A stretch of DNA of 64,000 nt from Sulfurovum sp. 16-42-52 (GTDB taxonomy: Bacteria; Campylobacterota; Campylobacteria; Campylobacterales; Sulfurovaceae), in the NCBI GenBank assembly GCA_002281755.1, contig NCHB01000002.1, positions 1-64,000 of the forward strand, given 5' to 3'. The position numbers and the translations under genes are program-made. Shown here piece by piece: positions 1 through 64,000 of this stretch (the stretch's first letter is position 1; every line of letters begins with the position of its first letter). The notes beneath the pieces were generated by a model. It saw only the letters and a program-made list of their open reading frames with translations, ran no database searches and was not told the origin of the DNA.

Positions 1-1
1 T

Positions 2-3000
2 CAACGTTCTCTTATGCTGGGTGATGAACATGTAGGCAAAGAGATTTATGTTACAGCAACCTATACCGATACTTTTGGACAATCGATTGTTGTGAGTACA
101 AGGGTAATAGTTGTAGATACGGTTGCGCCATATCAACCCATAGTCTTGGTGCCAGAAGCCACAGACGGTATCAATGCTACTGAAGCATCTAATGGTGTTG
201 ATGTTGAAGTGATCCTTCCAAGTAATGCAATAGCAGGTGATGTCATCACGGTTTCTATTGATGGAAGTACACCAGTAAGTCATACGGTGACTCAAGATGA
301 CATTGATGCAGGCACTCCTATTACTGTTACGCTTCCAAAAATAGATATTGATGCTGCCGGACAAGGAACGGCAACGATTACCACAACCTATACAGATCCC
401 TCAGGCAATGCAAGTACACCAGTCACTACACTTGTGAACATTGATACTGTTATTCCTGGTATAGGAGTAGGAGCGACACCTCCAAGTGTTTCAGTTCCAG
501 AAGCCACAGACGGTATCAATGCCACAGAAGCATCTGATGGTATAGCCGTTCTTGTTACCCTTCCAAGTGATGCGGTTGAAGGTGATGTGATTACGGTTTC
601 TATTGATGGAAGTACACCCGTAACCCATACGGTTACCCAAGGTGACATCGATGCAGGTACGCCCCTTACCGTTACCCTTCCACAAGCAGACATCACTGGA
701 GCAGGGCAAGGTGATGCAACGATTACTACAACTTACACAGACCCTTCAGGCAATGCCATCACACCGATTAAAACCAATGTAACGATTGATACGGTTGTAC
801 CTTCTTCTGTGCTATCAGATTTAATAATCCAGTCTGTGCTTGATGATCAAGGTGATGTAACGGGACAACTTGTAAGCGGAGACACCACTGATGACGCCAA
901 ACCGGAGTTTAGCGGTATCGCAGAAGCCAATTCTACTGTTAGCGTGTATGATAATGGTACAAAGATAGGCGAAACAGGGGCTGATGTCAATGGTAATTGG
1001 AGTTTTATCCCAACGAATCCTTTACTTTTGGGTAGTCACTCTGTCACGATAACAGCAACGGATGCATCAGGTAATATTTCTAACCCCTCATCGGCATTTG
1101 ACTTCACACTTTTGGGTACAGCTTCACCTTCAGCGCCTGCAATTACTCGTGCTGATGATAATGTGGATCCAATTCAAGGTACTATTGTTAAAGATACGGG
1201 AGTGACCAATGATACAATGCCATCGTTTAGTGGTACAGCGCAAGCAGGTTTGACAGTCAAGCTCTATGATGGTGCAACGCTTATTGGTACAGATATTGCT
1301 GATGGTAATGGCGATTGGAATATTGTATCGACTGTGCTACTTGGTGATGGTGTACATAACATTGTGGCAACGGCTTCCAATGCTGCAGGGAATGTCTCTC
1401 CCCAATCCGGTGCTTATACATTCAGAGTTGATACACTTGCACCCAATGTAGTGGGAACAGCAGGAACAAGCTTTGAGCTTATTGACAATGTTGCACCTGT
1501 TATTGGCTCGATTGGTGATGGTTCTATCACAGATGATGCAACACCAACCATAACAGGTACGGCAGAAGCAGGGGCTATCATACAAGCATTTGATGGTATT
1601 GGTAATCCAATCGGCTCACCAGTAGTAGCTGCAGGCAACGGAACATGGACTATCAATCTTTCAACACCACTTGCTGATGGTTCACACGCTATTTCTGTGA
1701 CTGCAACCGATGCAGCAGGGAACACCTCTGCACCATCAACGCCGATAGCATTCATTGTGGATACTTCAGGTGTAACCGCACCTATCATTATAAAATATGC
1801 CGATGATGTCTCTCCTGTAACAGGTGATTTTGCATCGGGTTCAACCACCAATGATACTATCCCAACATTTAGCGGTACGGGTGAAAGTGGTACAACCGTA
1901 CAACTTTTCATTAATGGCTTATCTGCAGGTACTCCTGTGCTAGTCAGCGGCGGTGTTTGGACGGTGACTGATGCCATGCTTCCAAGTGAAGGGACGCATT
2001 CCGTTGTAGCGGTTTCTACCAATGCAGCAGGTGCTAACACCTCTTCGTCTGCGTTCATCGTCACGCTTGATACACAAGCTCCAGGGTTTGGTGGTGTAGG
2101 TGCACCGGTAATTACAAATATTATTGATGATGTTGGAATCTATCAGGGGTCTACGGCAAGTGGTGCACGTTCTGATGATACAACACCAACACTAAGGGGT
2201 ACGGCTGAAGCACTCTCAGTCATCACGGTGACTGATTCGGTTGGTGGCACACTGGGTACAACCACAACAGATGCTTCGGGTAACTGGACATTTACCCCTG
2301 CAACACCCCTTACTGCAAATACAACCCATAACTTTACAGTGACCGCAAGTGATAGTGCAGGAAATGTTAGTGGTGTATCGAATACCTATAGTTTGATCAT
2401 CGATACCATTGCACCTTCTTCACTGCTTTCAGAGCTTTCTATCACCTCTGTTCTTGACGATCAAGGGTCAGTACAAGGTGCTTTGGATAGCGGAGATACC
2501 ACTGATGATGCAAAACCAGAATTTAGTGGTAAAGCAGAAGCCAATGCGCTTGTTACTGTGTTTGATAATGGTATTGAGATTGGTACAGCCCAAGCAGATA
2601 GCAATGGAGATTGGAGCTTTACACCAGCCACACCACTGATTGCAGGTGATCACTCGATTCAGATTAAAGCAACCGATGCTGCAGGGAATGTCTCTAATCC
2701 TTCTACACCTCCCTTTGCTTTTACACTTATCGGTGCAGCAGCTCCTGCAGCTCCTGCCATCGTCTCCGTGGAAGACAATGTAGGCGCGATACAAACACCC
2801 GTAGTCAAAGATGGCAGTACTGATGACACCACACCAACTTTTAACGGTACAGCTGAAGCAGGTGCAACAGTCACATTATTTGAGGGGACTACTCAACTGG
2901 GACAAACGGTTGCCAATGCAGATGGAGAGTGGACTATTACTACAAGCACATTAGCTCACGGTGACCATGCGATATATGCTACGGCAACCAATGCTGCAGG

Positions 3001-6000
3001 CAATGTCTCACCACAAACTGGTACTTATGATTTTACTGTAGATACACTTGCACCTACTACACCCCTAATCAATGTGATTGAAACAGATGATGTTATTAAT
3101 GCAGCAGAAGCAAGTGATGGTGTAACGATTAGTGGTATAGCTGAAGCATTTAGTACGGTGAAGTTGTATGATGGAGTAAACTTTCTTACTTCAGTGACCG
3201 CTGATGTAAATGGAGATTGGAGTGTATCATTTTCTTCTTCACAAGTACCAGTGGACGGAACGCGTAATGTCAGAGCCACAGCTACAGACGAGGCAGGAAA
3301 TGTGAGTACGGCTGCAGTAAGAGTGGTGACCATAGAGACGCAAGCTCCAAATCCTCCAACTATCAATATTATCGAAGGTGATGATATTATTAATTTTGCA
3401 GAGAGGAGTGATGGTGTTGTGCTAAGCGGTACGGCTGAAGCAGGGACAAGCGTGAAGCTTACCTATAATGGAGCAGATTTAGGTACGGCACCTGTGAATG
3501 CAAGTGGCAACTGGAGTCTCTCTTTTACAGCAGGGCAAGTTCCGGCAGATGGTTTTGCTACCGTAGTGGCGACTGCAACAGATGCTGCAGGAAATGTCAG
3601 TTTACCGACTTCCAGAACAGTGCGTATTGACACAGTAGCACCAGTAACACCAACTTTGATAGCCTATGATAATGTAGATGGCGGTTCTAGTGATATAGGA
3701 TATATTGCAAATAGCGATACAACCAATGATGCTTTCCCAACACTTTCAGGAACTGGTGAAGCCGGCTCAACCATTAAAATCTTTGATGGTGCTACTCAGA
3801 TAGGTCAGACTACGGTTGCGACAAATGGAACATGGACGCTTGAGCTTTCGGATCCACTTTCTAATGCAACACACACACTTACTGTAAGTTCAACCGATTC
3901 AGCAGGAAACAGCGCTACCTCATTGCCGTTAAACTTTACTGTAGATGCTTCAACTGTCACAGCACCAACTATTTCAAGTTATTTTGATGATGTGCCAACC
4001 ACTACGGGTGATTTTGGTACCGGAAGTGCTACAAACGATACGCGACCAACTTTTAGTGGTACAACGCCAGCAGGAACTAGTGTAGAAGTTTTTGTAGATA
4101 CTATATTTATTGGTTCGGCACTTGTTGCTACAGATGGAACATGGAGTATTACTCCTGCTTTACCACTTGGTGCAGGTGCTCATACTGTTTATGCTGTGGC
4201 AACTAATTCAGCAAATAGTACATCACAATCGGCTAACTTTACCTTCTCCATCGACAACGCTGCACCAGCTGCAACAACGATTGATGACATCGAAACCGAT
4301 AATGTCATTGATGCGGCTGAAAAAGAAGATGGCGTGACCATCTCTGGAACGGCAGAAGCAGGCTCTATTGTGAAGCTCTATAACAACACTGTGTATCTGG
4401 GTGAAGTGGTTGCAAATGGAAGTGGTATTTGGTCTGTCACTTTTGATGCAGGGCAAGTTCCTGTAGATGGTAATTATCGTGTTGTCGCTACGGCTACTGA
4501 TAGTGTGGGCAATGTGAGTCTAGAGACTGAAAAATTTGTGCGTATTGATACGCTTGCGCCGACGCAACCGACTATCAATACGGTTGAGGGTGACAATATC
4601 ATCAATGCAGTAGAAAAAAGTGATGGCGTGGTGATAAGTGGAACGGCTGAGGCTGGAAGTTCCGTGGCAGTCACCTTTGGTGGCGTGACCAAGACTGTAG
4701 TTGCTACAGGTGGTGTATGGAGTGCTTCGTATGCTGTAGGTGAAGTACCTGCAGATGGAACACATACTGTGAGTGTTGTAGCAACTGATAGTGCGGGAAA
4801 TGCGAGCATCCCTGCGACACAAATTGTTCGTGTTGATACTGCAGTACCAACTGTGCCTGAGATTAGCGATATTATTGATGATGTTGGCTCCATTCAAGGC
4901 TCAACACCAAGTGGTGCAAGTTCGGATGATACGACACCAACACTAGTTGGTACAGCTGAGGCAGGCTCAACAGTTCGTATCTTTGATGGCATCAATTTAC
5001 TGGGGATTACAACAGCAAACAGCAGTGGTGATTGGACATTTACCCCTGCGACCGCCTTAAATAATGGTACCCATTCTTTTGTGGTAACTGCTACGGATAC
5101 AGCAGGCAATGTCAGTGATCCTTCTAACAATTATGTTCTAACCATCGATACCATCGCGCCATCAACCCCAACGGGATCGTTATCATATGAAGATAACATT
5201 GGTACTATACAGAGCACCACAAGTACGGCACCAACAACAGACGATACACGCCCTGGGGTAAATGTCGGCACATCACTGAGTGGTACACCAAAACTCTATG
5301 TGGACGGTGTTTTTGTAGCAGCTGACTATGACTCTGTTCGCGGTACGCTCACCCCTGTAACCCCTCTCGTAAATGGTCAAACCTATAGCTTGACTTATAC
5401 GCTGACTGACGCTGCAGGCAATGAATCGGGTAAAAGTCCTGCACTGGTACTTACGATAGATACCTCTGCACCTGCACAACCAACTGCACCACTTGATTAT
5501 GAAGATAATATTGGAGCGATACAAAATGCCACAAGCACGGCACCCATGACCGATGATAACCAACCGGGTATCAATGTAGGTACGGGTCTTAGTGATACAC
5601 CTAAACTTTATGTTGACGGCGTGGCGGTTGCTGCAAATTATAATGCTACAACGGGCACTTTGACGCCAACAACCCCTTTAGTAGAAGGTCTGCATACTTT
5701 TAGTTACACACTCACAGATGCTGCTGGTAATGAATCACTTCAAAGTCCAGCACTGCCAATCACTATCGACACCAGTATCCCAGCTCAACCACTCATTACA
5801 ACTTTGAGTGACAATGACCCTGATAAAGTAGGTGACTTTACTTCTGGTGTCATCACGGATGATGTGACACCGTTGATTAACGGTACAACAGTGGCAGGGA
5901 CTACAGTACAAGTGTATGATAACGGCATATTTCTTGGCAATGCAACCGTTACGGGGTCGACATGGAGCTATGCGATGTCAGGTCTTGCAGATGCATCCAG

Positions 6001-9000
6001 TCATACCATAACAGCTACTGCTACCAACGCAGCCGGTACGGTGAGTACACTTTCTGATGCATTTAGCTTTTTGGTAGATACCACTGCACCAGGTGAGGGT
6101 GGCAGTGTAGGGATGCCTGTCATTACAAGTGTGGAGGATGATGTGGCTCCCCTAACAGGAACGGTTTCCAATAATGGATTTACTAATGACACTACGCCAA
6201 CACTCAAAGGAACTGCAGAGGCTGGGAGTATTATTAAGGTGTATGATGGCTCAACGCTTTTGGGGCAAACCACCACAAACGGTACAGGGTCATGGAGTTT
6301 TACCCATACGGGTGCAAGCAATGGAACAACTTACACCTATCATGTCACGGCAACAGACCAAGCTGGGAATGTGAGTGCCAATTCCAATATTTATGCAATA
6401 ACCATCGATACTATAGCACCCTCATCACTGCCCGCTAACCTGGCGATTACTGGCATCTTTGATGACATAGGAGATATCCAAGGTCCTATCAACATTGCTG
6501 ATGCAAACCCAGATACGACTGATGATGCAAAACCGACACTGAGCGGTATCGCTGAAGCAGGAAGTACTGTGACGGTGTATGACGGCATTACAGTGCTGGG
6601 GACAACAACAGCAACTGAGACAGGAACTTGGACATTTACCCCTTCTACACCACTTATTGCAGGTACGCATAGCTTTACTATCACAGCAACCGATAGTGCA
6701 GGGAATGTTTCTAGCCCATCATCACCTGCTGTTGTATTGGAGACCATAGGCAGTGGTGCACCCGTTGCACCAGTTATTCTCAATGCGATTGATGATTTTG
6801 GTGTGATTGTTGGTAATATTGCCAAAGATACAGGTGTCACAGATGATACAAACCCAGAGATCAAAGGAACGGCAGAAGCGGGCGCAACAGTCAGTGTGTT
6901 TGCGGATGCTTCTCTTGTGGCAACAGTCGTTGCCGATTCAGCTGGCAATTGGAGTGTAAGCACTTCAACCTTGGGTACGGGTGTACACGCTATCACTGCC
7001 ACAGCTACCAATGCTGCAGGCAATACAAGTGTTCCAACAGGTCCTTATAGCTTTACAGTAGATACCAGTGCGCTTGCACCATCTTTTACACTACAAGACA
7101 ACTCTGGTACAACGATTGGTGCCGGTACGGATGATGCTACACCAACCCTTGTCGGTGCAGCAGGAAGTGCAGAAGCAGGTGCAACCGTCATCGCATATGA
7201 TGACACCGATGGTGTTGGCGGATCTGCGCCTGTTGAAATTGGCAGAACAACAGCTGCAGCGGATGGTTCTTGGAGCATCACACCGACTGTTTCTTTAGCA
7301 AACGGTACTCACAGCATCACCGCAACACAGACTGACATAGCAGGCAATACCAGTGTACCATCGTCTGCATCAAGCTTTACACTCATAACAAACTTAGCAG
7401 TCCCTGTTATCAATACACTTACAGACAATGTTGCACCACTTGAGGGAACCTTTGCTTCAGGCGTCAGTACAAACGATGCGCAACCGACACTTAACGGTAC
7501 AGCACCTTCAGGTGCACTTGTGACGATTTATGAAGGGGCAATTGTTCTGGGTACCGTAACGGCTGATGGTTCAGGCAATTGGAGTCTTGAACTCCCTGCG
7601 GTATTGGCTGTTGGTGCCCATTCGTTGACTGCAACCGCTACGGTAGTCACAGTTGAGAGTCCGCGTTCAGGCGCATTTAATCTCACTATCGACACTGCTG
7701 CTCCTAGTGGAGCAGGTGCACCGGTTATTGCTTCTATTATTGATGATGTTGGCTCTATTCAAGGAACGCGTAGCAGTGGTGAGACAACAGATGACATCAC
7801 CCCAACGCTTGTCGGTACGGCAGAGGCAGGCTCAACGGTTCACATCTATGACAGTGTTGGAGGACTATTAGGCACAACTTCAGCAAACAGCAGTGGCGCA
7901 TGGACATTTACGCCTGCATCTGCTCTTACTGAAGTAACCCATACGTTACATGTTACAGCTACTGATGCAGCTGGCAATGTGAGCAGTGATTCTAATGATT
8001 ACAGCATCACCATCGATGTCACACCGCCTACACTCACAGTCAATGCGCCTGATGCCATTTATGATGATACACCTACTATCTCCGGTACAACTGATGCGGC
8101 CAATGGAACAACAGTCAGCATCACCGTCACACAAGGTGCTTCGACACAAACCTTCAATGCAACAGTATCAGGTGGAATGTATAGTGCTGATGTGGGTACA
8201 GCACTCGTTGAGGGCACTTATACGGTCAGTGCAACAGTTTCAGATGTCGCGGGCAATCCAACGACTGTATCAGATACCGGGAGTGTCCTCATCAACATCG
8301 CTCCAGATGCAGTCAATGATACCAATTTGGTTGCCAATGATGCCCCTTATAGCATCTACTCAGGTTTATTCCGTTTTTATGACACGATGTTGGGTCGTGA
8401 ACCTGATATAGGTGGATATAATTATTATATCAATCAATTGCAAGCAGGCACGATAACACCTGAGGGAGTTGCGCAAGCTTTCTTAGATGGCAGTGAAATT
8501 GATTTTGCATCTATGAGTGATGCAACATTTGTCACAGTATTGGTTACCAATGCCTATGACAGAGCACCTACACCAACCGAACAAAGTGCTTTTGAAGCTC
8601 AGCTAGCGAGTATGGGACGGGTAAATTTTTCGATGATGATTTCTGAGTCACCTGAGTCTGTTTTGGTACATTCAGATGCATTTTATCAATTTGCAGTAGC
8701 AAACTCTCCGTCGAATCCTACAACATTGCCTGCAAGTGAAGTATTTGTCAGTGCTGAGGATAACGATGTAACCATCCCTGTGGGTAGATTACTTGCCAAT
8801 GATACGGATGTGGATGGTGATACACTGACACTCGTCAGTGTGCAAGGTGCTTTTGGTGGCACTGTCTCACTTGCCGGTGGGGTGATTACCTTTGTACCGA
8901 CTCTGAACTATTCGGGGGCTGCAAGTTTTACTTACACAGTGAGTGATGGACAAGGTGGAAGCGATACGGCTTCGTTTGCATGGACGATCGCAGCGGTCAA

Positions 9001-10912
9001 TGATGCTCCTTCTATAGTTTTTGCTGACATTAACGGCAGTGTAGCTGGAGAGATAACCGTAGATGAAGCGGCTATGCCAAGCGGAAACAACAGTACTTCA
9101 ACAGAAGAGAGTACGACGGGTACTTTTGTCATCTCTGATGTAGAAGGTTTGGCGTCTATCACTTTGGGTGGGACATTGGTTACAGCTGCCAATGTGGGAA
9201 ATGGAACACAGTATGCTGTGGCAAACGGATATATGACGATTGACAGTTTTAATGCCTCAACGGGTGTTGTGGGCTATACATACACTTTAACATCAGGTGC
9301 GTCCGGAGACAATGCTGTTGTACCGGTTGTTGTTACGGTAACCGATAGTGATGGACTCAGCACAACAGGGACGCTCGATGTACGCGTGTTGGATGATGCA
9401 CCTGTAATCAGTGCATCAACACTGACATTTACCCCTTCAGCAATCAATACCAACCTTATGGTAACACTCGATCTCTCCGGTAGTATGGCATGGACACCAA
9501 ACGATGGAAATCCTCCGAATTCTGAAGGTGAAGTGACGAATCTTGAGTTGGCAAAACAAGCACTCTTTAATCTCATCAGTAAGTATGATTCACTCGGTGA
9601 TGTCAAAGTCATGCTGGTTATCTTCGGAGATAATGCGAGTAGTCTAAGTGCGTGGGTAACACCTGATGAAGCCAAGCAAATCATGGCAACGCTTGAAGCC
9701 AACATGGGTGGTACAAATTATGATACCGCGCTCTCTGAAGCAATGGCAACGTTTGGAGACCCCGGTAAACTAACAGGATCTGACGTACAAAATGTCTCTT
9801 ACTTCCTCTCTGATGGAGTACCAAATGGAGGAAATGCCAACTATGCAACCGATACAGGAAGCACATGGACTAATTTCCTCTCTGCAAACAACATTCTCTC
9901 CCACGCTATCGGTATCAATGCTGCTGCGATGAATAACATTGCTTACGATGGCATCACCGATACGAACATTAATGCAACGCAGATTAGCTCTTTGGCTGAT
10001 TTGGACTCAACATTGGCTGCGACCGTACCATTGCTGCCTTTGGTGGGCAATGTTTCAGGTTCATTTAGCAGTACTTACGGCGGAGATGGTGGGTATGTCA
10101 AATCGTTTGTAGCTGATGGTATTACTTATACCTACAATTATCAGGCTGATGGAACGGGAACGATTACAGTAACAGGAGGAGCACCTATTAATTATAGTTT
10201 TAATGATGCAACCAATACCATCTCCTTTGTAACGACACTAGGCTCAAATGTGAGTGTAGATATGGACTCCGGAGCAGCCAGTTTTGCAGCACCTGCAGTG
10301 GTATCAACTGCATACACTGAGTCATTCACCTACACCACAACGGATATGGACGGCGATACAGCAAGCTCCACCGCTACCATCAATGTCCCTGTCACTGCAG
10401 CACCGATAGAAGTCAATCTTATCGGCGGATTTGGCAATCAGGCGCTCACAGGCGGTTCTTCCAATGACCTGCTTCAAGGCTCAGCAGGCAATGATTCACT
10501 CAGTGGGAGTGGCGGAAATGACATTCTCATTGGAGCTGCAGGTTCAGATGCACTTACAGGTGGTACAGGGCAAGACATCTTTGTCTATTCACCGATTGAT
10601 ACTTCCAGCACAGGCGGAATCGCTACCGATACGATAACCGATTTTTATACGGATAAAGATACCATTTTTGAAGCAAACGAAGATGTAATCGATCTCTCAG
10701 GCTTCTTTTCAAATCAAGGTATTGCCGTGAATGCCAGCAATATAGGTGACTATGTCAATATGAATGGTACAAGTTTGCAGATTGATTATAACGGTCCAGG
10801 TTTTTTTGGTTCACATTCTTGGTCGACCATTGCAACACTCAGCGGATCAAGCACAACCTTTAGTGATGCCGATTTAGCCAATATGATAGCGGCGGGACAG
10901 ATTGTCCTGTAG
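2..10912 (+). CDS. Giant type I-secreted RTX adhesin (5' end outside window)
   Basis: Cell-surface adhesin, probably for biofilm or surface attachment. The frame is open from base 2 with no stop upstream, so the first ATG (base 14) is not the true start and the protein exceeds 3,632 residues. Counting from that ATG: about 26 Ig-like modules of roughly 100 residues, with linkers such as VDTVAP and motifs such as ATDAAGN, to about residue 2770; a DUF4214-like segment at about 2779-2900 (FYDTMLGREPDIGGYNYYI); a cadherin/Big_9-like module at about 2912-2997; a VCBS-like module; a VWA domain from about 3147 with MIDAS residues DLSGS, a GGTNYDTA threonine and an FLSDG aspartate; RTX nonapeptides (GSGGNDILIG) at about 3489-3518; and a C-terminal secretion domain ending in IAAGQIVL. 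The TolC/ABC/HlyD operon follows 39 bp downstream. The family assignment is strong; the ligand is unknown. Confidence 0.93.
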   Translation, partial: QRSLMLGDEHVGKEIYVTATYTDTFGQSIVVSTRVIVVDTVAPYQPIVLVPEATDGINATEASNGVDVEVILPSNAIAGDVITVSIDGSTPVSHTVTQDDIDAGTPITVTLPKIDIDAAGQGTATITTTYTDPSGNASTPVTTLVNIDTVIPGIGVGATPPSVSVPEATDGINATEASDGIAVLVTLPSDAVEGDVITVSIDGSTPVTHTVTQGDIDAGTPLTVTLPQADITGAGQGDATITTTYTDPSGNAITPIKTNVTIDTVVPSSVLSDLIIQSVLDDQGDVTGQLVSGDTTDDAKPEFSGIAEANSTVSVYDNGTKIGETGADVNGNWSFIPTNPLLLGSHSVTITATDASGNISNPSSAFDFTLLGTASPSAPAITRADDNVDPIQGTIVKDTGVTNDTMPSFSGTAQAGLTVKLYDGATLIGTDIADGNGDWNIVSTVLLGDGVHNIVATASNAAGNVSPQSGAYTFRVDTLAPNVVGTAGTSFELIDNVAPVIGSIGDGSITDDATPTITGTAEAGAIIQAFDGIGNPIGSPVVAAGNGTWTINLSTPLADGSHAISVTATDAAGNTSAPSTPIAFIVDTSGVTAPIIIKYADDVSPVTGDFASGSTTNDTIPTFSGTGESGTTVQLFINGLSAGTPVLVSGGVWTVTDAMLPSEGTHSVVAVSTNAAGANTSSSAFIVTLDTQAPGFGGVGAPVITNIIDDVGIYQGSTASGARSDDTTPTLRGTAEALSVITVTDSVGGTLGTTTTDASGNWTFTPATPLTANTTHNFTVTASDSAGNVSGVSNTYSLIIDTIAPSSLLSELSITSVLDDQGSVQGALDSGDTTDDAKPEFSGKAEANALVTVFDNGIEIGTAQADSNGDWSFTPATPLIAGDHSIQIKATDAAGNVSNPSTPPFAFTLIGAAAPAAPAIVSVEDNVGAIQTPVVKDGSTDDTTPTFNGTAEAGATVTLFEGTTQLGQTVANADGEWTITTSTLAHGDHAIYATATNAAGNVSPQTGTYDFTVDTLAPTTPLINVIETDDVINAAEASDGVTISGIAEAFSTVKLYDGVNFLTSVTADVNGDWSVSFSSSQVPVDGTRNVRATATDEAGNVSTAAVRVVTIETQAPNPPTINIIEGDDIINFAERSDGVVLSGTAEAGTSVKLTYNGADLGTAPVNASGNWSLSFTAGQVPADGFATVVATATDAAGNVSLPTSRTVRIDTVAPVTPTLIAYDNVDGGSSDIGYIANSDTTNDAFPTLSGTGEAGSTIKIFDGATQIGQTTVATNGTWTLELSDPLSNATHTLTVSSTDSAGNSATSLPLNFTVDASTVTAPTISSYFDDVPTTTGDFGTGSATNDTRPTFSGTTPAGTSVEVFVDTIFIGSALVATDGTWSITPALPLGAGAHTVYAVATNSANSTSQSANFTFSIDNAAPAATTIDDIETDNVIDAAEKEDGVTISGTAEAGSIVKLYNNTVYLGEVVANGSGIWSVTFDAGQVPVDGNYRVVATATDSVGNVSLETEKFVRIDTLAPTQPTINTVEGDNIINAVEKSDGVVISGTAEAGSSVAVTFGGVTKTVVATGGVWSASYAVGEVPADGTHTVSVVATDSAGNASIPATQIVRVDTAVPTVPEISDIIDDVGSIQGSTPSGASSDDTTPTLVGTAEAGSTVRIFDGINLLGITTANSSGDWTFTPATALNNGTHSFVVTATDTAGNVSDPSNNYVLTIDTIAPSTPTGSLSYEDNIGTIQSTTSTAPTTDDTRPGVNVGTSLSGTPKLYVDGVFVAADYDSVRGTLTPVTPLVNGQTYSLTYTLTDAAGNESGKSPALVLTIDTSAPAQPTAPLDYEDNIGAIQNATSTAPMTDDNQPGINVGTGLSDTPKLYVDGVAVAANYNATTGTLTPTTPLVEGLHTFSYTLTDAAGNESLQSPALPITIDTSIPAQPLITTLSDNDPDKVGDFTSGVITDDVTPLINGTTVAGTTVQVYDNGIFLGNATVTGSTWSYAMSGLADASSHTITATATNAAGTVSTLSDAFSFLVDTTAPGEGGSVGMPVITSVEDDVAPLTGTVSNNGFTNDTTPTLKGTAEAGSIIKVYDGSTLLGQTTTNGTGSWSFTHTGASNGTTYTYHVTATDQAGNVSANSNIYAITIDTIAPSSLPANLAITGIFDDIGDIQGPINIADANPDTTDDAKPTLSGIAEAGSTVTVYDGITVLGTTTATETGTWTFTPSTPLIAGTHSFTITATDSAGNVSSPSSPAVVLETIGSGAPVAPVILNAIDDFGVIVGNIAKDTGVTDDTNPEIKGTAEAGATVSVFADASLVATVVADSAGNWSVSTSTLGTGVHAITATATNAAGNTSVPTGPYSFTVDTSALAPSFTLQDNSGTTIGAGTDDATPTLVGAAGSAEAGATVIAYDDTDGVGGSAPVEIGRTTAAADGSWSITPTVSLANGTHSITATQTDIAGNTSVPSSASSFTLITNLAVPVINTLTDNVAPLEGTFASGVSTNDAQPTLNGTAPSGALVTIYEGAIVLGTVTADGSGNWSLELPAVLAVGAHSLTATATVVTVESPRSGAFNLTIDTAAPSGAGAPVIASIIDDVGSIQGTRSSGETTDDITPTLVGTAEAGSTVHIYDSVGGLLGTTSANSSGAWTFTPASALTEVTHTLHVTATDAAGNVSSDSNDYSITIDVTPPTLTVNAPDAIYDDTPTISGTTDAANGTTVSITVTQGASTQTFNATVSGGMYSADVGTALVEGTYTVSATVSDVAGNPTTVSDTGSVLINIAPDAVNDTNLVANDAPYSIYSGLFRFYDTMLGREPDIGGYNYYINQLQAGTITPEGVAQAFLDGSEIDFASMSDATFVTVLVTNAYDRAPTPTEQSAFEAQLASMGRVNFSMMISESPESVLVHSDAFYQFAVANSPSNPTTLPASEVFVSAEDNDVTIPVGRLLANDTDVDGDTLTLVSVQGAFGGTVSLAGGVITFVPTLNYSGAASFTYTVSDGQGGSDTASFAWTIAAVNDAPSIVFADINGSVAGEITVDEAAMPSGNNSTSTEESTTGTFVISDVEGLASITLGGTLVTAANVGNGTQYAVANGYMTIDSFNASTGVVGYTYTLTSGASGDNAVVPVVVTVTDSDGLSTTGTLDVRVLDDAPVISASTLTFTPSAINTNLMVTLDLSGSMAWTPNDGNPPNSEGEVTNLELAKQALFNLISKYDSLGDVKVMLVIFGDNASSLSAWVTPDEAKQIMATLEANMGGTNYDTALSEAMATFGDPGKLTGSDVQNVSYFLSDGVPNGGNANYATDTGSTWTNFLSANNILSHAIGINAAAMNNIAYDGITDTNINATQISSLADLDSTLAATVPLLPLVGNVSGSFSSTYGGDGGYVKSFVADGITYTYNYQADGTGTITVTGGAPINYSFNDATNTISFVTTLGSNVSVDMDSGAASFAAPAVVSTAYTESFTYTTTDMDGDTASSTATINVPVTAAPIEVNLIGGFGNQALTGGSSNDLLQGSAGNDSLSGSGGNDILIGAAGSDALTGGTGQDIFVYSPIDTSSTGGIATDTITDFYTDKDTIFEANEDVIDLSGFFSNQGIAVNASNIGDYVNMNGTSLQIDYNGPGFFGSHSWSTIATLSGSSTTFSDADLANMIAAGQIVL
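152..841 (+). repeat. Near-identical 345-bp tandem repeat in adhesin gene
   Basis: Two successive Ig-like modules share long DNA identity. The block beginning CCAGAAGCCACAGACGG occurs at 152 and again at 497, an offset of 345 bp (115 codons). Both encode PEATDGINATEAS followed by closely related text. The homogeneity suggests recent duplication or gene conversion. The remaining modules are more diverged. Confidence 0.8.
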
Positions 10913-10939
10913 AAGAGATGATGTTTAGGCATAATTGAC

Positions 10940-10945
10940 TATAAT
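10940..10945 (+). promoter_or_regulatory. -10 box of the tolC-like/ABC/HlyD operon
   Basis: TATAAT lies in the 39-bp gap after the adhesin stop codon. Transcription would start near 10952, which is also the first ATG of the TolC-like gene. That leaves no leader for this ATG and favours the in-frame GTG at 10979, which has AAAGGG nine bases upstream. Inferred from sequence only. Confidence 0.5.
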
Positions 10946-10951
10946 TGTTTT

Positions 10952-12256
10952 ATGATTCAAACCAAAGGGTGCCAAGCGGTGTATTGTAGATTTTTTCTTG
11001 TGTGTTCTTTTCTTTTTACTGCTTGTGCACAAGCACAAACGTACGATATCTACGCCAAAGCAGGAGAGAGCAGCGCCTGCACCAAAGAAGTAGGACAACT
11101 ACTCAGTGCAGCGTATAAACACTACCCCAGCATACGTGCCTCTGAACAGTTGCTTCTTGGTGCAAAAGCAGAGGTGGAGAGTGCAAAATGGAACTATTTT
11201 CCTACACCCTCTGTAGATTTTAGTAGAGGTTCTCAGGGGCGTACGGGCGGTAATTTCCGCCTTGATCAGCCGCTTTGGACGGGTGGAAAACTAGACGCAC
11301 TCAATGAAGCAGCACACTCTAAAGAACGCCAAGCCCATGCGATGCTCGATGAGAGTGCTTATGGTGTGGCAAATACCTTGCTCAATGTCGTAGAGCAGTT
11401 TGTACAGGCTGATGGTGAGATTAAAAGTTTTACCAAAGGTAAAGAACAGCTTCAGAGTCTCTTAGAGATGTTGGGACGCCGTGTTGAAGCAGGTGTTTCC
11501 TCTGAGTCTGATAGAGAACTGCTTTTATCACGTCTTTCGCAAATCGATGCCGATCTCATCACCGCACAATCCAGATACCAGATGGCAAAATCACAACTTG
11601 AAGTCTTAACAGGCGAACCGCTTGAGTGTAGCATCAGCTTTAAGCAAGATGCTTTACTCAAACATGCATTCTCTTTTGGAAAGTTAAAAGATGAGATGCT
11701 CTCCACGCACCCCACCCTTAAAACCTATGAAGCCCAAATCGCCATCGCTCAGGCTGAAAAAAAGGGAACCGACGCGGTAATCATGCCCAATGTCTCTTTG
11801 CGTGCAGAACATCAACGGGGTACGGTTTTTGTTGATGGTATAGAAAGTGACACTTTGGTGTATGCTGCGGTCACCTATTCTCCTGGAGCAGGACTTTCTG
11901 CACTTTCAAACATGGAAAGCGCCAAATACAAAGTACTTCAAGCCCAAAATGAACTCCAAACCAAAGAAGCAGAGTTAGTCGATGGCTTAATCTCTGATTA
12001 CGCAGATTATCAGTCAGCATTGGGTCGTAAAGCAAGCATAGAAGAGACCATTAAGTCTTCTCAAAAAGTGTTGGACTCTTATACGCGACTCTTCATAGCC
12101 GGAAAACGACAGTGGCTTGATTTGGTCAACACATCAAGAGAAGTGACACAAAATTATCTCTCGCTGGCAACACTCAGAGCAGTACTCATCGCTTCATCTT
12201 ACAGACTATCACTGCAAGCAGGACGCATAGACTTTGAACATAAGGGAGCACGATGA
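10952..12256 (+). CDS. TolC-family outer membrane protein of type I secretion system
   Basis: Outer-membrane channel of the adhesin exporter. It is 434 residues, the usual TolC size, with a hydrophobic signal segment at about 14-27 (FFLVCSFLFTACAQA) and long amphipathic helices. Two OEP-like halves are visible, with RLDQPLWTGGKLDA near the first half and a C-terminal half from about 240. The upstream TATAAT and the AAAGGG at 10964 suggest translation may really begin at GTG 10979, giving a tidy signal peptide (MYCRFFLVCSFLF). The 3' end overlaps the ABC exporter gene by 4 bp (ATGA), so the two are translationally coupled. Its place between adhesin and exporter assigns it to this machine. Confidence 0.9.
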   Translation: MIQTKGCQAVYCRFFLVCSFLFTACAQAQTYDIYAKAGESSACTKEVGQLLSAAYKHYPSIRASEQLLLGAKAEVESAKWNYFPTPSVDFSRGSQGRTGGNFRLDQPLWTGGKLDALNEAAHSKERQAHAMLDESAYGVANTLLNVVEQFVQADGEIKSFTKGKEQLQSLLEMLGRRVEAGVSSESDRELLLSRLSQIDADLITAQSRYQMAKSQLEVLTGEPLECSISFKQDALLKHAFSFGKLKDEMLSTHPTLKTYEAQIAIAQAEKKGTDAVIMPNVSLRAEHQRGTVFVDGIESDTLVYAAVTYSPGAGLSALSNMESAKYKVLQAQNELQTKEAELVDGLISDYADYQSALGRKASIEETIKSSQKVLDSYTRLFIAGKRQWLDLVNTSREVTQNYLSLATLRAVLIASSYRLSLQAGRIDFEHKGAR

Positions 12257-14364
12257 TATACTTGAACACACAAGAGGTACAGCAAGACATCACATGGTTG
12301 ACCCAAGAGTGTTCACTGGGCGTTCTGGCAACCTCACGGCTTTCACTCTATGAACTTGAAATACTCCAAGAGAGCATCGAGTCTGTGGAAGATAAAGCCG
12401 TACTTCATTTTTATGAGAGTTTTTTTGAGTTGTACGGGTTGCAAAAAGCACAGTGGCGTTCCAAGCTTGAGCACCAGAGTCTGCCTGTTTTGGCACTGGT
12501 TCCAGGTCAGGGTGTGCGTGTCATTGTCGAGCATGAGGCAGATGGAAGCTGGAAGAGTGAAAGCCCACAAGGGGTAAATACCACTAAAGGTTTTCCAAAA
12601 GGCACGATGTTTACCCCACTCAAATCAGAGAGAATGGCTTCAGAGGTTCACTCAGCTAAAGCATTGTTCAAACGCGTTGCCCTGCGACAAAAGCCCATTG
12701 TCATCTATGCGGCGATTGCCTCTTTTGGCATCAACTTTTTGGCACTTGGTACATCGCTCTTTAGCATGCAGGTCTATGACAGAGTGATTCCTACTGAGGG
12801 CATCTCAACGCTCGTAGCACTGAGCATAGGAGTATTCATCGCCATTTTTTTAGAGTTAATCGTCAAGCTGTCACGCTCCAGCATTCTAGATCATGCTATG
12901 AAAAATATGGATATGGTCTTTTCCCATGACATTTTTAACCGTTTTTTAAAGATTCGCCTAGATATGCTGCCTAAAAGCGTGGGAACACTCTCGGGACAGT
13001 TGCAAAGTTATGTTTCCATCCGTGCGTTTATCTCTACGGCTGCTTTGTATCTACTGATAGACTTTCCTTTTTCGATGATTTTTTTGGCGGTGATTGTCTT
13101 GCTTTCAGGCTGGAAGATGGGTCTGATTGTGGTCGCATTTTTGCTGCTTTCTATCGTAGCCGGGCTCTTTTTTCGTAAAAAAATAGAAGTGCTCACCACC
13201 TCCTCTTCGATGGCATCACATCGTAAACTGGGACTACTCGTGGAGAGTGTAGAAAATGCTGAAAACATTAAAGCTACAGGGGCAGGGTGGAGTCTGTTGA
13301 GCCGCTGGAACAGTCTGACTGAAGATGCCATCCATGATGATATAGAGATTCGTCACTACAGCGAGATGGCGACCTATTTTTCTGCGTTTTTACAGCAGTT
13401 TAGTTATATCGCACTGGTAGCCATGGGGGCCTATCTGGTGGCTACGACCACTGATCTAACGATGGGGGGACTCATCGCGGTCACCATACTTTCAGGCAGA
13501 GTGCTCTCTCCAATTTCGATGCTTCCCAATCTTTTGGTGCAGTGGGGAAAAACCAAAATAGCCCTTGCAGACCTTGATCGCGTGTATGCCCTAGAGCGTG
13601 ACAATGAAGGAGTGGAATCACCGTTGACACCTGCAACGCAAGTGCCCCATTTTCAGTGTAAAAATGCTGCTTTTGCCTATGGCGAAAATGCACCGGCGAT
13701 TTCTGTGGCAAACTTGAGTATTGCTCCGGGTGAAAGGGTAGCGATTGTAGGGGTGATCGGTTCAGGGAAATCGACTTTACTTAAACTCTTAGCGGGGCTC
13801 TACAAACCCCAATCAGGCAAAGTACTCATGGGTGGCATCGATATGCAGCATATCTCACGTAACAAACTCAGTGAACGTATAGGATACTTGCCCCAAAATG
13901 TCAAACTCATCTCAGGAACTTTGCGTGACAATCTGTTGTTGGGACTCATAGGGGTAGATGATGAAAAAATCATCCAAGCTGCACATAAAACCAATCTGAT
14001 TCATTTGCTAAACACCCTACCGCAAGGTCTTGATACGCCCATTCCTGAAGGTGGAGAGAGTGTTTCCGGTGGACAAAAACAGATGATAGCGCTCACCAGA
14101 CTGATGCTGATGCAGTCACTCGCTCTATTTTTGGATGAACCTACCGCCAATATGGATGACCAAACCGAACGTAAGATATTGCAGGCGATTGCCGGACATT
14201 TGGCGCCAAATCATACATTAGTCGTTGTGACCCATAAGCCTGCTTTACTTGCTTTGGTCAACCGCATCATCGTTGTGGGTCCACAGGGGATTGTGTTGGA
14301 TGGGGCTAAAGATGCGGTGCTTGCTCAGCTGAATGCAGGTGCAAAAAACAAAGTGCAAGGATGA
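12253..14364 (+). CDS. Type I secretion ABC exporter (LapB/HlyB-like)
   Basis: Inner-membrane ATPase/permease that exports the RTX adhesin. It has 703 residues: an N-terminal region of about 130 residues in the position of a C39-like domain, without an obvious catalytic Cys/His pair; six predicted membrane helices at about 150-420; and an ATPase domain from about 475. Walker A is GVIGSGKST near 500, the signature is VSGGQKQ near 604, Walker B is LALFLDEPT near 626, and the H-loop is VVTHK. A degenerate peptidase domain is typical of LapB-type exporters, whose substrates keep their C-terminal signal. It overlaps both neighbours by 4 bp. Confidence 0.93.
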   Translation: MIYLNTQEVQQDITWLTQECSLGVLATSRLSLYELEILQESIESVEDKAVLHFYESFFELYGLQKAQWRSKLEHQSLPVLALVPGQGVRVIVEHEADGSWKSESPQGVNTTKGFPKGTMFTPLKSERMASEVHSAKALFKRVALRQKPIVIYAAIASFGINFLALGTSLFSMQVYDRVIPTEGISTLVALSIGVFIAIFLELIVKLSRSSILDHAMKNMDMVFSHDIFNRFLKIRLDMLPKSVGTLSGQLQSYVSIRAFISTAALYLLIDFPFSMIFLAVIVLLSGWKMGLIVVAFLLLSIVAGLFFRKKIEVLTTSSSMASHRKLGLLVESVENAENIKATGAGWSLLSRWNSLTEDAIHDDIEIRHYSEMATYFSAFLQQFSYIALVAMGAYLVATTTDLTMGGLIAVTILSGRVLSPISMLPNLLVQWGKTKIALADLDRVYALERDNEGVESPLTPATQVPHFQCKNAAFAYGENAPAISVANLSIAPGERVAIVGVIGSGKSTLLKLLAGLYKPQSGKVLMGGIDMQHISRNKLSERIGYLPQNVKLISGTLRDNLLLGLIGVDDEKIIQAAHKTNLIHLLNTLPQGLDTPIPEGGESVSGGQKQMIALTRLMLMQSLALFLDEPTANMDDQTERKILQAIAGHLAPNHTLVVVTHKPALLALVNRIIVVGPQGIVLDGAKDAVLAQLNAGAKNKVQG

Positions 14365-15536
14365 GCATGAAACAAGAAAAATTGCCGTATAAGTCACTGA
14401 TTAATCCTGTTTGGATTGTACTGGGCGTTTTGGGACTGATTATTATCCCTTTTTCTGTATGGGCTTCTTATGCGCATCTTGATCAGATTTCCCATGCCAG
14501 CGGACAAGTCATCGCGACTGCTAAAACACAGGAGATTCAGTCTGCCATCGACGGTGTCATAGAAGAGATATTTGTAGATGAAGGGCATCAGGTGAAGCAA
14601 GGGCAGGAGCTGGTTGTTTTGGAAAAAGAACAGGCACAGGCAGCATTTGATGAGAGTAAATCAAAAGTGGCAGCACTCGAAGCAGCACTTGTGCGGCTCA
14701 ATGCTGAAGTATATGAAAAACCCTTATCTTTTTCGCCATCGATTAAAGAGTATCCTGAATTTGTTGAGAATCAAACGGCACTTTTTCATAGAAGACAACG
14801 CACACTGAATGATGAACTTTCCGCACTGAACGAGTCTTTGGATTTGGCAAAAGAAGAGCTAGGTATGAACTTGCCTTTGCTAAAAAGCGGTGATATCGGC
14901 GCGATTGAAATCATCCGTCTGAAGCGTCAAATCGCTGAACTCAAGGGTAAAATGTCTAATGTAAAAAATACTTATTTTAAAGAATCTCAAACCGATATGA
15001 CCAAAGTGGAAGAGGAACTCTCTACCAAAAAACAAGAACTTGCCGATAAAGAGATTACCCTTGAGCGCACAACGATTTACGCACCTATGGATGCCATCGT
15101 TAAAAATATCATCATCACCACGCAGGGTGCTAAAGTACGCGCAGGTGATGTGATACTTGAGCTGGTACCTTTTGGAGACAAGCTTATTATTGAAGCCAAG
15201 ATGTCTCCATCGGACATCTCTTTTGTAAAGAAAGGGCAGCTTGCTGCTATCAAGCTTGATGCCTATGATTACAGTATTTACGGTATTTTTCATGGAAAAG
15301 TAGAGTATATCAGCCCTGACACCATACTCGAAAAAACGCAAGAAGGCGATAAATACTATTTTAGAGTTTTGATTGTGTTGGATAAAACAGAGCTTGTCTC
15401 TAAAGACCATAAAAAGATAGAACTGACCCCAGGGATGACAGCTCAGATAGACATCATCACCGGAAACAGAAGTGTGTTAACGTATCTTACAAAGCCGATT
15501 ATTAAGACATTCTCTGAAGCGTTTCACGAAAGATAA
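14361..15536 (+). CDS. HlyD-family periplasmic adaptor of type I secretion
   Basis: Membrane-fusion protein linking the ABC exporter to the TolC-like channel. It is 391 residues, with a short cytoplasmic N-terminus, one membrane helix at about 15-37 (WIVLGVLGLIIIPFSVWA), split lipoyl/barrel-sandwich segments (GQVIATAKTQEIQS and IYAPMDAIVKNIIITTQGA), a coiled-coil hairpin at about 85-230 rich in E, K and L, and the C-terminal beta-barrel ending in the HlyD-type ELTPGMTAQIDIITG. It starts inside the exporter stop (ATGA overlap) and is the last gene of the secretion operon. Confidence 0.93.
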   Translation: MSMKQEKLPYKSLINPVWIVLGVLGLIIIPFSVWASYAHLDQISHASGQVIATAKTQEIQSAIDGVIEEIFVDEGHQVKQGQELVVLEKEQAQAAFDESKSKVAALEAALVRLNAEVYEKPLSFSPSIKEYPEFVENQTALFHRRQRTLNDELSALNESLDLAKEELGMNLPLLKSGDIGAIEIIRLKRQIAELKGKMSNVKNTYFKESQTDMTKVEEELSTKKQELADKEITLERTTIYAPMDAIVKNIIITTQGAKVRAGDVILELVPFGDKLIIEAKMSPSDISFVKKGQLAAIKLDAYDYSIYGIFHGKVEYISPDTILEKTQEGDKYYFRVLIVLDKTELVSKDHKKIELTPGMTAQIDIITGNRSVLTYLTKPIIKTFSEAFHER

Positions 15537-15551
15537 GGTAACAAAACAAAT

Positions 15552-15570
15552 GCCACTATTTGTGGCTTTT
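15552..15570 (+). terminator. Hairpin between convergent HlyD gene and pepA
   Basis: GCCAC-TATTT-GTGGC followed by TTTT on the plus strand. It starts 15 bp after the HlyD stop and overlaps the last pepA codons. The stem is only 5 bp, so strength is uncertain. Confidence 0.5.
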
Positions 15571-17022
15571 GTCTGCTGCTAGATTTTCGATGAGTTTGAC
15601 CATCATTCTTACCCCTGCGCCTGAAGCACCATGCGGGTTTTCACCCCAAATATGTTCTACAAAAGCTGGTCCTGCGATATCGATGTGTGCCCATTTTTCA
15701 GCATGGTCTTCGTCTATAAATTCAGACAAAAACATCCCCGCAGTAATGGCGCCACCGTAACGTGTGTTTGAAATGTTGCAGATGTCAGCTATTTCAGACT
15801 TGATGGTCTTTCTGAGGTAGCGGTTGAAGTCCAGTGCTGTGGCAAGCTCTCCTGCATTGTGCGCTTCTTTGACCACTAAAGCTTGCATCTCTTTGTTGTT
15901 TCCCATCACTGAAGAGGTGTAGTTTCCTACTGCTACCACTGAAGCCCCTGTAAGTGTGGCAAAGTCAAAGATGTAGTCTGCTTTGACTTCTTGTTGTGCG
16001 TAACACAGCGTATCGGCAAGCACCAAACGCCCTTCTGCATCCGTGTTGCGTATCTCGATGGTCTTACCGTTTTTGGCAACGAGCACATCATCAGGTTTAT
16101 AGGCATCGCCGCCTATCATGTTTTCTACTGCTCCTACAAAACCGTGTACTTCGACGGGAAGATTCATCTCAGCTACGGCTTTCATGATGCCGATGACCGC
16201 AGAACCGCCGCTTTTATCCGACTTCATGGTCACCATGAAATCAGCTGGTTTTAGGCTTAGTCCACCACTATCGTAGGTAAGACCTTTGCCTACAAGAGTC
16301 ACCACACATTTGGCATCTTTTGGTTTGTGTGAGAGATGAATGACGCGAGGTTTATGGCGGCTTGCACGTGCAACAGCCAGAAGGGTTTGCATCTTTTCTT
16401 TGCGCAGTTCTTTTGGTTTGAGTACTTTGCAGTGCAGTCCTGTCTGCTGGGCCATCTCTTCAGCGATGGTTGCCATCACTTCTGGGTAACAGTCATCGGG
16501 AGTAGTATTGACGATGTCGCGTGTGAAGTTGGTCGCATCAGCGATGATCTGCGCTTTGTGTATGGCTTCAGAAGCTTTTTCGATCTCAAGGGTAAAATCT
16601 GCATACTCTTCAAGTGATACGGTAATGTGTTTGATAGGATTTTTCTTTTTTTTGCTTTTATAGGTGTTAAAACTATAGGCACCCAAAATAAACCCTTCTA
16701 CCATGGCACGCAAGGTGTAGGAGCATCCTTTGTTGGTGTAGGTAGCCACTTTAAGCGACTTGTACGCTGTGCCTTTGAGTGCTCTGATGGCTGATGCAGC
16801 AGCGGTTCTGATGGCAGTGCTCGTTAAAGTGTCTGCTCCGACATACAGTCGGTCTTCTCCCACAAGTAGACAGGTTTCATCCTGCCCGGCTTCAAACCCT
16901 GCTTTTTTGAGCAGAAGTGTATCTTGTACAAAGTGGTGGCTGTCATCTTTGTTGATGACAAACACGATTTCCAAGTCAGAGTTGATGTCACTGAGGGGGA
17001 GTGCGGTTAATTCAAAGTTCAT
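15556..17022 (-). CDS. pepA: Leucyl aminopeptidase (M17 family)
   Basis: Cytosolic aminopeptidase that removes N-terminal residues using two divalent metals. It has 488 residues, normal for the family. The M17 signature NTDAEGRLVLADTL carries metal and catalytic residues, and the metal/catalytic lysine region is VGKGLTYDSGGLSLKP, followed by DKSGGSAVIG. The start is supported by AAGGAA seven bases upstream of ATG. It lies 17 bp after trpB on the same strand and is probably co-transcribed, although the two functions are not obviously connected. Confidence 0.95.
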   Translation of the reverse strand: MNFELTALPLSDINSDLEIVFVINKDDSHHFVQDTLLLKKAGFEAGQDETCLLVGEDRLYVGADTLTSTAIRTAAASAIRALKGTAYKSLKVATYTNKGCSYTLRAMVEGFILGAYSFNTYKSKKKKNPIKHITVSLEEYADFTLEIEKASEAIHKAQIIADATNFTRDIVNTTPDDCYPEVMATIAEEMAQQTGLHCKVLKPKELRKEKMQTLLAVARASRHKPRVIHLSHKPKDAKCVVTLVGKGLTYDSGGLSLKPADFMVTMKSDKSGGSAVIGIMKAVAEMNLPVEVHGFVGAVENMIGGDAYKPDDVLVAKNGKTIEIRNTDAEGRLVLADTLCYAQQEVKADYIFDFATLTGASVVAVGNYTSSVMGNNKEMQALVVKEAHNAGELATALDFNRYLRKTIKSEIADICNISNTRYGGAITAGMFLSEFIDEDHAEKWAHIDIAGPAFVEHIWGENPHGASGAGVRMMVKLIENLAADKSHK

Positions 17023-17039
17023 TCTGGTTCCTTTTGGTA

Positions 17040-18266
17040 TTAATTGAATTGTTCTTTTAAGATCTCTTTTGCCTGCATCATATCTTTATCGCCACGTCCT
17101 GAGAGGTTGATGAGGATCGTTTTGCCTTTGATGGCTTCAGGTTTCATCTTCTTTAGATAGGCAATCGCATGTGAACTCTCAAATGCAGGGATGATGCCTT
17201 CAGCTTGAGAGAGCCATACAAAAGCTTCTAATGCCTCGTCATCGGTGACATGATCATACGTGACTTTGCCTGCATCTTTTAAAAAGGCATGCTCAGGTCC
17301 GATGCCTGGGTAGTCCAGTCCAGCGGAGATGGAGTGTGCTTCTTGTATCTGCCCGTCTTCATCTTGGAGCAGGTAAGAGAGTTGTCCGTGTAACACACCG
17401 GGGCTTCCTTTTTCAAGGGAACAGCCGTGTTTGCCATCCAGACCTTCTCCTCCAGCTTCAATGCCGATACATTCCACACTTTCATCTTCTAAAAAGTGGC
17501 TAAAAATACCCATCGCGTTGGAGCCGCCACCGATGCAGGCGATGACTTTGTCCGGCAGACAGCCTTTGACTTCTTGCAATTGGGCTTTGGCTTCCCAGCC
17601 GATGATAGACTGTATATCTCGTATCATCATCGGATAGGGGTGAGGCCCTGCTACGGTTCCGATGATGTAGTAGGTGTCACGCGCGTTGGTGACCCAGTGG
17701 CGTATGGCTTCATTCATCGCATCTTTGAGGGTACGGCTGCCTGACTCCACTGCATGTACTTTGGCACCCATCAGTTTCATCCGAAAAACATTGAGCTCTT
17801 GACGCGCTACATCTTTAGCACCCATAAACACTTCACACTCCAGTCCAAACAGTGCAGCAACCGTTGCTGTGGCTACGCCGTGTTGACCTGCACCAGTTTC
17901 TGCGATGACCTTTTTCTTGCCAAGTCGCTTTGCCAATATCGCCTGAGCAATCGTGTGGTTGATTTTGTGTGCGCCTGTATGGTTAAGGTCTTCTCTTTTG
18001 AGATACACATTTGCACCGACTTCCTTGGAGATGTTTTGTGCAAAGTAAAGCGCAGAGGGTCTGCCCACATAGTTTTTGTAGTAGTAGTCCACCTCTTTCC
18101 AGTACTCTGCATCAAAACGCACTGCTTCATAGTCCAGTCTCAGTTGCTCAAGTGCGGGCATCAGTGTCTCTGGTACATAACGACCGCCAAATTTACCAAA
18201 ATGCCCTAGCGCATCAGGGTCGTTTTTGCTTGGTTTTGGGATATATATTTCTTTATTTAAATTCAT
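17040..18266 (-). CDS. trpB: Tryptophan synthase beta chain
   Basis: PLP enzyme that condenses indole with serine in the last step of tryptophan synthesis. It has 408 residues, with the family N-terminus [19 protein letters not shown], the PLP lysine in [12 protein letters not shown] and the phosphate-binding GGGSNAMG. It is catalytically complete as far as can be read. trpA is not adjacent, so the trp genes are scattered. It has its own TATAAT about 30 bp upstream of the ATG. Confidence 0.97.
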
Positions 18267-18297
18267 GTTTTACTCTTCGTGTGGTGGTATGGTCTGG

Positions 18298-18303
18298 ATT
18301 ATA
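18298..18303 (-). promoter_or_regulatory. -10 box for trpB-pepA
   Basis: On the minus strand this reads TATAAT, about 32 bp upstream of the trpB ATG, in the 70-bp gap after the phosphoesterase gene. GAAGAG close to the ATG serves as the ribosome site. Confidence 0.55.
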
Positions 18304-18336
18304 TCCAATGAGAGGTTATAATTCATTAAACCTGAA

Positions 18337-19437
18337 TTAAACGATATACGCTATTTCTGCCTGAGAAGCCAGCCGCATAGGCGGCCCCCAAAATCCAATA
18401 CCGCTGTTGACGTAAATAGTGCTGCCGTTTTCCAGTTTGTGCAGGCCTTTGACATAAGGTTGTTGCAGTCTGACCAAGTATCCAAAAGGCCAAATCTGAC
18501 CGCCGTGGGTGTGACCGCTGAGTATCAGATCGGGTGTGTATGTTCCCAATTCTTCTATAAATTTTGGCTGGTGTGCCAAGAGTATCGTTTTGTACTCAGG
18601 ATTGATACCTGCAAAAGCTTGATGGATATCGGGTTCAAGCAGACCCACTCGGTAGCCAATGAGGTCTGTTACCCCAACGATGTTGAGCTTCAATGCATCG
18701 ATTTGAACACTCTCGTTGAGAAGCAAAGTAAGTTTAGTGGTTTTGATGAATGTGATAATGCTAAGAGGGTCGTGAAAATACTCATGATTGCCTAAAATAT
18801 AATAGATGCCGTGTTTGGCATCAATCTTATCTAGTTCCATGATACCGGGTTGTATGGTATCAAGTGCTGTGTCGATGAGATCTCCGGTGATAAAAACGAT
18901 GTCTGGTTTGAGTGCGTTTATTGTTTCAACAGCCTCTTTGATGAAGTTCTGGTCTATCAGCCCTCCGATATGCAGATCAGAAATTTGAACGATGGAAAAA
19001 TCAAAGAGCTTGCACGGCACTACATTGACCGCAGGTTCTTTGCTTCCCTCATAGGCACTGGCGCTGACATACGAAGTAGAGAGAGCAAACAAAGCTGTAT
19101 CGCCACTTTTTTTGATAAATGCTCTTTTGGAGATATCGACATTCTTGAGTGTTTTGTGGAAAAGGTGAAGCACTTCATGGACTATCAGATACAAAAGCAG
19201 CACAAAAGACAAGCCGATAGAGAGTGAAAAAAGATAATAGGCTTCATTGCCCATGCCCTGTGTGTATCGCCCCACCACATAGAGAATGTTGCCTATGAAG
19301 TTGAGTGCCAAAAGAAAGCTAAAGGTGTGTTTTGCGCTTTTTGGCACTAAAAGTTTTTTGATGACTCTGGAGTAAAAAAGCGCATGCAGCGCAAAGAAAA
19401 ACGCCAAAAAGATAAAGAAAAAAAGTGTGACTCTCAT
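18337..19437 (-). CDS. Membrane-anchored calcineurin-like metallophosphoesterase
   Basis: Two-metal phosphoesterase of the YkuE/YaeI-like group; substrate unknown. It has 366 residues, with three hydrophobic segments in the first 100 residues, then the catalytic domain from about 145 with the full motif set: DLHIGG, GDLIDTALD, GNHEYF, LLAHQP and GHTHGGQ. Similar proteins act at the membrane, some on UDP-diacylglucosamine. A second, soluble LpxH-like enzyme is at 61762-62445, so this one probably has another role. It begins 6 bp after the apt stop codon. Confidence 0.88.
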   Translation of the reverse strand: MRVTLFFFIFLAFFFALHALFYSRVIKKLLVPKSAKHTFSFLLALNFIGNILYVVGRYTQGMGNEAYYLFSLSIGLSFVLLLYLIVHEVLHLFHKTLKNVDISKRAFIKKSGDTALFALSTSYVSASAYEGSKEPAVNVVPCKLFDFSIVQISDLHIGGLIDQNFIKEAVETINALKPDIVFITGDLIDTALDTIQPGIMELDKIDAKHGIYYILGNHEYFHDPLSIITFIKTTKLTLLLNESVQIDALKLNIVGVTDLIGYRVGLLEPDIHQAFAGINPEYKTILLAHQPKFIEELGTYTPDLILSGHTHGGQIWPFGYLVRLQQPYVKGLHKLENGSTIYVNSGIGFWGPPMRLASQAEIAYIV

Positions 19438-19443
19438 GTTGTG

Positions 19444-19986
19444 TTAGTCTATTTCTAAAACAGAGTACACGGGTGCACTAAAGCCTTCACGACCTCTGAG
19501 GAAACCTAGCTCCATCACAAAACACGCTTCAACACAGTGTGCACCCACTTTGTCAATGAGAGTCGCTGCTGCTTTAGCAGTACCGCCTGTGGCGATGAGG
19601 TCATCCATGAGCAACACTCTTGCGCCTTTTTGTTCACCAAAAGCATCGATGTGTATCTCCACTTCATCAAACCCATACTCCAAAGAGTATTTCTCTGCTA
19701 CGGTTGTGTAGGGAAGTTTGCCCTTTTTGCGAACAGGTACAAAGCCAACTCCCAGTCTGTCTGCCAAGATACTCCCAAAGATAAACCCTCTGGCATCAAT
19801 CCCAGCCACATAGTCAAGCCCATAACTTTTATATCTATTTTCCAAGTGTGTCATAAGGGTATCTAAGGCTTTGGGATTGGAGAGCAGGGTAGAGATATCT
19901 TTAAAGAGGATACCCGGTTTTGGAAAATCAGGGATATTTCTGATACTGCTTAAGATAATCTCTTTTTCACCCAGTGTAAGTGACAT
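19444..19986 (-). CDS. apt: Adenine phosphoribosyltransferase
   Basis: Purine salvage: adenine plus PRPP gives AMP. It has 180 residues from the ATG at 19986, which has AAGGAG five bases upstream. An in-frame ATG at 20013 lacks a comparable site and would add nine residues. The PRPP-binding loop [17 protein letters not shown] is present and the N-terminus ([18 protein letters not shown]) is typical. It is followed after 6 bp by the phosphoesterase gene. Confidence 0.96.
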
Positions 19987-20039
19987 GATAACTCCTTGAT
20001 TGCCTTGAGGCATTATAGTGGAGCTATTGTAACATAGGA

Positions 20040-21341
20040 TTAGAAATTATAAGTAAACTGTGCCACAAATCCAAAGGCATTGTCATCGGTGATGTATTGA
20101 TTTTTAGTCGCCGCTTCAACCACATATTCACCGGCGATGAAGTAGCCAACTCCCAAGAGAATGTTAAAATCTTTTGAGTAAGCATAGGTACCAAACAGAT
20201 CAACCTCGTCTCCATAGTGGTCATTTTGAATGGAAGGAACGGTGTAGCTGAGCCATTTGTTGCTGGGTTCATCTGCATAAAAGGTATGGTACTCCAGTTT
20301 GATGCGGGTATTTTCGTAGGAGTCAACTATGACATTTATCTCACTGTCTTTGATATTTGTCCACTGAAAAAGGTTTAATCTGCCATAGTATTTATCACTG
20401 AGTCCAAAGACGGTATCAAAATTTTCGTTTTCTTTTGTGTTTGGGTTGTCTCCGGTTGCATAGGTGTAACCAACTCGGAGTTTGGTATGAATCGGCTTAA
20501 AATGGTAACCTGCATCTGCATGATAACCAATTCCATCGATGTCAACTGTTTGTGCATCTAGCCTTGTGTAGTCCCCCAATGATTTGACATAGGTCGCATC
20601 ATAAAAGAAACCATGGAAGTCTTTATCATAGACTCTTACTCCGGCATAATAGCTCTCTAGTTTTCTGTAAATAGCATTGATTTCATCATTGAGTTTAAAT
20701 GCCAAGATGGGTTCGATTGCCGCTTTTTCTTTGTAGACATAGTGCCCGTACATCCCTGCACCATAGTAGCCGTGACGGTCGTTTAAACTAAACTCATCTG
20801 GGTCATGCAACATCATCGCACCATAAAAAAAGTCTAAAAAGTTTTTACCGTCTTTATACGATGTTTTTACTGCATCCCATATCCATTTACCAGAGTTTTT
20901 CCACTCTCCAGGTCCAAAAACTCTCATATCTCCGTAGGGTAATTTTTGTCGTCCTGCTGTCACAGTGAACCCATTGCTTGAGTATCTTAGATAGGTTTCA
21001 TAGAGCTCAAAGTAGTCGGTTTGGGTACTGTGTACTTGATTGAACTCGCTGTTGTACCAGTCAGTATTGTCAAAACCCCAGCCAAAAACTCTTGCATCCT
21101 GCATGGAGATTCTCGCATCCCACTCTTCGTTAAACCTGTAAAAAAGTCCTACTTGTATTCTGCTCATCAGATAGCTATCTTTTGCCTCTCCAAGCTTAGG
21201 GTTTGTGCCATAGTATTTTTCGTTCATGTTGTCAAATGTCTCAAAGCGAAGTCTTACCTGCCCATCAACCCCGACCTCATTTGCGTAGAGTACACTGCTG
21301 GTAAACAGTAATAACGAGAGGTATTTTGGATTGAAACGCAC
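20040..21341 (-). CDS. Alginate-export-type outer membrane porin (paralog 1)
   Basis: Predicted 433-residue beta-barrel with a signal peptide (cleavage near LYA-NEVG), alternating amphipathic strands and a terminal aromatic residue (FTYNF). The segment [20 protein letters not shown] and the following FGPG and [13 protein letters not shown] match the alginate_export family (PF13372-type), whose members in Campylobacterota are mostly of unknown substrate. Translation starts at GTG 21341 with AAGGA seven bases upstream. It lies between the SMR gene and apt and has its own promoter-like region. A clear paralog is at 39959-41308. Confidence 0.82.
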
Positions 21342-21366
21342 GAAGATGTCCTTGATTTTTTCGTAG

Positions 21367-21380
21367 TATACTAAAGTATA
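21367..21380 (-). promoter_or_regulatory. Inverted repeat in porin promoter region
   Basis: TATACT-AA-AGTATA lies 26 bp upstream of the porin GTG start. On the minus strand it provides a -10-like TATACT and could also be a small operator. No regulator gene is adjacent. Confidence 0.4.
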
Positions 21381-21439
21381 TAATGAAAGTCAAGTGCATC
21401 AAAAGAGTGTAGTTAATTGCTTCCTTAAAATGGGTTATT

Positions 21440-21760
21440 CTATGATGTTGCCTGAAATTTCAACAACACAACGCCGAAAATGATAGAGATAACACCGGCG
21501 ATTTTGTACACATTCATCTCCTCTTTAAAAATCAACCAACCGAGAACGACAATAAGGGCAGTTCCCATCCCAGCCCAAATTGCATAGACTGTTCCAATTT
21601 CAATTGATTTTGTAGCATAATAGACAAAACTAAACGATATGATATACAAAATAGTGATAATGGTGCTCCAGACATAGGTATTGCCTAGAGTGGCCTGTTT
21701 AATAGAGAGCGTTGCCATCACCTCAAAGCAAATGGCAAGTAGTAAATATATCCAGTGCAT
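21440..21760 (-). CDS. Small multidrug resistance (SMR) family transporter
   Basis: A 106-residue protein with four membrane helices, the size and layout of EmrE/SugE proteins that export cationic compounds or guanidinium in exchange for protons. The essential membrane glutamate is seen in LLAICFEVMATLS (about residue 14), and GTVYAIWAGMGTA matches the family motif in helix 3. It starts 18 bp after the rpiB stop. A single SMR gene suggests a homodimer; the substrate cannot be told from sequence alone. Confidence 0.9.
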   Translation of the reverse strand: MHWIYLLLAICFEVMATLSIKQATLGNTYVWSTIITILYIISFSFVYYATKSIEIGTVYAIWAGMGTALIVVLGWLIFKEEMNVYKIAGVISIIFGVVLLKFQATS

Positions 21761-21778
21761 CTCTATCCTTTATTGATA

Positions 21779-22237
21779 TTAATGTATATCAGCCCCAAAA
21801 CTACACCCTTCTATCTTTGCCACGCGACCTGCGTGTCTGCCACCTTCAAACTCAGTGGTGGCAAAGGCTTCTATCATCTCTTCGATGACACCTTTACCTA
21901 CGACACGCTCACCAAAACAAAGGATGTTCGCATCATTGTGTTGGCGTGTGAGCTTGGCGGTGTAGTGGTCGTGGCAGAGTGCTGCTCTGATACCGGGTAC
22001 TTTGTTGGCCGCGATGCTGATGCCGATGCCTGTACCGCAGATGAGTATGCCAAAACTGCCTTTGTCGCCAAGTACGGCATGGGCGCATTTTTGTGCGTAG
22101 TCAGGATAGTCTACACGGTCAGCAGAATCTGGTCCGAGGTCTATGATTTCATGACCCAGCCCTAAGACAAACTCTTTGATGTACGCTTTGAGTGCATAGC
22201 CTGCATGGTCTGTGGCAATGTAAAACTTTTTACTCAT
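21779..22237 (-). CDS. rpiB: Ribose-5-phosphate isomerase B
   Basis: Interconverts ribose 5-phosphate and ribulose 5-phosphate in the pentose phosphate pathway. It has 152 residues, with the N-terminal IATDHAGYALK, the catalytic-loop cysteine in ILICGTGIGISIAANK, and the RAALCHDHYTAKLTRQHNDAN segment that carries phosphate-binding residues. It sits 19 bp after lepB in the folD-lepB-rpiB-SMR run. Confidence 0.95.
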   Translation of the reverse strand: MSKKFYIATDHAGYALKAYIKEFVLGLGHEIIDLGPDSADRVDYPDYAQKCAHAVLGDKGSFGILICGTGIGISIAANKVPGIRAALCHDHYTAKLTRQHNDANILCFGERVVGKGVIEEMIEAFATTEFEGGRHAGRVAKIEGCSFGADIH

Positions 22238-22256
22238 TTTCTTTTTCCTTTAGCGC

Positions 22257-23228
22257 TTATTGGATAGGTTGTTCATTTTGTATGGTCTGCACACGTCTTC
22301 CCACACGTCCCCAACGTACGGTGAAACGCTGTGCATCCCAAAGCTGCTCGCACTCTTGTGATTGTATATCAATATCGCCACAGACGCGTCTAAGCCCTTC
22401 GTTGTCTTTTCCGCCACCATTGACATCACCTTTGAGTACCTCTTCATAAGAGCGGTGTTCCAAGCTCATATAGATAAGCCATGGTTTACCAACGATGAGG
22501 CTATACGGTACAGACCCCCAAAAGCGGCTGTCATTGGAGTTGTCACGGTTGTCACCTATCATATAGAAATGATCCTCTTCCACTTTTGCATACAAGGCAT
22601 TCACGGGTTTGCCGGCTATCTCGTAAGCAGGTACATCAAAACCCTCCACATAAAGAGGCAGCATGTCTATCTCTTTATGGTATTCGTAGTAGCGCAAAAG
22701 TACTTCAAAGATGGTAGGTCCTTCAGGCGCGTACTGGATACCCGGATATTTATCCATATAGGGATTTTCTACCCAGAGTTTATCTCGAAGAGAGACTATT
22801 TTATCTTCAGGGTAGTTGGCTTTGATATACTCATCGCCTTCATGAAAGTGAATGAGCAGTTTTTTATCAGCATAGAGCAATTCATCACCGCCGACAGCGA
22901 CACAACGTTTGACATAGTGTATTTTGTTGTTCGGCGGATAACGAAAGATGACAATGTCTTCTCTTTGGGGTCTTGGGCCTTCTATGAGGTGACCGTTGCC
23001 ATTGAAGTCAGGCAAAAGAGGTATCTCAAGCCAAGGAAGATGAGGGGTAGGGATGCCATATGAGAACTTTTTGGCAAATAAAAAATCCCCAATCAGCTGT
23101 GTGCGTTTCATCGATCCTGAGGGGATGACAAAAGATTGTGCAACAAAAAAGATAAGAAAAAGTACGATGATGATCGTACCCGTCCATGAGCTTGCAAAAC
23201 GGCCAAGTGTCTGTAAAAATGCTTTCAT
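22257..23228 (-). CDS. lepB: Signal peptidase I
   Basis: Inner-membrane protease that cleaves signal peptides. It has 323 residues from the ATG at 23228, which overlaps the folD stop (TAATG). An in-frame start upstream would run into folD and is rejected. One N-terminal membrane helix is followed by the catalytic serine box (FVIPSGSMKRT), the catalytic lysine region (NKIHYVKRCVAVGGDE) and the conserved box E (MIGDNRDNSNDSRFWG). A C-terminal tail of about 50 residues follows the core. Confidence 0.95.
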   Translation of the reverse strand: MKAFLQTLGRFASSWTGTIIIVLFLIFFVAQSFVIPSGSMKRTQLIGDFLFAKKFSYGIPTPHLPWLEIPLLPDFNGNGHLIEGPRPQREDIVIFRYPPNNKIHYVKRCVAVGGDELLYADKKLLIHFHEGDEYIKANYPEDKIVSLRDKLWVENPYMDKYPGIQYAPEGPTIFEVLLRYYEYHKEIDMLPLYVEGFDVPAYEIAGKPVNALYAKVEEDHFYMIGDNRDNSNDSRFWGSVPYSLIVGKPWLIYMSLEHRSYEEVLKGDVNGGGKDNEGLRRVCGDIDIQSQECEQLWDAQRFTVRWGRVGRRVQTIQNEQPIQ

Positions 23229-24073
23229 TATACTCTCGCTTTGGCTGATTTGAGTGTGTTGCTTAAAAGCATGGCGATGGTCATAGGTCCCACACCGCCT
23301 GGAACGGGAGTAATGTAAGAGCATTTGGGGCTGACGTGCTCAAAGTCCACGTCTCCAACGAGTGAGCCATCAGCGATGCGGTTGATACCGATGTCTATGA
23401 GAATCGCTCCCTCTTTGACCATGTCTTCTTTGATGAGCCCCGGTACACCTACACCTACGACTACGATGTCTGCTCTGCTTGTGTGTGCCTTAAGGTCTTT
23501 AGTGTGTATGTGTGTGATGGTCACCGTGGCTTCTGCATTGAGAAGCAGAGATGCCATCGGTTTTCCTACGATGTTGCTCGCACCCACCACGCAGACATCT
23601 TTACCTCTAAGTTCTATGTTGTACTCTTCAAACATTTTCATCACACCAAGCGGTGTGCAGGCGACAAAACAGTCCAATCCTGTCACCAAACGTCCGACAT
23701 TGTAGGCATGAAATCCATCGACATCTTTTTTGGGGTTGATGACTTCAAGGATTTTGTTGGTATCGATGTGTTTGGGCAGTGGAAGTTGTACCAAGATACC
23801 GTCTATGCGTGGGTTGGTGTTCATCATCTCAATCGTTGCGATGATCTCATCTTGAGAGATGGTATCAGGCATACTGTGGGTAATGGAGTAAAATCCTACA
23901 TTTTCACACGCTTTTGCTTTCATCTTCACATAGGCATGACTTGCTGCGTCGTCACCCACAAGGATAACGGCAAGTCCGGGAACGATGTTTTTTTCTTGTT
24001 TGAGCTGTGCAACTTCCTGCGCTACAGTTGCCTGCACTTTTTTTGCCAAGGATTGACCATCGATACGTTGCAT
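23228..24073 (-). CDS. folD: Methylenetetrahydrofolate dehydrogenase/cyclohydrolase
   Basis: Bifunctional one-carbon enzyme converting 5,10-methylene-THF to 10-formyl-THF. It has 281 residues. The catalytic lysine region is SHAYVKMKAKACENVG, with the active-site QLPLPKH and the NADP-binding VVGASNIVGKPMA. It is the first gene of a minus-strand operon with lepB overlapping its stop by 1 bp; AAGGGC precedes the ATG. Confidence 0.97.
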   Translation of the reverse strand: MQRIDGQSLAKKVQATVAQEVAQLKQEKNIVPGLAVILVGDDAASHAYVKMKAKACENVGFYSITHSMPDTISQDEIIATIEMMNTNPRIDGILVQLPLPKHIDTNKILEVINPKKDVDGFHAYNVGRLVTGLDCFVACTPLGVMKMFEEYNIELRGKDVCVVGASNIVGKPMASLLLNAEATVTITHIHTKDLKAHTSRADIVVVGVGVPGLIKEDMVKEGAILIDIGINRIADGSLVGDVDFEHVSPKCSYITPVPGGVGPMTIAMLLSNTLKSAKARV

Positions 24074-24098
24074 TGAGTGCCCTTATAGTTTTTTGGCT

Positions 24099-24104
24099 AT
24101 TATA
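24099..24104 (-). promoter_or_regulatory. -10 box of folD-lepB-rpiB operon
   Basis: Minus-strand TATAAT, 26 bp upstream of the folD ATG, within the divergent region shared with the cytochrome gene. Confidence 0.55.
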
Positions 24105-24136
24105 TCAAAAATACTTTATGCATCAGGAATAGTGTG

Positions 24137-24502
24137 ATGAAGCGATTATGGATACTATTGCCTATACTGCTGTGGGGACAGGAAGATTTTATCTCACACT
24201 TTGAGTATGGTGAGATGCTCTATGCAAATCCCAGGGGAGTAAGCTGTGCAGAGTGTCACGGCACAAGCGGTGAAGGTCAAATCATCGTAGAGTACAGGGA
24301 TGAAAAAGGCAAGCAGGTGCTCAAAGGCTCCGACATACGCCAAAACACCATGTCTGACATGGTACGTGCACTCAATAGCTACCATCAGGTGATGCCGCGT
24401 TATTATCTTACCCAAGAAGAGATTCAAGCGATTTATGACTATCTGCAAAAGAAAAACAAGATGAATGTGGCGCAAAATGCCAAGAGTGACAGTTTGGAAT
24501 AA
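24137..24502 (+). CDS. Small periplasmic c-type cytochrome
   Basis: Electron-carrier protein of 121 residues with a short signal segment (LWILLPILLWG). One heme-binding CAECH lies at about residue 37, and a likely methionine ligand is in QVMPRYYLT near 80, followed by the typical EEIQAIYDYL helix. The family is single-heme class I cytochrome c. ATG 24137 is preferred over the adjacent GTG 24134. It is divergent from folD and 38 bp upstream of the DUF4139 gene. Maturation would be by the CcsBA protein encoded at 54508-57597. Confidence 0.88.
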   Translation: MKRLWILLPILLWGQEDFISHFEYGEMLYANPRGVSCAECHGTSGEGQIIVEYRDEKGKQVLKGSDIRQNTMSDMVRALNSYHQVMPRYYLTQEEIQAIYDYLQKKNKMNVAQNAKSDSLE

Positions 24503-24507
24503 GTCGC

Positions 24508-24513
24508 TATAAT
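24508..24513 (+). promoter_or_regulatory. -10 box of DUF4139 gene
   Basis: TATAAT, 27 bp upstream of the ATG, just after the cytochrome stop. AAGGA five bases before the ATG is the ribosome site. Confidence 0.55.
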
Positions 24514-24540
24514 TATCCTTAAACTACAAGAAGGATTTTT

Positions 24541-25956
24541 ATGAGACCGATTGGCTTATTTGGCACATTTTTTTTAAGTGGAAGTTTGAGTGTGGCTTCT
24601 TCGCTCGCAGTCTATCAAGACAGTACTTTTTACTCTTTTTCTCCCCAAAATACCTTTATCGGCTTTACGCAGGGTGTAGAAGCAAAATGCGAAGGTAGAG
24701 CATTACAAGTTGAAGCAAAGAGTGATTGTCCTAAAGTTGAGAGACTCTGTGGGCTTTTAACATCGCTCGAAGAGAAAAAAGAGGATTTGCAAGAGCTTGA
24801 GGCAAATACCAATATTTTAAACCAACTCATCTTACTTCCGCGTCCTTCTGCTCTTGATGCTTCTGCATCCATTGAGTCTGCCAAAACACTCTCACAAGAG
24901 CAGTCAAGACTGCAGGTAGAGCAGAAACAATTGGGTGAAGAGGTTTTGATCGCACAGGGTGCATTTGAACAGCAGGCACCCTCTATGCAGGCGCAGTATA
25001 TCGCAGCCTCATGCACTAAGGATTTGGAGCTACGGATACCGTATGGGTATGTGACTTTTTCTAGCGAATATGAAGCAAAACTGGAAAATGAAAAAGAAGT
25101 AAGCGTAACGCAGTATCTGCAGATTACCAATAAAAGCGGTATAGACATCCAAGCCGATACGGCACTGTTTTATTATCGTTCGGCGAATCAATATGTCCAA
25201 CCGATAGACTTTAATCCTTGGATCGTAAGCAAATATGAGCCAAGAGCTAAAGCAGTTTACACAGAAGCCATGGCAGCACCAATGGTTGCCATGGTTGCAG
25301 ACCAGAGTGTGAGTGCCAAGAGGCATCCTACACCCTATGCTAGCTATGAAGATGCCAGAGAGTACAAGATAAACGCACTTGATTTGCCTTCAACCGGCGT
25401 ACCTCTCATCGTGCCCGTACTGAGCTGGAAAGCGCCTTTAGAGTGTCAAATATTTGTATACCCTTATGTCAATACCAAAGCATTTCAGGTCTGTTCTTTT
25501 ACCCCCAAATACCAAATCGATACCCATGAATGGAAAGTAATATCCAACGAGAAGATCATCAACGAAAGTGCAAGAGGGGAGTACAAAAAAGACAAGTATG
25601 ATTTGTACACAAAAGTAGAAGAAGATATACAGATAGAGCGAAAACCGATTGTCAAAAAAGAGGGCGAAGAAGGCATCTTTGGAGGCACGATCCATAAAAA
25701 GGATGGTTTTACGCTGGAGATAGTCAATAAATCCGACAAGCCAAAAACACTTAAGCTCATAGAGCGCATACCAAGCTCAACAACAGAAGATATACACTCA
25801 AAGCTGCTTAGTGTTAAAGCAGAGACAAAGGTCGACTATATGCTGCTAGATGAAGGAAAGATAGAGATAAATCTTACTTTAGTAGCACATGAAAACAAAA
25901 AAATAGAAGTATTGTTTGAGTTGTCTTACGATAAAGATGTAAAAGTGACTTATTAA
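24541..25956 (+). CDS. DUF4139-like secreted protein
   Basis: A 471-residue protein with a signal peptide (cleavage near residue 20), a short N-terminal beta region with a few cysteines, a Glu/Lys/Gln-rich coiled coil at about 75-150, and a C-terminal beta-rich region (QYLQITNKSGIDIQADTALF onward). This order resembles DUF4139 / mucoidy-inhibitor-A-type proteins, which are poorly characterised periplasmic or surface proteins. It is preceded by its own promoter. No enzyme motif is recognised. Confidence 0.7.
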   Translation: MRPIGLFGTFFLSGSLSVASSLAVYQDSTFYSFSPQNTFIGFTQGVEAKCEGRALQVEAKSDCPKVERLCGLLTSLEEKKEDLQELEANTNILNQLILLPRPSALDASASIESAKTLSQEQSRLQVEQKQLGEEVLIAQGAFEQQAPSMQAQYIAASCTKDLELRIPYGYVTFSSEYEAKLENEKEVSVTQYLQITNKSGIDIQADTALFYYRSANQYVQPIDFNPWIVSKYEPRAKAVYTEAMAAPMVAMVADQSVSAKRHPTPYASYEDAREYKINALDLPSTGVPLIVPVLSWKAPLECQIFVYPYVNTKAFQVCSFTPKYQIDTHEWKVISNEKIINESARGEYKKDKYDLYTKVEEDIQIERKPIVKKEGEEGIFGGTIHKKDGFTLEIVNKSDKPKTLKLIERIPSSTTEDIHSKLLSVKAETKVDYMLLDEGKIEINLTLVAHENKKIEVLFELSYDKDVKVTY

Positions 25957-25971
25957 AAAAGAGGGGTGTAT

Positions 25972-25992
25972 TTGCAGGCTTAAAGCCTGCAA
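25972..25992 (-). terminator. Hairpin between DUF4139 gene and csp
   Basis: TTGCAGGCT-TAA-AGCCTGCAA, a 9-bp perfect stem in the 43-bp gap between convergent genes. It could end transcription from both sides; neither flank has a long T tract. Confidence 0.6.
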
Positions 25993-25999
25993 GCCACTA

Positions 26000-26218
26000 T
26001 TAGAGTGGTGTTACGTTTTCAGCCTGTGGGCCTTTTTGACCTTGACCTACTTCAAATGTTACTGCTTGACCTTCAGCCAATGTTACACGACCGCCATTGT
26101 TATTGTTTACTTGACGAAAGTGTACAAATACATCATCTCCACCATTTTCTTGTTGGATAAATCCGTAACCTTTTTCGTCGTTAAACCATTTAACTGTACC
26201 TTTGACTAGTTCTGCCAT
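26000..26218 (-). CDS. csp: Cold-shock domain protein
   Basis: A 72-residue single-strand RNA/DNA-binding protein of the CspA family, likely an RNA chaperone. Both nucleic-acid motifs are intact: KGYGFIQQ (RNP1) and VFVHFRQV (RNP2). AAAGG lies upstream of the ATG. The transcript appears to have a leader of about 130 nt, as in cold-regulated csp genes. Confidence 0.96.
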
Positions 26219-26365
26219 TGTTATACCTTTGGGTAAAATTTACACTTCTAGGGTTTCCCTATTCAAGCGGAATCTAAAATCGGAGAGAGTCTTTCGGGGG
26301 TCTAGCAATAACACTTAACACACGACAGATGAACTCGAACCTCATCTTTCTTCAAATATATTGTA
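26219..26365 (-). promoter_or_regulatory. Long 5' leader and promoter of csp
   Basis: On the minus strand, TACAAT at 26360-26365 resembles a -10 box. Transcription from there gives a leader of about 133 nt. Known cspA mRNAs use such leaders as temperature-responsive structures. No conserved cold-box was identified by eye, so thermoregulation is an inference. Confidence 0.45.
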
Positions 26366-26433
26366 GCCTATTTTCCAAGATATAACCTTACTTGAAAAGA
26401 ATATATTTTTTTCAATTCAATTTCACAATTTTA

Positions 26434-26910
26434 TTACATGATTTGGGTTAATTTAAGAAAGATATCATTGATCTCTTTTCCTGCTTTTTTGGCCATTTTT
26501 TCCACTTCCACTTTAGATTCAGCGTACATATGAGAAAGTGTTTCTCGTTTTTCGTTCCACAGGTCTTCGCTTTCCATCTTTGCAAGATGTGCTTTGAGAG
26601 ATACTGTATCAAGCTCTTGCTGTGCTTTAGTATTGGCTTTCTGAGCGAACTTTTCTGTACTCTCTTTAATCATTTCCAATTTGTCGCGCGCTTCCATCAT
26701 TGCCAAATGACCTTTGAGTTCTGCCTTCTCTTCGAAGTTGGTGTAGGCATCTTTAAGTTTCTCTTCCACATTTGATAGACGCTTTTTCAACTCACTCCAC
26801 AGTTCGCCTGCTTCTTCTGAAAAATCTTCACTCATCTCTTCTATCTTTTCTTCAGCTTTTTTAAGCGATTTTCTTGACTCTTCTATGATCTCTTTAAACT
26901 CTTTTTCCAT
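26434..26910 (-). CDS. Predicted coiled-coil protein
   Basis: 158 residues, extremely rich in Glu, Lys and Ala, with no signal peptide and almost entirely helical. A heptad-like internal repeat is visible: AELKGHLAMMEARDKLEMI (about 64) and SLKAHLAKMESEDLW (about 104). AAGGAG lies eight bases upstream of the ATG. It follows the DUF502 gene by 20 bp, so the two may share a transcript. Function is not recognised. Confidence 0.75.
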   Translation of the reverse strand: MEKEFKEIIEESRKSLKKAEEKIEEMSEDFSEEAGELWSELKKRLSNVEEKLKDAYTNFEEKAELKGHLAMMEARDKLEMIKESTEKFAQKANTKAQQELDTVSLKAHLAKMESEDLWNEKRETLSHMYAESKVEVEKMAKKAGKEINDIFLKLTQIM

Positions 26911-26930
26911 AAAACAACTCCTTTTTTTGA

Positions 26931-27617
26931 TTATAACACGTTTTTTACTTGATTGTTTTTATGTACTTCCAACCAGTTGCTTAGCGGCACAAGTTCATCC
27001 AAAGTTTTGGCTTCTGTCTTTAAAATGTCTGCAAAACTTTTCACTCCCATTGAAAGAAGGTATTGCAAGTTGTCATCAAAAGTGGCTCTATCTATGACAT
27101 AGATATTGTTTTGATGTACTTCAAACATAAAACCACCATTGGGGATGGGTGACATCGAAAGTGTCACTGTATAGTGGTCTTTGATGATACTTTCTTTTTG
27201 TGAATACATGAGTCCTATGTTGTAACCCTCAACACCAAACCCGCGAATGGCAACAACGAGAACCCTGTTTTCTCCTTCTTTGGAAGAGTTGAAGATGTTG
27301 ATAATCTCTTTAATGGTCTGATAACCCGGGATTTTTTTCAGAAGAGACTCAAAGAAGCCGATAAGCCTTGTTTGCATTAGATGACCCATAAGGTACAACA
27401 TAAAAGTAAAGAGAAATAAAGCCAGTAAGAACCATAAAAATTGGTGATTTTCAGGTGTAAAACCGACCATTTTGAACATCCACCCCGTGAGCTGGTCTAT
27501 CTTGGCATATAACCAAAACAAAATGATAGCAGTAACAAGGATGGGAAGCAGTCCAAAAAGCCCTTGGAGTGCAGTATGTAAGAAGTGTTTGACGGGATTA
27601 AAGTTCATCGGTGACAC
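26931..27617 (-). CDS. DUF502 family membrane protein
   Basis: A 228-residue inner-membrane protein with two N-terminal helices (about 15-35 and 58-82) and a C-terminal soluble region. The pattern LQGLFGLLPILVTAIILFW, the KIPGYQTIKEIINIF segment and VLVVAIRGFGVEGYNIGL agree with DUF502, a widespread family of unknown function. It lies 24 bp after the small protein at 27642-27950, on the same strand. Confidence 0.85.
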   Translation of the reverse strand: MSPMNFNPVKHFLHTALQGLFGLLPILVTAIILFWLYAKIDQLTGWMFKMVGFTPENHQFLWFLLALFLFTFMLYLMGHLMQTRLIGFFESLLKKIPGYQTIKEIINIFNSSKEGENRVLVVAIRGFGVEGYNIGLMYSQKESIIKDHYTVTLSMSPIPNGGFMFEVHQNNIYVIDRATFDDNLQYLLSMGVKSFADILKTEAKTLDELVPLSNWLEVHKNNQVKNVL

Positions 27618-27641
27618 TCCTTGTAAAAGAGCATTTAGCTC

Positions 27642-27950
27642 TTATCCTTCATACGGTGCTTCATAATAACCGTTTTTCCAGTACTTCGCAAACCACATCG
27701 CAGTTTTGCCTTTACCCATAGGAAGCTGTGATGCAAATGTCCACTCCAAAGAAACATCTCCGAAGTAGTATGTCTCATGCGCATTAAAGAGCGCCTCAGC
27801 TTCACCTCTGTCTAAATCATCACAATACTGTAACGGTTCGCTAAGATCTTTTTTAAGAAATGCTGCGCCATGACCCTGGTAGTTGATGCTCGCTTCTGGG
27901 TTGTTTTCATCATACAGCGTATGTTCTTTTTTTAAATCGATAATTGCCAT
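27642..27950 (-). CDS. Conserved hypothetical protein, 102 residues
   Basis: Soluble acidic protein with no recognised domain. The C-terminal half is rich in aromatic residues (AMWFAKYWKNGYYEAPYEG). AAGGA lies five bases upstream of the ATG, and the spacing fits co-transcription with the DUF502 gene. It is included because of its start signal and operon position. Confidence 0.7.
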   Translation of the reverse strand: MAIIDLKKEHTLYDENNPEASINYQGHGAAFLKKDLSEPLQYCDDLDRGEAEALFNAHETYYFGDVSLEWTFASQLPMGKGKTAMWFAKYWKNGYYEAPYEG

Positions 27951-28015
27951 TGGATGTCCTTATGTATTGAAAAGGCTAAAAGCCTCGTTGATTGTGGCTG
28001 CATTCTAATATATTT

Positions 28016-29911
28016 TTAATTAAGTTCTTCCAACCACGTTGAAAAATCCACATCACTTGCCATCTTCCAGTCTGCTCTGGGACTGAGAGAAATCGTACCG
28101 ACTTTTGGGCCGTCTGGCATACAGCTTCGTTTGAACTGTTGGGTAAAAAAACGCCTGAGAAAAACAGAGAGCCACCTTGTGATTGTTTCTTTATCGTATT
28201 TAGTATCAAACGCTATGGTCGCTAAGTGTATGATTTTAGATGGTTTGGCTCCGTACTTGATAAAGTGGTATAAAAAGAAGTCATGAAGTTCGTAGGGTCC
28301 TACGATGCTCTCCGTTTCCTGTACGATTTCATCTTCTTTATGGGGTAACAGTTCAGGACTGATGGGCGTAGCCAAAATGTCGTCCAGTATGCTCGCTATG
28401 GAAACATCAGATTTAAAATACCCGATGACATACTGTATAAGCGTTTTAGGGATACCGGAGTTCAGCGCATACATACTCATGTGGTCACCATTGTAGGTAC
28501 TCCAACCCAGTGCTATCTCACTGAGGTCACCTGTACCGATGACCAACCCCCCTTCTTTGTTTGCCATATTCATGAGTAAAGAAGTGCGCGCACGTGCTTG
28601 TACATTTTCATAGGTGACACTGTGGTCTTCTTTGTCATGTCCTATGGCTTCAAACTCTTTGAGAGAAAGTTCTGTGATATCGACATCTAAAAGCTTAACC
28701 TTTAAAGCCTCACAGAGTTTTACAGCATTGCTTTTGGTGCGCGAAGTTGTGCCAAATCCGGGCATGGTGAGGGCCAAAATGTTTTGTGTATCCCATCCCA
28801 TCAGCATAAAAGCTTTGTGCGTTGAAAGCAGGGCAAGTGTGGAGTCTAGCCCGCCGCTGATGCCTATGACAGCTTTTTGGATTTGTGTATGGCGCATGCG
28901 TTTGATGAGTCCGTGTGCTTGTATCTGGATTATCTCATCACAGCGTTGTTCTTTGTCTTTGGTGCGTGAGGGAACAAAAGGCATGGGGCTAAAGCAGCGT
29001 TCTATCTTGGAGAGCTTAGGCAGTTGGCTAAGTGTGATGCGTCTAGCCACTGTGCGTTTTGCATCACCAAAGCTTGATTCGTTCAGTCTGAGCCAGCTCA
29101 GACGCTCCAAGTCCACATCTGCTGTGATGAGGTTGGAATCTAGGCTAAAACGTTCATTTTGGGCAAGGGTAGAGCCGTACTCACTGATGATGCAGTGTCC
29201 GCCAAAAACGGTGTCCGTGCTTGACTCACCCACACCCGCTGAAGCATACACATACGCAGCCATACAACGCGCACTTTGTGTGCGTACCAACTCTTCCCTG
29301 TAGAGATGTTTACCTATGAGTTCGTTGCTGGCACTGAGATTAAATAAAAGATTTGCACCGTTGCTTGCCATTTGAAGTGAGGGTGGGGTGACCGCCCAAA
29401 GGTCTTCGCAGATCTCTACCCCGAAAGTCATATCGGCTCTATCAGTAAAGAGCAGATCAACCCCAAAAGGTACTTGGCTCTCTAGGAAGTCTATGTGGTG
29501 GTTTGTGATGTCACGCCCTGAAGCGAAGTGCCGTTTCTCGTAAAACTCTTTTTTGTTCGGCAGATAGGTTTTGGGTATGAGTCCGAGTATCTTTCCCTGT
29601 TGAAGTACAGCAGCGCAATTGTACAGCCTGTCTGCATCAAGAACGGCTACACCGATGATGACAACGATGGATTTCTGTTGAATATTTTTTAATATATAAC
29701 CCAAAGATTCGTTTTGTGCAGCAAGAAGCGTTTGATTAAGTAAAAGATCACTGGCAGTGTATCCGGTGAGGGTAAGCTCTGGAAATACAATGGCACAAAC
29801 CTCTTTTTGCTCGGCTTGACAGATAAGTTTTAAGATTTCTTCGGCATTTTTAGCAGGATTGCCTACGACGGTTGTGTTGACTGCGGCTGCAACGCGGTAG
29901 TGTCCGAACAT
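28016..29911 (-). CDS. nadE: Glutamine-dependent NAD+ synthetase
   Basis: Last step of NAD synthesis: amidation of nicotinic acid adenine dinucleotide with glutamine as nitrogen source. It has 631 residues. The N-terminal nitrilase-type glutaminase has its nucleophile in GVEICEDLW (about residue 170), a Glu in VFPELTLTGY and a Lys in IPKTYLPNK. The C-terminal ATP-pyrophosphatase domain has GISGGLDSTLAL near 350. The length matches the two-domain form. Confidence 0.95.
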   Translation of the reverse strand: MFGHYRVAAAVNTTVVGNPAKNAEEILKLICQAEQKEVCAIVFPELTLTGYTASDLLLNQTLLAAQNESLGYILKNIQQKSIVVIIGVAVLDADRLYNCAAVLQQGKILGLIPKTYLPNKKEFYEKRHFASGRDITNHHIDFLESQVPFGVDLLFTDRADMTFGVEICEDLWAVTPPSLQMASNGANLLFNLSASNELIGKHLYREELVRTQSARCMAAYVYASAGVGESSTDTVFGGHCIISEYGSTLAQNERFSLDSNLITADVDLERLSWLRLNESSFGDAKRTVARRITLSQLPKLSKIERCFSPMPFVPSRTKDKEQRCDEIIQIQAHGLIKRMRHTQIQKAVIGISGGLDSTLALLSTHKAFMLMGWDTQNILALTMPGFGTTSRTKSNAVKLCEALKVKLLDVDITELSLKEFEAIGHDKEDHSVTYENVQARARTSLLMNMANKEGGLVIGTGDLSEIALGWSTYNGDHMSMYALNSGIPKTLIQYVIGYFKSDVSIASILDDILATPISPELLPHKEDEIVQETESIVGPYELHDFFLYHFIKYGAKPSKIIHLATIAFDTKYDKETITRWLSVFLRRFFTQQFKRSCMPDGPKVGTISLSPRADWKMASDVDFSTWLEELN

Positions 29912-29959
29912 GCATTTTCCTTGAGGTCTGTCAGGAGGGTATCCTGACGTTGAGATGGA

Positions 29960-30481
29960 TTAGGCTCTTGAAGCGACTACTTCAATCGATTCGATCACAT
30001 CGTTTTGTTTGATGCTGTCAAGTACCATAAAAGACTCTGTATCATCTGCTTCAATCGCACCAAATGCCGTATGCACACCATCGAGGTGAGGAGTTGGTAC
30101 AAAAGTGATGAAAAACTGGCTTCCGCCTGTGTTTGGTCCTGCGTGTGCCATTGAGAGTGTTCCTCTTCTGTGTGCATGTTTGCTGGTGTCTGTTTCACAG
30201 TCGATTGCCCAATCAGGTCCACCTGTACCTGCCATAGCCGGATTGTCTTTAGAATGAGGACAGCCGCCTTGTGCCATAAATCCTGCGATCACTCTATGAA
30301 ATTTAAGGTCATTGTAAAATCCTGTCTCTGCCAAATGTGCAAAGTTTGCTACGGTGTTGGGTGCATCCTGCGTGTAGAGCTTGACCCAAATGACGCCTTT
30401 TGATGTGGTAAATTTGGCATAATTGTAGGTATCCATAACGCTTTGAACGATGTCATATCTTTTTGTTTTTTTTCCAAACAT
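29960..30481 (-). CDS. Cyclophilin-type peptidyl-prolyl isomerase
   Basis: Protein-folding enzyme of 173 residues. The active-site region FHRVIAGFMAQGGCP is followed by GTLSMAHAGPNTGGSQFFI, the classical cyclophilin core. There is no signal peptide, so it is cytosolic. The first ATG (30481) has AAGGA nine bases upstream and is preferred over an internal ATG at 30436. It is divergent from pyrF and shares a palindromic promoter. Confidence 0.95.
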   Translation of the reverse strand: MFGKKTKRYDIVQSVMDTYNYAKFTTSKGVIWVKLYTQDAPNTVANFAHLAETGFYNDLKFHRVIAGFMAQGGCPHSKDNPAMAGTGGPDWAIDCETDTSKHAHRRGTLSMAHAGPNTGGSQFFITFVPTPHLDGVHTAFGAIEADDTESFMVLDSIKQNDVIESIEVVASRA

Positions 30482-30529
30482 GTGTCTGAGTCCTTATGTT
30501 GGGGCTAGAGAAGCCCTTTATTGATTTTA

Positions 30530-30541
30530 AAGTATAATTAT
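30530..30541. promoter_or_regulatory. Palindromic shared -10 element for cyclophilin gene and pyrF
   Basis: GTATAATTATAC is a perfect 12-bp palindrome containing TATAAT on the plus strand (30531-30536, towards pyrF) and on the minus strand (30535-30540, towards the cyclophilin gene). The two -10 boxes overlap by two bases, so the same DNA should promote transcription in both directions. Confidence 0.6.
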
Positions 30542-30568
30542 ACCACTAAAAGATAAGAGGCTTGAACG

Positions 30569-31261
30569 ATGGAATTATGTGTTGCGCTGGATTTGCCCTC
30601 GAGCGAAGAAAATTTGGCATTGGCAAGGTTGCTTCAACCGTACAATCTCTGGATGAAAGTAGGCTTTAGGACTTATATCCGTGATGGAAAACCGTTTATA
30701 GAAGCCTTAAAAGCCCTTAACCCAGAGTTTAAGATATTTCTTGATCTTAAACTCTACGACATCCCCAACACGATGGCAGATGCGGCTGAAGAGATAGCCA
30801 AACTGGGTGTGGATATGTTCAACATCCATGCTTCAGCCGGAGAAGTGGCAATGCAAACCGTGATGCAAAGACTCGCAAACTACGAAAAACGACCGCTGGT
30901 TCTTGCTGTGACGGCTCTGACTTCTTTTGATGAAACACATTTTCAAGCGGTGTATGAAAAAAGCATTGCCCAAAAAGCTGAGCAGTTTGCAAAAATGAGT
31001 TATGCCAACGGTTTAGACGGTGTGGTCTGTTCTGCCCATGAAAGCAGAGCCATCAAAAATGTTACAAGCCAAACTTTTTTGACACTTTGCCCGGGTATCA
31101 GACCGTTTGGTGAAGATGCGGGTGATCAGCAGCGTGTCGCTACACTTGAGCTTGCACAACAAGAAGGGGTTGACTTTCCGGTAGTAGGCCGTCCCATTTA
31201 TAAAGCGGACAATCCCCAAAAAAAAGTGGAAGAGATACTCAACGTGATGGCTACTTTTTAG
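30569..31261 (+). CDS. pyrF: Orotidine 5'-phosphate decarboxylase
   Basis: Makes UMP from OMP in pyrimidine synthesis. It has 230 residues. The catalytic DxKxxD motif is present in [16 protein letters not shown], and the C-terminal phosphate loop [13 protein letters not shown] is complete. The plus-strand TATAAT is 32 bp upstream of the ATG. The stop codon overlaps the end of the convergent small gene at 31251-31373. Confidence 0.97.
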
Positions 31262-31373
31262 TCTCTTTGTCGGGTTGGCTCATAGAGACTGCGTTATCCA
31301 TACCTTTTATCATGAGGTATGCACCTGCAGCAAAAAGCGCCAGAACGATCAGTGGTGTAAGTTTTTTCAGCAT
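31251..31373 (-). CDS. Small single-helix membrane protein, 40 residues
   Basis: Translation gives [17 protein letters not shown] then [10 protein letters not shown] and a polar tail ending SQPDKETKK. It has a basic N-terminus, one hydrophobic helix of about 17 residues and a charged C-terminus, the usual form of small inner-membrane proteins or components. AAAGG lies upstream of the ATG on the minus strand. The last codons overlap the end of pyrF by 11 bp. No family is recognised. It is too short for common gene-calling cut-offs. Confidence 0.6.
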
Positions 31374-31493
31374 CGTAAACCTTTTGTGTCAATGTAGAGT
31401 GAAATCATAATCAATTTTTTATCAATTTTCCTAAAAATACGCATAACAATAAAAAAACGATGTTTTTTAAGCTTTTATTTAAAGCAATCTTAT

Positions 31494-31499
31494 TATAAT
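31494..31499 (+). promoter_or_regulatory. -10 box of tRNA-Ser gene
   Basis: TATAAT, 17 bp upstream of the mature tRNA 5' end, in an A/T-rich stretch. There is no obvious -35 match. Confidence 0.55.
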
Positions 31500-31516
31500 C
31501 TCATCCACAAAAACAT

Positions 31517-31606
31517 GGACAGTTGGGTGAGTGGCTGAAACCACATCCCTGCTAAGGATGCGTGCTCGTAAGGGCACCCTGAGTTCGAATCTCAGACTGT
31601 CCGCCA
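31517..31606 (+). tRNA. tRNA-Ser (anticodon GCU)
   Basis: Complete class II tRNA. The acceptor stem is GGACAGT with ACTGTCC, followed by discriminator G and an encoded CCA. The anticodon stem is CATCC/GGATG around CTGCTAA, giving anticodon GCU for AGC/AGU serine codons. It has a long variable arm and a standard GTTCGAAT T loop. It is a single gene flanked by intergenic sequence. Confidence 0.97.
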
Positions 31607-31633
31607 CTTTTTATCCCCTTATTTATCCACCCT

Positions 31634-32614
31634 CTAAAACTCAATTTTTTGTACCTTTAACCATAAACTTCTAAAATGTCTGTTTGGATTTTCTTTCCCA
31701 AGTTCTTTGCACGGTGTATTCCCCTCTCTGAGCACGGTACCATCATCACTCAGCAGATGCAGGCGGTGAGGAAATGCGGGGTAAAACAATACACTTTCAG
31801 GTCTGAAACCTTCTGGCATACCCATCACTTCAAGCACGGTTGGCTTTTGATTTGCTGCGCCAGACCATTCATAAAGTCTAAAGGCATCACTTCCATCATA
31901 TGCACCTGCGATGATGATGTAGCGATGTTGACTTTCCCAGTACTCGATGCTTCTGATCCCAAGACCGCCCAAGTCAAGTAACAAAGCTTTACCGAATTTT
32001 GCCCGTTTTTTTGCATCTCCCAGTAAGGCTTTTGGGTTTTTGAGCGGTAGGATGAGTGCTTTTTGATTAGGGATGGGATTTCTAAAGCCAATCAGCAGCG
32101 TTTTATTTGGTGCGACGGTGAGCCCTTCGATGTTGAGACCACCTTTTTCTTTGGGTGGCAGTGTGCTTGCTGCTTTAAGGTCAAACTGATTGAGTCGTTT
32201 GTCTTTGAGCATGTCTTTAAAAAGGTTGGTGTAAGCCTTTCCGCTTTGCCTGAACTCTGTTTTGCCTTTTTTTACTTTGAGTGTCGTGCCGAAAAACTGT
32301 TGGCGTTCTTTTCTTTTTTTGCCTTTGGAGTCTGCGCCGTGAGAGGTGATCCAGTAGGTTGTTTTCCCCAGTTTCGCTGCTGCCTCTATGTCGACCTCTG
32401 CGTGTTCGGGATTGTTTTCAAAAGCATCATTGAGGTCTCTGCCTTCGATACCCCGAATCATCTCGCCTGAGTCTTGGGCATGGTAGACCTTGAGGATATT
32501 GTCTTCATCGTTGGCAACCACAAAAGTTGCTTCATCCATCGCCATCGCAGCCGAAGCATCACAGGTACCCAAGTGTTGAAACTCTTTTTCTACAAACAAT
32601 GCAAGTTTTTTCAT
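31634..32614 (-). CDS. DUF3616-like protein
   Basis: A 326-residue soluble protein that reads as a beta-propeller-like sequence: repeated blocks such as EATFVVANDEDNILKVY, KTLLIGFRNPI and RYIIIAGAYDGSDAFRLYEW. It resembles DUF3616 proteins of unknown function. ATG 32614, with AAGGAG eight bases upstream, is preferred over GTG 32623. There is no signal peptide. Flanked by tRNA-Ser and the DUF2207 gene with no operon partner. Confidence 0.75.
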   Translation of the reverse strand: MKKLALFVEKEFQHLGTCDASAAMAMDEATFVVANDEDNILKVYHAQDSGEMIRGIEGRDLNDAFENNPEHAEVDIEAAAKLGKTTYWITSHGADSKGKKRKERQQFFGTTLKVKKGKTEFRQSGKAYTNLFKDMLKDKRLNQFDLKAASTLPPKEKGGLNIEGLTVAPNKTLLIGFRNPIPNQKALILPLKNPKALLGDAKKRAKFGKALLLDLGGLGIRSIEYWESQHRYIIIAGAYDGSDAFRLYEWSGAANQKPTVLEVMGMPEGFRPESVLFYPAFPHRLHLLSDDGTVLREGNTPCKELGKENPNRHFRSLWLKVQKIEF

Positions 32615-32677
32615 CACAAACACTCCTTTTTGACTAAGGATAACATGTTTTGAGAATTTTGAGGTAAAACTATCTCA

Positions 32678-34345
32678 TTAAAATTTTGACATGAATTTGT
32701 GTTTTATTGTCGTAAATATAAGTGCATAAGATAAGCTCTTTTCAATATGCTCAGGATGATCTTTGAGTAGATGCTCAAGTCTTGGCAATTCAGTTCTTTC
32801 TACAAATTCTTTGTATCCAAGTAACTCTTTGTATGTTTTTAGTCCTTTGCCAGTTAGATGACTGATTTTACGATAAAAGTAGGAGATCGTTAGCGATATG
32901 ACAGGCAATGCAAACATAGGTCCAACCAACAGCACCTTTAGAGAACCTGCCAATACTATAAATGGAAAGAGTAGCATAAAATATAAAGCGTAAACTCCCA
33001 TCTTTGCATCTTTGCCTCCCAATGCAGCACCAATGGCATAAATAATAAAAAATAGCATAAATGCAATCATTATGCCCGCAAACTTATAGTCATAGAAAAT
33101 AAAAGTAGTATATGTGAAAAAAGCAAAAACAGGCAGTGCGGCTAAATAGGATTTGACGATAAATGACCGTTGTGCTATTTTAATGTCAAAATGTAAAATC
33201 CCTTTCAGCTTCAATCCGTCTCTTAGTTGGCTATTGAGTGCTTGAAACTTTCCAAAAAAAGTTTTTTTTGCAGATGATACCTGTGTAACATCACCTTCTA
33301 AGAATAGTATTCTGTTTAAAAGATAGTTTTGATCAACGGTTAAAGGGTCTGGATCTTTATCAGTTTTTTCAAGATACATGAGATCTTTTGCATAGCTTTC
33401 ATTCATCATTTTTATATGAAGATAACCCATACTGGCAAGTTCAATGACAGCTGCAAGAAAATCTTGAGCATTATTTTTCTCATCGATAATGTAGCCTGAT
33501 TGAAGCAAGCTAATTCCTTCTGGAGGCTCATATCTTACCGGAATGGATCCTATTGCCGCAAAAGAACCATACTGCCGTGCAGTGTAGTATAAAAAAACTA
33601 TATAGAGGCATAAAATCACAAATTGCCAATATATTAAACTATCAAGTTTTTCAGACCCTGCAAATGGTTTTGTATTTTTTGCAGTGAGTGCAGGATTGTT
33701 TGTTTGTCCCATTAAACCTTTTGGATATGAGAGAGTCAAGATTTGGTCTGTGATGTAAAAATCATCCGCGTTAAAAGTAAAGTATTGGTCATTGATCCAC
33801 TTTACTTCAGGGTGTCCAGAACTGAAACTTACTTGAATGTTTGTTTTATTGAGCTGTTCAGGAAGATGAATATGTGCTTCAAAATGTTGCACATTGTTAA
33901 ATTGTTGATTGTTTAGCAGATCCCATTTTATTGTATCTGTATGTTCATTGACATATTGAGGGATTAACGTTTCTTTATAATTGATGATGTATCTGTAGTG
34001 ATGATCTGATTGATACACGGAATTCAAAATGAGTTGATTTTGAACATCTATTTTATGCCATTCAATATTATTCTTATTGAAAAACACTTCAAAATCATAC
34101 AAATATTTTTGATAGGGTAAATCTATTCTAAAGATTGGACTATTGGACGATATGTTTAGACCATCCGTATCTTCGTAGCTCTGGCGATAATTCTTATCAT
34201 ACTTGGCATAGAAGTGTATAGTTTCACTTTTTCTCATTTCATTATCAGCAAGTATAGTATTATGAGTTTGATAATGTGTGATAAATGTTTCTTGCGCATA
34301 AATATGCATCACTAAAATAAAATATAATTTCATAAAACGTAGCAA
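32678..34345 (-). CDS. DUF2207-like membrane protein
   Basis: 555 residues with a signal peptide at 1-18, an extracytoplasmic beta-rich domain to about 225, a membrane helix near 240, a cytoplasmic stretch with a winged-helix-like segment (AAVIELASMGYLHIK), then three to four helices at about 405-490. The order matches DUF2207 predicted membrane proteins. It begins at TTG 34345, which has AAGGA five bases upstream; the next ATG (34333) is too far from that site. The gene stands alone. Function unknown. Confidence 0.8.
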   Translation of the reverse strand: MLRFMKLYFILVMHIYAQETFITHYQTHNTILADNEMRKSETIHFYAKYDKNYRQSYEDTDGLNISSNSPIFRIDLPYQKYLYDFEVFFNKNNIEWHKIDVQNQLILNSVYQSDHHYRYIINYKETLIPQYVNEHTDTIKWDLLNNQQFNNVQHFEAHIHLPEQLNKTNIQVSFSSGHPEVKWINDQYFTFNADDFYITDQILTLSYPKGLMGQTNNPALTAKNTKPFAGSEKLDSLIYWQFVILCLYIVFLYYTARQYGSFAAIGSIPVRYEPPEGISLLQSGYIIDEKNNAQDFLAAVIELASMGYLHIKMMNESYAKDLMYLEKTDKDPDPLTVDQNYLLNRILFLEGDVTQVSSAKKTFFGKFQALNSQLRDGLKLKGILHFDIKIAQRSFIVKSYLAALPVFAFFTYTTFIFYDYKFAGIMIAFMLFFIIYAIGAALGGKDAKMGVYALYFMLLFPFIVLAGSLKVLLVGPMFALPVISLTISYFYRKISHLTGKGLKTYKELLGYKEFVERTELPRLEHLLKDHPEHIEKSLSYALIFTTIKHKFMSKF

Positions 34346-34476
34346 TTTTTTCCTTGTTTCTATGGATTGATACCTTATCTCTCATAAAATTTATTGTGAA
34401 TGATAATATAATATTATGTGAAATACCCTAGTATTATTTATAGTGTTACTGAATTATATCTTTGATGCGATGGTAT

Positions 34477-35235
34477 TTAGGCGTGTAATTCTCCTTCTTT
34501 TTTCTTACTTTTGATCAAAATGGTTAAGAGGCTCAACAGTGCACCTAAAAATACAATCGCATACCCTGTCGGCAGATCATAATAAAAGCCGATGCTGATG
34601 GCAAGAACCGAAAAAAACCATCCGTATATAAAAGCAACCAAAAGTACAGGAAAGCGTTTTTGCATGCTTGCCACCATGGCTGGGGCGATGAGCAGGGTGA
34701 AGACGACAAAAACACCTGCAAGTTGTACGGAAGAGGTTACGGTAAGTGCAAGCAAGGAGAAAAAAAGCAGTTCTTTGGCAAAACCACTTGTTTTGGGGTA
34801 AACGAAGTAGAGTATGAGTGCTATCAAGGCATAGATTGCCGTGCTTTCATAAAGATCTTGCGGTGTGGTAAAGAGTATATCATTAGCAAGAAGAGACTTG
34901 AAATGCTCCATGCCTTCAGCACTTTGAGCCAATACCATCATGATACCGCTGGCTCCTAGTACATACAGGAGTCCGATATAAGCTTCAAGATGTAGGCTCA
35001 GTCGTGCACCATAAGCGATGAGTAGTGCTCCCAAAAGGGCAAAGCCTAGTGTCCAAATGTAAAGATTTTCTCCATGAAACAAACCAAAGCTCACAGCAGC
35101 CCCTAGGGCTGCTAGTTGTCCGATGGCGAGGTCGGTAAAGATGATGCCGCGCTCCAAGATGCGGATGCCAAACCACGCATGTATCATCACCAGCACAACA
35201 ATAAGCCCAATAGGCACTAAGAAAATATCACTCAT
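34477..35235 (-). CDS. znuB: Metal (zinc/manganese-type) ABC transporter permease
   Basis: A 252-residue inner-membrane protein with seven to eight helices, of the ABC-3 family that imports zinc, manganese or iron. GIRILERGIIFTDLAIGQLAALG and LLIAPAMVASMQKRF fit the family. It overlaps the binding-protein gene by 4 bp (ATGA), so they are co-translated. The cognate ATP-binding subunit is absent from both sides. The zinc assignment is an inference from neighbours. Confidence 0.85.
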   Translation of the reverse strand: MSDIFLVPIGLIVVLVMIHAWFGIRILERGIIFTDLAIGQLAALGAAVSFGLFHGENLYIWTLGFALLGALLIAYGARLSLHLEAYIGLLYVLGASGIMMVLAQSAEGMEHFKSLLANDILFTTPQDLYESTAIYALIALILYFVYPKTSGFAKELLFFSLLALTVTSSVQLAGVFVVFTLLIAPAMVASMQKRFPVLLVAFIYGWFFSVLAISIGFYYDLPTGYAIVFLGALLSLLTILIKSKKKEGELHA

Positions 35236-36116
35236 TTTGCCTGAACCGTTGTGAGATAATCAAAGAGTGCCACCAATGAGTCTATGGACTCGAGTGCACC
35301 GATGTCATGGGGCATGAGGATGACAGGAATACCGGTTTTATCACTGATGTATTGCGCTGTTTTGGTGGAGTGGTAAACATCGTGAAAAATGCAATACGGT
35401 TTTTGCCGTTTGATGCGTTCTATGATTTCCATCGTGTGGCGGGATGAGGGCGGTATGCCTGGTAGCGGTTCGAGGGTACCGATGTTTTCAAGACCATAGG
35501 CTTGGTTAAAGTAGGCAAGGTTGTCATGAAACTGAATGACTTTCATCCCTTTTTTGGAAGCCATATTTTTTTGCCACTGGGTAAGATGTGCGCGCCAATC
35601 CTGTTCAAATTGTTTTAAGTTTGTGGCATAAATCGCTTGATGTTCACTGTCTATGGAGCTTAAAAACGTGGCAATGGTTTGGGCTAAAATCAGGATGTTG
35701 TTCGGGTTGAGGTGAAAATGCGGGTTGCCATCAGGATGCACATCACCTTGAGCTCTGTCAAGGGATTTTGGCTTTTGTAAAAAGCTTATGTGACGGGAAA
35801 GATCCAAAAAAGTGGGTGCGCTGGGTATGGTTTTTGGATTGTTGGCACGTTTGATGAGTGGGGGAAGCCAGCCGATTTCGAGTTGTCCACCGTTCATGAT
35901 GAGCGCATCTGCGCTGCGAAGTTTGGAGATGAGTGAGGGGCGTGGCACAATAAAATGCGGATCCCAGTTTCCCTGAGCCAAGACAATCGTGTCTACATGG
36001 TCTTTACCGATGGCTTTGGTGATAGCCCCGATGTAGGGATAGCTCACCACGATATTAAGATGGGCAAAAAGCGAAAGCGGCAACAAAAGAAGCATTAAAA
36101 GAGGTTTCATCTTCAT
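35232..36116 (-). CDS. znuA: Metal ABC transporter substrate-binding protein
   Basis: A 294-residue periplasmic cluster A-I binding protein with signal peptide MKPLLMLLLLPLSLFA. Candidate metal ligands are the histidines in NWDPHFIVP and GNPHFHLNP, FHDN, and a late acidic/His site in MPHDIGA. It lacks the long His/Asp-rich loop often seen in ZnuA, having only DVHPDGNPHFH. It is followed by the permease with a 4-bp overlap and preceded by the His-rich outer-membrane gene. Confidence 0.87.
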   Translation of the reverse strand: MKMKPLLMLLLLPLSLFAHLNIVVSYPYIGAITKAIGKDHVDTIVLAQGNWDPHFIVPRPSLISKLRSADALIMNGGQLEIGWLPPLIKRANNPKTIPSAPTFLDLSRHISFLQKPKSLDRAQGDVHPDGNPHFHLNPNNILILAQTIATFLSSIDSEHQAIYATNLKQFEQDWRAHLTQWQKNMASKKGMKVIQFHDNLAYFNQAYGLENIGTLEPLPGIPPSSRHTMEIIERIKRQKPYCIFHDVYHSTKTAQYISDKTGIPVILMPHDIGALESIDSLVALFDYLTTVQAK

Positions 36117-36171
36117 CCTTTAGAGAAGTATATAAGCTAGAGTGCCACAAAAGATGTGACACGAGAAAAGA

Positions 36172-37494
36172 TTAAAAATCATGGGCAGCATGCGCACCGA
36201 TTGAGAGGTTGAACTGTAACATAACGGTATCTAGGTTTTGACGATCTCCATCTTCACTGTAGAGCGCCGTGTTGTGATTGTACTCAAGACGGATACGGCT
36301 AAACTCGCTGAGGTGATACTCACTCATCACACTATAACGGTCAAAATCTTCAGATGTGCTTACTGGGTTCGCTGCTTCAGGATCGACCACTGTTTGCGAG
36401 ATGCCATCCAAAGTAAGATCATTAAGATAGATGCTGTCATACCGTACGCCAAATCGCCAGTTTTGATCATACGCATACACTAACTGCGCATAGTAGCCTG
36501 CCTGCTCTTTTTCCAAAGGGCTGCCTTGGAGCGTTCCTGCATCGTTATGATAGCCTGTTCCGTCCATGTTGCGCATGATCCATTCACTTTGCCATGAGAG
36601 AAAGCTGTATGAGTTGAAGAAATGTTTCACCGTCAGATCTGCGCCATACACAGAGCTGTCTCCTGCAAAAGCATTCGCGTGTTCTGCGTCTTCAAAGTGA
36701 TCAAGACGGCTTGAGCCTTGGGCAAGAGAAAGACCTGGCAGAATGGTAGTACTGCCCACATCAAATGAGCTTTTGACATATCCGACAAACAATGACGGCG
36801 CGGTTATTTCCTCACCCAAAATCGTAGGATCTTCAGGATCAGGACTGTTGGGATCGCTTATTTGTGCATTGCCAAACATCGCTTCATTGGTGCCTTGCAG
36901 TGCTTCTGCACCTAGCATGAGGTACATCGGTGTCGGTGCGACCCATTGGAGTTGCATACCCAGTTCATTGATGCCTTGTGTACCAAAAAAGGCTTCATTG
37001 ACAAGCGGTGCATTGCCAAAATCCCAAAAATGGTGGTGCTGCTGGTTGATACGTCCAAACTCTGAGAGTAGTTTTCCGCCGCGAATTCTAAACCCATTTT
37101 CCAGTGCAGTGGTAGTGAAGTAGCCTTCTTCAACTTCAACCCCTTCAGGACTGAAGTGAAAAACCGCATCCACACTGAAATAAGGGTCAACATTGCTGCT
37201 GAGTACCAACTCGACATAGTTCAGGTTGAAGCCATTATTGGCGTTGTAGGTGGATTCAGAATTGCCGCCATGATCGTGAGAGCCGTAAAAGCCTTCGGTG
37301 ACACCCGGAATACTCAGATGTTGAAGGTCAGCATCGCTGATACTGTGATTGACATACGAAAAATCGACGATTGCCGACATATCAGGCATAAATTGAGACT
37401 GTGAAAAGGTTCGTTCTTGAGCGGGTTTCACCACAGGGGCAACGGCAAAAAGCGCTGCTGAGGTAAGGGTTGATAGTAATAGTATTTTGTTCAT
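36172..37494 (-). CDS. Histidine-rich outer membrane beta-barrel of metal-uptake cluster
   Basis: 440 residues with a signal peptide (about 1-18), then many amphipathic strands to the C-terminus. Histidine clusters stand out: YGSHDHGG (about 72), QQHHHFWDFG (about 150) and the terminal HAAHDF. It resembles predicted zinc-regulated outer-membrane proteins found beside ZnuAB in other bacteria, probably letting zinc or a zinc complex cross the outer membrane. GGAG lies upstream of the ATG, and it is 55 bp from the binding-protein gene. Confidence 0.7.
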   Translation of the reverse strand: MNKILLLSTLTSAALFAVAPVVKPAQERTFSQSQFMPDMSAIVDFSYVNHSISDADLQHLSIPGVTEGFYGSHDHGGNSESTYNANNGFNLNYVELVLSSNVDPYFSVDAVFHFSPEGVEVEEGYFTTTALENGFRIRGGKLLSEFGRINQQHHHFWDFGNAPLVNEAFFGTQGINELGMQLQWVAPTPMYLMLGAEALQGTNEAMFGNAQISDPNSPDPEDPTILGEEITAPSLFVGYVKSSFDVGSTTILPGLSLAQGSSRLDHFEDAEHANAFAGDSSVYGADLTVKHFFNSYSFLSWQSEWIMRNMDGTGYHNDAGTLQGSPLEKEQAGYYAQLVYAYDQNWRFGVRYDSIYLNDLTLDGISQTVVDPEAANPVSTSEDFDRYSVMSEYHLSEFSRIRLEYNHNTALYSEDGDRQNLDTVMLQFNLSIGAHAAHDF

Positions 37495-37511
37495 AAATTC
37501 TCCAATATAAG

Positions 37512-37531
37512 ACCTGCAATAGCGTGCAGGT
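37512..37531 (-). promoter_or_regulatory. Inverted repeat before outer-membrane metal gene
   Basis: ACCTGCA-ATAGCG-TGCAGGT has perfect 7-bp arms and lies 17 bp upstream of the outer-membrane protein ATG. It could be an operator for a metal regulator or a hairpin in the mRNA between the small Cys/His gene and this one. It does not match the gammaproteobacterial Zur consensus. Confidence 0.45.
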
Positions 37532-37581
37532 TAGGTTTTTAGATATAAAATCAGTGTTATGATGATGGGTGTAGCGGGAGA

Positions 37582-37857
37582 TTATGAAAAAGATGGCGGT
37601 GCGCGAGGATTGTTACTTAAAAGTAATAAAACAGGTGTTTCGACAAGCGTATAAGTAATAGTCTGATAATAGCTGTCAATTTTAGGTAGTGCCGTGAAAG
37701 AGACAGGGAGCAGTCCGCTGTCGTGCTGTACCAGGATACAGATTTCACAACTGCTCTCATCGTGATCTGGCAGCATCTCATGCAGGGATGTTGTGAAGAT
37801 GGAGAGTATAAATAGAAATGCAAAAATAGTTTTAATCTGTCGTTTCATCGTCCGCAT
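37582..37857 (-). CDS. Small secreted Cys/His protein (DUF2946-like)
   Basis: A 91-residue protein with a hydrophobic N-terminal helix (FAFLFILSIFTTSLHEML), a metal-binding-like DHDESSCEICILVQHD segment at about 32-47, and a C-terminal NPRAPPSFS. The CxxC, His pattern and RAPP tail resemble DUF2946-type proteins and small proteins described as zinc-uptake chaperones, which commonly sit beside zinc transport genes. It is first in the cluster, 87 bp upstream of the His-rich outer-membrane gene. No good ribosome site was seen at the first ATG. Confidence 0.6.
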   Translation of the reverse strand: MRTMKRQIKTIFAFLFILSIFTTSLHEMLPDHDESSCEICILVQHDSGLLPVSFTALPKIDSYYQTITYTLVETPVLLLLSNNPRAPPSFS

Positions 37858-37952
37858 TGTAATGAGTTTTGCTTTAAGTTTCTTTTGTTACAGTTTGCTT
37901 AGGTGTATGAAACATTACAGCATTTAAAAGATGATTGATAAGAGGAATAATA

Positions 37953-38441
37953 ATGCAGTGTTATTGTAAAAGCGGATTAACATTTTCGCACTGTTGTGAA
38001 CCACTCTTGAGTGTACTTGAAGTGGCACCCAGCGCTGAGGCTTTGATGCGTTCACGCTACAGTGCATACTGTGTGGGAGATGTACTTTATCTTCAGGCGA
38101 CAACACATGATCACAGCTGGAGTGATGAAGAGCTGAAGTTTATACAAGATTGGGCAGATAACAGTATTTGGCAGCATTTGGAGATTATAGATTTTAGTGA
38201 AAAGATGGTTGAGTTTAAGGCGTATTATATCTTTGATGGCAAACAGCATGTGCATCATGAGAAGTCCTCATTTTTAAAGGTCAATGACATGTGGAAATAT
38301 GTTGACAGTGTAGTCTTTGAAGATAAAGTCAGTTTTTTGCGTAATGAAAAGTGTATCTGCGGCTCAGGTGAAAAATATAAACGCTGTTGTTTTAAAAAAC
38401 TGAATACTTCTGCAAAAGGAGTCAATGATGCTGTACTATAG
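37953..38441 (+). CDS. YchJ-family SEC-C motif protein
   Basis: 162 residues with a SEC-C zinc motif at each end: CYCKSGLTFSHCC at the start and CICGSGEKYKRCC near 143. Between them is the NTF2-like YchJ middle domain (SAEALMRSRYSAYCVGDVLYL). Family members are predicted metal-binding proteins of unknown role. The start is ATG 37953 with AGAGGA upstream; a TTG in frame at 37935 is less likely. It is followed by a DUF3147 gene that overlaps its end. Confidence 0.88.
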   Translation: MQCYCKSGLTFSHCCEPLLSVLEVAPSAEALMRSRYSAYCVGDVLYLQATTHDHSWSDEELKFIQDWADNSIWQHLEIIDFSEKMVEFKAYYIFDGKQHVHHEKSSFLKVNDMWKYVDSVVFEDKVSFLRNEKCICGSGEKYKRCCFKKLNTSAKGVNDAVL

Positions 38442-38778
38442 TGTGAAACTCATTATCACGGCACTACTAATTGTGCTCATTTCTGAGGTGGGAAAACGAA
38501 GCAGTTTGATGGGCGCACTTTTGGCAGCCATTCCATTGGTTTCCATTTTGGCGATGACATGGATGTATATCGACACAAATGACTCTAAAAGTGCCGTGGA
38601 GTTTTCGCAGCGTATCGTGTGGCTGATTGCGCCGTCCATGACCTTATTTATCGCTTTTCCTCTGCTGATAAAAAACGGTTTTGGATTTTATGTGAGTATG
38701 GCAGTTTCGATTGCCTTGACGGTTGCAGCCTATTATGCAGTGATCTTTGTGTTGGGGAAGTTGGGCATTACGCTTTAA
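38428..38778 (+). CDS. DUF3147 family membrane protein
   Basis: A 116-residue protein with four predicted helices and almost no soluble part. KLIITALLIVLISEVGKRSS and the GALLAAIPLVSILAM segment match DUF3147, function unknown. It starts 14 bp inside the SEC-C gene, with AAGGAG six bases before ATG 38428 (a second ATG is directly upstream at 38425), so translation is coupled. Confidence 0.85.
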   Translation: MLYYSVKLIITALLIVLISEVGKRSSLMGALLAAIPLVSILAMTWMYIDTNDSKSAVEFSQRIVWLIAPSMTLFIAFPLLIKNGFGFYVSMAVSIALTVAAYYAVIFVLGKLGITL

Positions 38779-38800
38779 GAGCCCAACTTCATTTTGTTTT
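38757..38800 (+). terminator. Terminator after DUF3147 gene
   Basis: GAAGTTGGGC and GCCCAACTTC form a perfect 10-bp stem (38757-38766 and 38781-38790), followed by ATTTTGTTTTC. The DUF3147 stop codon lies in the loop. It also faces the end of the convergent His/Tyr-rich gene. Confidence 0.8.
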
Positions 38801-38803
38801 CAC

Positions 38804-39262
38804 CTAGCCACATTTGTGGTGTTTTTGGTGCTTGTTGTACTGTTTGTATTCTTGATGTCTCATCTTTTCATAGTGTTTGTACTCTTTGTGTCGCATCTTG
38901 TTATAGTGTTTAAACTCTTGATTACTTCGATAATAGCCGTAATTTCCAACTCTTGGTTTATAACGGTGTCCATCGTAGTAACGGTATCCGCGGTCATAAT
39001 AGTGTCCGTTTCTAAATCGCTTCCCGTTGTAGATATAGTACCCGTTACGATACACCCCACCATAATAATACCTGCCACCATGATAATAATACGGTCGGTC
39101 GTAATAATGTGGGGCATCATACACCCCTACGACAGAGCCCAAAGCAGCACCTACGGCTACACCGGCTGCGAAGTCCTGACTGTTGGCGCTGCTACTTGTA
39201 AAAAGCAATGTATAGCTCAGTGTAGCGATAAAGCCTAATTGTTTGAGTTTTCTTCGAATCAT
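38804..39262 (-). CDS. Secreted Tyr/His/Arg-rich low-complexity protein
   Basis: 152 residues. The signal segment is followed by a glycine-zipper-like AAGVAVGAALGSVVGVY (about 32-48), then repeats rich in Tyr, His, Gly and Arg (YYYGGVYRNGYYIYNG), and a C-terminal tract of imperfect repeats of the form EYKHYEKMRHQ. It is likely exported; the glycine-rich helix could insert in a membrane. Small proteins of this make-up are common in this phylum but have no assigned role. The tail could bind metal or nucleic acid. Confidence 0.65.
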   Translation of the reverse strand: MIRRKLKQLGFIATLSYTLLFTSSSANSQDFAAGVAVGAALGSVVGVYDAPHYYDRPYYYHGGRYYYGGVYRNGYYIYNGKRFRNGHYYDRGYRYYDGHRYKPRVGNYGYYRSNQEFKHYNKMRHKEYKHYEKMRHQEYKQYNKHQKHHKCG

Positions 39263-39560
39263 TTTAAATTCCTTTTAGTGGTATGATTGAAGTTTATATC
39301 ATAATACTGTGCGATAATTGTGTTTTGCCTTCACGAAAGCATTCAGTACTGTAGATTATCCTTGAAAATGACAATATCTGTCACACTCTTTATGACCTGA
39401 TGTATTTTATCAGATGATTGCCATAGGGGGGCAACTGTTTATGAAGTCCATAGATATTTGAGTTAATATGGAAACACATTCTATAGATACATACTACAGA
39501 AATAAAGCAATAGTAGTACATAATATTCCACAAATAAGTTTATAGATATGAAGGATTACT
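39263..39560. other. Divergent intergenic region with three inverted repeats
   Basis: This 298-bp gap separates the Tyr/His-rich gene from the thioredoxin-fold gene. It holds TGACA-ATATC-TGTCA (39369-39383), CTGAT-GTATTTT-ATCAG (39397-39413) and TTGCC-ATAGGGG-GGCAA (39418-39434). No ORF or RNA gene was recognised. The closely spaced dyads suggest regulator sites or a small structured transcript. Confidence 0.4.
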
Positions 39561-39959
39561 ATGCAAAAAATATTACTTTTGACTGCTCTTTTCACACTTT
39601 CGCTTGTTGCGAATGAAATTAAATGGCTAGATAGCTACAAGGAAGCAGCGATAGTTGCAAAAGCTCAAAATAAGCCGATGCTTCTTTTTATCAATAAGGC
39701 AACCTGCGGTGCGTGTCAAACGATGAAAGAAGTTGTTTTTGCAGATAAGATTATCTATCCATATATTAATGAACATTTTGTGCCGGTTGCACTCGATATC
39801 AATAAAAATGATGCGCCTAAAGATTTGCAGGCTGAGGTGACACCTACATTTCATTTTGTAAAGTATGACGGTACCAAAATAAGAGAAACTCTTATAGGAG
39901 GCAAGACAGGTAATTTTTACCTCAATATACTCAAAGAAGCTGTTGCAAACTATAAATAA
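39561..39959 (+). CDS. Periplasmic thioredoxin-fold protein
   Basis: 132 residues: a signal peptide (about 1-17), then a thioredoxin-like domain with active-site CGAC in NKATCGACQTMKEVVF (about residue 50), a cis-Pro region TPTFHFV, and a C-terminal helix. The family is Thioredoxin_7/SoxW-like; a redox role in the periplasm is likely. AAGGA lies six bases upstream of the ATG. The stop overlaps the following porin start by 1 bp (TAATG). Confidence 0.85.
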   Translation: MQKILLLTALFTLSLVANEIKWLDSYKEAAIVAKAQNKPMLLFINKATCGACQTMKEVVFADKIIYPYINEHFVPVALDINKNDAPKDLQAEVTPTFHFVKYDGTKIRETLIGGKTGNFYLNILKEAVANYK

Positions 39960-41308
39960 TGAAAATCGTTCTTCCTCTATCTCTTCTTTTACAGACACTG
40001 CTTTTTGCTGAGCCGATCCCAACCGCACCTCCCATAAAAGAAGAGTCTGATAAGTTTAACTTCAACTTTCAGTATAGGGGACGATTTGATATTTACAATG
40101 GAGTCAACAAACTGACATACGGTGATGACACTATGGACGCCAAAGGCAATATCCTTGGAGAATCCGATGATACTATCTATCTTCAGCAGATCATTGCCGC
40201 AATAGGGTATAAGCCAAATGATGACTGGGCATTAAAGGCCTCTATGTATGATGCACGTTCATGCGGTTCTTCTTTGGATGCCGATAATTTTGTCAAAAAT
40301 TCTGGTACACCCGATGCCTATCTAATGAGTTATTATGATGACCATTTAGAACTTTATGAGACGTACATCAGACGTCACAATCTCTTCAATAGGAATTTTG
40401 CTTTTACATTAGGACGGCAGCAAATTGCCTATGGAGATCGTCGTATCTTTGGTCCTGGCTTATGGGGCAATACGATGGGGTGGTTATGGGATGCGTCGCA
40501 TCTCTCCTATAAAGAGGGTAAGAATTTCATCGATGTATGGTACGGGCAGACACGGACCAAAGAGCCCAATGACTTTAGTATTAAGCATAAACATCAATTT
40601 CAGGGTACTGGGCTTTATGGTCATTATGTATTTTCAGATATGAGGATGGAACCTTTTGCTGCATGGAGAAATAACCTTCATCATCAGGTAATCAATGAAG
40701 ATAATTTTTATTATGCAGGTATGCGTGTTTATGATAATGAAAATCCAGGTGTTATCTATGATGCAACCCTGGTGAAACAAGAGGGTGGTGCGGGATCACT
40801 TGATGTTGATGCTTGTGCCTGTGCAGCGAAAGCAGGGTATTTTTTTGAAAATGAGTATAAGATGAAATGGATAGCAGGTTTCATCTATGCTTCAGGAGAC
40901 AAAAATCCTCATGACAATACGATGCAAACATTTTCTACTCCCTTTGGTATGAATGATGGAGAATGGTATGGACGTATGGATATTATGGTATGGTCAAATA
41001 TGCAAGATATTGAGGCAAGCTTTTCTTTTGAACCGGCACAGGGGATTTTCATAGAGACTGCATACCATTATTTCGATCTTGCCGAAGCAAATGACAAATG
41101 GTACCTTTTTGGCTATCAAAACAAACCGGGAAATAGTTATACACATATCGGTGATGAAATAGATCTTACCGTTAAATACAAATTGACATCATCTATAAAT
41201 CTCTTAGGGATTTACGGTTATTTATATGCCGGTGATTTTATTACCAAAAATGATATCGCACAAAATGATGCCTCTAAGACATTTCTTCAGTTTATCTACA
41301 AATGGTAG
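39959..41308 (+). CDS. Alginate-export-type outer membrane porin (paralog 2)
   Basis: A 449-residue predicted beta-barrel with signal peptide (cleavage near LFA-EPIP) and C-terminal aromatic strand (FLQFIYKW). LELYETYIRRHN, TLGRQQIAYGDRRIFGPG and YKEGKNFIDVWYG align closely with the porin at 20040-21341. It is translationally coupled to the thioredoxin-fold gene, which suggests the redox protein serves it or its transported compound; a CACA motif (DVDACACAAK) lies within the barrel. Substrate unknown. Confidence 0.82.
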   Translation: MKIVLPLSLLLQTLLFAEPIPTAPPIKEESDKFNFNFQYRGRFDIYNGVNKLTYGDDTMDAKGNILGESDDTIYLQQIIAAIGYKPNDDWALKASMYDARSCGSSLDADNFVKNSGTPDAYLMSYYDDHLELYETYIRRHNLFNRNFAFTLGRQQIAYGDRRIFGPGLWGNTMGWLWDASHLSYKEGKNFIDVWYGQTRTKEPNDFSIKHKHQFQGTGLYGHYVFSDMRMEPFAAWRNNLHHQVINEDNFYYAGMRVYDNENPGVIYDATLVKQEGGAGSLDVDACACAAKAGYFFENEYKMKWIAGFIYASGDKNPHDNTMQTFSTPFGMNDGEWYGRMDIMVWSNMQDIEASFSFEPAQGIFIETAYHYFDLAEANDKWYLFGYQNKPGNSYTHIGDEIDLTVKYKLTSSINLLGIYGYLYAGDFITKNDIAQNDASKTFLQFIYKW

Positions 41309-41400
41309 CGTAAATTGCATTCTTTGATATGAAATAAATTTTTTATTTTCCATTACCGGCTTTTTAAAAAATGTCAAAACAATCTTTTAGACTTATCTTC

Positions 41401-42030
41401 TTATTTTATGAATTCGACTACTTGTTCAAAAGGCAGCCTTAGTTGTGTCGGTTGCTCGTTGATCCTATAGCCAAAGGGTACTAGAGCAGCTACTTGGTAT
41501 TTGCTGGTATCTAAACCTAAAACAGTTTCCACCTTTTCTTTTTCAAATCCCTCTATAGGGCAGGAGTCTATCCCTATATACGCTGCTGCGGTCATCATGT
41601 TTCCTAATGCAATGTAGCTTTGTTTGGCTGTCCATGCATAAATATTCTCGTTACTGCTTAGGGTTTTTTCTAAGTGTTTGGCATAGATATCCATATAAAA
41701 ATCAAGACTTTCCTGTGGCATTTGGCGTCTTTTGAAGCGTTTTTCCACTTCACCGCTTTGTACTTTAACTGAGTCTATGCCTGCAAGTATCACCACCAAA
41801 TGTGAGCAGGAAGTGATTTGAACCTGATCCCAGCAAAAAGGTCTCAGTTTGGCTTTCAGTTCTTCGTTGGTAATGACAACAAATTTCCACGCCTCCATCC
41901 CGAAAGAAGAAGGTGATTTTCTGCCTGCTTCAAGGATGTACTCCATCGCATCATCGCTTATCTTTTTGTCTGCATCAAATATTTTGCAGGCATGTCTAAA
42001 ATCCATTGCTTGACTAAACGCATTATTCAT
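41401..42030 (-). CDS. Nitroreductase family FMN oxidoreductase
   Basis: A 209-residue NfsB-like flavoprotein. Features are the N-terminal DFRHACKIFDADKKIS, a flavin-binding segment ILEAGRKSPSSFGMEAWKF, GNMMTAAAYIGIDSCPIEGF, and the C-terminal VAALVPFGYR. It is likely an NAD(P)H-dependent reductase of nitro compounds or quinones; the natural substrate is unknown. It stands alone, divergent from rlmH. Confidence 0.9.
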   Translation of the reverse strand: MNNAFSQAMDFRHACKIFDADKKISDDAMEYILEAGRKSPSSFGMEAWKFVVITNEELKAKLRPFCWDQVQITSCSHLVVILAGIDSVKVQSGEVEKRFKRRQMPQESLDFYMDIYAKHLEKTLSSNENIYAWTAKQSYIALGNMMTAAAYIGIDSCPIEGFEKEKVETVLGLDTSKYQVAALVPFGYRINEQPTQLRLPFEQVVEFIK

Positions 42031-42107
42031 GATTTGTCCTTGTGTTGTTTTGTAGAGTACAATATCAAAATTTTATTTCAGTTTCATTAAACAACGAAAG
42101 AGTACCT

Positions 42108-42569
42108 ATGAAAATAAATGTCATTATTATCGACAAAAAAGGAAAAGATGCACTCTATGCAGGACTTATAGAGCATTATCAAAAAATCGCAAAACCATTT
42201 GCAAAAGTAGAAGTGATTGAAGTGTTTGATAAAGAGATAGCCAAAGCGCAGGACATTTCAGCCCAGGCAGCACAAAAAGCATACTCAAAGGCTTTGGAGA
42301 AATATTTGGTCAATGGAATATCTATCGCTTTAGACCCCTCTTCCAAAGAAGTAGACAGCTTCCAGTTTGCCAATCTGTTTAAGGATAACCTTGAAGTGAA
42401 TCTCTTCATTGGCGGTGCATACGGGTTTGAAAGGGCATTTATAGATAAATGTAATACTGCAGTATCATTGGGTAAAATTACGCTTTCACATAAACTTGTG
42501 AAAGTTGTTTTGATGGAACAGATCTTTAGGGCTTTGACCATCAACAATAATCACCCATATCATAAATAG
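42108..42569 (+). CDS. rlmH: 23S rRNA pseudouridine-1915 N3-methyltransferase
   Basis: A 153-residue SPOUT-class methyltransferase that modifies 23S rRNA helix 69. The SAM-binding knot region LFIGGAYGFERAF and C-terminal LSHKLVKVVLMEQIFRAL are typical. The start is ATG 42108 (GAAAGAG upstream); the open frame reaches further upstream to 42042 but the extra residues are not family-like. It is first of a run with the DksA-like and membrane-protein genes. Confidence 0.93.
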   Translation: MKINVIIIDKKGKDALYAGLIEHYQKIAKPFAKVEVIEVFDKEIAKAQDISAQAAQKAYSKALEKYLVNGISIALDPSSKEVDSFQFANLFKDNLEVNLFIGGAYGFERAFIDKCNTAVSLGKITLSHKLVKVVLMEQIFRALTINNNHPYHK

Positions 42570-42579
42570 GATAATTTGA

Positions 42580-42936
42580 ATGTTGACACAAACAGAGCTA
42601 CACAATTTTGAAGACAAACTAAAAGTTAGAAAAGTACAGATAGAAAAAAATCTCAGAGGAACAACGCTTGAACTCGAAGAGATGAGAGAACTTGAACTCA
42701 ATGATGAGGGTGATTTTGCTGCTGCATCGGCAGAAACGATTGTAGATAGTGCTATTTTGACACAACAACGAAAAGAATTATCGGAAATTGAACTTGCTTT
42801 AGATAAAATAAAAAAAGGAACTTTTGGTGTATGCGAAATGTGTGAGGAACCTATCGGTTTGGCACGTCTTAAAGTGAAAAACTTTGCACGTTTTTGTATT
42901 ACTTGTCGGGAGATCAGCGAAAAAAAACAAAAGTAA
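42580..42936 (+). CDS. DksA/TraR-type zinc-finger protein
   Basis: A 118-residue protein with an N-terminal coiled coil (about 5-75) and a C4 zinc finger CEMCEEPIGLARLK...CITC near 84-107. Such proteins bind the RNA polymerase secondary channel; acidic residues at the coiled-coil tip (NDEGDFAAAS) are present, so it may act like DksA with or without ppGpp. It is 10 bp after rlmH and 9 bp before the next gene. Confidence 0.9.
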   Translation: MLTQTELHNFEDKLKVRKVQIEKNLRGTTLELEEMRELELNDEGDFAAASAETIVDSAILTQQRKELSEIELALDKIKKGTFGVCEMCEEPIGLARLKVKNFARFCITCREISEKKQK

Positions 42937-42945
42937 GGAGAAACA

Positions 42946-43977
42946 ATGAGACTGGGGCTATATAGTTTTGCTGCGTTAGCGCTCATGGGGATTGTTGCTG
43001 CGATGACGTACGCAATCAATTCGAGCTATTACATCGTGGGAGTAATGGGAATCAATTTGAATTTTCCCATTGCCATATGGATAGTCCTGCCTATGTTTAT
43101 CTTATTTGTTTTCACTTTGGTGCATATGTTTTTTTATGGCTTAAAAAGTTATTTTATGCTTAAAAAATGGCAAAAAGATGCTACCACACTAGAAGATGCC
43201 CTCTATTGGTCTTTGGTGGGTGAACCAAAACAGCAAAAGTATGCTACGGAAACTTTAGGTAACTCTGCATCCTTGCTGGCTCATGCATCATTGAATGTTT
43301 CAGGTACACCTGAAGGGTTGACACCTAGACTCATGCGTGTCATCGGGATGATACAAAAAATCAAAAATGGCGAATACATAGACCTCAAAGAAGAAAAGAT
43401 GTCAAAAGTCTTTCAATCAGATAATCCTATAGTCGTGCAGAACAGACTAAACCGCCTTGATGTAGATGGCAAATTTGTTGAAGAAGTGATGAAATCAGCA
43501 GCTGAGTACCCCACTGAGATACGTACAAAAGCACTCACGCTTTTTGCAACAACACAAAATTTTGAAAAAGCACGCAAATATGTCAAAGTGTTTGATTTAG
43601 AGCATTTTTTCTTGATGCTCAATCGTGTTGATGCCCAAAACAGACTGGAGTTGACTCCTGCTGTACTGAGTGAATTTGTAGCGGCTTTAAAACCAGGTTG
43701 TGAGGCGTTTGTACAAATTGCACTAATCTGTAAAAAGTATTTTACTCCGGATGAATCATTGGCACTCTTTAAAGCGTTCCGTGCTGACAATGAAAATGCA
43801 GAAGCAGCCTATCTGTACCTTTTGTTTGAGTATGAGCTTTTAGACCAGGTAGCCATCTTCCTTGATGAACAGGGCGAAGATGAGTTTATCAAGTTTAGAG
43901 TTCTGTATGACCTTAGAAAAGAACACCACAGATACAAACTTGAAGACATTATCGACATACGTGCTGTGTGTCAATAA
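42946..43977 (+). CDS. Conserved membrane protein of unknown function
   Basis: 343 residues. Two N-terminal helices (about 5-25 and 41-66) anchor a large, mainly helical cytoplasmic domain with TPR-like features (DESLALFKAFRADNENAEAAYLYLLFEYELL). AAGGAG is seven bases before the ATG. It sits between the DksA-like gene and dus, in what looks like one transcription unit. No family with a known role is recognised. Confidence 0.8.
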   Translation: MRLGLYSFAALALMGIVAAMTYAINSSYYIVGVMGINLNFPIAIWIVLPMFILFVFTLVHMFFYGLKSYFMLKKWQKDATTLEDALYWSLVGEPKQQKYATETLGNSASLLAHASLNVSGTPEGLTPRLMRVIGMIQKIKNGEYIDLKEEKMSKVFQSDNPIVVQNRLNRLDVDGKFVEEVMKSAAEYPTEIRTKALTLFATTQNFEKARKYVKVFDLEHFFLMLNRVDAQNRLELTPAVLSEFVAALKPGCEAFVQIALICKKYFTPDESLALFKAFRADNENAEAAYLYLLFEYELLDQVAIFLDEQGEDEFIKFRVLYDLRKEHHRYKLEDIIDIRAVCQ

Positions 43978-43996
43978 TACGCTTCTAAGAGCTTAA

Positions 43997-44947
43997 ATGG
44001 CGACACTTGATTTTTCTACACCTGTGTACGCGTTAGCGCCACTTGCAGGTTTTACCGATCTTCCTTTTCGTTCAGTCGTAAAGAAATTTGGGGTTGATCT
44101 GACTATCTCAGAGATGATTAGCTCCAACGCTTTGATGCACCAGTCTGCCAAAACCTACCGTATGCTTGAAAAAAGTCCCATTGAAAATCCCTACTCCATA
44201 CAAATCGCAGGTTCAGACTTGGGTGTCATCAGGCGCGCGGTGGAAATCATCAACGAACGAGAAGATGTCACCGCCATCGATTTAAACTGCGGTTGTCCTG
44301 CACCCAAAGTGGTCAATAACCTTCAAGGCTCTTCTTTGCTCACGGATCTTGTCCAGATGGGAAAGGTGATTGAGACCATTAAAAAATACTCCAACAAAGA
44401 GTACACTTCAGTCAAATTTCGTTTGGGATTTAATGAAAAAAACCATGAAGAGATTGCCCGTATCTGCGAAGAGAGCGGAGCAGATTATATCGCAGTGCAC
44501 GGAAGAACCAGAGCAGGCAGATATAAAGCGGCCGTGGACTATGATGCCATTGCTCAGATCAAACAAAGCGTCAGCATCCCTGTTTTGGCTAATGGTGACA
44601 TTGACTCTCCTGCAAAAGCAAAATGGGTGCTTGAGCATACCCGTGCAGATGGGGTGATGATAGGTCGTGCAGCCGTAGGTAAACCCTGGATCTTTAAACA
44701 AATCAAAGAGGGGATGGATGAACCTAGCAGCGCACTCATCAAAGAGGTTGTCTTGGAGCATTTTGATCAGATGATCGCACATTATGACAGGTATGGCGCC
44801 ATACTGTTTAGAAAAAACCTTCACTCCTACTCTAAAGTAGGCTACGAAGGTGCATCTGCCTTTAGAAATGAGATCAACCGCATTGAAGATGTCAAAGCGA
44901 TGCGCGATGCAATCGAGGCATTTTTTACGCAAGAACCACTTGTTTAA
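43997..44947 (+). CDS. dus: tRNA-dihydrouridine synthase
   Basis: A 316-residue FMN-dependent TIM-barrel enzyme reducing uridines in tRNA. It shows the N-terminal YALAPLAGFTDLPFRSVVKK, the catalytic cysteine loop DLNCGCPAPKVVNN near 98, AVHGRTRAGRY, and the FMN phosphate site GVMIGRAAVGKPW. The last nine codons (FFTQEPLV plus stop) are repeated at 46835-46861, on the far side of the hipBA insert. The stop codon overlaps a remnant of the convergent mrr-like gene. Confidence 0.95.
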   Translation: MATLDFSTPVYALAPLAGFTDLPFRSVVKKFGVDLTISEMISSNALMHQSAKTYRMLEKSPIENPYSIQIAGSDLGVIRRAVEIINEREDVTAIDLNCGCPAPKVVNNLQGSSLLTDLVQMGKVIETIKKYSNKEYTSVKFRLGFNEKNHEEIARICEESGADYIAVHGRTRAGRYKAAVDYDAIAQIKQSVSIPVLANGDIDSPAKAKWVLEHTRADGVMIGRAAVGKPWIFKQIKEGMDEPSSALIKEVVLEHFDQMIAHYDRYGAILFRKNLHSYSKVGYEGASAFRNEINRIEDVKAMRDAIEAFFTQEPLV

Positions 44948-44970
44948 CCATGTTTGCGTATGAGTCCCAC
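44921..44970. repeat. Left copy of the dus-mrr junction repeat
   Basis: These 50 bases match 46835-46884 at 47 positions. They carry the end of dus and, on the minus strand, the last codons of the mrr-like gene. Weaker similarity continues to about 44995. Confidence 0.85.
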
Positions 44971-45000
44971 TAGACTCTCTTCATCAAAAAGGCTATGCCA
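44944..45000 (-). pseudogene. 3' remnant of an mrr-like gene
   Basis: Read on the minus strand this encodes LFDEESLVGLIRKHG and a stop, against LIDGESLVGLIRKHG and a stop in the intact gene at 46858-47364. Synonymous and amino-acid differences show that it is a diverged copy. The upstream part is missing. It marks the left edge of the hipBA insert. Confidence 0.75.
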
Positions 45001-45024
45001 AAAGATTAATTTTGCACAAAATAT

Positions 45025-45053
45025 TTGACATATATGTCTTAATTAACTATAAT
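45025..45053 (+). promoter_or_regulatory. Consensus promoter and palindromic operator of hipBA
   Basis: TTGACA (45025-45030), a 17-bp spacer and TATAAT (45048-45053) form a full sigma-70 consensus, unusual in this window. The 12-bp palindrome GACATATATGTC (45027-45038) overlaps the -35 box and is a good candidate for the HipB autorepression site. Confidence 0.7.
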
Positions 45054-45081
45054 AACTAATATTTTATACAAGAAGTGGACA

Positions 45082-45321
45082 ATGGACTTTCAAGAACTGG
45101 CGATAGAACTGGCAAATTTACGAAAAAATAAAAATATTTCACAACAGATGATGGCAGAGGCATTGCACCTTTCAAGAGCTACCATTAGCAACTTTGAAAA
45201 TGGCAGTGGCAATGATATAGGACTGAAAAAAGTTATTCAGATAGCTGACTACCTTGGTTTAGAATTTCAACTGAAAGAAAAATCACCTTTCCCTGTTTTT
45301 GAGGACATCATCAATGGCTAG
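45082..45321 (+). CDS. hipB: HipB-like antitoxin, XRE helix-turn-helix
   Basis: A 79-residue DNA-binding antitoxin that should bind and neutralise HipA and repress the operon. The HTH lies at about 20-50 (ISQQMMAEALHLSRATISNF), followed by a short C-terminal strand (LGLEFQLKEKS) as in HipB. Its stop lies inside the start of hipA (ATGGCTAG), so the pair is translationally coupled, the normal antitoxin-first order. Confidence 0.9.
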   Translation: MDFQELAIELANLRKNKNISQQMMAEALHLSRATISNFENGSGNDIGLKKVIQIADYLGLEFQLKEKSPFPVFEDIING

Positions 45322-46465
45322 TCTAAAGGTCATAGTAGATGAAAATCCTGCAGGTAGGCTCATAAACGAGAATGATGAATTTATATTTTCCTATGACACA
45401 GAGAGTCAAGATAAATTTGTATCCTTAACGATGCCTGTGAGACAAAAACCCTATGTGCACAAAAAACTACACCCTCTGTTTGAGATGCACTTGCCTGAGG
45501 GGTATTTGCTTTCAATCATCAAAAAACATTTTGCAAAAATAACTAAAATGGATGATTTTGGACTTTTGAAAGTAATGGCTCCTTCCATCCATGGACGCGT
45601 TACTTATGAAAATAAAAAACAAACCATCAAAGACAACTTAAGCCTCGATGAACTCATAAAACCCAAAAATGAACATCTATTTGATGAGTTGGTTAGCAGA
45701 TTTGCTTTGCATTCGGCATTGAGTGGTGTTCAGCCAAAGGTGCTTGCGGTCGTAGAAGACAAAGCGACATTAAAATGTGAAGAGTATATCGTCAAGTCTT
45801 GGGGAGACGAGTATAAAGAGCTTGCCATCAATGAGTATTATTGTATGCAAATAGTCCGTTTGTCTGGCGTGGTTGTACCAGAGTTTTACATCTCTGATGA
45901 TGAAAAGCTTTTAATTATGAAGCGGTTTGATAAACAAGAAGACAAACACTTGGGTTTTGAAGATATGTGTGTACTGATGGGAAAACAAAGAGAGGACAAA
46001 TACGAAGGCTCTTATGAGCAAATAGCTAAAGTGATCCAAACATTTGTATCACCAAACCATAAAAAAAGCTCCATGCTGCACTTTTTCAAGATGATTTACA
46101 TAAGCTATAAGCTTGAAAATGGTGATGCACACTTAAAAAACTTTGGTCTGCTTTATGATGGGGTGGATAACATCAGATTAGCACCTGCTTATGATGTGGT
46201 TTGCACGACTGTTTACATCAAAAATGACATCCCTGCCCTACTACTGCTTGGGAGTAAAAAATGGTGGGATGAAAAGTATCTCATAAAGTTCGGGATGCAG
46301 AGTTGTGGTTTGAGTAAAAAAGAGGTAGATGATGCTTTAAAAGAGTGTAAAAGCGCTTTTGAAACTGTAGAAAAACAGATAAGCCAAAGACTAGAAGTTG
46401 AAAACAATGAAGACAAAGTGAAAGTGCTTGAGAGGCTGAAGAAACATTGTAATATTGTATCATAA
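45314..46465 (+). CDS. hipA: HipA-like serine/threonine kinase toxin
   Basis: 383 residues from ATG 45314, which overlaps hipB by 8 bp. The N-terminal HipA_N part (about 1-100) is fused to the kinase, so this is the classical two-gene form, not a three-gene HipBST. The kinase has SGVQPKVLAV (glycine-rich, autophosphorylation-loop region, about 140), ATP-binding region EYIVKSW, the catalytic NGDAHLKNFGLL (about 275), and LAPAYDVV as the DFG-equivalent. All key residues look intact. HipA of E. coli phosphorylates glutamyl-tRNA synthetase; the target here is unknown. It is part of the accessory insert. Confidence 0.92.
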   Translation: MASLKVIVDENPAGRLINENDEFIFSYDTESQDKFVSLTMPVRQKPYVHKKLHPLFEMHLPEGYLLSIIKKHFAKITKMDDFGLLKVMAPSIHGRVTYENKKQTIKDNLSLDELIKPKNEHLFDELVSRFALHSALSGVQPKVLAVVEDKATLKCEEYIVKSWGDEYKELAINEYYCMQIVRLSGVVVPEFYISDDEKLLIMKRFDKQEDKHLGFEDMCVLMGKQREDKYEGSYEQIAKVIQTFVSPNHKKSSMLHFFKMIYISYKLENGDAHLKNFGLLYDGVDNIRLAPAYDVVCTTVYIKNDIPALLLLGSKKWWDEKYLIKFGMQSCGLSKKEVDDALKECKSAFETVEKQISQRLEVENNEDKVKVLERLKKHCNIVS

Positions 46466-46555
46466 ATCTAAAGCGTCATCAAGCCGTCCCTCAAAGTGGA
46501 TGGCTAACTGAGAGATTGTAAGACTCAAGTTTCGTATTTAAAATGCCATTGCTAA
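46466..46555. other. Gap between hipA and the RHS fragment
   Basis: 90 bp with stops in all plus frames and no recognised gene, hairpin or promoter. It may be more decayed RHS DNA. Confidence 0.4.
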
Positions 46556-46806
46556 TTCACCTGTTATGTCTATGATGACAATGACCAGCTCATAGAACAA
46601 AACAGTACAACACTCACCTATGACAGTAACGGTAACCTTGTCAATAGTGGTGCCAATAGCTATGAGTATGATAGCAAAAACAGACTCACCAAAACCACCA
46701 CACCAACCGACACCATAGGGTACATCTATGATGCCAACGACAACTAGAGTAGCCAAAAAAACAAACAATGGCACTAAGACATATCTCATCGATACCAATA
46801 CCACAA
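46556..46806 (+). pseudogene. Decayed RHS/YD-repeat protein fragment with frameshift
   Basis: One frame reads VYDDNDQLIEQNSTTLTYD, SNGNLVNSGANSYEYDSKN and IGYIYDANDN, then a TAG at 46745. Reading on from 46746, the next frame gives RVAKKTNNGTKTYLIDTN, the expected RHS continuation. A single extra T at 46745 therefore breaks the frame. Both ends are truncated: no start, and the text stops near 46806, 28 bp before the repeat. RHS proteins are large secreted toxins or surface polymers; this is a dead scrap. Confidence 0.8.
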
Positions 46807-46834
46807 TGCCAAAACATAGAATTATTTACAGTCC

Positions 46835-46884
46835 TTTTTTACCCAAGAGCCACTTGTTTAGCCATGTTTGCGTATGAGTCCCAC
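46835..46884. repeat. Right copy of the dus-mrr junction repeat
   Basis: 47 of 50 bases match 44921-44970. It holds a copy of the dus 3' end (FFTQEPLV plus TAG at 46859-46861) overlapping the end of the intact mrr-like gene. The two copies are 1,914 bp apart and bracket the hipBA/RHS insert. Confidence 0.85.
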
Positions 46885-47364
46885 GAGGCTTTCACCGTCA
46901 ATCAGCGTGATTTTTTTTTCGTTGATGAAGCTGTAACACTCTTTGGTGAAGCGGCTGGTGGTTATGATATAGACTTCATCGGCGTCGTGTTCAAACATCA
47001 GTCCGTACATCTCTCTGATGACCTTGATGGTTACCAGTGCATCATCATAGCGTTTACACTGTACGATAGCGGAGCGTTTTTTTTGCATCAAAGCGTTTTT
47101 GTGCATCCAAATATCTACCCCGCCATCTGCACCTTTTTTGTCATTGCCCAACACTTCCCACCCCATGTTTGCAAAGAGTTCCATACATAGGCGCTCAAAT
47201 TCATCCCAACTGAGACGTTTTAGTTTTTTCAGTGTCCTGTTTTTTTTCAGCAGGCTTTTTGTTTTGAACTGCTGCCACAGCATGATCGCTTTATAGGCAA
47301 ACAGTAGAAAAAAGAGTATCAACAGAGCCAGTGACTCAAGCTGTAGGTTTGTAAAGTATGTCAT
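46858..47364 (-). CDS. Membrane-anchored Mrr-like restriction endonuclease
   Basis: 168 residues. One N-terminal helix (LALLILFFLLFAYKAIMLW) is followed by a basic linker and an Mrr_cat-type PD-(D/E)xK nuclease domain: WDEFERLCMELFANMGWEV, GADGGVDIWM (Asp), IVQCKRY (QxK), and a C-terminal ADEVYIITTSRFT strand. It probably cleaves DNA, perhaps modified DNA as Mrr does, but some homologs serve DNA maintenance. An A9 tract lies near codon 150. Its last codons are duplicated beside dus. Confidence 0.85.
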   Translation of the reverse strand: MTYFTNLQLESLALLILFFLLFAYKAIMLWQQFKTKSLLKKNRTLKKLKRLSWDEFERLCMELFANMGWEVLGNDKKGADGGVDIWMHKNALMQKKRSAIVQCKRYDDALVTIKVIREMYGLMFEHDADEVYIITTSRFTKECYSFINEKKITLIDGESLVGLIRKHG

Positions 47365-47455
47365 AAGCGTATTATAATCGTGGAAGCAAAAAATGGGATG
47401 AGAGTTGTCAAATTGTCATATTTTTACGCTTGTACAAAAGATTTGGGAAAGATGT

Positions 47456-47461
47456 TATAAT
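47456..47461 (+). promoter_or_regulatory. -10 box of uvrA
   Basis: TATAAT, 34 bp upstream of the uvrA ATG. No LexA-type palindrome was noticed around it. Confidence 0.55.
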
Positions 47462-47495
47462 CCCCACTTAATTTTTAAAACCAAAGAGTATAAAC

Positions 47496-50330
47496 ATGGC
47501 AGAGAGTACTAAAGAGATGATTCATGTGTATGGCGCAAGAGAAAACAATCTAAAAAATATCGATATCAGTATCCCTAAGAACAAATTGGTTGTGGTGACA
47601 GGAATATCCGGTTCAGGTAAATCAACCTTGGCATTTTCTACCTTGTATGCAGAAGGGCAGAGACGCTACATCGAGTCTTTGTCGAGTTATGCCAGACAGT
47701 TTTTGGGACGTGTGGGAAAACCTGATGTCGATAAGATAGAGGGGCTTACCCCTGCGATTGCGATCGATCAGAAAACGACTTCAAAAAATCCGCGTTCAAC
47801 AGTTGGTACGATTACAGAGATTTATGACTATCTTAGACTGCTGTTTGCACGTGTGGGTGAGCAGCATTGTCATGAGTGCGGCAAGGCTATCTCTTCTATG
47901 TCGGCTTCAGACATCATCGAAGAGGTGCTTAAATTGCCCGAGGGTTCTAAGCTTGTCATCATGGCACCTTTGGTCAATGAAAAAAAAGGAAGTTTTGCTG
48001 ATATGTTGGAGTCTTTACGTCACAAAGGCTATGTGCGCGCGATGATAGACGGGGTGATGGTACGTCTGGATGAAGAGATAGAGCTTAGTAAGACCAAAAA
48101 ACACAGCATCAAAGTCGTCATCGATAGGGTGGTAGTCAAAGAGGAGAGCCGTGACCGTATCGGACAGGATGTGGAAAAGGCACTCAAAGAGAGCTATGGC
48201 GAACTGGAGATAGAAGTTTCAAACTACGAAGAAGTCGGGCTTGAGCAGCAACATTTTCACTACTCGGAACACTTGGCGTGTTTTGACTGCAAGATAAGTT
48301 TTGAGCCCTTAGAACCGGTGAGTTTTTCTTTCAACTCGCCTAAGGGTGCCTGTCCTGTGTGTGATGGACTGGGTATTCGGTATGCGATAGACCTCAAAAA
48401 AGTGATAGACTCCGAGCTTTCCATTGACAAAGGGGCAGTGAAAATCATGTATGGCTTCAACAAGGGCTACTATACGAAGTTTCTCACTGCTTTTTGTGAG
48501 CAAAACGATATCAGTATCCACACCCCTTACGGTGAACTTGAAACGCATCAGCAAAAAGCAATACTCTACGGAAATAACACATCAGTTGATTTTTTATGGA
48601 AACGTCACAAGCTCAAACGTGAGTGGCCTGGTGTGGTAAAATTTGCGCATGATATGTTCAATGAAGAGAAAGACCTTGCTGAGTATATGACAGAAAAAGT
48701 CTGTGATAAGTGTAATGGACACAGACTCAAACCACAATCTTTGGCTGTTAAAATCGCCGGGTTGAATATCGCTACGATTATCGATATGCCCATCGAAAAA
48801 TCCTACGCCTATTTTTCAGATGCAGAGAGTTTTTCTCACTTAAGCGAACAGCAAAAGATGATAGCAGCATCCATACTCAAAGAGTTGGATGAGCGGCTCT
48901 ATTTTCTCTATGATGTAGGGCTGGGGTATCTTACTTTGAGTCGTGATGCACGAAGTATTTCAGGTGGTGAAGCCCAGCGTATCCGTATCGCGTCTCAGAT
49001 AGGCTCCGGACTTACGGGGGTGATGTATGTACTTGATGAGCCCAGTATCGGACTACATGAGCGCGATACCATGAAGCTTATACGCACACTCAATTCGCTT
49101 AGGGACAAAGGAAACTCGGTCATCGTGGTAGAACATGACAAAGAGACGATTTTGGCTGCAGACTACATCATCGACATCGGACCTGGGGCAGGGGCATTTG
49201 GGGGAGAGGTCGTATTTGCAGGAGATGCGCAAAAGCTTGCCAAAACAAAAACGTTGACAGCATCATACTTGTATGGTAAAAAAGAGATAGCCTATACACA
49301 TGACAAGCCTCAAAAAGAGTGGATAGAGATCAAGAATGTCACACTCAATAACATTGAAAATCTTGATGTCAAAATCCCTTTGCGAAACTTTGTCTGCATC
49401 ACAGGTGTCAGCGGTTCAGGTAAATCTTCACTCATCCTTCAAACCCTTCTTCCTGTAGCAAGAGAGCTGCTCAACCATGCCAGAAAGGTTACTAAGATAG
49501 ACGGGGTAGAGATCACTGGACTTGAAAAACTCGATAAAGTCATCTACCTTGACCAAAGCCCCATCGGACGTACGCCACGCTCGAACCCTGCTACCTACAC
49601 CGGTATTATGGATGAGATACGTAAACTTTTTGCGATGACAAAAGAGGCAGAGCTGCGCGGCTACAAAATAGGGCGTTTTTCCTTCAATGTCAAAGGCGGA
49701 CGCTGCGAAAAATGTCAGGGTGACGGGCAGATCAAGATAGAGATGCACTTCTTGCCTGATGTACTGGTGAGCTGTGATGCCTGTGACGGTACACGCTACA
49801 ATGCGCAAACACGTGAAATCCTCTATAAAGGCAAATCGATCTCTGATGTACTGGATATGAGCGTAGAAGAGGCACTGAAGTTTTTTAAAGCCATCCCCGC
49901 CATTGCAGTGAAGCTTAAAACGCTCACCGATGTAGGACTGGGTTACATTACGCTTGGACAAAATGCGACGACACTTTCGGGCGGTGAGGCACAGCGTATC
50001 AAGCTGAGCAAAGAGTTGAGCCGAAAAGATACGGGTCAGACGCTGTATATCTTGGATGAACCGACCACTGGACTGCATTTTGCAGATGTGGACAGGCTTA
50101 CGGGGGTATTGCATCACTTAGTTGAGCTGGGGAATTCACTGGTTGTCATCGAACACAATCTTGATATGATTAAAAATGCGGATTATATCATCGATATGGG
50201 ACCAGAAGGGGGAAATAAAGGCGGACTCATCATCGCTGAAGGAAGTCCAGAAAAAGTTGCACAAGAGTACAAAACAACCGGTTCTTATACCGGTGAGTAT
50301 CTCGCCAAAGAGCTTAAACTGAATCTTTAG
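47496..50330 (+). CDS. uvrA: Excinuclease ABC subunit A
   Basis: Damage-recognition ATPase of nucleotide excision repair; works with UvrB and UvrC. It has 944 residues, full length. There are two ABC domains, with Walker A GISGSGKSTLAF (about 34) and GVSGSGKSSLIL (about 639), signatures ISGGEAQRIRIA and LSGGEAQRIKLS, and zinc modules CPVCDG and CEKCQGDGQI...CDACDG. It is convergent with the riboswitch-controlled gene, 5 bp apart. Confidence 0.98.
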   Translation: MAESTKEMIHVYGARENNLKNIDISIPKNKLVVVTGISGSGKSTLAFSTLYAEGQRRYIESLSSYARQFLGRVGKPDVDKIEGLTPAIAIDQKTTSKNPRSTVGTITEIYDYLRLLFARVGEQHCHECGKAISSMSASDIIEEVLKLPEGSKLVIMAPLVNEKKGSFADMLESLRHKGYVRAMIDGVMVRLDEEIELSKTKKHSIKVVIDRVVVKEESRDRIGQDVEKALKESYGELEIEVSNYEEVGLEQQHFHYSEHLACFDCKISFEPLEPVSFSFNSPKGACPVCDGLGIRYAIDLKKVIDSELSIDKGAVKIMYGFNKGYYTKFLTAFCEQNDISIHTPYGELETHQQKAILYGNNTSVDFLWKRHKLKREWPGVVKFAHDMFNEEKDLAEYMTEKVCDKCNGHRLKPQSLAVKIAGLNIATIIDMPIEKSYAYFSDAESFSHLSEQQKMIAASILKELDERLYFLYDVGLGYLTLSRDARSISGGEAQRIRIASQIGSGLTGVMYVLDEPSIGLHERDTMKLIRTLNSLRDKGNSVIVVEHDKETILAADYIIDIGPGAGAFGGEVVFAGDAQKLAKTKTLTASYLYGKKEIAYTHDKPQKEWIEIKNVTLNNIENLDVKIPLRNFVCITGVSGSGKSSLILQTLLPVARELLNHARKVTKIDGVEITGLEKLDKVIYLDQSPIGRTPRSNPATYTGIMDEIRKLFAMTKEAELRGYKIGRFSFNVKGGRCEKCQGDGQIKIEMHFLPDVLVSCDACDGTRYNAQTREILYKGKSISDVLDMSVEEALKFFKAIPAIAVKLKTLTDVGLGYITLGQNATTLSGGEAQRIKLSKELSRKDTGQTLYILDEPTTGLHFADVDRLTGVLHHLVELGNSLVVIEHNLDMIKNADYIIDMGPEGGNKGGLIIAEGSPEKVAQEYKTTGSYTGEYLAKELKLNL

Positions 50331-50335
50331 ACTTT

Positions 50336-50716
50336 TTAGGGTCTACGAAACGGCTTTTGGCTGCGGAGCAAATCCTGTTTTCCAAATCCAATTGCCATTT
50401 TTGCAATCCAAAGCAGGGCAAGGGCGGCGATAATCTCATACCCTATCGCCCATGTCAAAATAAAAAATGAATTTTTATAGACAGCAAGAAATACGTCAAT
50501 ATTTGCCTTGGATACATACAAAAACAAAAACATAAATCCTGCAATATAGGGCAGAATGGCAATATAGAGAAGTAAAAAGATAGTTTCATATCCTTCAGGA
50601 AAAAAAAGAGGTACGTCATTATAGGCTAGATTCTTTTGGGAAAATTTATAGGTTACGATAGGCTCAACTTTTGCTGCTTGATTGATTTGCGGATGAATGA
50701 TGCGTTGGGTTACCAT
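50336..50716 (-). CDS. Riboswitch-controlled two-helix membrane protein
   Basis: 126 residues from ATG 50716. A polar N-terminal 45 residues is followed by two long membrane helices (about 47-72 and 86-112; TIFLLLYIAILPYIAGFMF and SFFILTWAIGYEIIAALAL) and a basic tail (RSQKPFRRP). No known domain. ATG 50716 is chosen over GTG 50746 because the AAAGGG ribosome site is just upstream and the GTG lies inside the predicted expression-platform hairpin. The upstream GEMM-type aptamer suggests synthesis depends on a cyclic dinucleotide. It is convergent with uvrA and divergent from polA. Confidence 0.75.
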   Translation of the reverse strand: MVTQRIIHPQINQAAKVEPIVTYKFSQKNLAYNDVPLFFPEGYETIFLLLYIAILPYIAGFMFLFLYVSKANIDVFLAVYKNSFFILTWAIGYEIIAALALLWIAKMAIGFGKQDLLRSQKPFRRP

Positions 50717-50771
50717 TGCTCGCCCTTTGATTGAGGTTTTAATCACAGTACGTTGTGACTCAATTGAGCAA
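50716..50771 (-). promoter_or_regulatory. Expression platform hairpin of the GEMM riboswitch
   Basis: Three nested stems can form on the minus-strand transcript: TTGCTC (50771-50766) with GAGCAA (50721-50716), ATTGAG (50764-50759) with CTCAAT (50735-50730), and TCACA (50758-50754) with TGTGA (50747-50743). GAGCAA includes the A of the start codon, and the AAAGGG ribosome site lies between the paired arms. TTGCTC begins inside the 3' end of the aptamer, so aptamer folding and this hairpin compete. This indicates translational control. Confidence 0.65.
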
Positions 50772-50835
50772 CCCGGCGGTCTTTTGTAAGATCCGTGGCT
50801 TTCCGTCCTATCTTCACAGATAGTTTGGCTTTTTC
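50766..50835 (-). ncRNA. c-di-GMP-I (GEMM) class riboswitch aptamer
   Basis: The minus-strand transcript reads AGCCAAAC, then CTATCT-GTGA-AGATAG (a 6-bp stem capped by a GNRA loop), then GGACGGAAAGCCACGG, then a P3-like stem GG(A)TCTT-ACAA-AAGACC, and GCCGGGTTGC. This order (AAAC, GNRA hairpin, GACGnAAAGCC, second hairpin, GCcGGGuuGC) is the GEMM-I pattern. Family members bind c-di-GMP, with a subgroup preferring cGAMP; ligand choice cannot be settled by eye. It lies just upstream of the membrane protein at 50336-50716. Confidence 0.82.
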
Positions 50836-50933
50836 TTGTTTATATGAAATGATAACAAAAAAATGTCATATTTTTATAAGAAAATTTGATATTTTGAAAA
50901 ATACCTTTGTGGAACTTCTAACACTTAATAGGC

Positions 50934-50939
50934 TAGAAT
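50934..50939 (+). promoter_or_regulatory. -10 box of polA
   Basis: TAGAAT, about 15 bp upstream of the first polA start codon, giving a very short leader. The minus-strand riboswitch promoter must lie in the same 120-bp region. Confidence 0.4.
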
Positions 50940-50954
50940 ACACAAAAACTAGGC

Positions 50955-53672
50955 TTGTCTTTGAAAACCATCACGATTATTGATACGTTCGGCTTCTTCT
51001 TTCGCTCTTATTTTGCACTTCCTCCTTTACGCAACAGTGAGGGATTTCCAACAGGACTACTTACAGGTTTTGTCAACCTTGTGGACTCTTTACACCGTGA
51101 CCACAGTACGGACTATCTGGTGTTTGCCCTTGATGCCAAAGGTAAAACATTCCGCAGTGATTTGTATGATGCCTATAAAGCACACAGAGAAGCACCACCT
51201 GAAGATCTCATCAAACAACTTCCCATTGCCATAGAATGGATAGAGCAAATGGGTTTTGCCAATCTTTCACGGGAAGGCTTTGAAGCTGATGATATCATCG
51301 CAACGGTGACGAAGTTTGCCAAAGAACAAGGCATCAAAGTGCGCATTGTCTCACATGACAAAGATCTCTATCAGCTCATCGATGACGGAGTGGTGGTGAT
51401 GTATGACTCAGTCAAGCGAAAAGAGGTCGATGAAGATGCCTGTGTCGAGAAGTTTGGGGTGAGTCCGAAGGATTTTATCAACTTTCAGGCACTTTTGGGT
51501 GACAGTTCAGACAATGTACCCGGTGTGAAAGGCATCGGACAAAAAGGTGCAAGCGCGCTCATCAACAAGTACCATACCCTTGAAGCCATCTATGCCGATA
51601 TCGAAAATGCAGGCACGCCACGCATCCAGAAACTTCTGCTTGAGGGAAAAGAAAATGCGTTTTTGTCGCGCGAACTGGTTACCATGAGTGAAGCCGTGTA
51701 TGAGGATTTGGACATCGAGAGTTATGTGTTTGAGGACAAAAATTATTTGAGTTGTTTGAGCGAGGAGTTTGAACGCTTTGAGATGAAACAGGCACTCAAA
51801 AAAGCACAGGCAACACAGGAAGAAAGAAGTGCCCAAAACACGCCTAAGCCTCAAACAGAGACAGCAAAAGTGCCGACACAAAACCTGCAGTTTGAAGCGA
51901 TTACTCTCGATACCAAAGCAAAACTCTATGCCGTCATCGATGCGCTACCTGCGGATGCCTTGGTCGCTTTTGACACGGAAACCACGGGATTAGATACCAA
52001 AGTAGCCAAAATCGTCGGTTTTAGTTTTTGTGTTGATGCACAAAAAGCGTATTATGTGCCCATTGGGCATAGTTATCTGGGTGTGGAGGCACAAGTAGAA
52101 CTGCAAGATGCACTGGCGGGACTTCAAAAACTGCTCACACGAAAAATCATCGGGCAAAATCTCAAATTTGATTTTTCTTTGCTGCTCAATCAATATGGAT
52201 TTGAGGCACTCACACCCTTTGCCGATACGATGATCATGGCATGGCTTTTAGATCCGGGTACTAAAGTGGGGCTCGATACGCTGGCAAAAGTGTTCTTCAA
52301 GTATGAGATGAAAGCGTTCAAAGAGACAGTCAAGCAGGGAGAAGACTTCTCAACCGTCGCCATTGAGGATGCAACTTTTTATGCGGCTGAAGATGCATGG
52401 ATGACATTTTTACTCTATGGGGCAATCAAAAAAAAGATGGAGCTTGGCTCTTTGAGCCATCTTCTTAAAGAGGCGCAAACGGTTGAGTACCCGTTTATCT
52501 CTGTACTCATGCGTATGGAGCGTTTGGGCATCAAAGTTGACCCTAAAAAGTTTGAAGCTTTACAAAAAACCCTCAGTCAAGATCTTGCCACGCTAACGGG
52601 TGAGATTTATGCACTCAGCGGGTCTGAGTTTAATATCAAATCTACCCAGCAGTTAGGTGCAGTGTTGTTTGGACAGTTGGGACTCAAAGGCGGCAAAAAA
52701 ACAAAAACAGGCTACAGCACCAATGAAGCCGTACTGGATTCCCTCTTAGGTGAGCATCCTGTCATCGAGAAAATACTCCAGTACCGTGAGTACCAAAAGA
52801 TACTCTCCACTTATGTTGAACCACTTCTCAAACTCTCTTTAGCCGATGCCCACTCTCGCATCTATACCTCTTTTGTACAGACAGGTACTGCCACGGGGCG
52901 TTTAAGCTCACGCGATCCGAACCTGCAAAACATTCCCGTGCGTTCAGCATTGGGGCGTTCGGTACGAGAAGCTTTTGTTGCCAAAGAGGGCTATAAACTG
53001 GTGAGCATCGACTACTCGCAGATAGAGTTGCGTCTGTTGGCACATTTTAGTAAAGATGCTGCTCTGCTTGAAGCGTTCAATCAGGGTGTGGATATCCACT
53101 TAGCGACCGCTGTGAAGCTTTTTGGAGAGGAGCAAGCCCCCGCAAAACGAAGTTACGCCAAGTCGGTTAACTTTGGTTTGCTGTACGGCATGGGCCCTAA
53201 AAAGCTCTCTGATGAACTGAGCATCAGCACCACCGAAGCCAAAGAGATTATCACCAACTATTTTGCCTCTTTTCCAACGGTGAAGAACTTCTTAGAAGGC
53301 ATACAAGAGCGTGTCAAGATAGACGGCTATGTAGAAACACTGCTGGGACGCAGAAGGCTCTTTGACTACGAGAGTGCCAATGCGATGATGAAAGCATCCT
53401 TCATGCGCGAATCAGTCAACACCGTCTTCCAAGGCAGCGCCGCTGATCTCATCAAACTCTCCATGATACACATCGACACGATGATACAAGAAGAGGGTTT
53501 GGATGCTTTCATGCTCCTACAAATCCACGATGAACTTATCTTTGAAATCAAAGAAGAAAAGGTGGACGAGATAAGCAAACGCTTTGTCCATGTGATGGAA
53601 AACATATTTGAACTGGGTGTGCCTTTGGAGTGCTCGGTGAGTGTTGGTGAGAGTTGGGGGGAGTTGAAGTAG
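50955..53672 (+). CDS. polA: DNA polymerase I
   Basis: Repair and Okazaki-fragment polymerase, 905 residues. Three domains are present: 5' nuclease (IIDTFGFFFRSYFALPP; SHDKDLYQL; LLGDSSDNVPGVKGIG), 3'-5' exonuclease with apparently intact acidic residues (VAFDTETTGLD; FDFSLL), and polymerase with motif A DYSQIELRLLAHFS, the O-helix RSYAKSVNFGLLYG and motif C LQIHDELIFE. It starts with TTG, either at 50955 or 50961 (TAGG upstream fits 50961); there is no ATG close by. Confidence 0.96.
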   Translation: MSLKTITIIDTFGFFFRSYFALPPLRNSEGFPTGLLTGFVNLVDSLHRDHSTDYLVFALDAKGKTFRSDLYDAYKAHREAPPEDLIKQLPIAIEWIEQMGFANLSREGFEADDIIATVTKFAKEQGIKVRIVSHDKDLYQLIDDGVVVMYDSVKRKEVDEDACVEKFGVSPKDFINFQALLGDSSDNVPGVKGIGQKGASALINKYHTLEAIYADIENAGTPRIQKLLLEGKENAFLSRELVTMSEAVYEDLDIESYVFEDKNYLSCLSEEFERFEMKQALKKAQATQEERSAQNTPKPQTETAKVPTQNLQFEAITLDTKAKLYAVIDALPADALVAFDTETTGLDTKVAKIVGFSFCVDAQKAYYVPIGHSYLGVEAQVELQDALAGLQKLLTRKIIGQNLKFDFSLLLNQYGFEALTPFADTMIMAWLLDPGTKVGLDTLAKVFFKYEMKAFKETVKQGEDFSTVAIEDATFYAAEDAWMTFLLYGAIKKKMELGSLSHLLKEAQTVEYPFISVLMRMERLGIKVDPKKFEALQKTLSQDLATLTGEIYALSGSEFNIKSTQQLGAVLFGQLGLKGGKKTKTGYSTNEAVLDSLLGEHPVIEKILQYREYQKILSTYVEPLLKLSLADAHSRIYTSFVQTGTATGRLSSRDPNLQNIPVRSALGRSVREAFVAKEGYKLVSIDYSQIELRLLAHFSKDAALLEAFNQGVDIHLATAVKLFGEEQAPAKRSYAKSVNFGLLYGMGPKKLSDELSISTTEAKEIITNYFASFPTVKNFLEGIQERVKIDGYVETLLGRRRLFDYESANAMMKASFMRESVNTVFQGSAADLIKLSMIHIDTMIQEEGLDAFMLLQIHDELIFEIKEEKVDEISKRFVHVMENIFELGVPLECSVSVGESWGELK

Positions 53673-54380
53673 ATGGACACAATGAAACTAAACGAAAACT
53701 TTATAAAACTCCCACGAGGAAGTTTTCTTATGGGTAGTGAAGATACCTCGGCAAAAGACAATGAAAAGCCTGTGCATCTTGTCAAGATAGACTATGACAT
53801 CGCGATGTGTAAGTACCCTGTGAGCGTTGAGGAGTATATGCTTTTTGCTCAGGCGACAGGGGTGGAAGTGCCACAGGAGAGACATGAGCATTTGGGTGTT
53901 GATGTGCCAGTGCGTCGTGTCCGTTGGAGTGATGCAAAAGCGTACTGCGCATGGAAAACACAAAGAGAAGGTGTGACGTACCGTCTGCCAAGTGAAGCAG
54001 AGTGGGAGTATGCATGCCGTGCAGGCAGTCAGGAGACATACTGTTTTGGAAGTGATGATGCGCTGTTGGGCGAGTATGCATGGTATGGTGAAAATGCGCA
54101 AGGTGTTACGCATGACGTGGGGTTAAAAAAACCAAATGCTTGGGGATTGTTCGATATGCATGGAAACGTATGGGAGTGGTGCAGCGACCGCTATGCACCC
54201 AACTATACGGGTACGCCATGTGACGGTTCAGCCTTTAAAGAAGAAAGCGACAAAGGCAGAGTATTGCGTGGCGGTTCGTATAATGCCGGTGCAGATAAAT
54301 GCTCCTGTACATCGCGGATAAACTTACTTGCTGCGGGTAAAAATTATTTCATAGGTTTTCGGGTACTTATAGCGCTTTAA
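53673..54380 (+). CDS. FGE-sulfatase / SUMF1 domain protein
   Basis: 235 residues forming one formylglycine-generating-enzyme-like domain: RGSFLMGSEDTSAKDNEKP near the start, RLPSEAEWEYACRAG in the middle, GLFDMHGNVWEWCSDRY, and GRVLRGGSYNAGADKCSCTSR near the end. In true FGE two cysteines act with copper; here KCSCTSR supplies a candidate pair, but many family members have other roles (for example EgtB-like or regulatory). No signal peptide and no sulfatase nearby. Its ATG directly follows the polA stop, so it is probably co-transcribed. Confidence 0.85.
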   Translation: MDTMKLNENFIKLPRGSFLMGSEDTSAKDNEKPVHLVKIDYDIAMCKYPVSVEEYMLFAQATGVEVPQERHEHLGVDVPVRRVRWSDAKAYCAWKTQREGVTYRLPSEAEWEYACRAGSQETYCFGSDDALLGEYAWYGENAQGVTHDVGLKKPNAWGLFDMHGNVWEWCSDRYAPNYTGTPCDGSAFKEESDKGRVLRGGSYNAGADKCSCTSRINLLAAGKNYFIGFRVLIAL

Positions 54381-54456
54381 GGTAACAAGTGTGACGCCTG
54401 TAGCGTACAATAGGAGCCAAATTATCCGAATTAACAGTTAGTTAATAAACATCGGT

Positions 54457-54462
54457 TATAAT
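54457..54462 (+). promoter_or_regulatory. -10 box of ccsBA
   Basis: TATAAT, 46 bp upstream of the ATG. AAGGA (54495-54499) is the ribosome site; it lies five bases before GTG 54505 and eight before ATG 54508. Confidence 0.55.
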
Positions 54463-54507
54463 CCTTCCATTCTGGCGTAGTGGCGCAATTTTGGAAGGAT
54501 ACACGTG

Positions 54508-57500
54508 ATGAAAATAATTTTTTCGATGAAGATGGCAGTGGCGATGCTGTTTTTGTTTGGGGTACTCATAGGTGTTGCAACATTTATAGAAAACGACTAC
54601 GGGACACAAACGGCTAGAGCACTTATCTATAAAGCACTATGGTTTGAGGTCTTTTTAGCCTATTTTGTTGCTATCTTGGTCTATAACATCATTCAGGTCA
54701 AATCATATAAGAGCAAACCCGCTGTTTTTCTCTTTCATTTTTCTTTTCTTGTGATTGCTTTGGGTGCGCTTATCACGCGTTATGTAGGCTATGAAGGGGT
54801 GATGCATATCCGCGAAGGCGAAACCAGCTCCGTGATGGTCTCCGATGCCAATGTTTTGCAGGTGTATGCCGAAGCTGACAAAGCGCGTGCATCAGTTGAA
54901 AAAGAGCTTTATCTTTCAAGTATGACGACCAACAGGCTCAAAGAGGGTCTCAGTATAGGGCAGAAAAAGGTAGATGTTGAACTTGTCAAGTATATGCCGA
55001 CGGCTCAAGAGACGGCTGTACCATCAGAACAAGGCAAAAAACTTTTAGAGCTTAAAATCTCAACAGGTCAGATGGGTGAAATGTATTATCTGGCTCAAGG
55101 TGAGAAAAAAGATTTTGGTACCTTTTATGTGGGCTACAATACTGAAAAAACAACAGATAAACCGATGTTTTTGATAGAAGATAATGCCACAGGCTACAAA
55201 GTTGACTTCCCCTTTACACTTGAGACACTCAACATGAATGACAAAAGTTCAGGCGAACTGCAAGCAGGTATCAATGCCTTTCATACCAGAATGCTCTATC
55301 GTTTCGGTTCAAACGCCATTGTACTTAAAACTGTCCACGAAAAAGCAGAAGTAAAGCTCGAACCAAAAGGGCTTAAAACCCAAAGCGGACAGGCTGAGTA
55401 TATGCAATGGAAAGTCTCTGTAGGAGACAAAAGCCAGCTTGTTACAACGCGCCCATACAAGGGTAGAGTAGGCAAGATAGAGCAATTCAACCTAGACGGT
55501 GTTGCCATACAGCTGCGTGTGGGTGCCAAACTGATAGATGTGCCTTTTGGTATCAAACTTGATGATTTTGAACTTGAACGCTACCCTGGTTCGATGACAC
55601 CTGCCTCGTACTCAAGCGATGTGGTGCTGATAGATAAAGAGCAAAATATCACTATGCCTTATAAGATTTATATGAACCACATCCTCGATCATAGAAATTA
55701 TCGTTTTTTCCAGTCTTCGTATGATCAGGATGAAAAAGGCACGGTGCTATCAGTCAATCATGACCCCGGTACTTGGCCAACCTACATCGGATACATTTTA
55801 CTAGGGCTTGGGATGATTTGGTCATTGTTTGCGCCCACGGGAAGATTTCAAAAACTCCTCAAAAGTGCACGTAAACTGCAGGCATCTGCTGCAGCTGTGG
55901 CATTGACGTTGTTTTTGGCAGCAAATCCGCAAACGCTCCATGCTGCTTCACCGGTAGTGGATGAAGCAATGCTCAAAGCGATGCATTCGTATGATATCGC
56001 CCATACGAAAAACTTTGCAACACTCGTCGTGCAGGATCAGCAGGGACGTATGAAGCCGATGGATACGGTTGCGCATGAGGTGATTGCAAAGATTACGGGA
56101 AGATCTGTGCTTTTTGACCTTGAACCTACCCAAATGTTTTTAGGGATGATCATGCAGCCAGAACTCTATCAGAATGTTCCGATGATCAAAATAGGGCATC
56201 CAAAGATTGCACTTACGCTGGGGCTTCCTGAGGGAACACAGTATGCAAAATTTACCGATTTTTTTGTGCAGTCAGACAATACCTATAAGATTTTTGATGC
56301 AGTGAGTCAGGCAAGTATCAAAAAACCTTTGGAGCAAACTCAATACGATAAAGAACTCATCAAGATAGATGAGCGGGTCAATGTGGCGTTTATGTCTTAT
56401 CAAGGCTCACTCCTGCGACTATTCCCAAAACCCCAAGATGCTAACAATAAGTGGATGGCACCCATGGACGCCATCCAAACTTTTCCAAAAGAGCAGGCTG
56501 ATACGGTACGGATGATCATCGCAGCTTATTTTCAAACGGTGGCGATGGGGCTGCAAAAAGGTGAGTGGCAGTTGGCAGACAAAGCGCTCATAGGTATACA
56601 TCAGTACCAAGAAAAGTATGGTGCAGCCGTTATGCCAAGCCCCTCTCACATCGAAATGGAGATCAAATACAATCAGTTTGGTTTGTTTGGCAAGCTTGTA
56701 CCGCTGTATCTGCTGCTAGGACTTGTATTGCTTGTATTTGCTTTTATTCATGTACTTAAACCCACTTTTTCGATGAAGTGGATCATGCGTGGGGCATGGG
56801 CTATCTTTGTCTTTGGCTTTCTCATGCACATTGCAGGATTGGCTATCCGTTGGTATATCGCAGGGCACGCTCCATGGTCAAATGCCTATGAGTCTATCGT
56901 ATTCATCGCAGCAGCTACGGTGCTCGCCGGCGTCATCTTGGCACGTAAGTCACCGTTTGCTTTGGCAGGAACAGCTATCTTGGCAGGGGTGACGATGGGT
57001 GTGGCACATATGAACTTCATCAACCCCGAGATCACCAATCTTGTACCGGTACTCAAATCCTACTGGCTGATGATACACGTGGCAACGATTATCTCAGGTG
57101 ACGGTTTTTTTGGTTTGGGTTCTATCTTGTCACTTTTAGTATTAATCCTATATATATTAAGAGGCAAAAACGGAAATGCAAACATCGACCGTTCCATCAA
57201 AGAACTGACCAACCTCTCTGAAATGGGACTCATCATAGGGCTTTTTTTGTTGACGATAGGAAACTTCCTCGGTGGTGTCTGGGCAAATGAAAGCTGGGGA
57301 CGCTACTGGGGCTGGGATGCCAAAGAGACATGGGCAGCAGTGACCATACTTATCTATGCGACGGTGCTTCACTTGAGGTTTGTACCTGCACTGAAAACAA
57401 ACTTCATCTATAACGTTGCTGCAACATGGGCATACTCTACGGTACTCATGACCTATTTTGGTGTAAATTATTATCTCTCAGGACTGCATTCGTATGCTGC

Positions 57501-57597
57501 TGGTGACCCTGTGCCTATTCCGATGTGGGTTTATTATGCGATTGCAGGGTTATTTGCACTGACATTACTCGCAGCTAGAAACAGAAAATTATCTTAA
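54508..57597 (+). CDS. ccsBA: Fused CcsBA cytochrome c synthase (ResB-ResC)
   Basis: System II heme-handling and ligation protein, typical of Campylobacterota where CcsB and CcsA are one chain of about 1,000 residues; here 1,029. The ResB half has N-terminal helices (MAVAMLFLFGVLIGVATFI; VFLFHFSFLVIALGALI), a long periplasmic domain to about 425 and another helix. The CcsA half from about 730 has multiple helices and the heme-binding WWD motif (GRYWGWDAKETWAAV, near 930), with flanking histidines in LMHIAGLAIRW and MIHVATI. It would mature the cytochrome encoded at 24137-24502, among others. Confidence 0.95.
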   Translation: MKIIFSMKMAVAMLFLFGVLIGVATFIENDYGTQTARALIYKALWFEVFLAYFVAILVYNIIQVKSYKSKPAVFLFHFSFLVIALGALITRYVGYEGVMHIREGETSSVMVSDANVLQVYAEADKARASVEKELYLSSMTTNRLKEGLSIGQKKVDVELVKYMPTAQETAVPSEQGKKLLELKISTGQMGEMYYLAQGEKKDFGTFYVGYNTEKTTDKPMFLIEDNATGYKVDFPFTLETLNMNDKSSGELQAGINAFHTRMLYRFGSNAIVLKTVHEKAEVKLEPKGLKTQSGQAEYMQWKVSVGDKSQLVTTRPYKGRVGKIEQFNLDGVAIQLRVGAKLIDVPFGIKLDDFELERYPGSMTPASYSSDVVLIDKEQNITMPYKIYMNHILDHRNYRFFQSSYDQDEKGTVLSVNHDPGTWPTYIGYILLGLGMIWSLFAPTGRFQKLLKSARKLQASAAAVALTLFLAANPQTLHAASPVVDEAMLKAMHSYDIAHTKNFATLVVQDQQGRMKPMDTVAHEVIAKITGRSVLFDLEPTQMFLGMIMQPELYQNVPMIKIGHPKIALTLGLPEGTQYAKFTDFFVQSDNTYKIFDAVSQASIKKPLEQTQYDKELIKIDERVNVAFMSYQGSLLRLFPKPQDANNKWMAPMDAIQTFPKEQADTVRMIIAAYFQTVAMGLQKGEWQLADKALIGIHQYQEKYGAAVMPSPSHIEMEIKYNQFGLFGKLVPLYLLLGLVLLVFAFIHVLKPTFSMKWIMRGAWAIFVFGFLMHIAGLAIRWYIAGHAPWSNAYESIVFIAAATVLAGVILARKSPFALAGTAILAGVTMGVAHMNFINPEITNLVPVLKSYWLMIHVATIISGDGFFGLGSILSLLVLILYILRGKNGNANIDRSIKELTNLSEMGLIIGLFLLTIGNFLGGVWANESWGRYWGWDAKETWAAVTILIYATVLHLRFVPALKTNFIYNVAATWAYSTVLMTYFGVNYYLSGLHSYAAGDPVPIPMWVYYAIAGLFALTLLAARNRKLS

Positions 57598-57602
57598 CTT
57601 TC

Positions 57603-57630
57603 AACCTCCTTGAAATCTAACAAGGAGGTT
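57603..57630 (+). terminator. Hairpin after ccsBA
   Basis: AACCTCCTTG-AAATCTAA-CAAGGAGGTT, a perfect 10-bp stem starting 5 bp after the ccsBA stop. There is no T tract, so termination efficiency is uncertain. Confidence 0.6.
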
Positions 57631-57665
57631 ACAATACTTCAAGCATTCTTTTTCATGTTTTATAC

Positions 57666-57671
57666 TATAAT
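57666..57671 (+). promoter_or_regulatory. -10 box of mscL-rlpA
   Basis: TATAAT, 28 bp upstream of the mscL ATG; AAGGAAG precedes the ATG. Confidence 0.55.
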
Positions 57672-57699
57672 ATTTCATATCGTATAAAAAGGAAGAAGC

Positions 57700-58131
57700 A
57701 TGTTGGAAGAATTTAAAAAATTTCTCGTTCAGGGAAATATGGTCGATATGGCAGTGGGATTCATTTTTGGCGGTGCATTTGCAACGGTTGTCAAATCAAT
57801 GGTCGCCAATGTGGTGATGCCGCCTGTAGGTATGCTGATGGGAAAAGTTGACTTTTCCCAACTCTTCATCGCGCTGGATGGCAATACCTATGCGAGCATG
57901 GAAGCACTCGACAAAGCCGGAGCCCCTGCTATCAAATACGGTTTGTTTATCAATGACATCATCTCTTTTATCATCTTGGGTTTTGTGGTGTTTATGTTCA
58001 TCAAAGGCTACAATAAACTCAAAGCATCCAAAGAAACGGTTGAAGTAACAACAAAAATCTGTAGCGAATGTGCAGAAAGCATACCGCTTGCAGCCAAAAA
58101 ATGCGGACATTGCGGCAATACTCATGTTTAA
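57700..58131 (+). CDS. mscL: Large-conductance mechanosensitive channel with zinc-ribbon tail
   Basis: Pressure-release channel of the inner membrane. It has 143 residues with two helices: the TM1 gate region NMVDMAVGFIFGGAFATVVK and TM2 FINDIISFIILGFVVFMFI. After the core comes ICSECAESIPLAAKKCGHCG, a CxxC...CxxC ribbon replacing the plain helical bundle end seen in E. coli. Such tails occur in other MscL proteins. Its stop overlaps rlpA by 8 bp, coupling the two envelope-stress genes. Confidence 0.95.
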   Translation: MLEEFKKFLVQGNMVDMAVGFIFGGAFATVVKSMVANVVMPPVGMLMGKVDFSQLFIALDGNTYASMEALDKAGAPAIKYGLFINDIISFIILGFVVFMFIKGYNKLKASKETVEVTTKICSECAESIPLAAKKCGHCGNTHV

Positions 58132-58576
58132 CCGTAAAATTTTGGTGTTTTTAGCCTCTGTAGCGCTTTTTTCGGGCTGTGCGACAACGTCTCAGCTTGA
58201 TGCAAAGAAACACCCTAAAAAAGAGTCAACGCCATTAACCTATGATGCAAAGAACTATCATGTCGATACCAAAACAAAACCCCAAGTGGGTAATGCATCC
58301 TACTATGCCAAGTGCTTTCACGGCAGACGCACAGCCAGTGGTGAAATATGTGATACTCGTCTTTATACCGCAGCCCATCGCTCGTTTCCCTTTGGTACCA
58401 TCATCCGTGTGACGATGGTTAAGACAGGAAAAAGTGTCTTAGTGAAGGTAAATGACAGGGGACCTTTCAGTAGGAGCAGGGTAGTAGATATCTCAGTCGC
58501 AGCAGCAAAACAGTTGGGACTGATAGGTCCGGGTGTTGCAAAAGTGAAAGTTGAAAAATTGGTGAAGATACACTAA
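58124..58576 (+). CDS. rlpA: RlpA-like septal lipoprotein
   Basis: 150 residues. The lipobox LFSGC gives a lipidated cysteine at about residue 18, so it should sit in the outer membrane. The double-psi beta-barrel RlpA domain is clear: GNASYYAKCFHGRRTASGE, THAHRS-like AAHRSFPFGTIIRV, and VKVNDRGPFSRSRVVDIS. Homologs cleave naked glycans at the septum. There is no SPOR domain. It starts within the end of mscL; longer in-frame starts inside mscL are rejected because they would hide the signal sequence. Confidence 0.92.
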   Translation: MFNRKILVFLASVALFSGCATTSQLDAKKHPKKESTPLTYDAKNYHVDTKTKPQVGNASYYAKCFHGRRTASGEICDTRLYTAAHRSFPFGTIIRVTMVKTGKSVLVKVNDRGPFSRSRVVDISVAAAKQLGLIGPGVAKVKVEKLVKIH

Positions 58577-58590
58577 AGTCTTCTTTAGTG
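58571..58590. terminator. Hairpin between rlpA and tcdA
   Basis: CACTAAAG-TCTT-CTTTAGTG, a perfect 8-bp stem covering both stop codons of these convergent genes; a likely two-way terminator, though without a long T tract. Confidence 0.6.
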
Positions 58591-59220
58591 CAGTATTCTT
58601 TTGATGACCTCAGAGCAAACCGTCAGTCCCACGGCGCCTGTAACGGCAACGCAAGAACCTTTTTCTTTGCATTTGTCTTCTTCGGGTGAAAAGACAACGA
58701 TGAAGTTTTTGTTAAATTTGGCTTTTTTGAGTTCGTCACGTATTTTTTTAGCCAGCGCATCACCATGGGTTTTCCAGATGGAAGTCACTTCTATTTTGTT
58801 GGTATCAAAACGTTTGGCTGAACCCAGTGCCATGATGAGTTTTTTGTAACATTTTTTGGCGACTTCTATCTTCACCTTAGTGGTATCGGCTGCATCGATC
58901 ACAAGATCATAAGGTTCAAAGTCAAAGCTAGCCACCCACGCCATATCCATCTGCTGTTCGATGGTTTGGATGCCGGGGTAGAGGTTTGCTAGGGTGTCAA
59001 CTTTGCTCATTCCCACTGCATCAGAGCCTATCTGTCTGTTGCGGTTACTTTCATCATACACATCAAAGTCCAAAATGGTGATGTCTTGTACGCCCGAACG
59101 ATAGAGACAATCTAGCGCGTAACTCCCCACCCCACCTACACCCAAGATGAGTATCTTTGCCTGCTGCAACTTAGCAAAGTTTTCTTCGCCAAAGAGCATT
59201 TTACAGCGCTCAAACCTCAT
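58585..59220 (-). CDS. tcdA: ThiF/E1-like tRNA threonylcarbamoyladenosine dehydratase
   Basis: 211 residues. The ATP-binding Rossmann motif ILGVGGVGSYALDCL is followed by the catalytic-type YDESNRNRQIG, VIDAADTTKVK and a late KCKEKGSCVAVTGAVGL. This matches TcdA/CsdL proteins, which cyclise t6A in tRNA. It is slightly shorter than E. coli TcdA. It is 3 bp after surE on the same strand. Another E1-like role cannot be excluded. Confidence 0.88.
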   Translation of the reverse strand: MRFERCKMLFGEENFAKLQQAKILILGVGGVGSYALDCLYRSGVQDITILDFDVYDESNRNRQIGSDAVGMSKVDTLANLYPGIQTIEQQMDMAWVASFDFEPYDLVIDAADTTKVKIEVAKKCYKKLIMALGSAKRFDTNKIEVTSIWKTHGDALAKKIRDELKKAKFNKNFIVVFSPEEDKCKEKGSCVAVTGAVGLTVCSEVIKRILH

Positions 59221-59223
59221 GAT

Positions 59224-60003
59224 TTATATCCATTCGTTTAATGAATTGATATCATCATAGCTCGTCATGTCCAAATGCACAGGCGTGACGGACACATAGC
59301 CGTCATTGATGGCCTCAAAGTCTGTGACATGCCCTTGTGTCTCCATCCATCCCAAAGCAGGCAATCCTATCCAGTAGTACTCTTTGCCTCGGGGGTTGTA
59401 GTGTACTTCTGCATGATGTCCATAGAGTCGGTTACCCGCACGGGTGACTTTAAAGCCTTTACACGCCGAAGGCATGAGAGGAGGGATGTTAATGTTGAGA
59501 AATTTTCGCGGAGGAAGGGGAAACTCTTCTTCAAAGATCTTTTTTACCAGTGTAGCGATGCTCTCTTTAGCCAATGCATAACCATGTTCAGCGATGCTCT
59601 CTCCGCCGTTTTTATAGACTTGTGAGATAGCGATGGCAGGGATGCCCTGAAGCACCGCTTCCATAGCAGCTGAGGCAGTACCTGAGTAGGTGATGTCTTC
59701 ACCCATATTGGAGCCGATATTGATACCTGAGATGACGATGTCGGGTCTGTTTTCTTTGGTGAAGAGTTTATTGAGAGAAAGAAACACACAGTCTGTGGGT
59801 GTGCCGTCATCAAGTTTGTAAAAATGGTCATCCACTTCTATAAAATTGAGCGGTCTCGTGAGCGTCAGTGAGTGTCCGCAAGCGGATTTTTCAGTAGTAG
59901 GTGCAACGACTGTGACATGACCCAAAGGTTTGAGTGCCTCTACGAGTGCTAAAAGTCCTTCAGACTCAAACCCGTCATCATTGGTAATCAGTATTTGCTT
60001 CAT
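59224..60003 (-). CDS. surE: 5'/3'-nucleotidase SurE
   Basis: A stationary-phase nucleoside monophosphate phosphatase, 259 residues. The metal-binding ITNDDGFESEGL start, SACGHSLTLTRPL, and the ISGINIGSNMGEDITYSGT active-site segment are intact. It is co-directional with tcdA. The minus-strand TATAAT at 60033-60038 is 30 bp upstream. Confidence 0.96.
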   Translation of the reverse strand: MKQILITNDDGFESEGLLALVEALKPLGHVTVVAPTTEKSACGHSLTLTRPLNFIEVDDHFYKLDDGTPTDCVFLSLNKLFTKENRPDIVISGINIGSNMGEDITYSGTASAAMEAVLQGIPAIAISQVYKNGGESIAEHGYALAKESIATLVKKIFEEEFPLPPRKFLNINIPPLMPSACKGFKVTRAGNRLYGHHAEVHYNPRGKEYYWIGLPALGWMETQGHVTDFEAINDGYVSVTPVHLDMTSYDDINSLNEWI

Positions 60004-60032
60004 TCTTTAACTTTGTAGTAGATTTCACCGCC

Positions 60033-60054
60033 ATTATAACCTTTTTGGTATAAT
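60033..60054. promoter_or_regulatory. Back-to-back promoters of surE and greA
   Basis: Minus-strand TATAAT at 60033-60038 faces surE, and plus-strand TATAAT at 60049-60054 faces greA. The boxes are 10 bp apart, so each lies in the other's -35 zone and polymerase binding should be mutually exclusive. Confidence 0.55.
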
Positions 60055-60086
60055 ATTCAATCTACTACTATGCAAAAGGAATAACC

Positions 60087-60575
60087 GTGCAAAAAGAGCC
60101 AATGTTTCAAGTAACCTATATCAAACTTTCAAAAGAGCTTGAGCACCTCAAAACAACAGAACGTGTCACCATCGCAACCGTGATCGATGAAGCAAGAGCG
60201 CTGGGAGACTTGAAAGAAAATGCCGAGTATCATGCAGCCAAAGAAAGACAGGGTCTCATGGAAGCGCGTATCGCTGAACTCACCGACATAGTTGGGCGTG
60301 CACAGGTGGTGGATCCTTCAACGTTTGAGCATGTACGCGTCAGTTTTGGCTCAACGGTGTGTCTGAGTGATCAGTGCAGCGAAGAAGAGCTGGTGTATAC
60401 CATTGTAGGAGGAAAAGAGTCAAATCCTTCAAAAGGGCTCATCTCCATCCAATCTCCTATGGCGCGTGTACTTATCGGCAAAGAAGAGGGTGATGAAGTC
60501 GAACTGGTACTTCCTAGCGGTACGAAGAAGTATGACATTGAAGAGGTGTCATACAAAGCCATTATCCTAGAGTAA
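60087..60575 (+). CDS. greA: Transcription elongation factor GreA
   Basis: Rescues backtracked RNA polymerase by stimulating transcript cleavage. It has 162 residues: an N-terminal coiled coil with the acidic-tip region ARALGDLKENAEYHAAKER, then the FKBP-like C-terminal domain (ISIQSPMARVLIGKEEGDEV). It starts at GTG 60087, with AAGGAA five bases upstream. It is 12 bp before argC. Confidence 0.96.
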   Translation: MQKEPMFQVTYIKLSKELEHLKTTERVTIATVIDEARALGDLKENAEYHAAKERQGLMEARIAELTDIVGRAQVVDPSTFEHVRVSFGSTVCLSDQCSEEELVYTIVGGKESNPSKGLISIQSPMARVLIGKEEGDEVELVLPSGTKKYDIEEVSYKAIILE

Positions 60576-60587
60576 AGAGGGTCTGGT

Positions 60588-61595
60588 ATGATAAATGTAG
60601 GCATTGTCGGTGCTAGCGGATACACAGGACTTGAACTGGTCAAACTACTCCTTAACCATCAGGGCTTTAAACTAAACTATCTTGCAACGACACAGGGTGA
60701 TGTGATGATAGAGCAGCTTCATCCTTCTTTGGTGGATGTCATCACGTTTCCCGTGGAAAAAGCGGATGCAGATGTGGTCGCACAACTATGTGAACTAGTC
60801 TTTCTTGCTCTGCCCCACAAAGCCTCGATGGGTTTTGCCAAAGAACTTTTAGATAAAGGCGTAAAGGTGGTCGATCTCTCTGCGGATTATCGCTTGGAGC
60901 TTGAGACGTATGAAGCGCATTATTGCCCGCATGAAGACAAAGCACACCTACCTCAAAGTGTGTACGCACTCATAGAGTACTACAGAGAAGCACTCAAAAC
61001 CACGACTCTTGCAGCGGGCCCTGGTTGTTACCCCACGGCAACGCTTCTTGGCATCTTGCCGTTTATCCCTTACATTGATACCACTGCACCGCTCTTTGTC
61101 GATGCCAAATCGGGTGTGAGTGGTGCTGGTAAAACATTGAGTGAGACCACACATTTTGTAAATATCAATGACAATATTTTTGCCTACAACCCACTCAAGC
61201 ATCGTCATGCACCTGAAATAGCAGAGAAGATCGAAAAAATACACGGCGTAAAAATGCAAGTAAATTTTGTCCCCCATCTTATACCCGCCACGCGCGGTGA
61301 ACTGGTGTCGGTGTATGGTGTTTTGAAAGAAGAGATTGACCCCCTTGAGATACTCAAAAAGCACTATGCCAATGACCCCTTTATACGCATACGTGAAACA
61401 CCTGTAGATATCAAAAGTACTGCAGGAACCCATTTTTGCGACATCTTCGCGGCTAAAAATGGTAATGCACTTTTTGTGAGTTCTGCTATTGACAACTTGT
61501 TACGCGGCGCAAGTTCACAAGCACTTGCCGCTGCCAATCTGATGTGCGGATATGATGAGGGTATGGGGTTACCTGTTATACCCTATATACCTTAG
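60588..61595 (+). CDS. argC: N-acetyl-gamma-glutamyl-phosphate reductase
   Basis: Third step of arginine synthesis. It has 335 residues, with NADP-binding GIVGASGYTGLELVKLL at the start, the active-site cysteine in AAGPGCYPTATLLG (about 147), and VDAKSGVSGAGKT. Other arg genes are not adjacent. It probably shares the greA transcript and is followed by a strong hairpin element. Confidence 0.97.
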   Translation: MINVGIVGASGYTGLELVKLLLNHQGFKLNYLATTQGDVMIEQLHPSLVDVITFPVEKADADVVAQLCELVFLALPHKASMGFAKELLDKGVKVVDLSADYRLELETYEAHYCPHEDKAHLPQSVYALIEYYREALKTTTLAAGPGCYPTATLLGILPFIPYIDTTAPLFVDAKSGVSGAGKTLSETTHFVNINDNIFAYNPLKHRHAPEIAEKIEKIHGVKMQVNFVPHLIPATRGELVSVYGVLKEEIDPLEILKKHYANDPFIRIRETPVDIKSTAGTHFCDIFAAKNGNALFVSSAIDNLLRGASSQALAAANLMCGYDEGMGLPVIPYIP

Positions 61596-61761
61596 ATAGT
61601 AATCACACGCAGTGTGTGTCTCTGTCACTATGAACGACCTTGAAAGCGAAGCGTTTCGAGAACAGTGACGCTTTTTTGCTTCGTTTTTTCTAAAAAAATG
61701 AAGAGAGAAACAACGCCTCAAGTCAAGTAAAGGGTAGTTTGCAAAATAAGAAAGAGCTGAT
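61596..61761 (+). repeat. Structured intergenic element after argC, possibly REP-like
   Basis: This 166-bp gap holds CACAC-GCA-GTGTG (61604-61616), the pair GTCACT (61624-61629) and AGTGAC (61664-61669), and CGAAGC (61647-61652) with GCTTCG (61678-61683) followed by TTTTTT. The last hairpin is a likely argC terminator. The dense overlapping dyads look like a mobile or repeated extragenic element. No gene was found in it. Confidence 0.5.
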
Positions 61762-62445
61762 ATGAACATCATCAAAGAAAATGCCTTATTTATTGCCGAT
61801 TCTCATTACCCACATCATGGTGAGGCATTTTTAGAGTTACTTCAAAAACTTGACGATGGTAGCATCCAAACCCCACAACTCTTTTTGATGGGTGATAACT
61901 TCGACCTGCTCTTTGGGCACAATGACTTCATTCAGACCTTTTCACAAGAAGCCATAGCCCTCATACAAAAGCTTTCCCAAAACATAGAGATACACTACTT
62001 TGAAGGCAATCATGATTTTTGCCTCAAGGAGTTATTCCCAGACATCAAAGTCTATAGTAGAGCACAACAACCTGTCTATTTTGACCTTGATAATAAAAAA
62101 GTCGCCTTATCACATGGTGACAAATATGAAACAGGTTTTTTGTATGACATCTATTGCAAACTATTACGCAACAAAACAACACTCAAAATCCTCAAGCCAT
62201 TTGAAAAACCCATCATCACCCATCGGTTGCAAAAACTCTCCCATAAACACATCTGTTTTACTTTTGATAAGTTTGAGCAACGTGTAGAAGCGATTTTGAA
62301 GCACTATAGCGATGTAGACATGGTCATAGAAGGGCATTTCCATCAAGCCAGAGTTATTGGCGAATACATCTCTCTGCCGTCACTCGCATGTCAAGGCAAA
62401 GTTGGTCTCATAGAAGAGGGCGAGTTGGTCTTTAAGCAACTCTGA
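61762..62445 (+). CDS. lpxH: UDP-2,3-diacylglucosamine hydrolase-like metallophosphoesterase
   Basis: A 227-residue soluble two-metal phosphoesterase, probably acting in lipid A synthesis. Motifs are FIADSHYPHH, LFLMGDNFDLLFG, YFEGNHDFCL, ALSHGDKYE and IEGHFHQARV. The order and the FDLLFG region fit LpxH/LpxH2-type enzymes, but sequence alone does not prove lipid A as substrate. Its stop overlaps the next start by 1 bp (TGATGG). Confidence 0.82.
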   Translation: MNIIKENALFIADSHYPHHGEAFLELLQKLDDGSIQTPQLFLMGDNFDLLFGHNDFIQTFSQEAIALIQKLSQNIEIHYFEGNHDFCLKELFPDIKVYSRAQQPVYFDLDNKKVALSHGDKYETGFLYDIYCKLLRNKTTLKILKPFEKPIITHRLQKLSHKHICFTFDKFEQRVEAILKHYSDVDMVIEGHFHQARVIGEYISLPSLACQGKVGLIEEGELVFKQL

Positions 62446-62867
62446 TGGTGTACCTCACACTTTTTACAGCAGCCTTTTTATCTGCAACCTTGTTGCCTAT
62501 GGGAAGCGAGGCATTGCTTCTTTATGATGTATCGCAGCATCATACTGTTTGGTTGTTGTGGAGTGTTGCAACTTTAGGCAACACCTTGGGGTCAGTGTTG
62601 AACTATTGGCTGGGGCTAAAAGGTGAGGCGTATCTTGAAAAAAAAGAAGTGGTATCTGCCAACAAAATGAAACAGGCAAAAGTGTTTTTTGAAAAGTATG
62701 GAGGAGGCACACTGTTGCTGTCATGGATGCCCATCATCGGAGACCCCTTGACATTCATCGCAGGTGTCCTGGGCTACAGCTTTAAACGCTTTGTGCTCAT
62801 TGTCGCTTTAGCCAAAGGAGTGCGTTATGCGTTTGTCATCTTTTTGGCAAGCTCTTTGTCGGTGTAA
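62445..62867 (+). CDS. YqaA/DedA-like membrane protein
   Basis: 140 residues with about four hydrophobic segments. FLSATLLPMGSEALLLYD, GNTLGSVLNYWLG, FFEKYGGGTLLLSWMPIIGD and FIAGVLGYSFKRF are typical of the short YqaA branch of the DedA/SNARE-associated superfamily, thought to help membrane homeostasis or lipid transport. It is coupled to the LpxH-like gene. Its 3' end overlaps the convergent DUF3817 gene by 43 bp. Confidence 0.88.
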   Translation: MVYLTLFTAAFLSATLLPMGSEALLLYDVSQHHTVWLLWSVATLGNTLGSVLNYWLGLKGEAYLEKKEVVSANKMKQAKVFFEKYGGGTLLLSWMPIIGDPLTFIAGVLGYSFKRFVLIVALAKGVRYAFVIFLASSLSV

Positions 62868-63118
62868 AAAGAGCCAAATGGCACCAAAGAGAGTAGGGTA
62901 TAAAACGCCGTCTCTTTCCAACTAAACCCTGCCTCTTTTTTGGCTTCAAAAATCTGATAGATAAACGCAAACACCAATAATCCATGCAACATACCCACGA
63001 TTTTTACTGCTAAAGGATACCCAAACATATATTTGATCGGCATCGCAATAAACAACAAGATGATAAACGAGATACCCTCGATTTTGTTGACAAGACGAAA
63101 CTTTTTTAATTCGGACAT
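62825..63118 (-). CDS. DUF3817 membrane protein
   Basis: 97 residues with three helices. FRLVNKIEGISFIILLFIAMPIKY, the MLHGLLVFAFIYQIF segment and LLSLVPFGSFYTDKEL fit DUF3817 (YdzA-like) integral membrane proteins of unknown function. The C-terminal 14 codons overlap YqaA on the opposite strand, a real overlap because both family endings are normal. Confidence 0.85.
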   Translation of the reverse strand: MSELKKFRLVNKIEGISFIILLFIAMPIKYMFGYPLAVKIVGMLHGLLVFAFIYQIFEAKKEAGFSWKETAFYTLLSLVPFGSFYTDKELAKKMTNA

Positions 63119-63177
63119 AGATGCTCCTATTTTTGATGAGAGTATAGCAGAAGGTGTTTAATAAACTAGATTTTAAT

Positions 63178-64000
63178 TTATGAGCGTCTTGTATTTTGTC
63201 TAAAGGCAACGATAAATTGATAGATAAGTGTTGCTACTATTGCTTTGACAAAAAGGCTGTAAGGAGCTATATGTTCAAAGTAGTCTTCGGACTTAAAGAT
63301 ATTCAGAGGATTTATAAGTTTTGAAATATCATTACTAATATCACGAGCTTCACTAGAAAAACATAAAATCAATATATAGCCTATAAAAGCCAATGCAAAA
63401 AGTCTAATTTTTTTGTAATGATAGCTTGAATAAAGCACTAATCCGATAGCAAACCCTGAAATATTCCACAAAAGTAGATCTGTTTTATCTTTAGTGTTGT
63501 TGGTATCTAAAAATATTTTTGCTTTGAGTAAATCATCGGGGGTCGAGCAAACTATATAAAAAAATGTAGCAAGGAAGCTAAATATGAACATAACCAATAA
63601 AGGACGCATCCAATCAGTACCAAAGTAAGATATATATTTATTTAAATAGAGTGTTATTAGGGTTGATAATTTGTTAGATTCTAAGATATTTTTATTTTTT
63701 ATTTCATCAATAAAGTAATCTTGTTCGATAGAAAATAGTCTATTGCTTTCAGGAATATTTTTTTGATTATCATAAAGATTTTTTAAAATTCTGGCAGTTT
63801 GTCTGTCTGAAATATTTTTTTTGGTTAGTGGACTCGGTTGATCTTTATTTTGAGTATTGGCGATACTAAAAAATCTATCAATATCACTATCCTTGATAAA
63901 AGAATTGTTAATCTTTATATGTTTTATAATAGGATTTCGCATGATAAATGAATCTGCTTTTAAAAATATAAACCCTACATTAGATAAAAAAATTGTATCA
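63178..64000 (-). CDS. Membrane protein, 5' part beyond window (pentapeptide-type C-terminal domain?)
   Basis: The minus-strand frame stays open to the window edge: upstream of the ATG at 63942 it reads DTIFLNVGFIFLKADSFI with no stop, so that ATG is probably internal. The visible part has a polar N-terminal half (residues 1-110 from that ATG), then helices at about 117-135 (LLVMFIFSFLATFFYIV), 160-176, 183-202 and 230-248. The five-residue periodicity near the edge (FLKAD, SFIMR) and the Asp/Trp-Leu-rich membrane domain suggest the C-terminus of a pentapeptide-repeat membrane protein. It is A/T-richer than its neighbours. Confidence 0.6.
   Translation of the reverse strand, partial: DTIFLSNVGFIFLKADSFIMRNPIIKHIKINNSFIKDSDIDRFFSIANTQNKDQPSPLTKKNISDRQTARILKNLYDNQKNIPESNRLFSIEQDYFIDEIKNKNILESNKLSTLITLYLNKYISYFGTDWMRPLLVMFIFSFLATFFYIVCSTPDDLLKAKIFLDTNNTKDKTDLLLWNISGFAIGLVLYSSYHYKKIRLFALAFIGYILILCFSSEARDISNDISKLINPLNIFKSEDYFEHIAPYSLFVKAIVATLIYQFIVAFRQNTRRS

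Follow-up and report, generated by a model that had tools for sequence, protein, structure and literature searches.

Riboswitches of the c-di-GMP-I class (GEMM-I, Rfam RF01051) contact their ligand through the bases G20, A47 and C92 (PMC4744006, PMC3764141), and surface proteins, cell-wall hydrolases and signalling proteins are the usual targets of the c-di-GMP output of the GEMM class (PMC7266159). The variant of GEMM-I that recognizes 3',3'-cGAMP carries an adenine at position 20 (G20A; PMC7288161). In the cGAMP ON switch of pilM, the expression platform, a terminator, sequesters the cytosine equivalent to C92 (PMC9262584).

Our analysis of a Sulfurovum locus indicates that a c-di-GMP-I riboswitch at the head of the transcript for a small membrane protein probably acts as a translational ON switch.

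Organization of the locus

The window, as we call the whole stretch of 64,000 nucleotides analysed here, belongs to a Sulfurovum genome of 1.99 Mb. On its minus strand, the aptamer (50763-50838) is followed by a 46-nt spacer and by a 126-codon gene for a protein with two transmembrane helices (50336-50716; ATG at 50716-50714, end at 50336). As an earlier, sequence-only reading had described, the gene lies between uvrA (47496-50330, plus strand), which is convergent with it and whose end falls 6 bases beyond the gene, and polA (50955-53672, plus strand), located upstream of the riboswitch and divergent from it. The sequence elements are all on the strand and at the positions given by that reading, including the GACGGAAAGCC core and GCCGGGTTGC; only its overall extent fell short, closing at 50835 and omitting three bases of an aptamer that reaches 50838. 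Adjoining the aptamer is a likely promoter (TGACAT, 17 nt, ATATAA; 50839-50875, minus strand), a tentative call because a consensus scan missed it.

Near uvrA, the window also carries a HipA-like kinase gene (HipA_C, Couple_hipA; 45299-46465, plus strand) and a gene for a protein with an Mrr-type restriction-endonuclease domain (46858-47364, minus strand), and a formylglycine-generating-enzyme-like gene (FGE-sulfatase; 53673-54380, plus strand) sits immediately 3' of polA. A search for plasmid carriage gave no match.

The aptamer and its ligand pocket

The GEMM-class assignment of the earlier reading holds under the RF01051 check that this reading had proposed, with the segment 50838-50763 (minus strand) reaching 62.4 bits against the model (cut-off 35). 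Our own model R1 gives it 86.2 bits, a score to be read knowing that the site is itself among the 30 seed rows of R1. Helix P2 forms in each of the 30 aligned rows and carries compensatory changes, and the helices of the aptamer covary, with changes on both sides in 12 of 20 pairs, a count equalled in none of 500 shuffles. The window aptamer is genuine, far above chance. P1 is paired in 75% of the cells of the aligned set; in the window, where the class has a G14-C93 pair beside the ligand, its sole pair is a G14-U93 wobble, the next pair being an A-C mismatch.

The pocket positions were assigned in Vc2 numbering (PMC3764141, PMC4744006). G20 (50829, aligned at model position 10), A47 (50802, from the RF03167 alignment), A48, A49 and C92 (50768, from the model and 30-row alignments) are all intact in the window, and the five are invariant across the 30 rows. 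The GNRA loop of P2 and the C44-G83 interhelical pair are present, and C34 and G62 of the aptamer (interhelical pair) are likewise invariant. For a wider view, we collected 173 distinct Sulfurovum aptamers, 165 of which could be parsed. All 165 carry G20 and AAA at positions 47-49, and position 92 is a T in a few of the collected aptamers. By its ligand-contact bases, then, the aptamer reads as an ordinary member of the c-di-GMP-I class. We rejected cGAMP as the ligand on account of G20 in the window and in all the parsed relatives, and it is because position 20 is a guanine that we infer c-di-GMP as the favoured ligand.

Two features had been singled out as departures from the class, and neither is one. 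The GUGA loop (50817-50814, minus strand) is an ordinary GNRA loop. The GACGG joining strand contains the 3' side (50803-50804) of the P2 pairs C21-G46 and C22-G45, whose 5' side is the CC at 50827-50828, and helix 2 covaries at these positions. GACGG is thus one side of a compensated pair, the G21-C46 of Vc2 being flipped to C21-G46 in 163 of the 165 parsed Sulfurovum aptamers. The flipped pair also occurs in seven aptamers of other Campylobacterota genomes, and from these alignments the orientation is general in the phylum.

Predicted pairing between the aptamer and the start site

We then consider how such an aptamer could control the gene. The strand TTGCTC (50766-50771, minus strand), which in the RNA extends from the base of P3 through C92, the position that pairs with the ligand, into the P1 strand, can pair in the predicted fold with GAGCAA (50716-50721), a segment that includes the A of the AUG. 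The aptamer and the proposed hairpin do have bases in common, as previously claimed, C92 among them. Inside this outer stem lie the middle arm, ATTGAG (50764-50759) with CTCAAT (50735-50730), an inner spacer hairpin TCACA-ACGTAC-TGTGA (50743-50758; arms at 50758-50754 and 50747-50743), and the ribosome-binding site AAAGGG (50723-50728), 6 nt ahead of the ATG. The overlapping strand GGGUUGCU is predicted to pair even better around codons 2-4, where GGTAACCC (50706-50714) is the stronger alternative partner of the aptamer strand GGGTTGCT (duplex of -12.7 kcal/mol). No intrinsic terminator was found between the aptamer and the start codon, and a transcription terminator in the leader was dropped as a candidate for that reason.

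The arms of the competing hairpin exist as read, and the hairpin is only mildly better than shuffled sequences: its -13.6 kcal/mol compares with an average of -9.25 kcal/mol over 200 shuffles (z -1.9), 10 of which do as well. In the sister species (locus L035), the outer arms are identical to those of the window and the closing A-U of the inner stem has become C-G, a compensatory change, while the middle arm is broken, reading ATTTAG. Exact arms are missing from most relatives. In many of these, that aptamer strand can still base-pair near the start codon of the gene through other letters, such as TTACTC/GAGTAA in L037 or GGTTGCTC/GAGTGACC in L051. The data weakly support the competing hairpin as the putative platform.

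Pairing of the aptamer tail was compared with dinucleotide shuffles of the spacer, giving marginal values for the window (p 0.058) and for the membrane-protein family combined (0.04-0.06). At 83 other sites, pairing was on average absent (median p 0.59). Across the regulon, cognate aptamer strands pair with their start regions better than swapped ones (p 0.027 over all sites; p 0.003 when each cluster contributes a single gene; p 0.07 for the membrane-protein family alone). With the aptamer tail occupied, the predicted openness of the start region rises from 0.44 to 0.57.

These features suggest a mechanism in which, at low c-di-GMP, the 3' strand UUGCUC of the aptamer would pair with GAGCAA or with codons 2-4, hindering ribosomes. 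When c-di-GMP is bound, C92 would pair with the ligand and the UU would close P3, freeing the start site and turning on translation of the membrane protein. As C92 lies inside the start-pairing strand, the bound and blocked states would be mutually exclusive, and c-di-GMP should therefore turn translation on. We regard both the translational mechanism and the ON direction as likely.

A membrane-protein family conserved between polA and uvrA

Homologs of the 126-residue protein are found in 81 of 150 Sulfurovaceae genomes, with Sulfurovum sp. S06.Bin221 as the nearest named relative by protein (83% identity). The position between polA and uvrA, with unchanged orientation, is shared by about 30 Sulfurovum species, some of which have the gene duplicated in tandem. 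The proteins share a layout in which a variable N-terminus and an FFPEGxEKxF motif lead into two membrane helices, the first with LPYIAGLLFLFFY and the second with WAIGYE, separated by a short helix. An AlphaFold model, built on a shallow alignment of 16 rows drawn from the window and related-locus proteins, places helices at residues 44-68, 73-82 and 85-119, with pLDDT of about 83-94 per block over residues 41-110.

Pfam searches with the window protein and 36 relatives gave no E-value better than 0.07; nothing matched in NCBIfam, in PHROGs or in a sequence-profile search of the PDB; and Foldseek of the model against the PDB returned one meaningless match (E 7.5). With profile and structure searches empty, membership of a known family was rejected, and the earlier description of a two-helix protein outside any recognised family stands. 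The protein belongs to an undescribed family that is syntenic in Sulfurovum.

An intact aptamer directly precedes the orthologous gene in 12 species, including that of the window, and in most of them the order polA-gene-uvrA is visible; it is lacking from the majority of the Sulfurovum orthologs that we looked at. Decay can be seen in L057 (1954-1998), where an internal deletion has removed J2/3 and most of P3, and in L062 (2487-2561), where a 30-bit aptamer remnant lies before the upstream paralog. Species with the aptamer are scattered over the uvrA tree, many forks of which have poor support. This distribution fits an old riboswitch that would have been lost several times, gains being also possible. 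The sequence-only reading had named relatives that keep the protein without the paired arms as evidence against its proposal: the exact hairpin does fail beyond the sister species, whereas the link between aptamer and gene recurs in the 12 species.

A second riboswitch of the same genome (contig C30; L001:1501-2055) precedes a 134-residue two-helix protein with a similar P...G...W.IG pattern. Comparison of both proteins with hhalign gave E 4.7e-4 and a probability of 33%. Given this low probability, we dropped it as a proven homolog and regard a distant cousinship as suggestive.

A c-di-GMP-I riboswitch regulon in Sulfurovum

A search with RF01051 found c-di-GMP-I sites in 38 of 41 Sulfurovum genomes, and in only 15 of 200 Campylobacterota genomes sampled across the phylum, including the genome that holds the window. 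Matches to RF03167 number 0-21 per Sulfurovum genome (mean 6.8, 78 genomes). Riboswitches of this class are thus greatly expanded in Sulfurovum compared with the rest of Campylobacterota, and often occur in tandem. In the literature searched, we found no report of such riboswitches in Sulfurovum.

The genome of the window has four sites, preceding the 126-residue protein gene, the two-helix protein of L001, a PAS protein (L003) and an ABC transporter (L004). Seven GGDEF and five EAL domains encoded in it pass the cut-off, and this host therefore probably makes and degrades c-di-GMP. Across the genus, the downstream genes are of the kinds that c-di-GMP usually controls (PAS sensors, NlpC/P60-LysM, CAP, cadherin/CshA-like adhesins, the HD domain HD_5, kinases, response regulators, CZB). 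From this company of surface, adhesion, cell-wall and signalling proteins, our guess is that the 126-residue protein is a membrane component of the sessile, attached lifestyle. The broader reading, in which an old Sulfurovum gene settled between polA and uvrA, perhaps with a distant cousin at L001, represents a new family of c-di-GMP-controlled membrane effectors for surface attachment or envelope remodelling, is a possibility that we put forward with considerable doubt.

Upstream of 25 of 171 Sulfurovum riboswitches we observed a tandem direct repeat, TTGACATTTTT(T)TTGACATTTTT, its copies about one helical turn apart (0.2 expected from base shuffles), which adjoins a TATACT/TATAAT box (for example in L016, L012, L032 and L049). 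It stands before the two response-regulator genes that follow such riboswitches (L010, L016) and before four of the five HD-domain genes, and looks like a response-regulator site. The window holds, at 50839-50875 (minus strand), a partial copy of the TGACATTTTTT direct repeat seen ahead of other Sulfurovum riboswitches.

Discussion

How the aptamer is labelled depends on the model used. Against c-di-GMP-I-GGC (RF03167) it scores 60.0 bits for a cut-off of 59 (E 1.2e-11 over the window), and Rfam clan competition assigns it to this family. The GEMM-I variants were reportedly named by Weinberg in 2017, and we take the GGC of the name to stand for G20/G47/C92; the label then fits the window poorly, which carries A47 where the RF03167 consensus has G. 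A true GGC variant with a different ligand, a reading favoured by that score and by the many Sulfurovum sites over the RF03167 cut-off (up to 73.9), is nonetheless quite improbable, as G47 occurs in none of the 165 parsed Sulfurovum aptamers, RF01051 scores the window equally or higher, and c-di-GMP is consistent with the regulon and with the GGDEF/EAL enzymes. The GGC label is probably a mislabel here; the RF03167 threshold appears to tag A47 aptamers as GGC, and screens for new ligands could be led astray by this. Even less probable is that the window holds a decayed, functionless aptamer: against its weak P1 and the decay at the same locus in L057 and L062 stand intact pocket bases, intact P2 and P3, a normal score, and a sister species that keeps the aptamer and the outer and inner stems with a single compensatory change in the latter.

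The same aptamer and ligand could also act with the opposite sign or through another platform, such as repression, mRNA decay or Rho. We consider this unlikely, yet it is the most serious of the alternatives: the statistics of the start-site hairpin are weak, the predicted change in openness is small, and the class serves both ON and OFF switches (PMC9262584). What speaks for the translational ON switch instead is the position of C92 within the start-pairing strand, which would make the two states exclusive, together with the excess of cognate over swapped pairing across gene clusters.

The finding connects c-di-GMP signalling in Sulfurovum with a family of membrane proteins that is undescribed and conserved in synteny. 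Given the unusually large set of riboswitches in the genus, roles for many surface proteins still without a name become testable through the regulon.

Compared with described systems, the window riboswitch shares with c-di-GMP-I (RF01051) the fold, the GNRA loop, the interhelical C-G pair, the G20/A47/C92 pocket and the type of gene regulated, and differs from it in the orientation of C21-G46 relative to Vc2, in its weak P1 and in its undescribed target. It resembles c-di-GMP-I-GGC in a score one bit above the cut-off, and departs from it at position 47. With the Geobacter pilM riboswitch (PMC9262584) it would have in common a platform that sequesters the ligand-pairing C, exclusive states and ON logic, all predicted for the window; pilM, on the other hand, is transcriptional and binds cGAMP, whereas the window leader has G20 and lacks a terminator. 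The class is ordinary and the case is real: a c-di-GMP-I riboswitch with a canonical pocket in front of an undescribed, syntenic family of membrane proteins.
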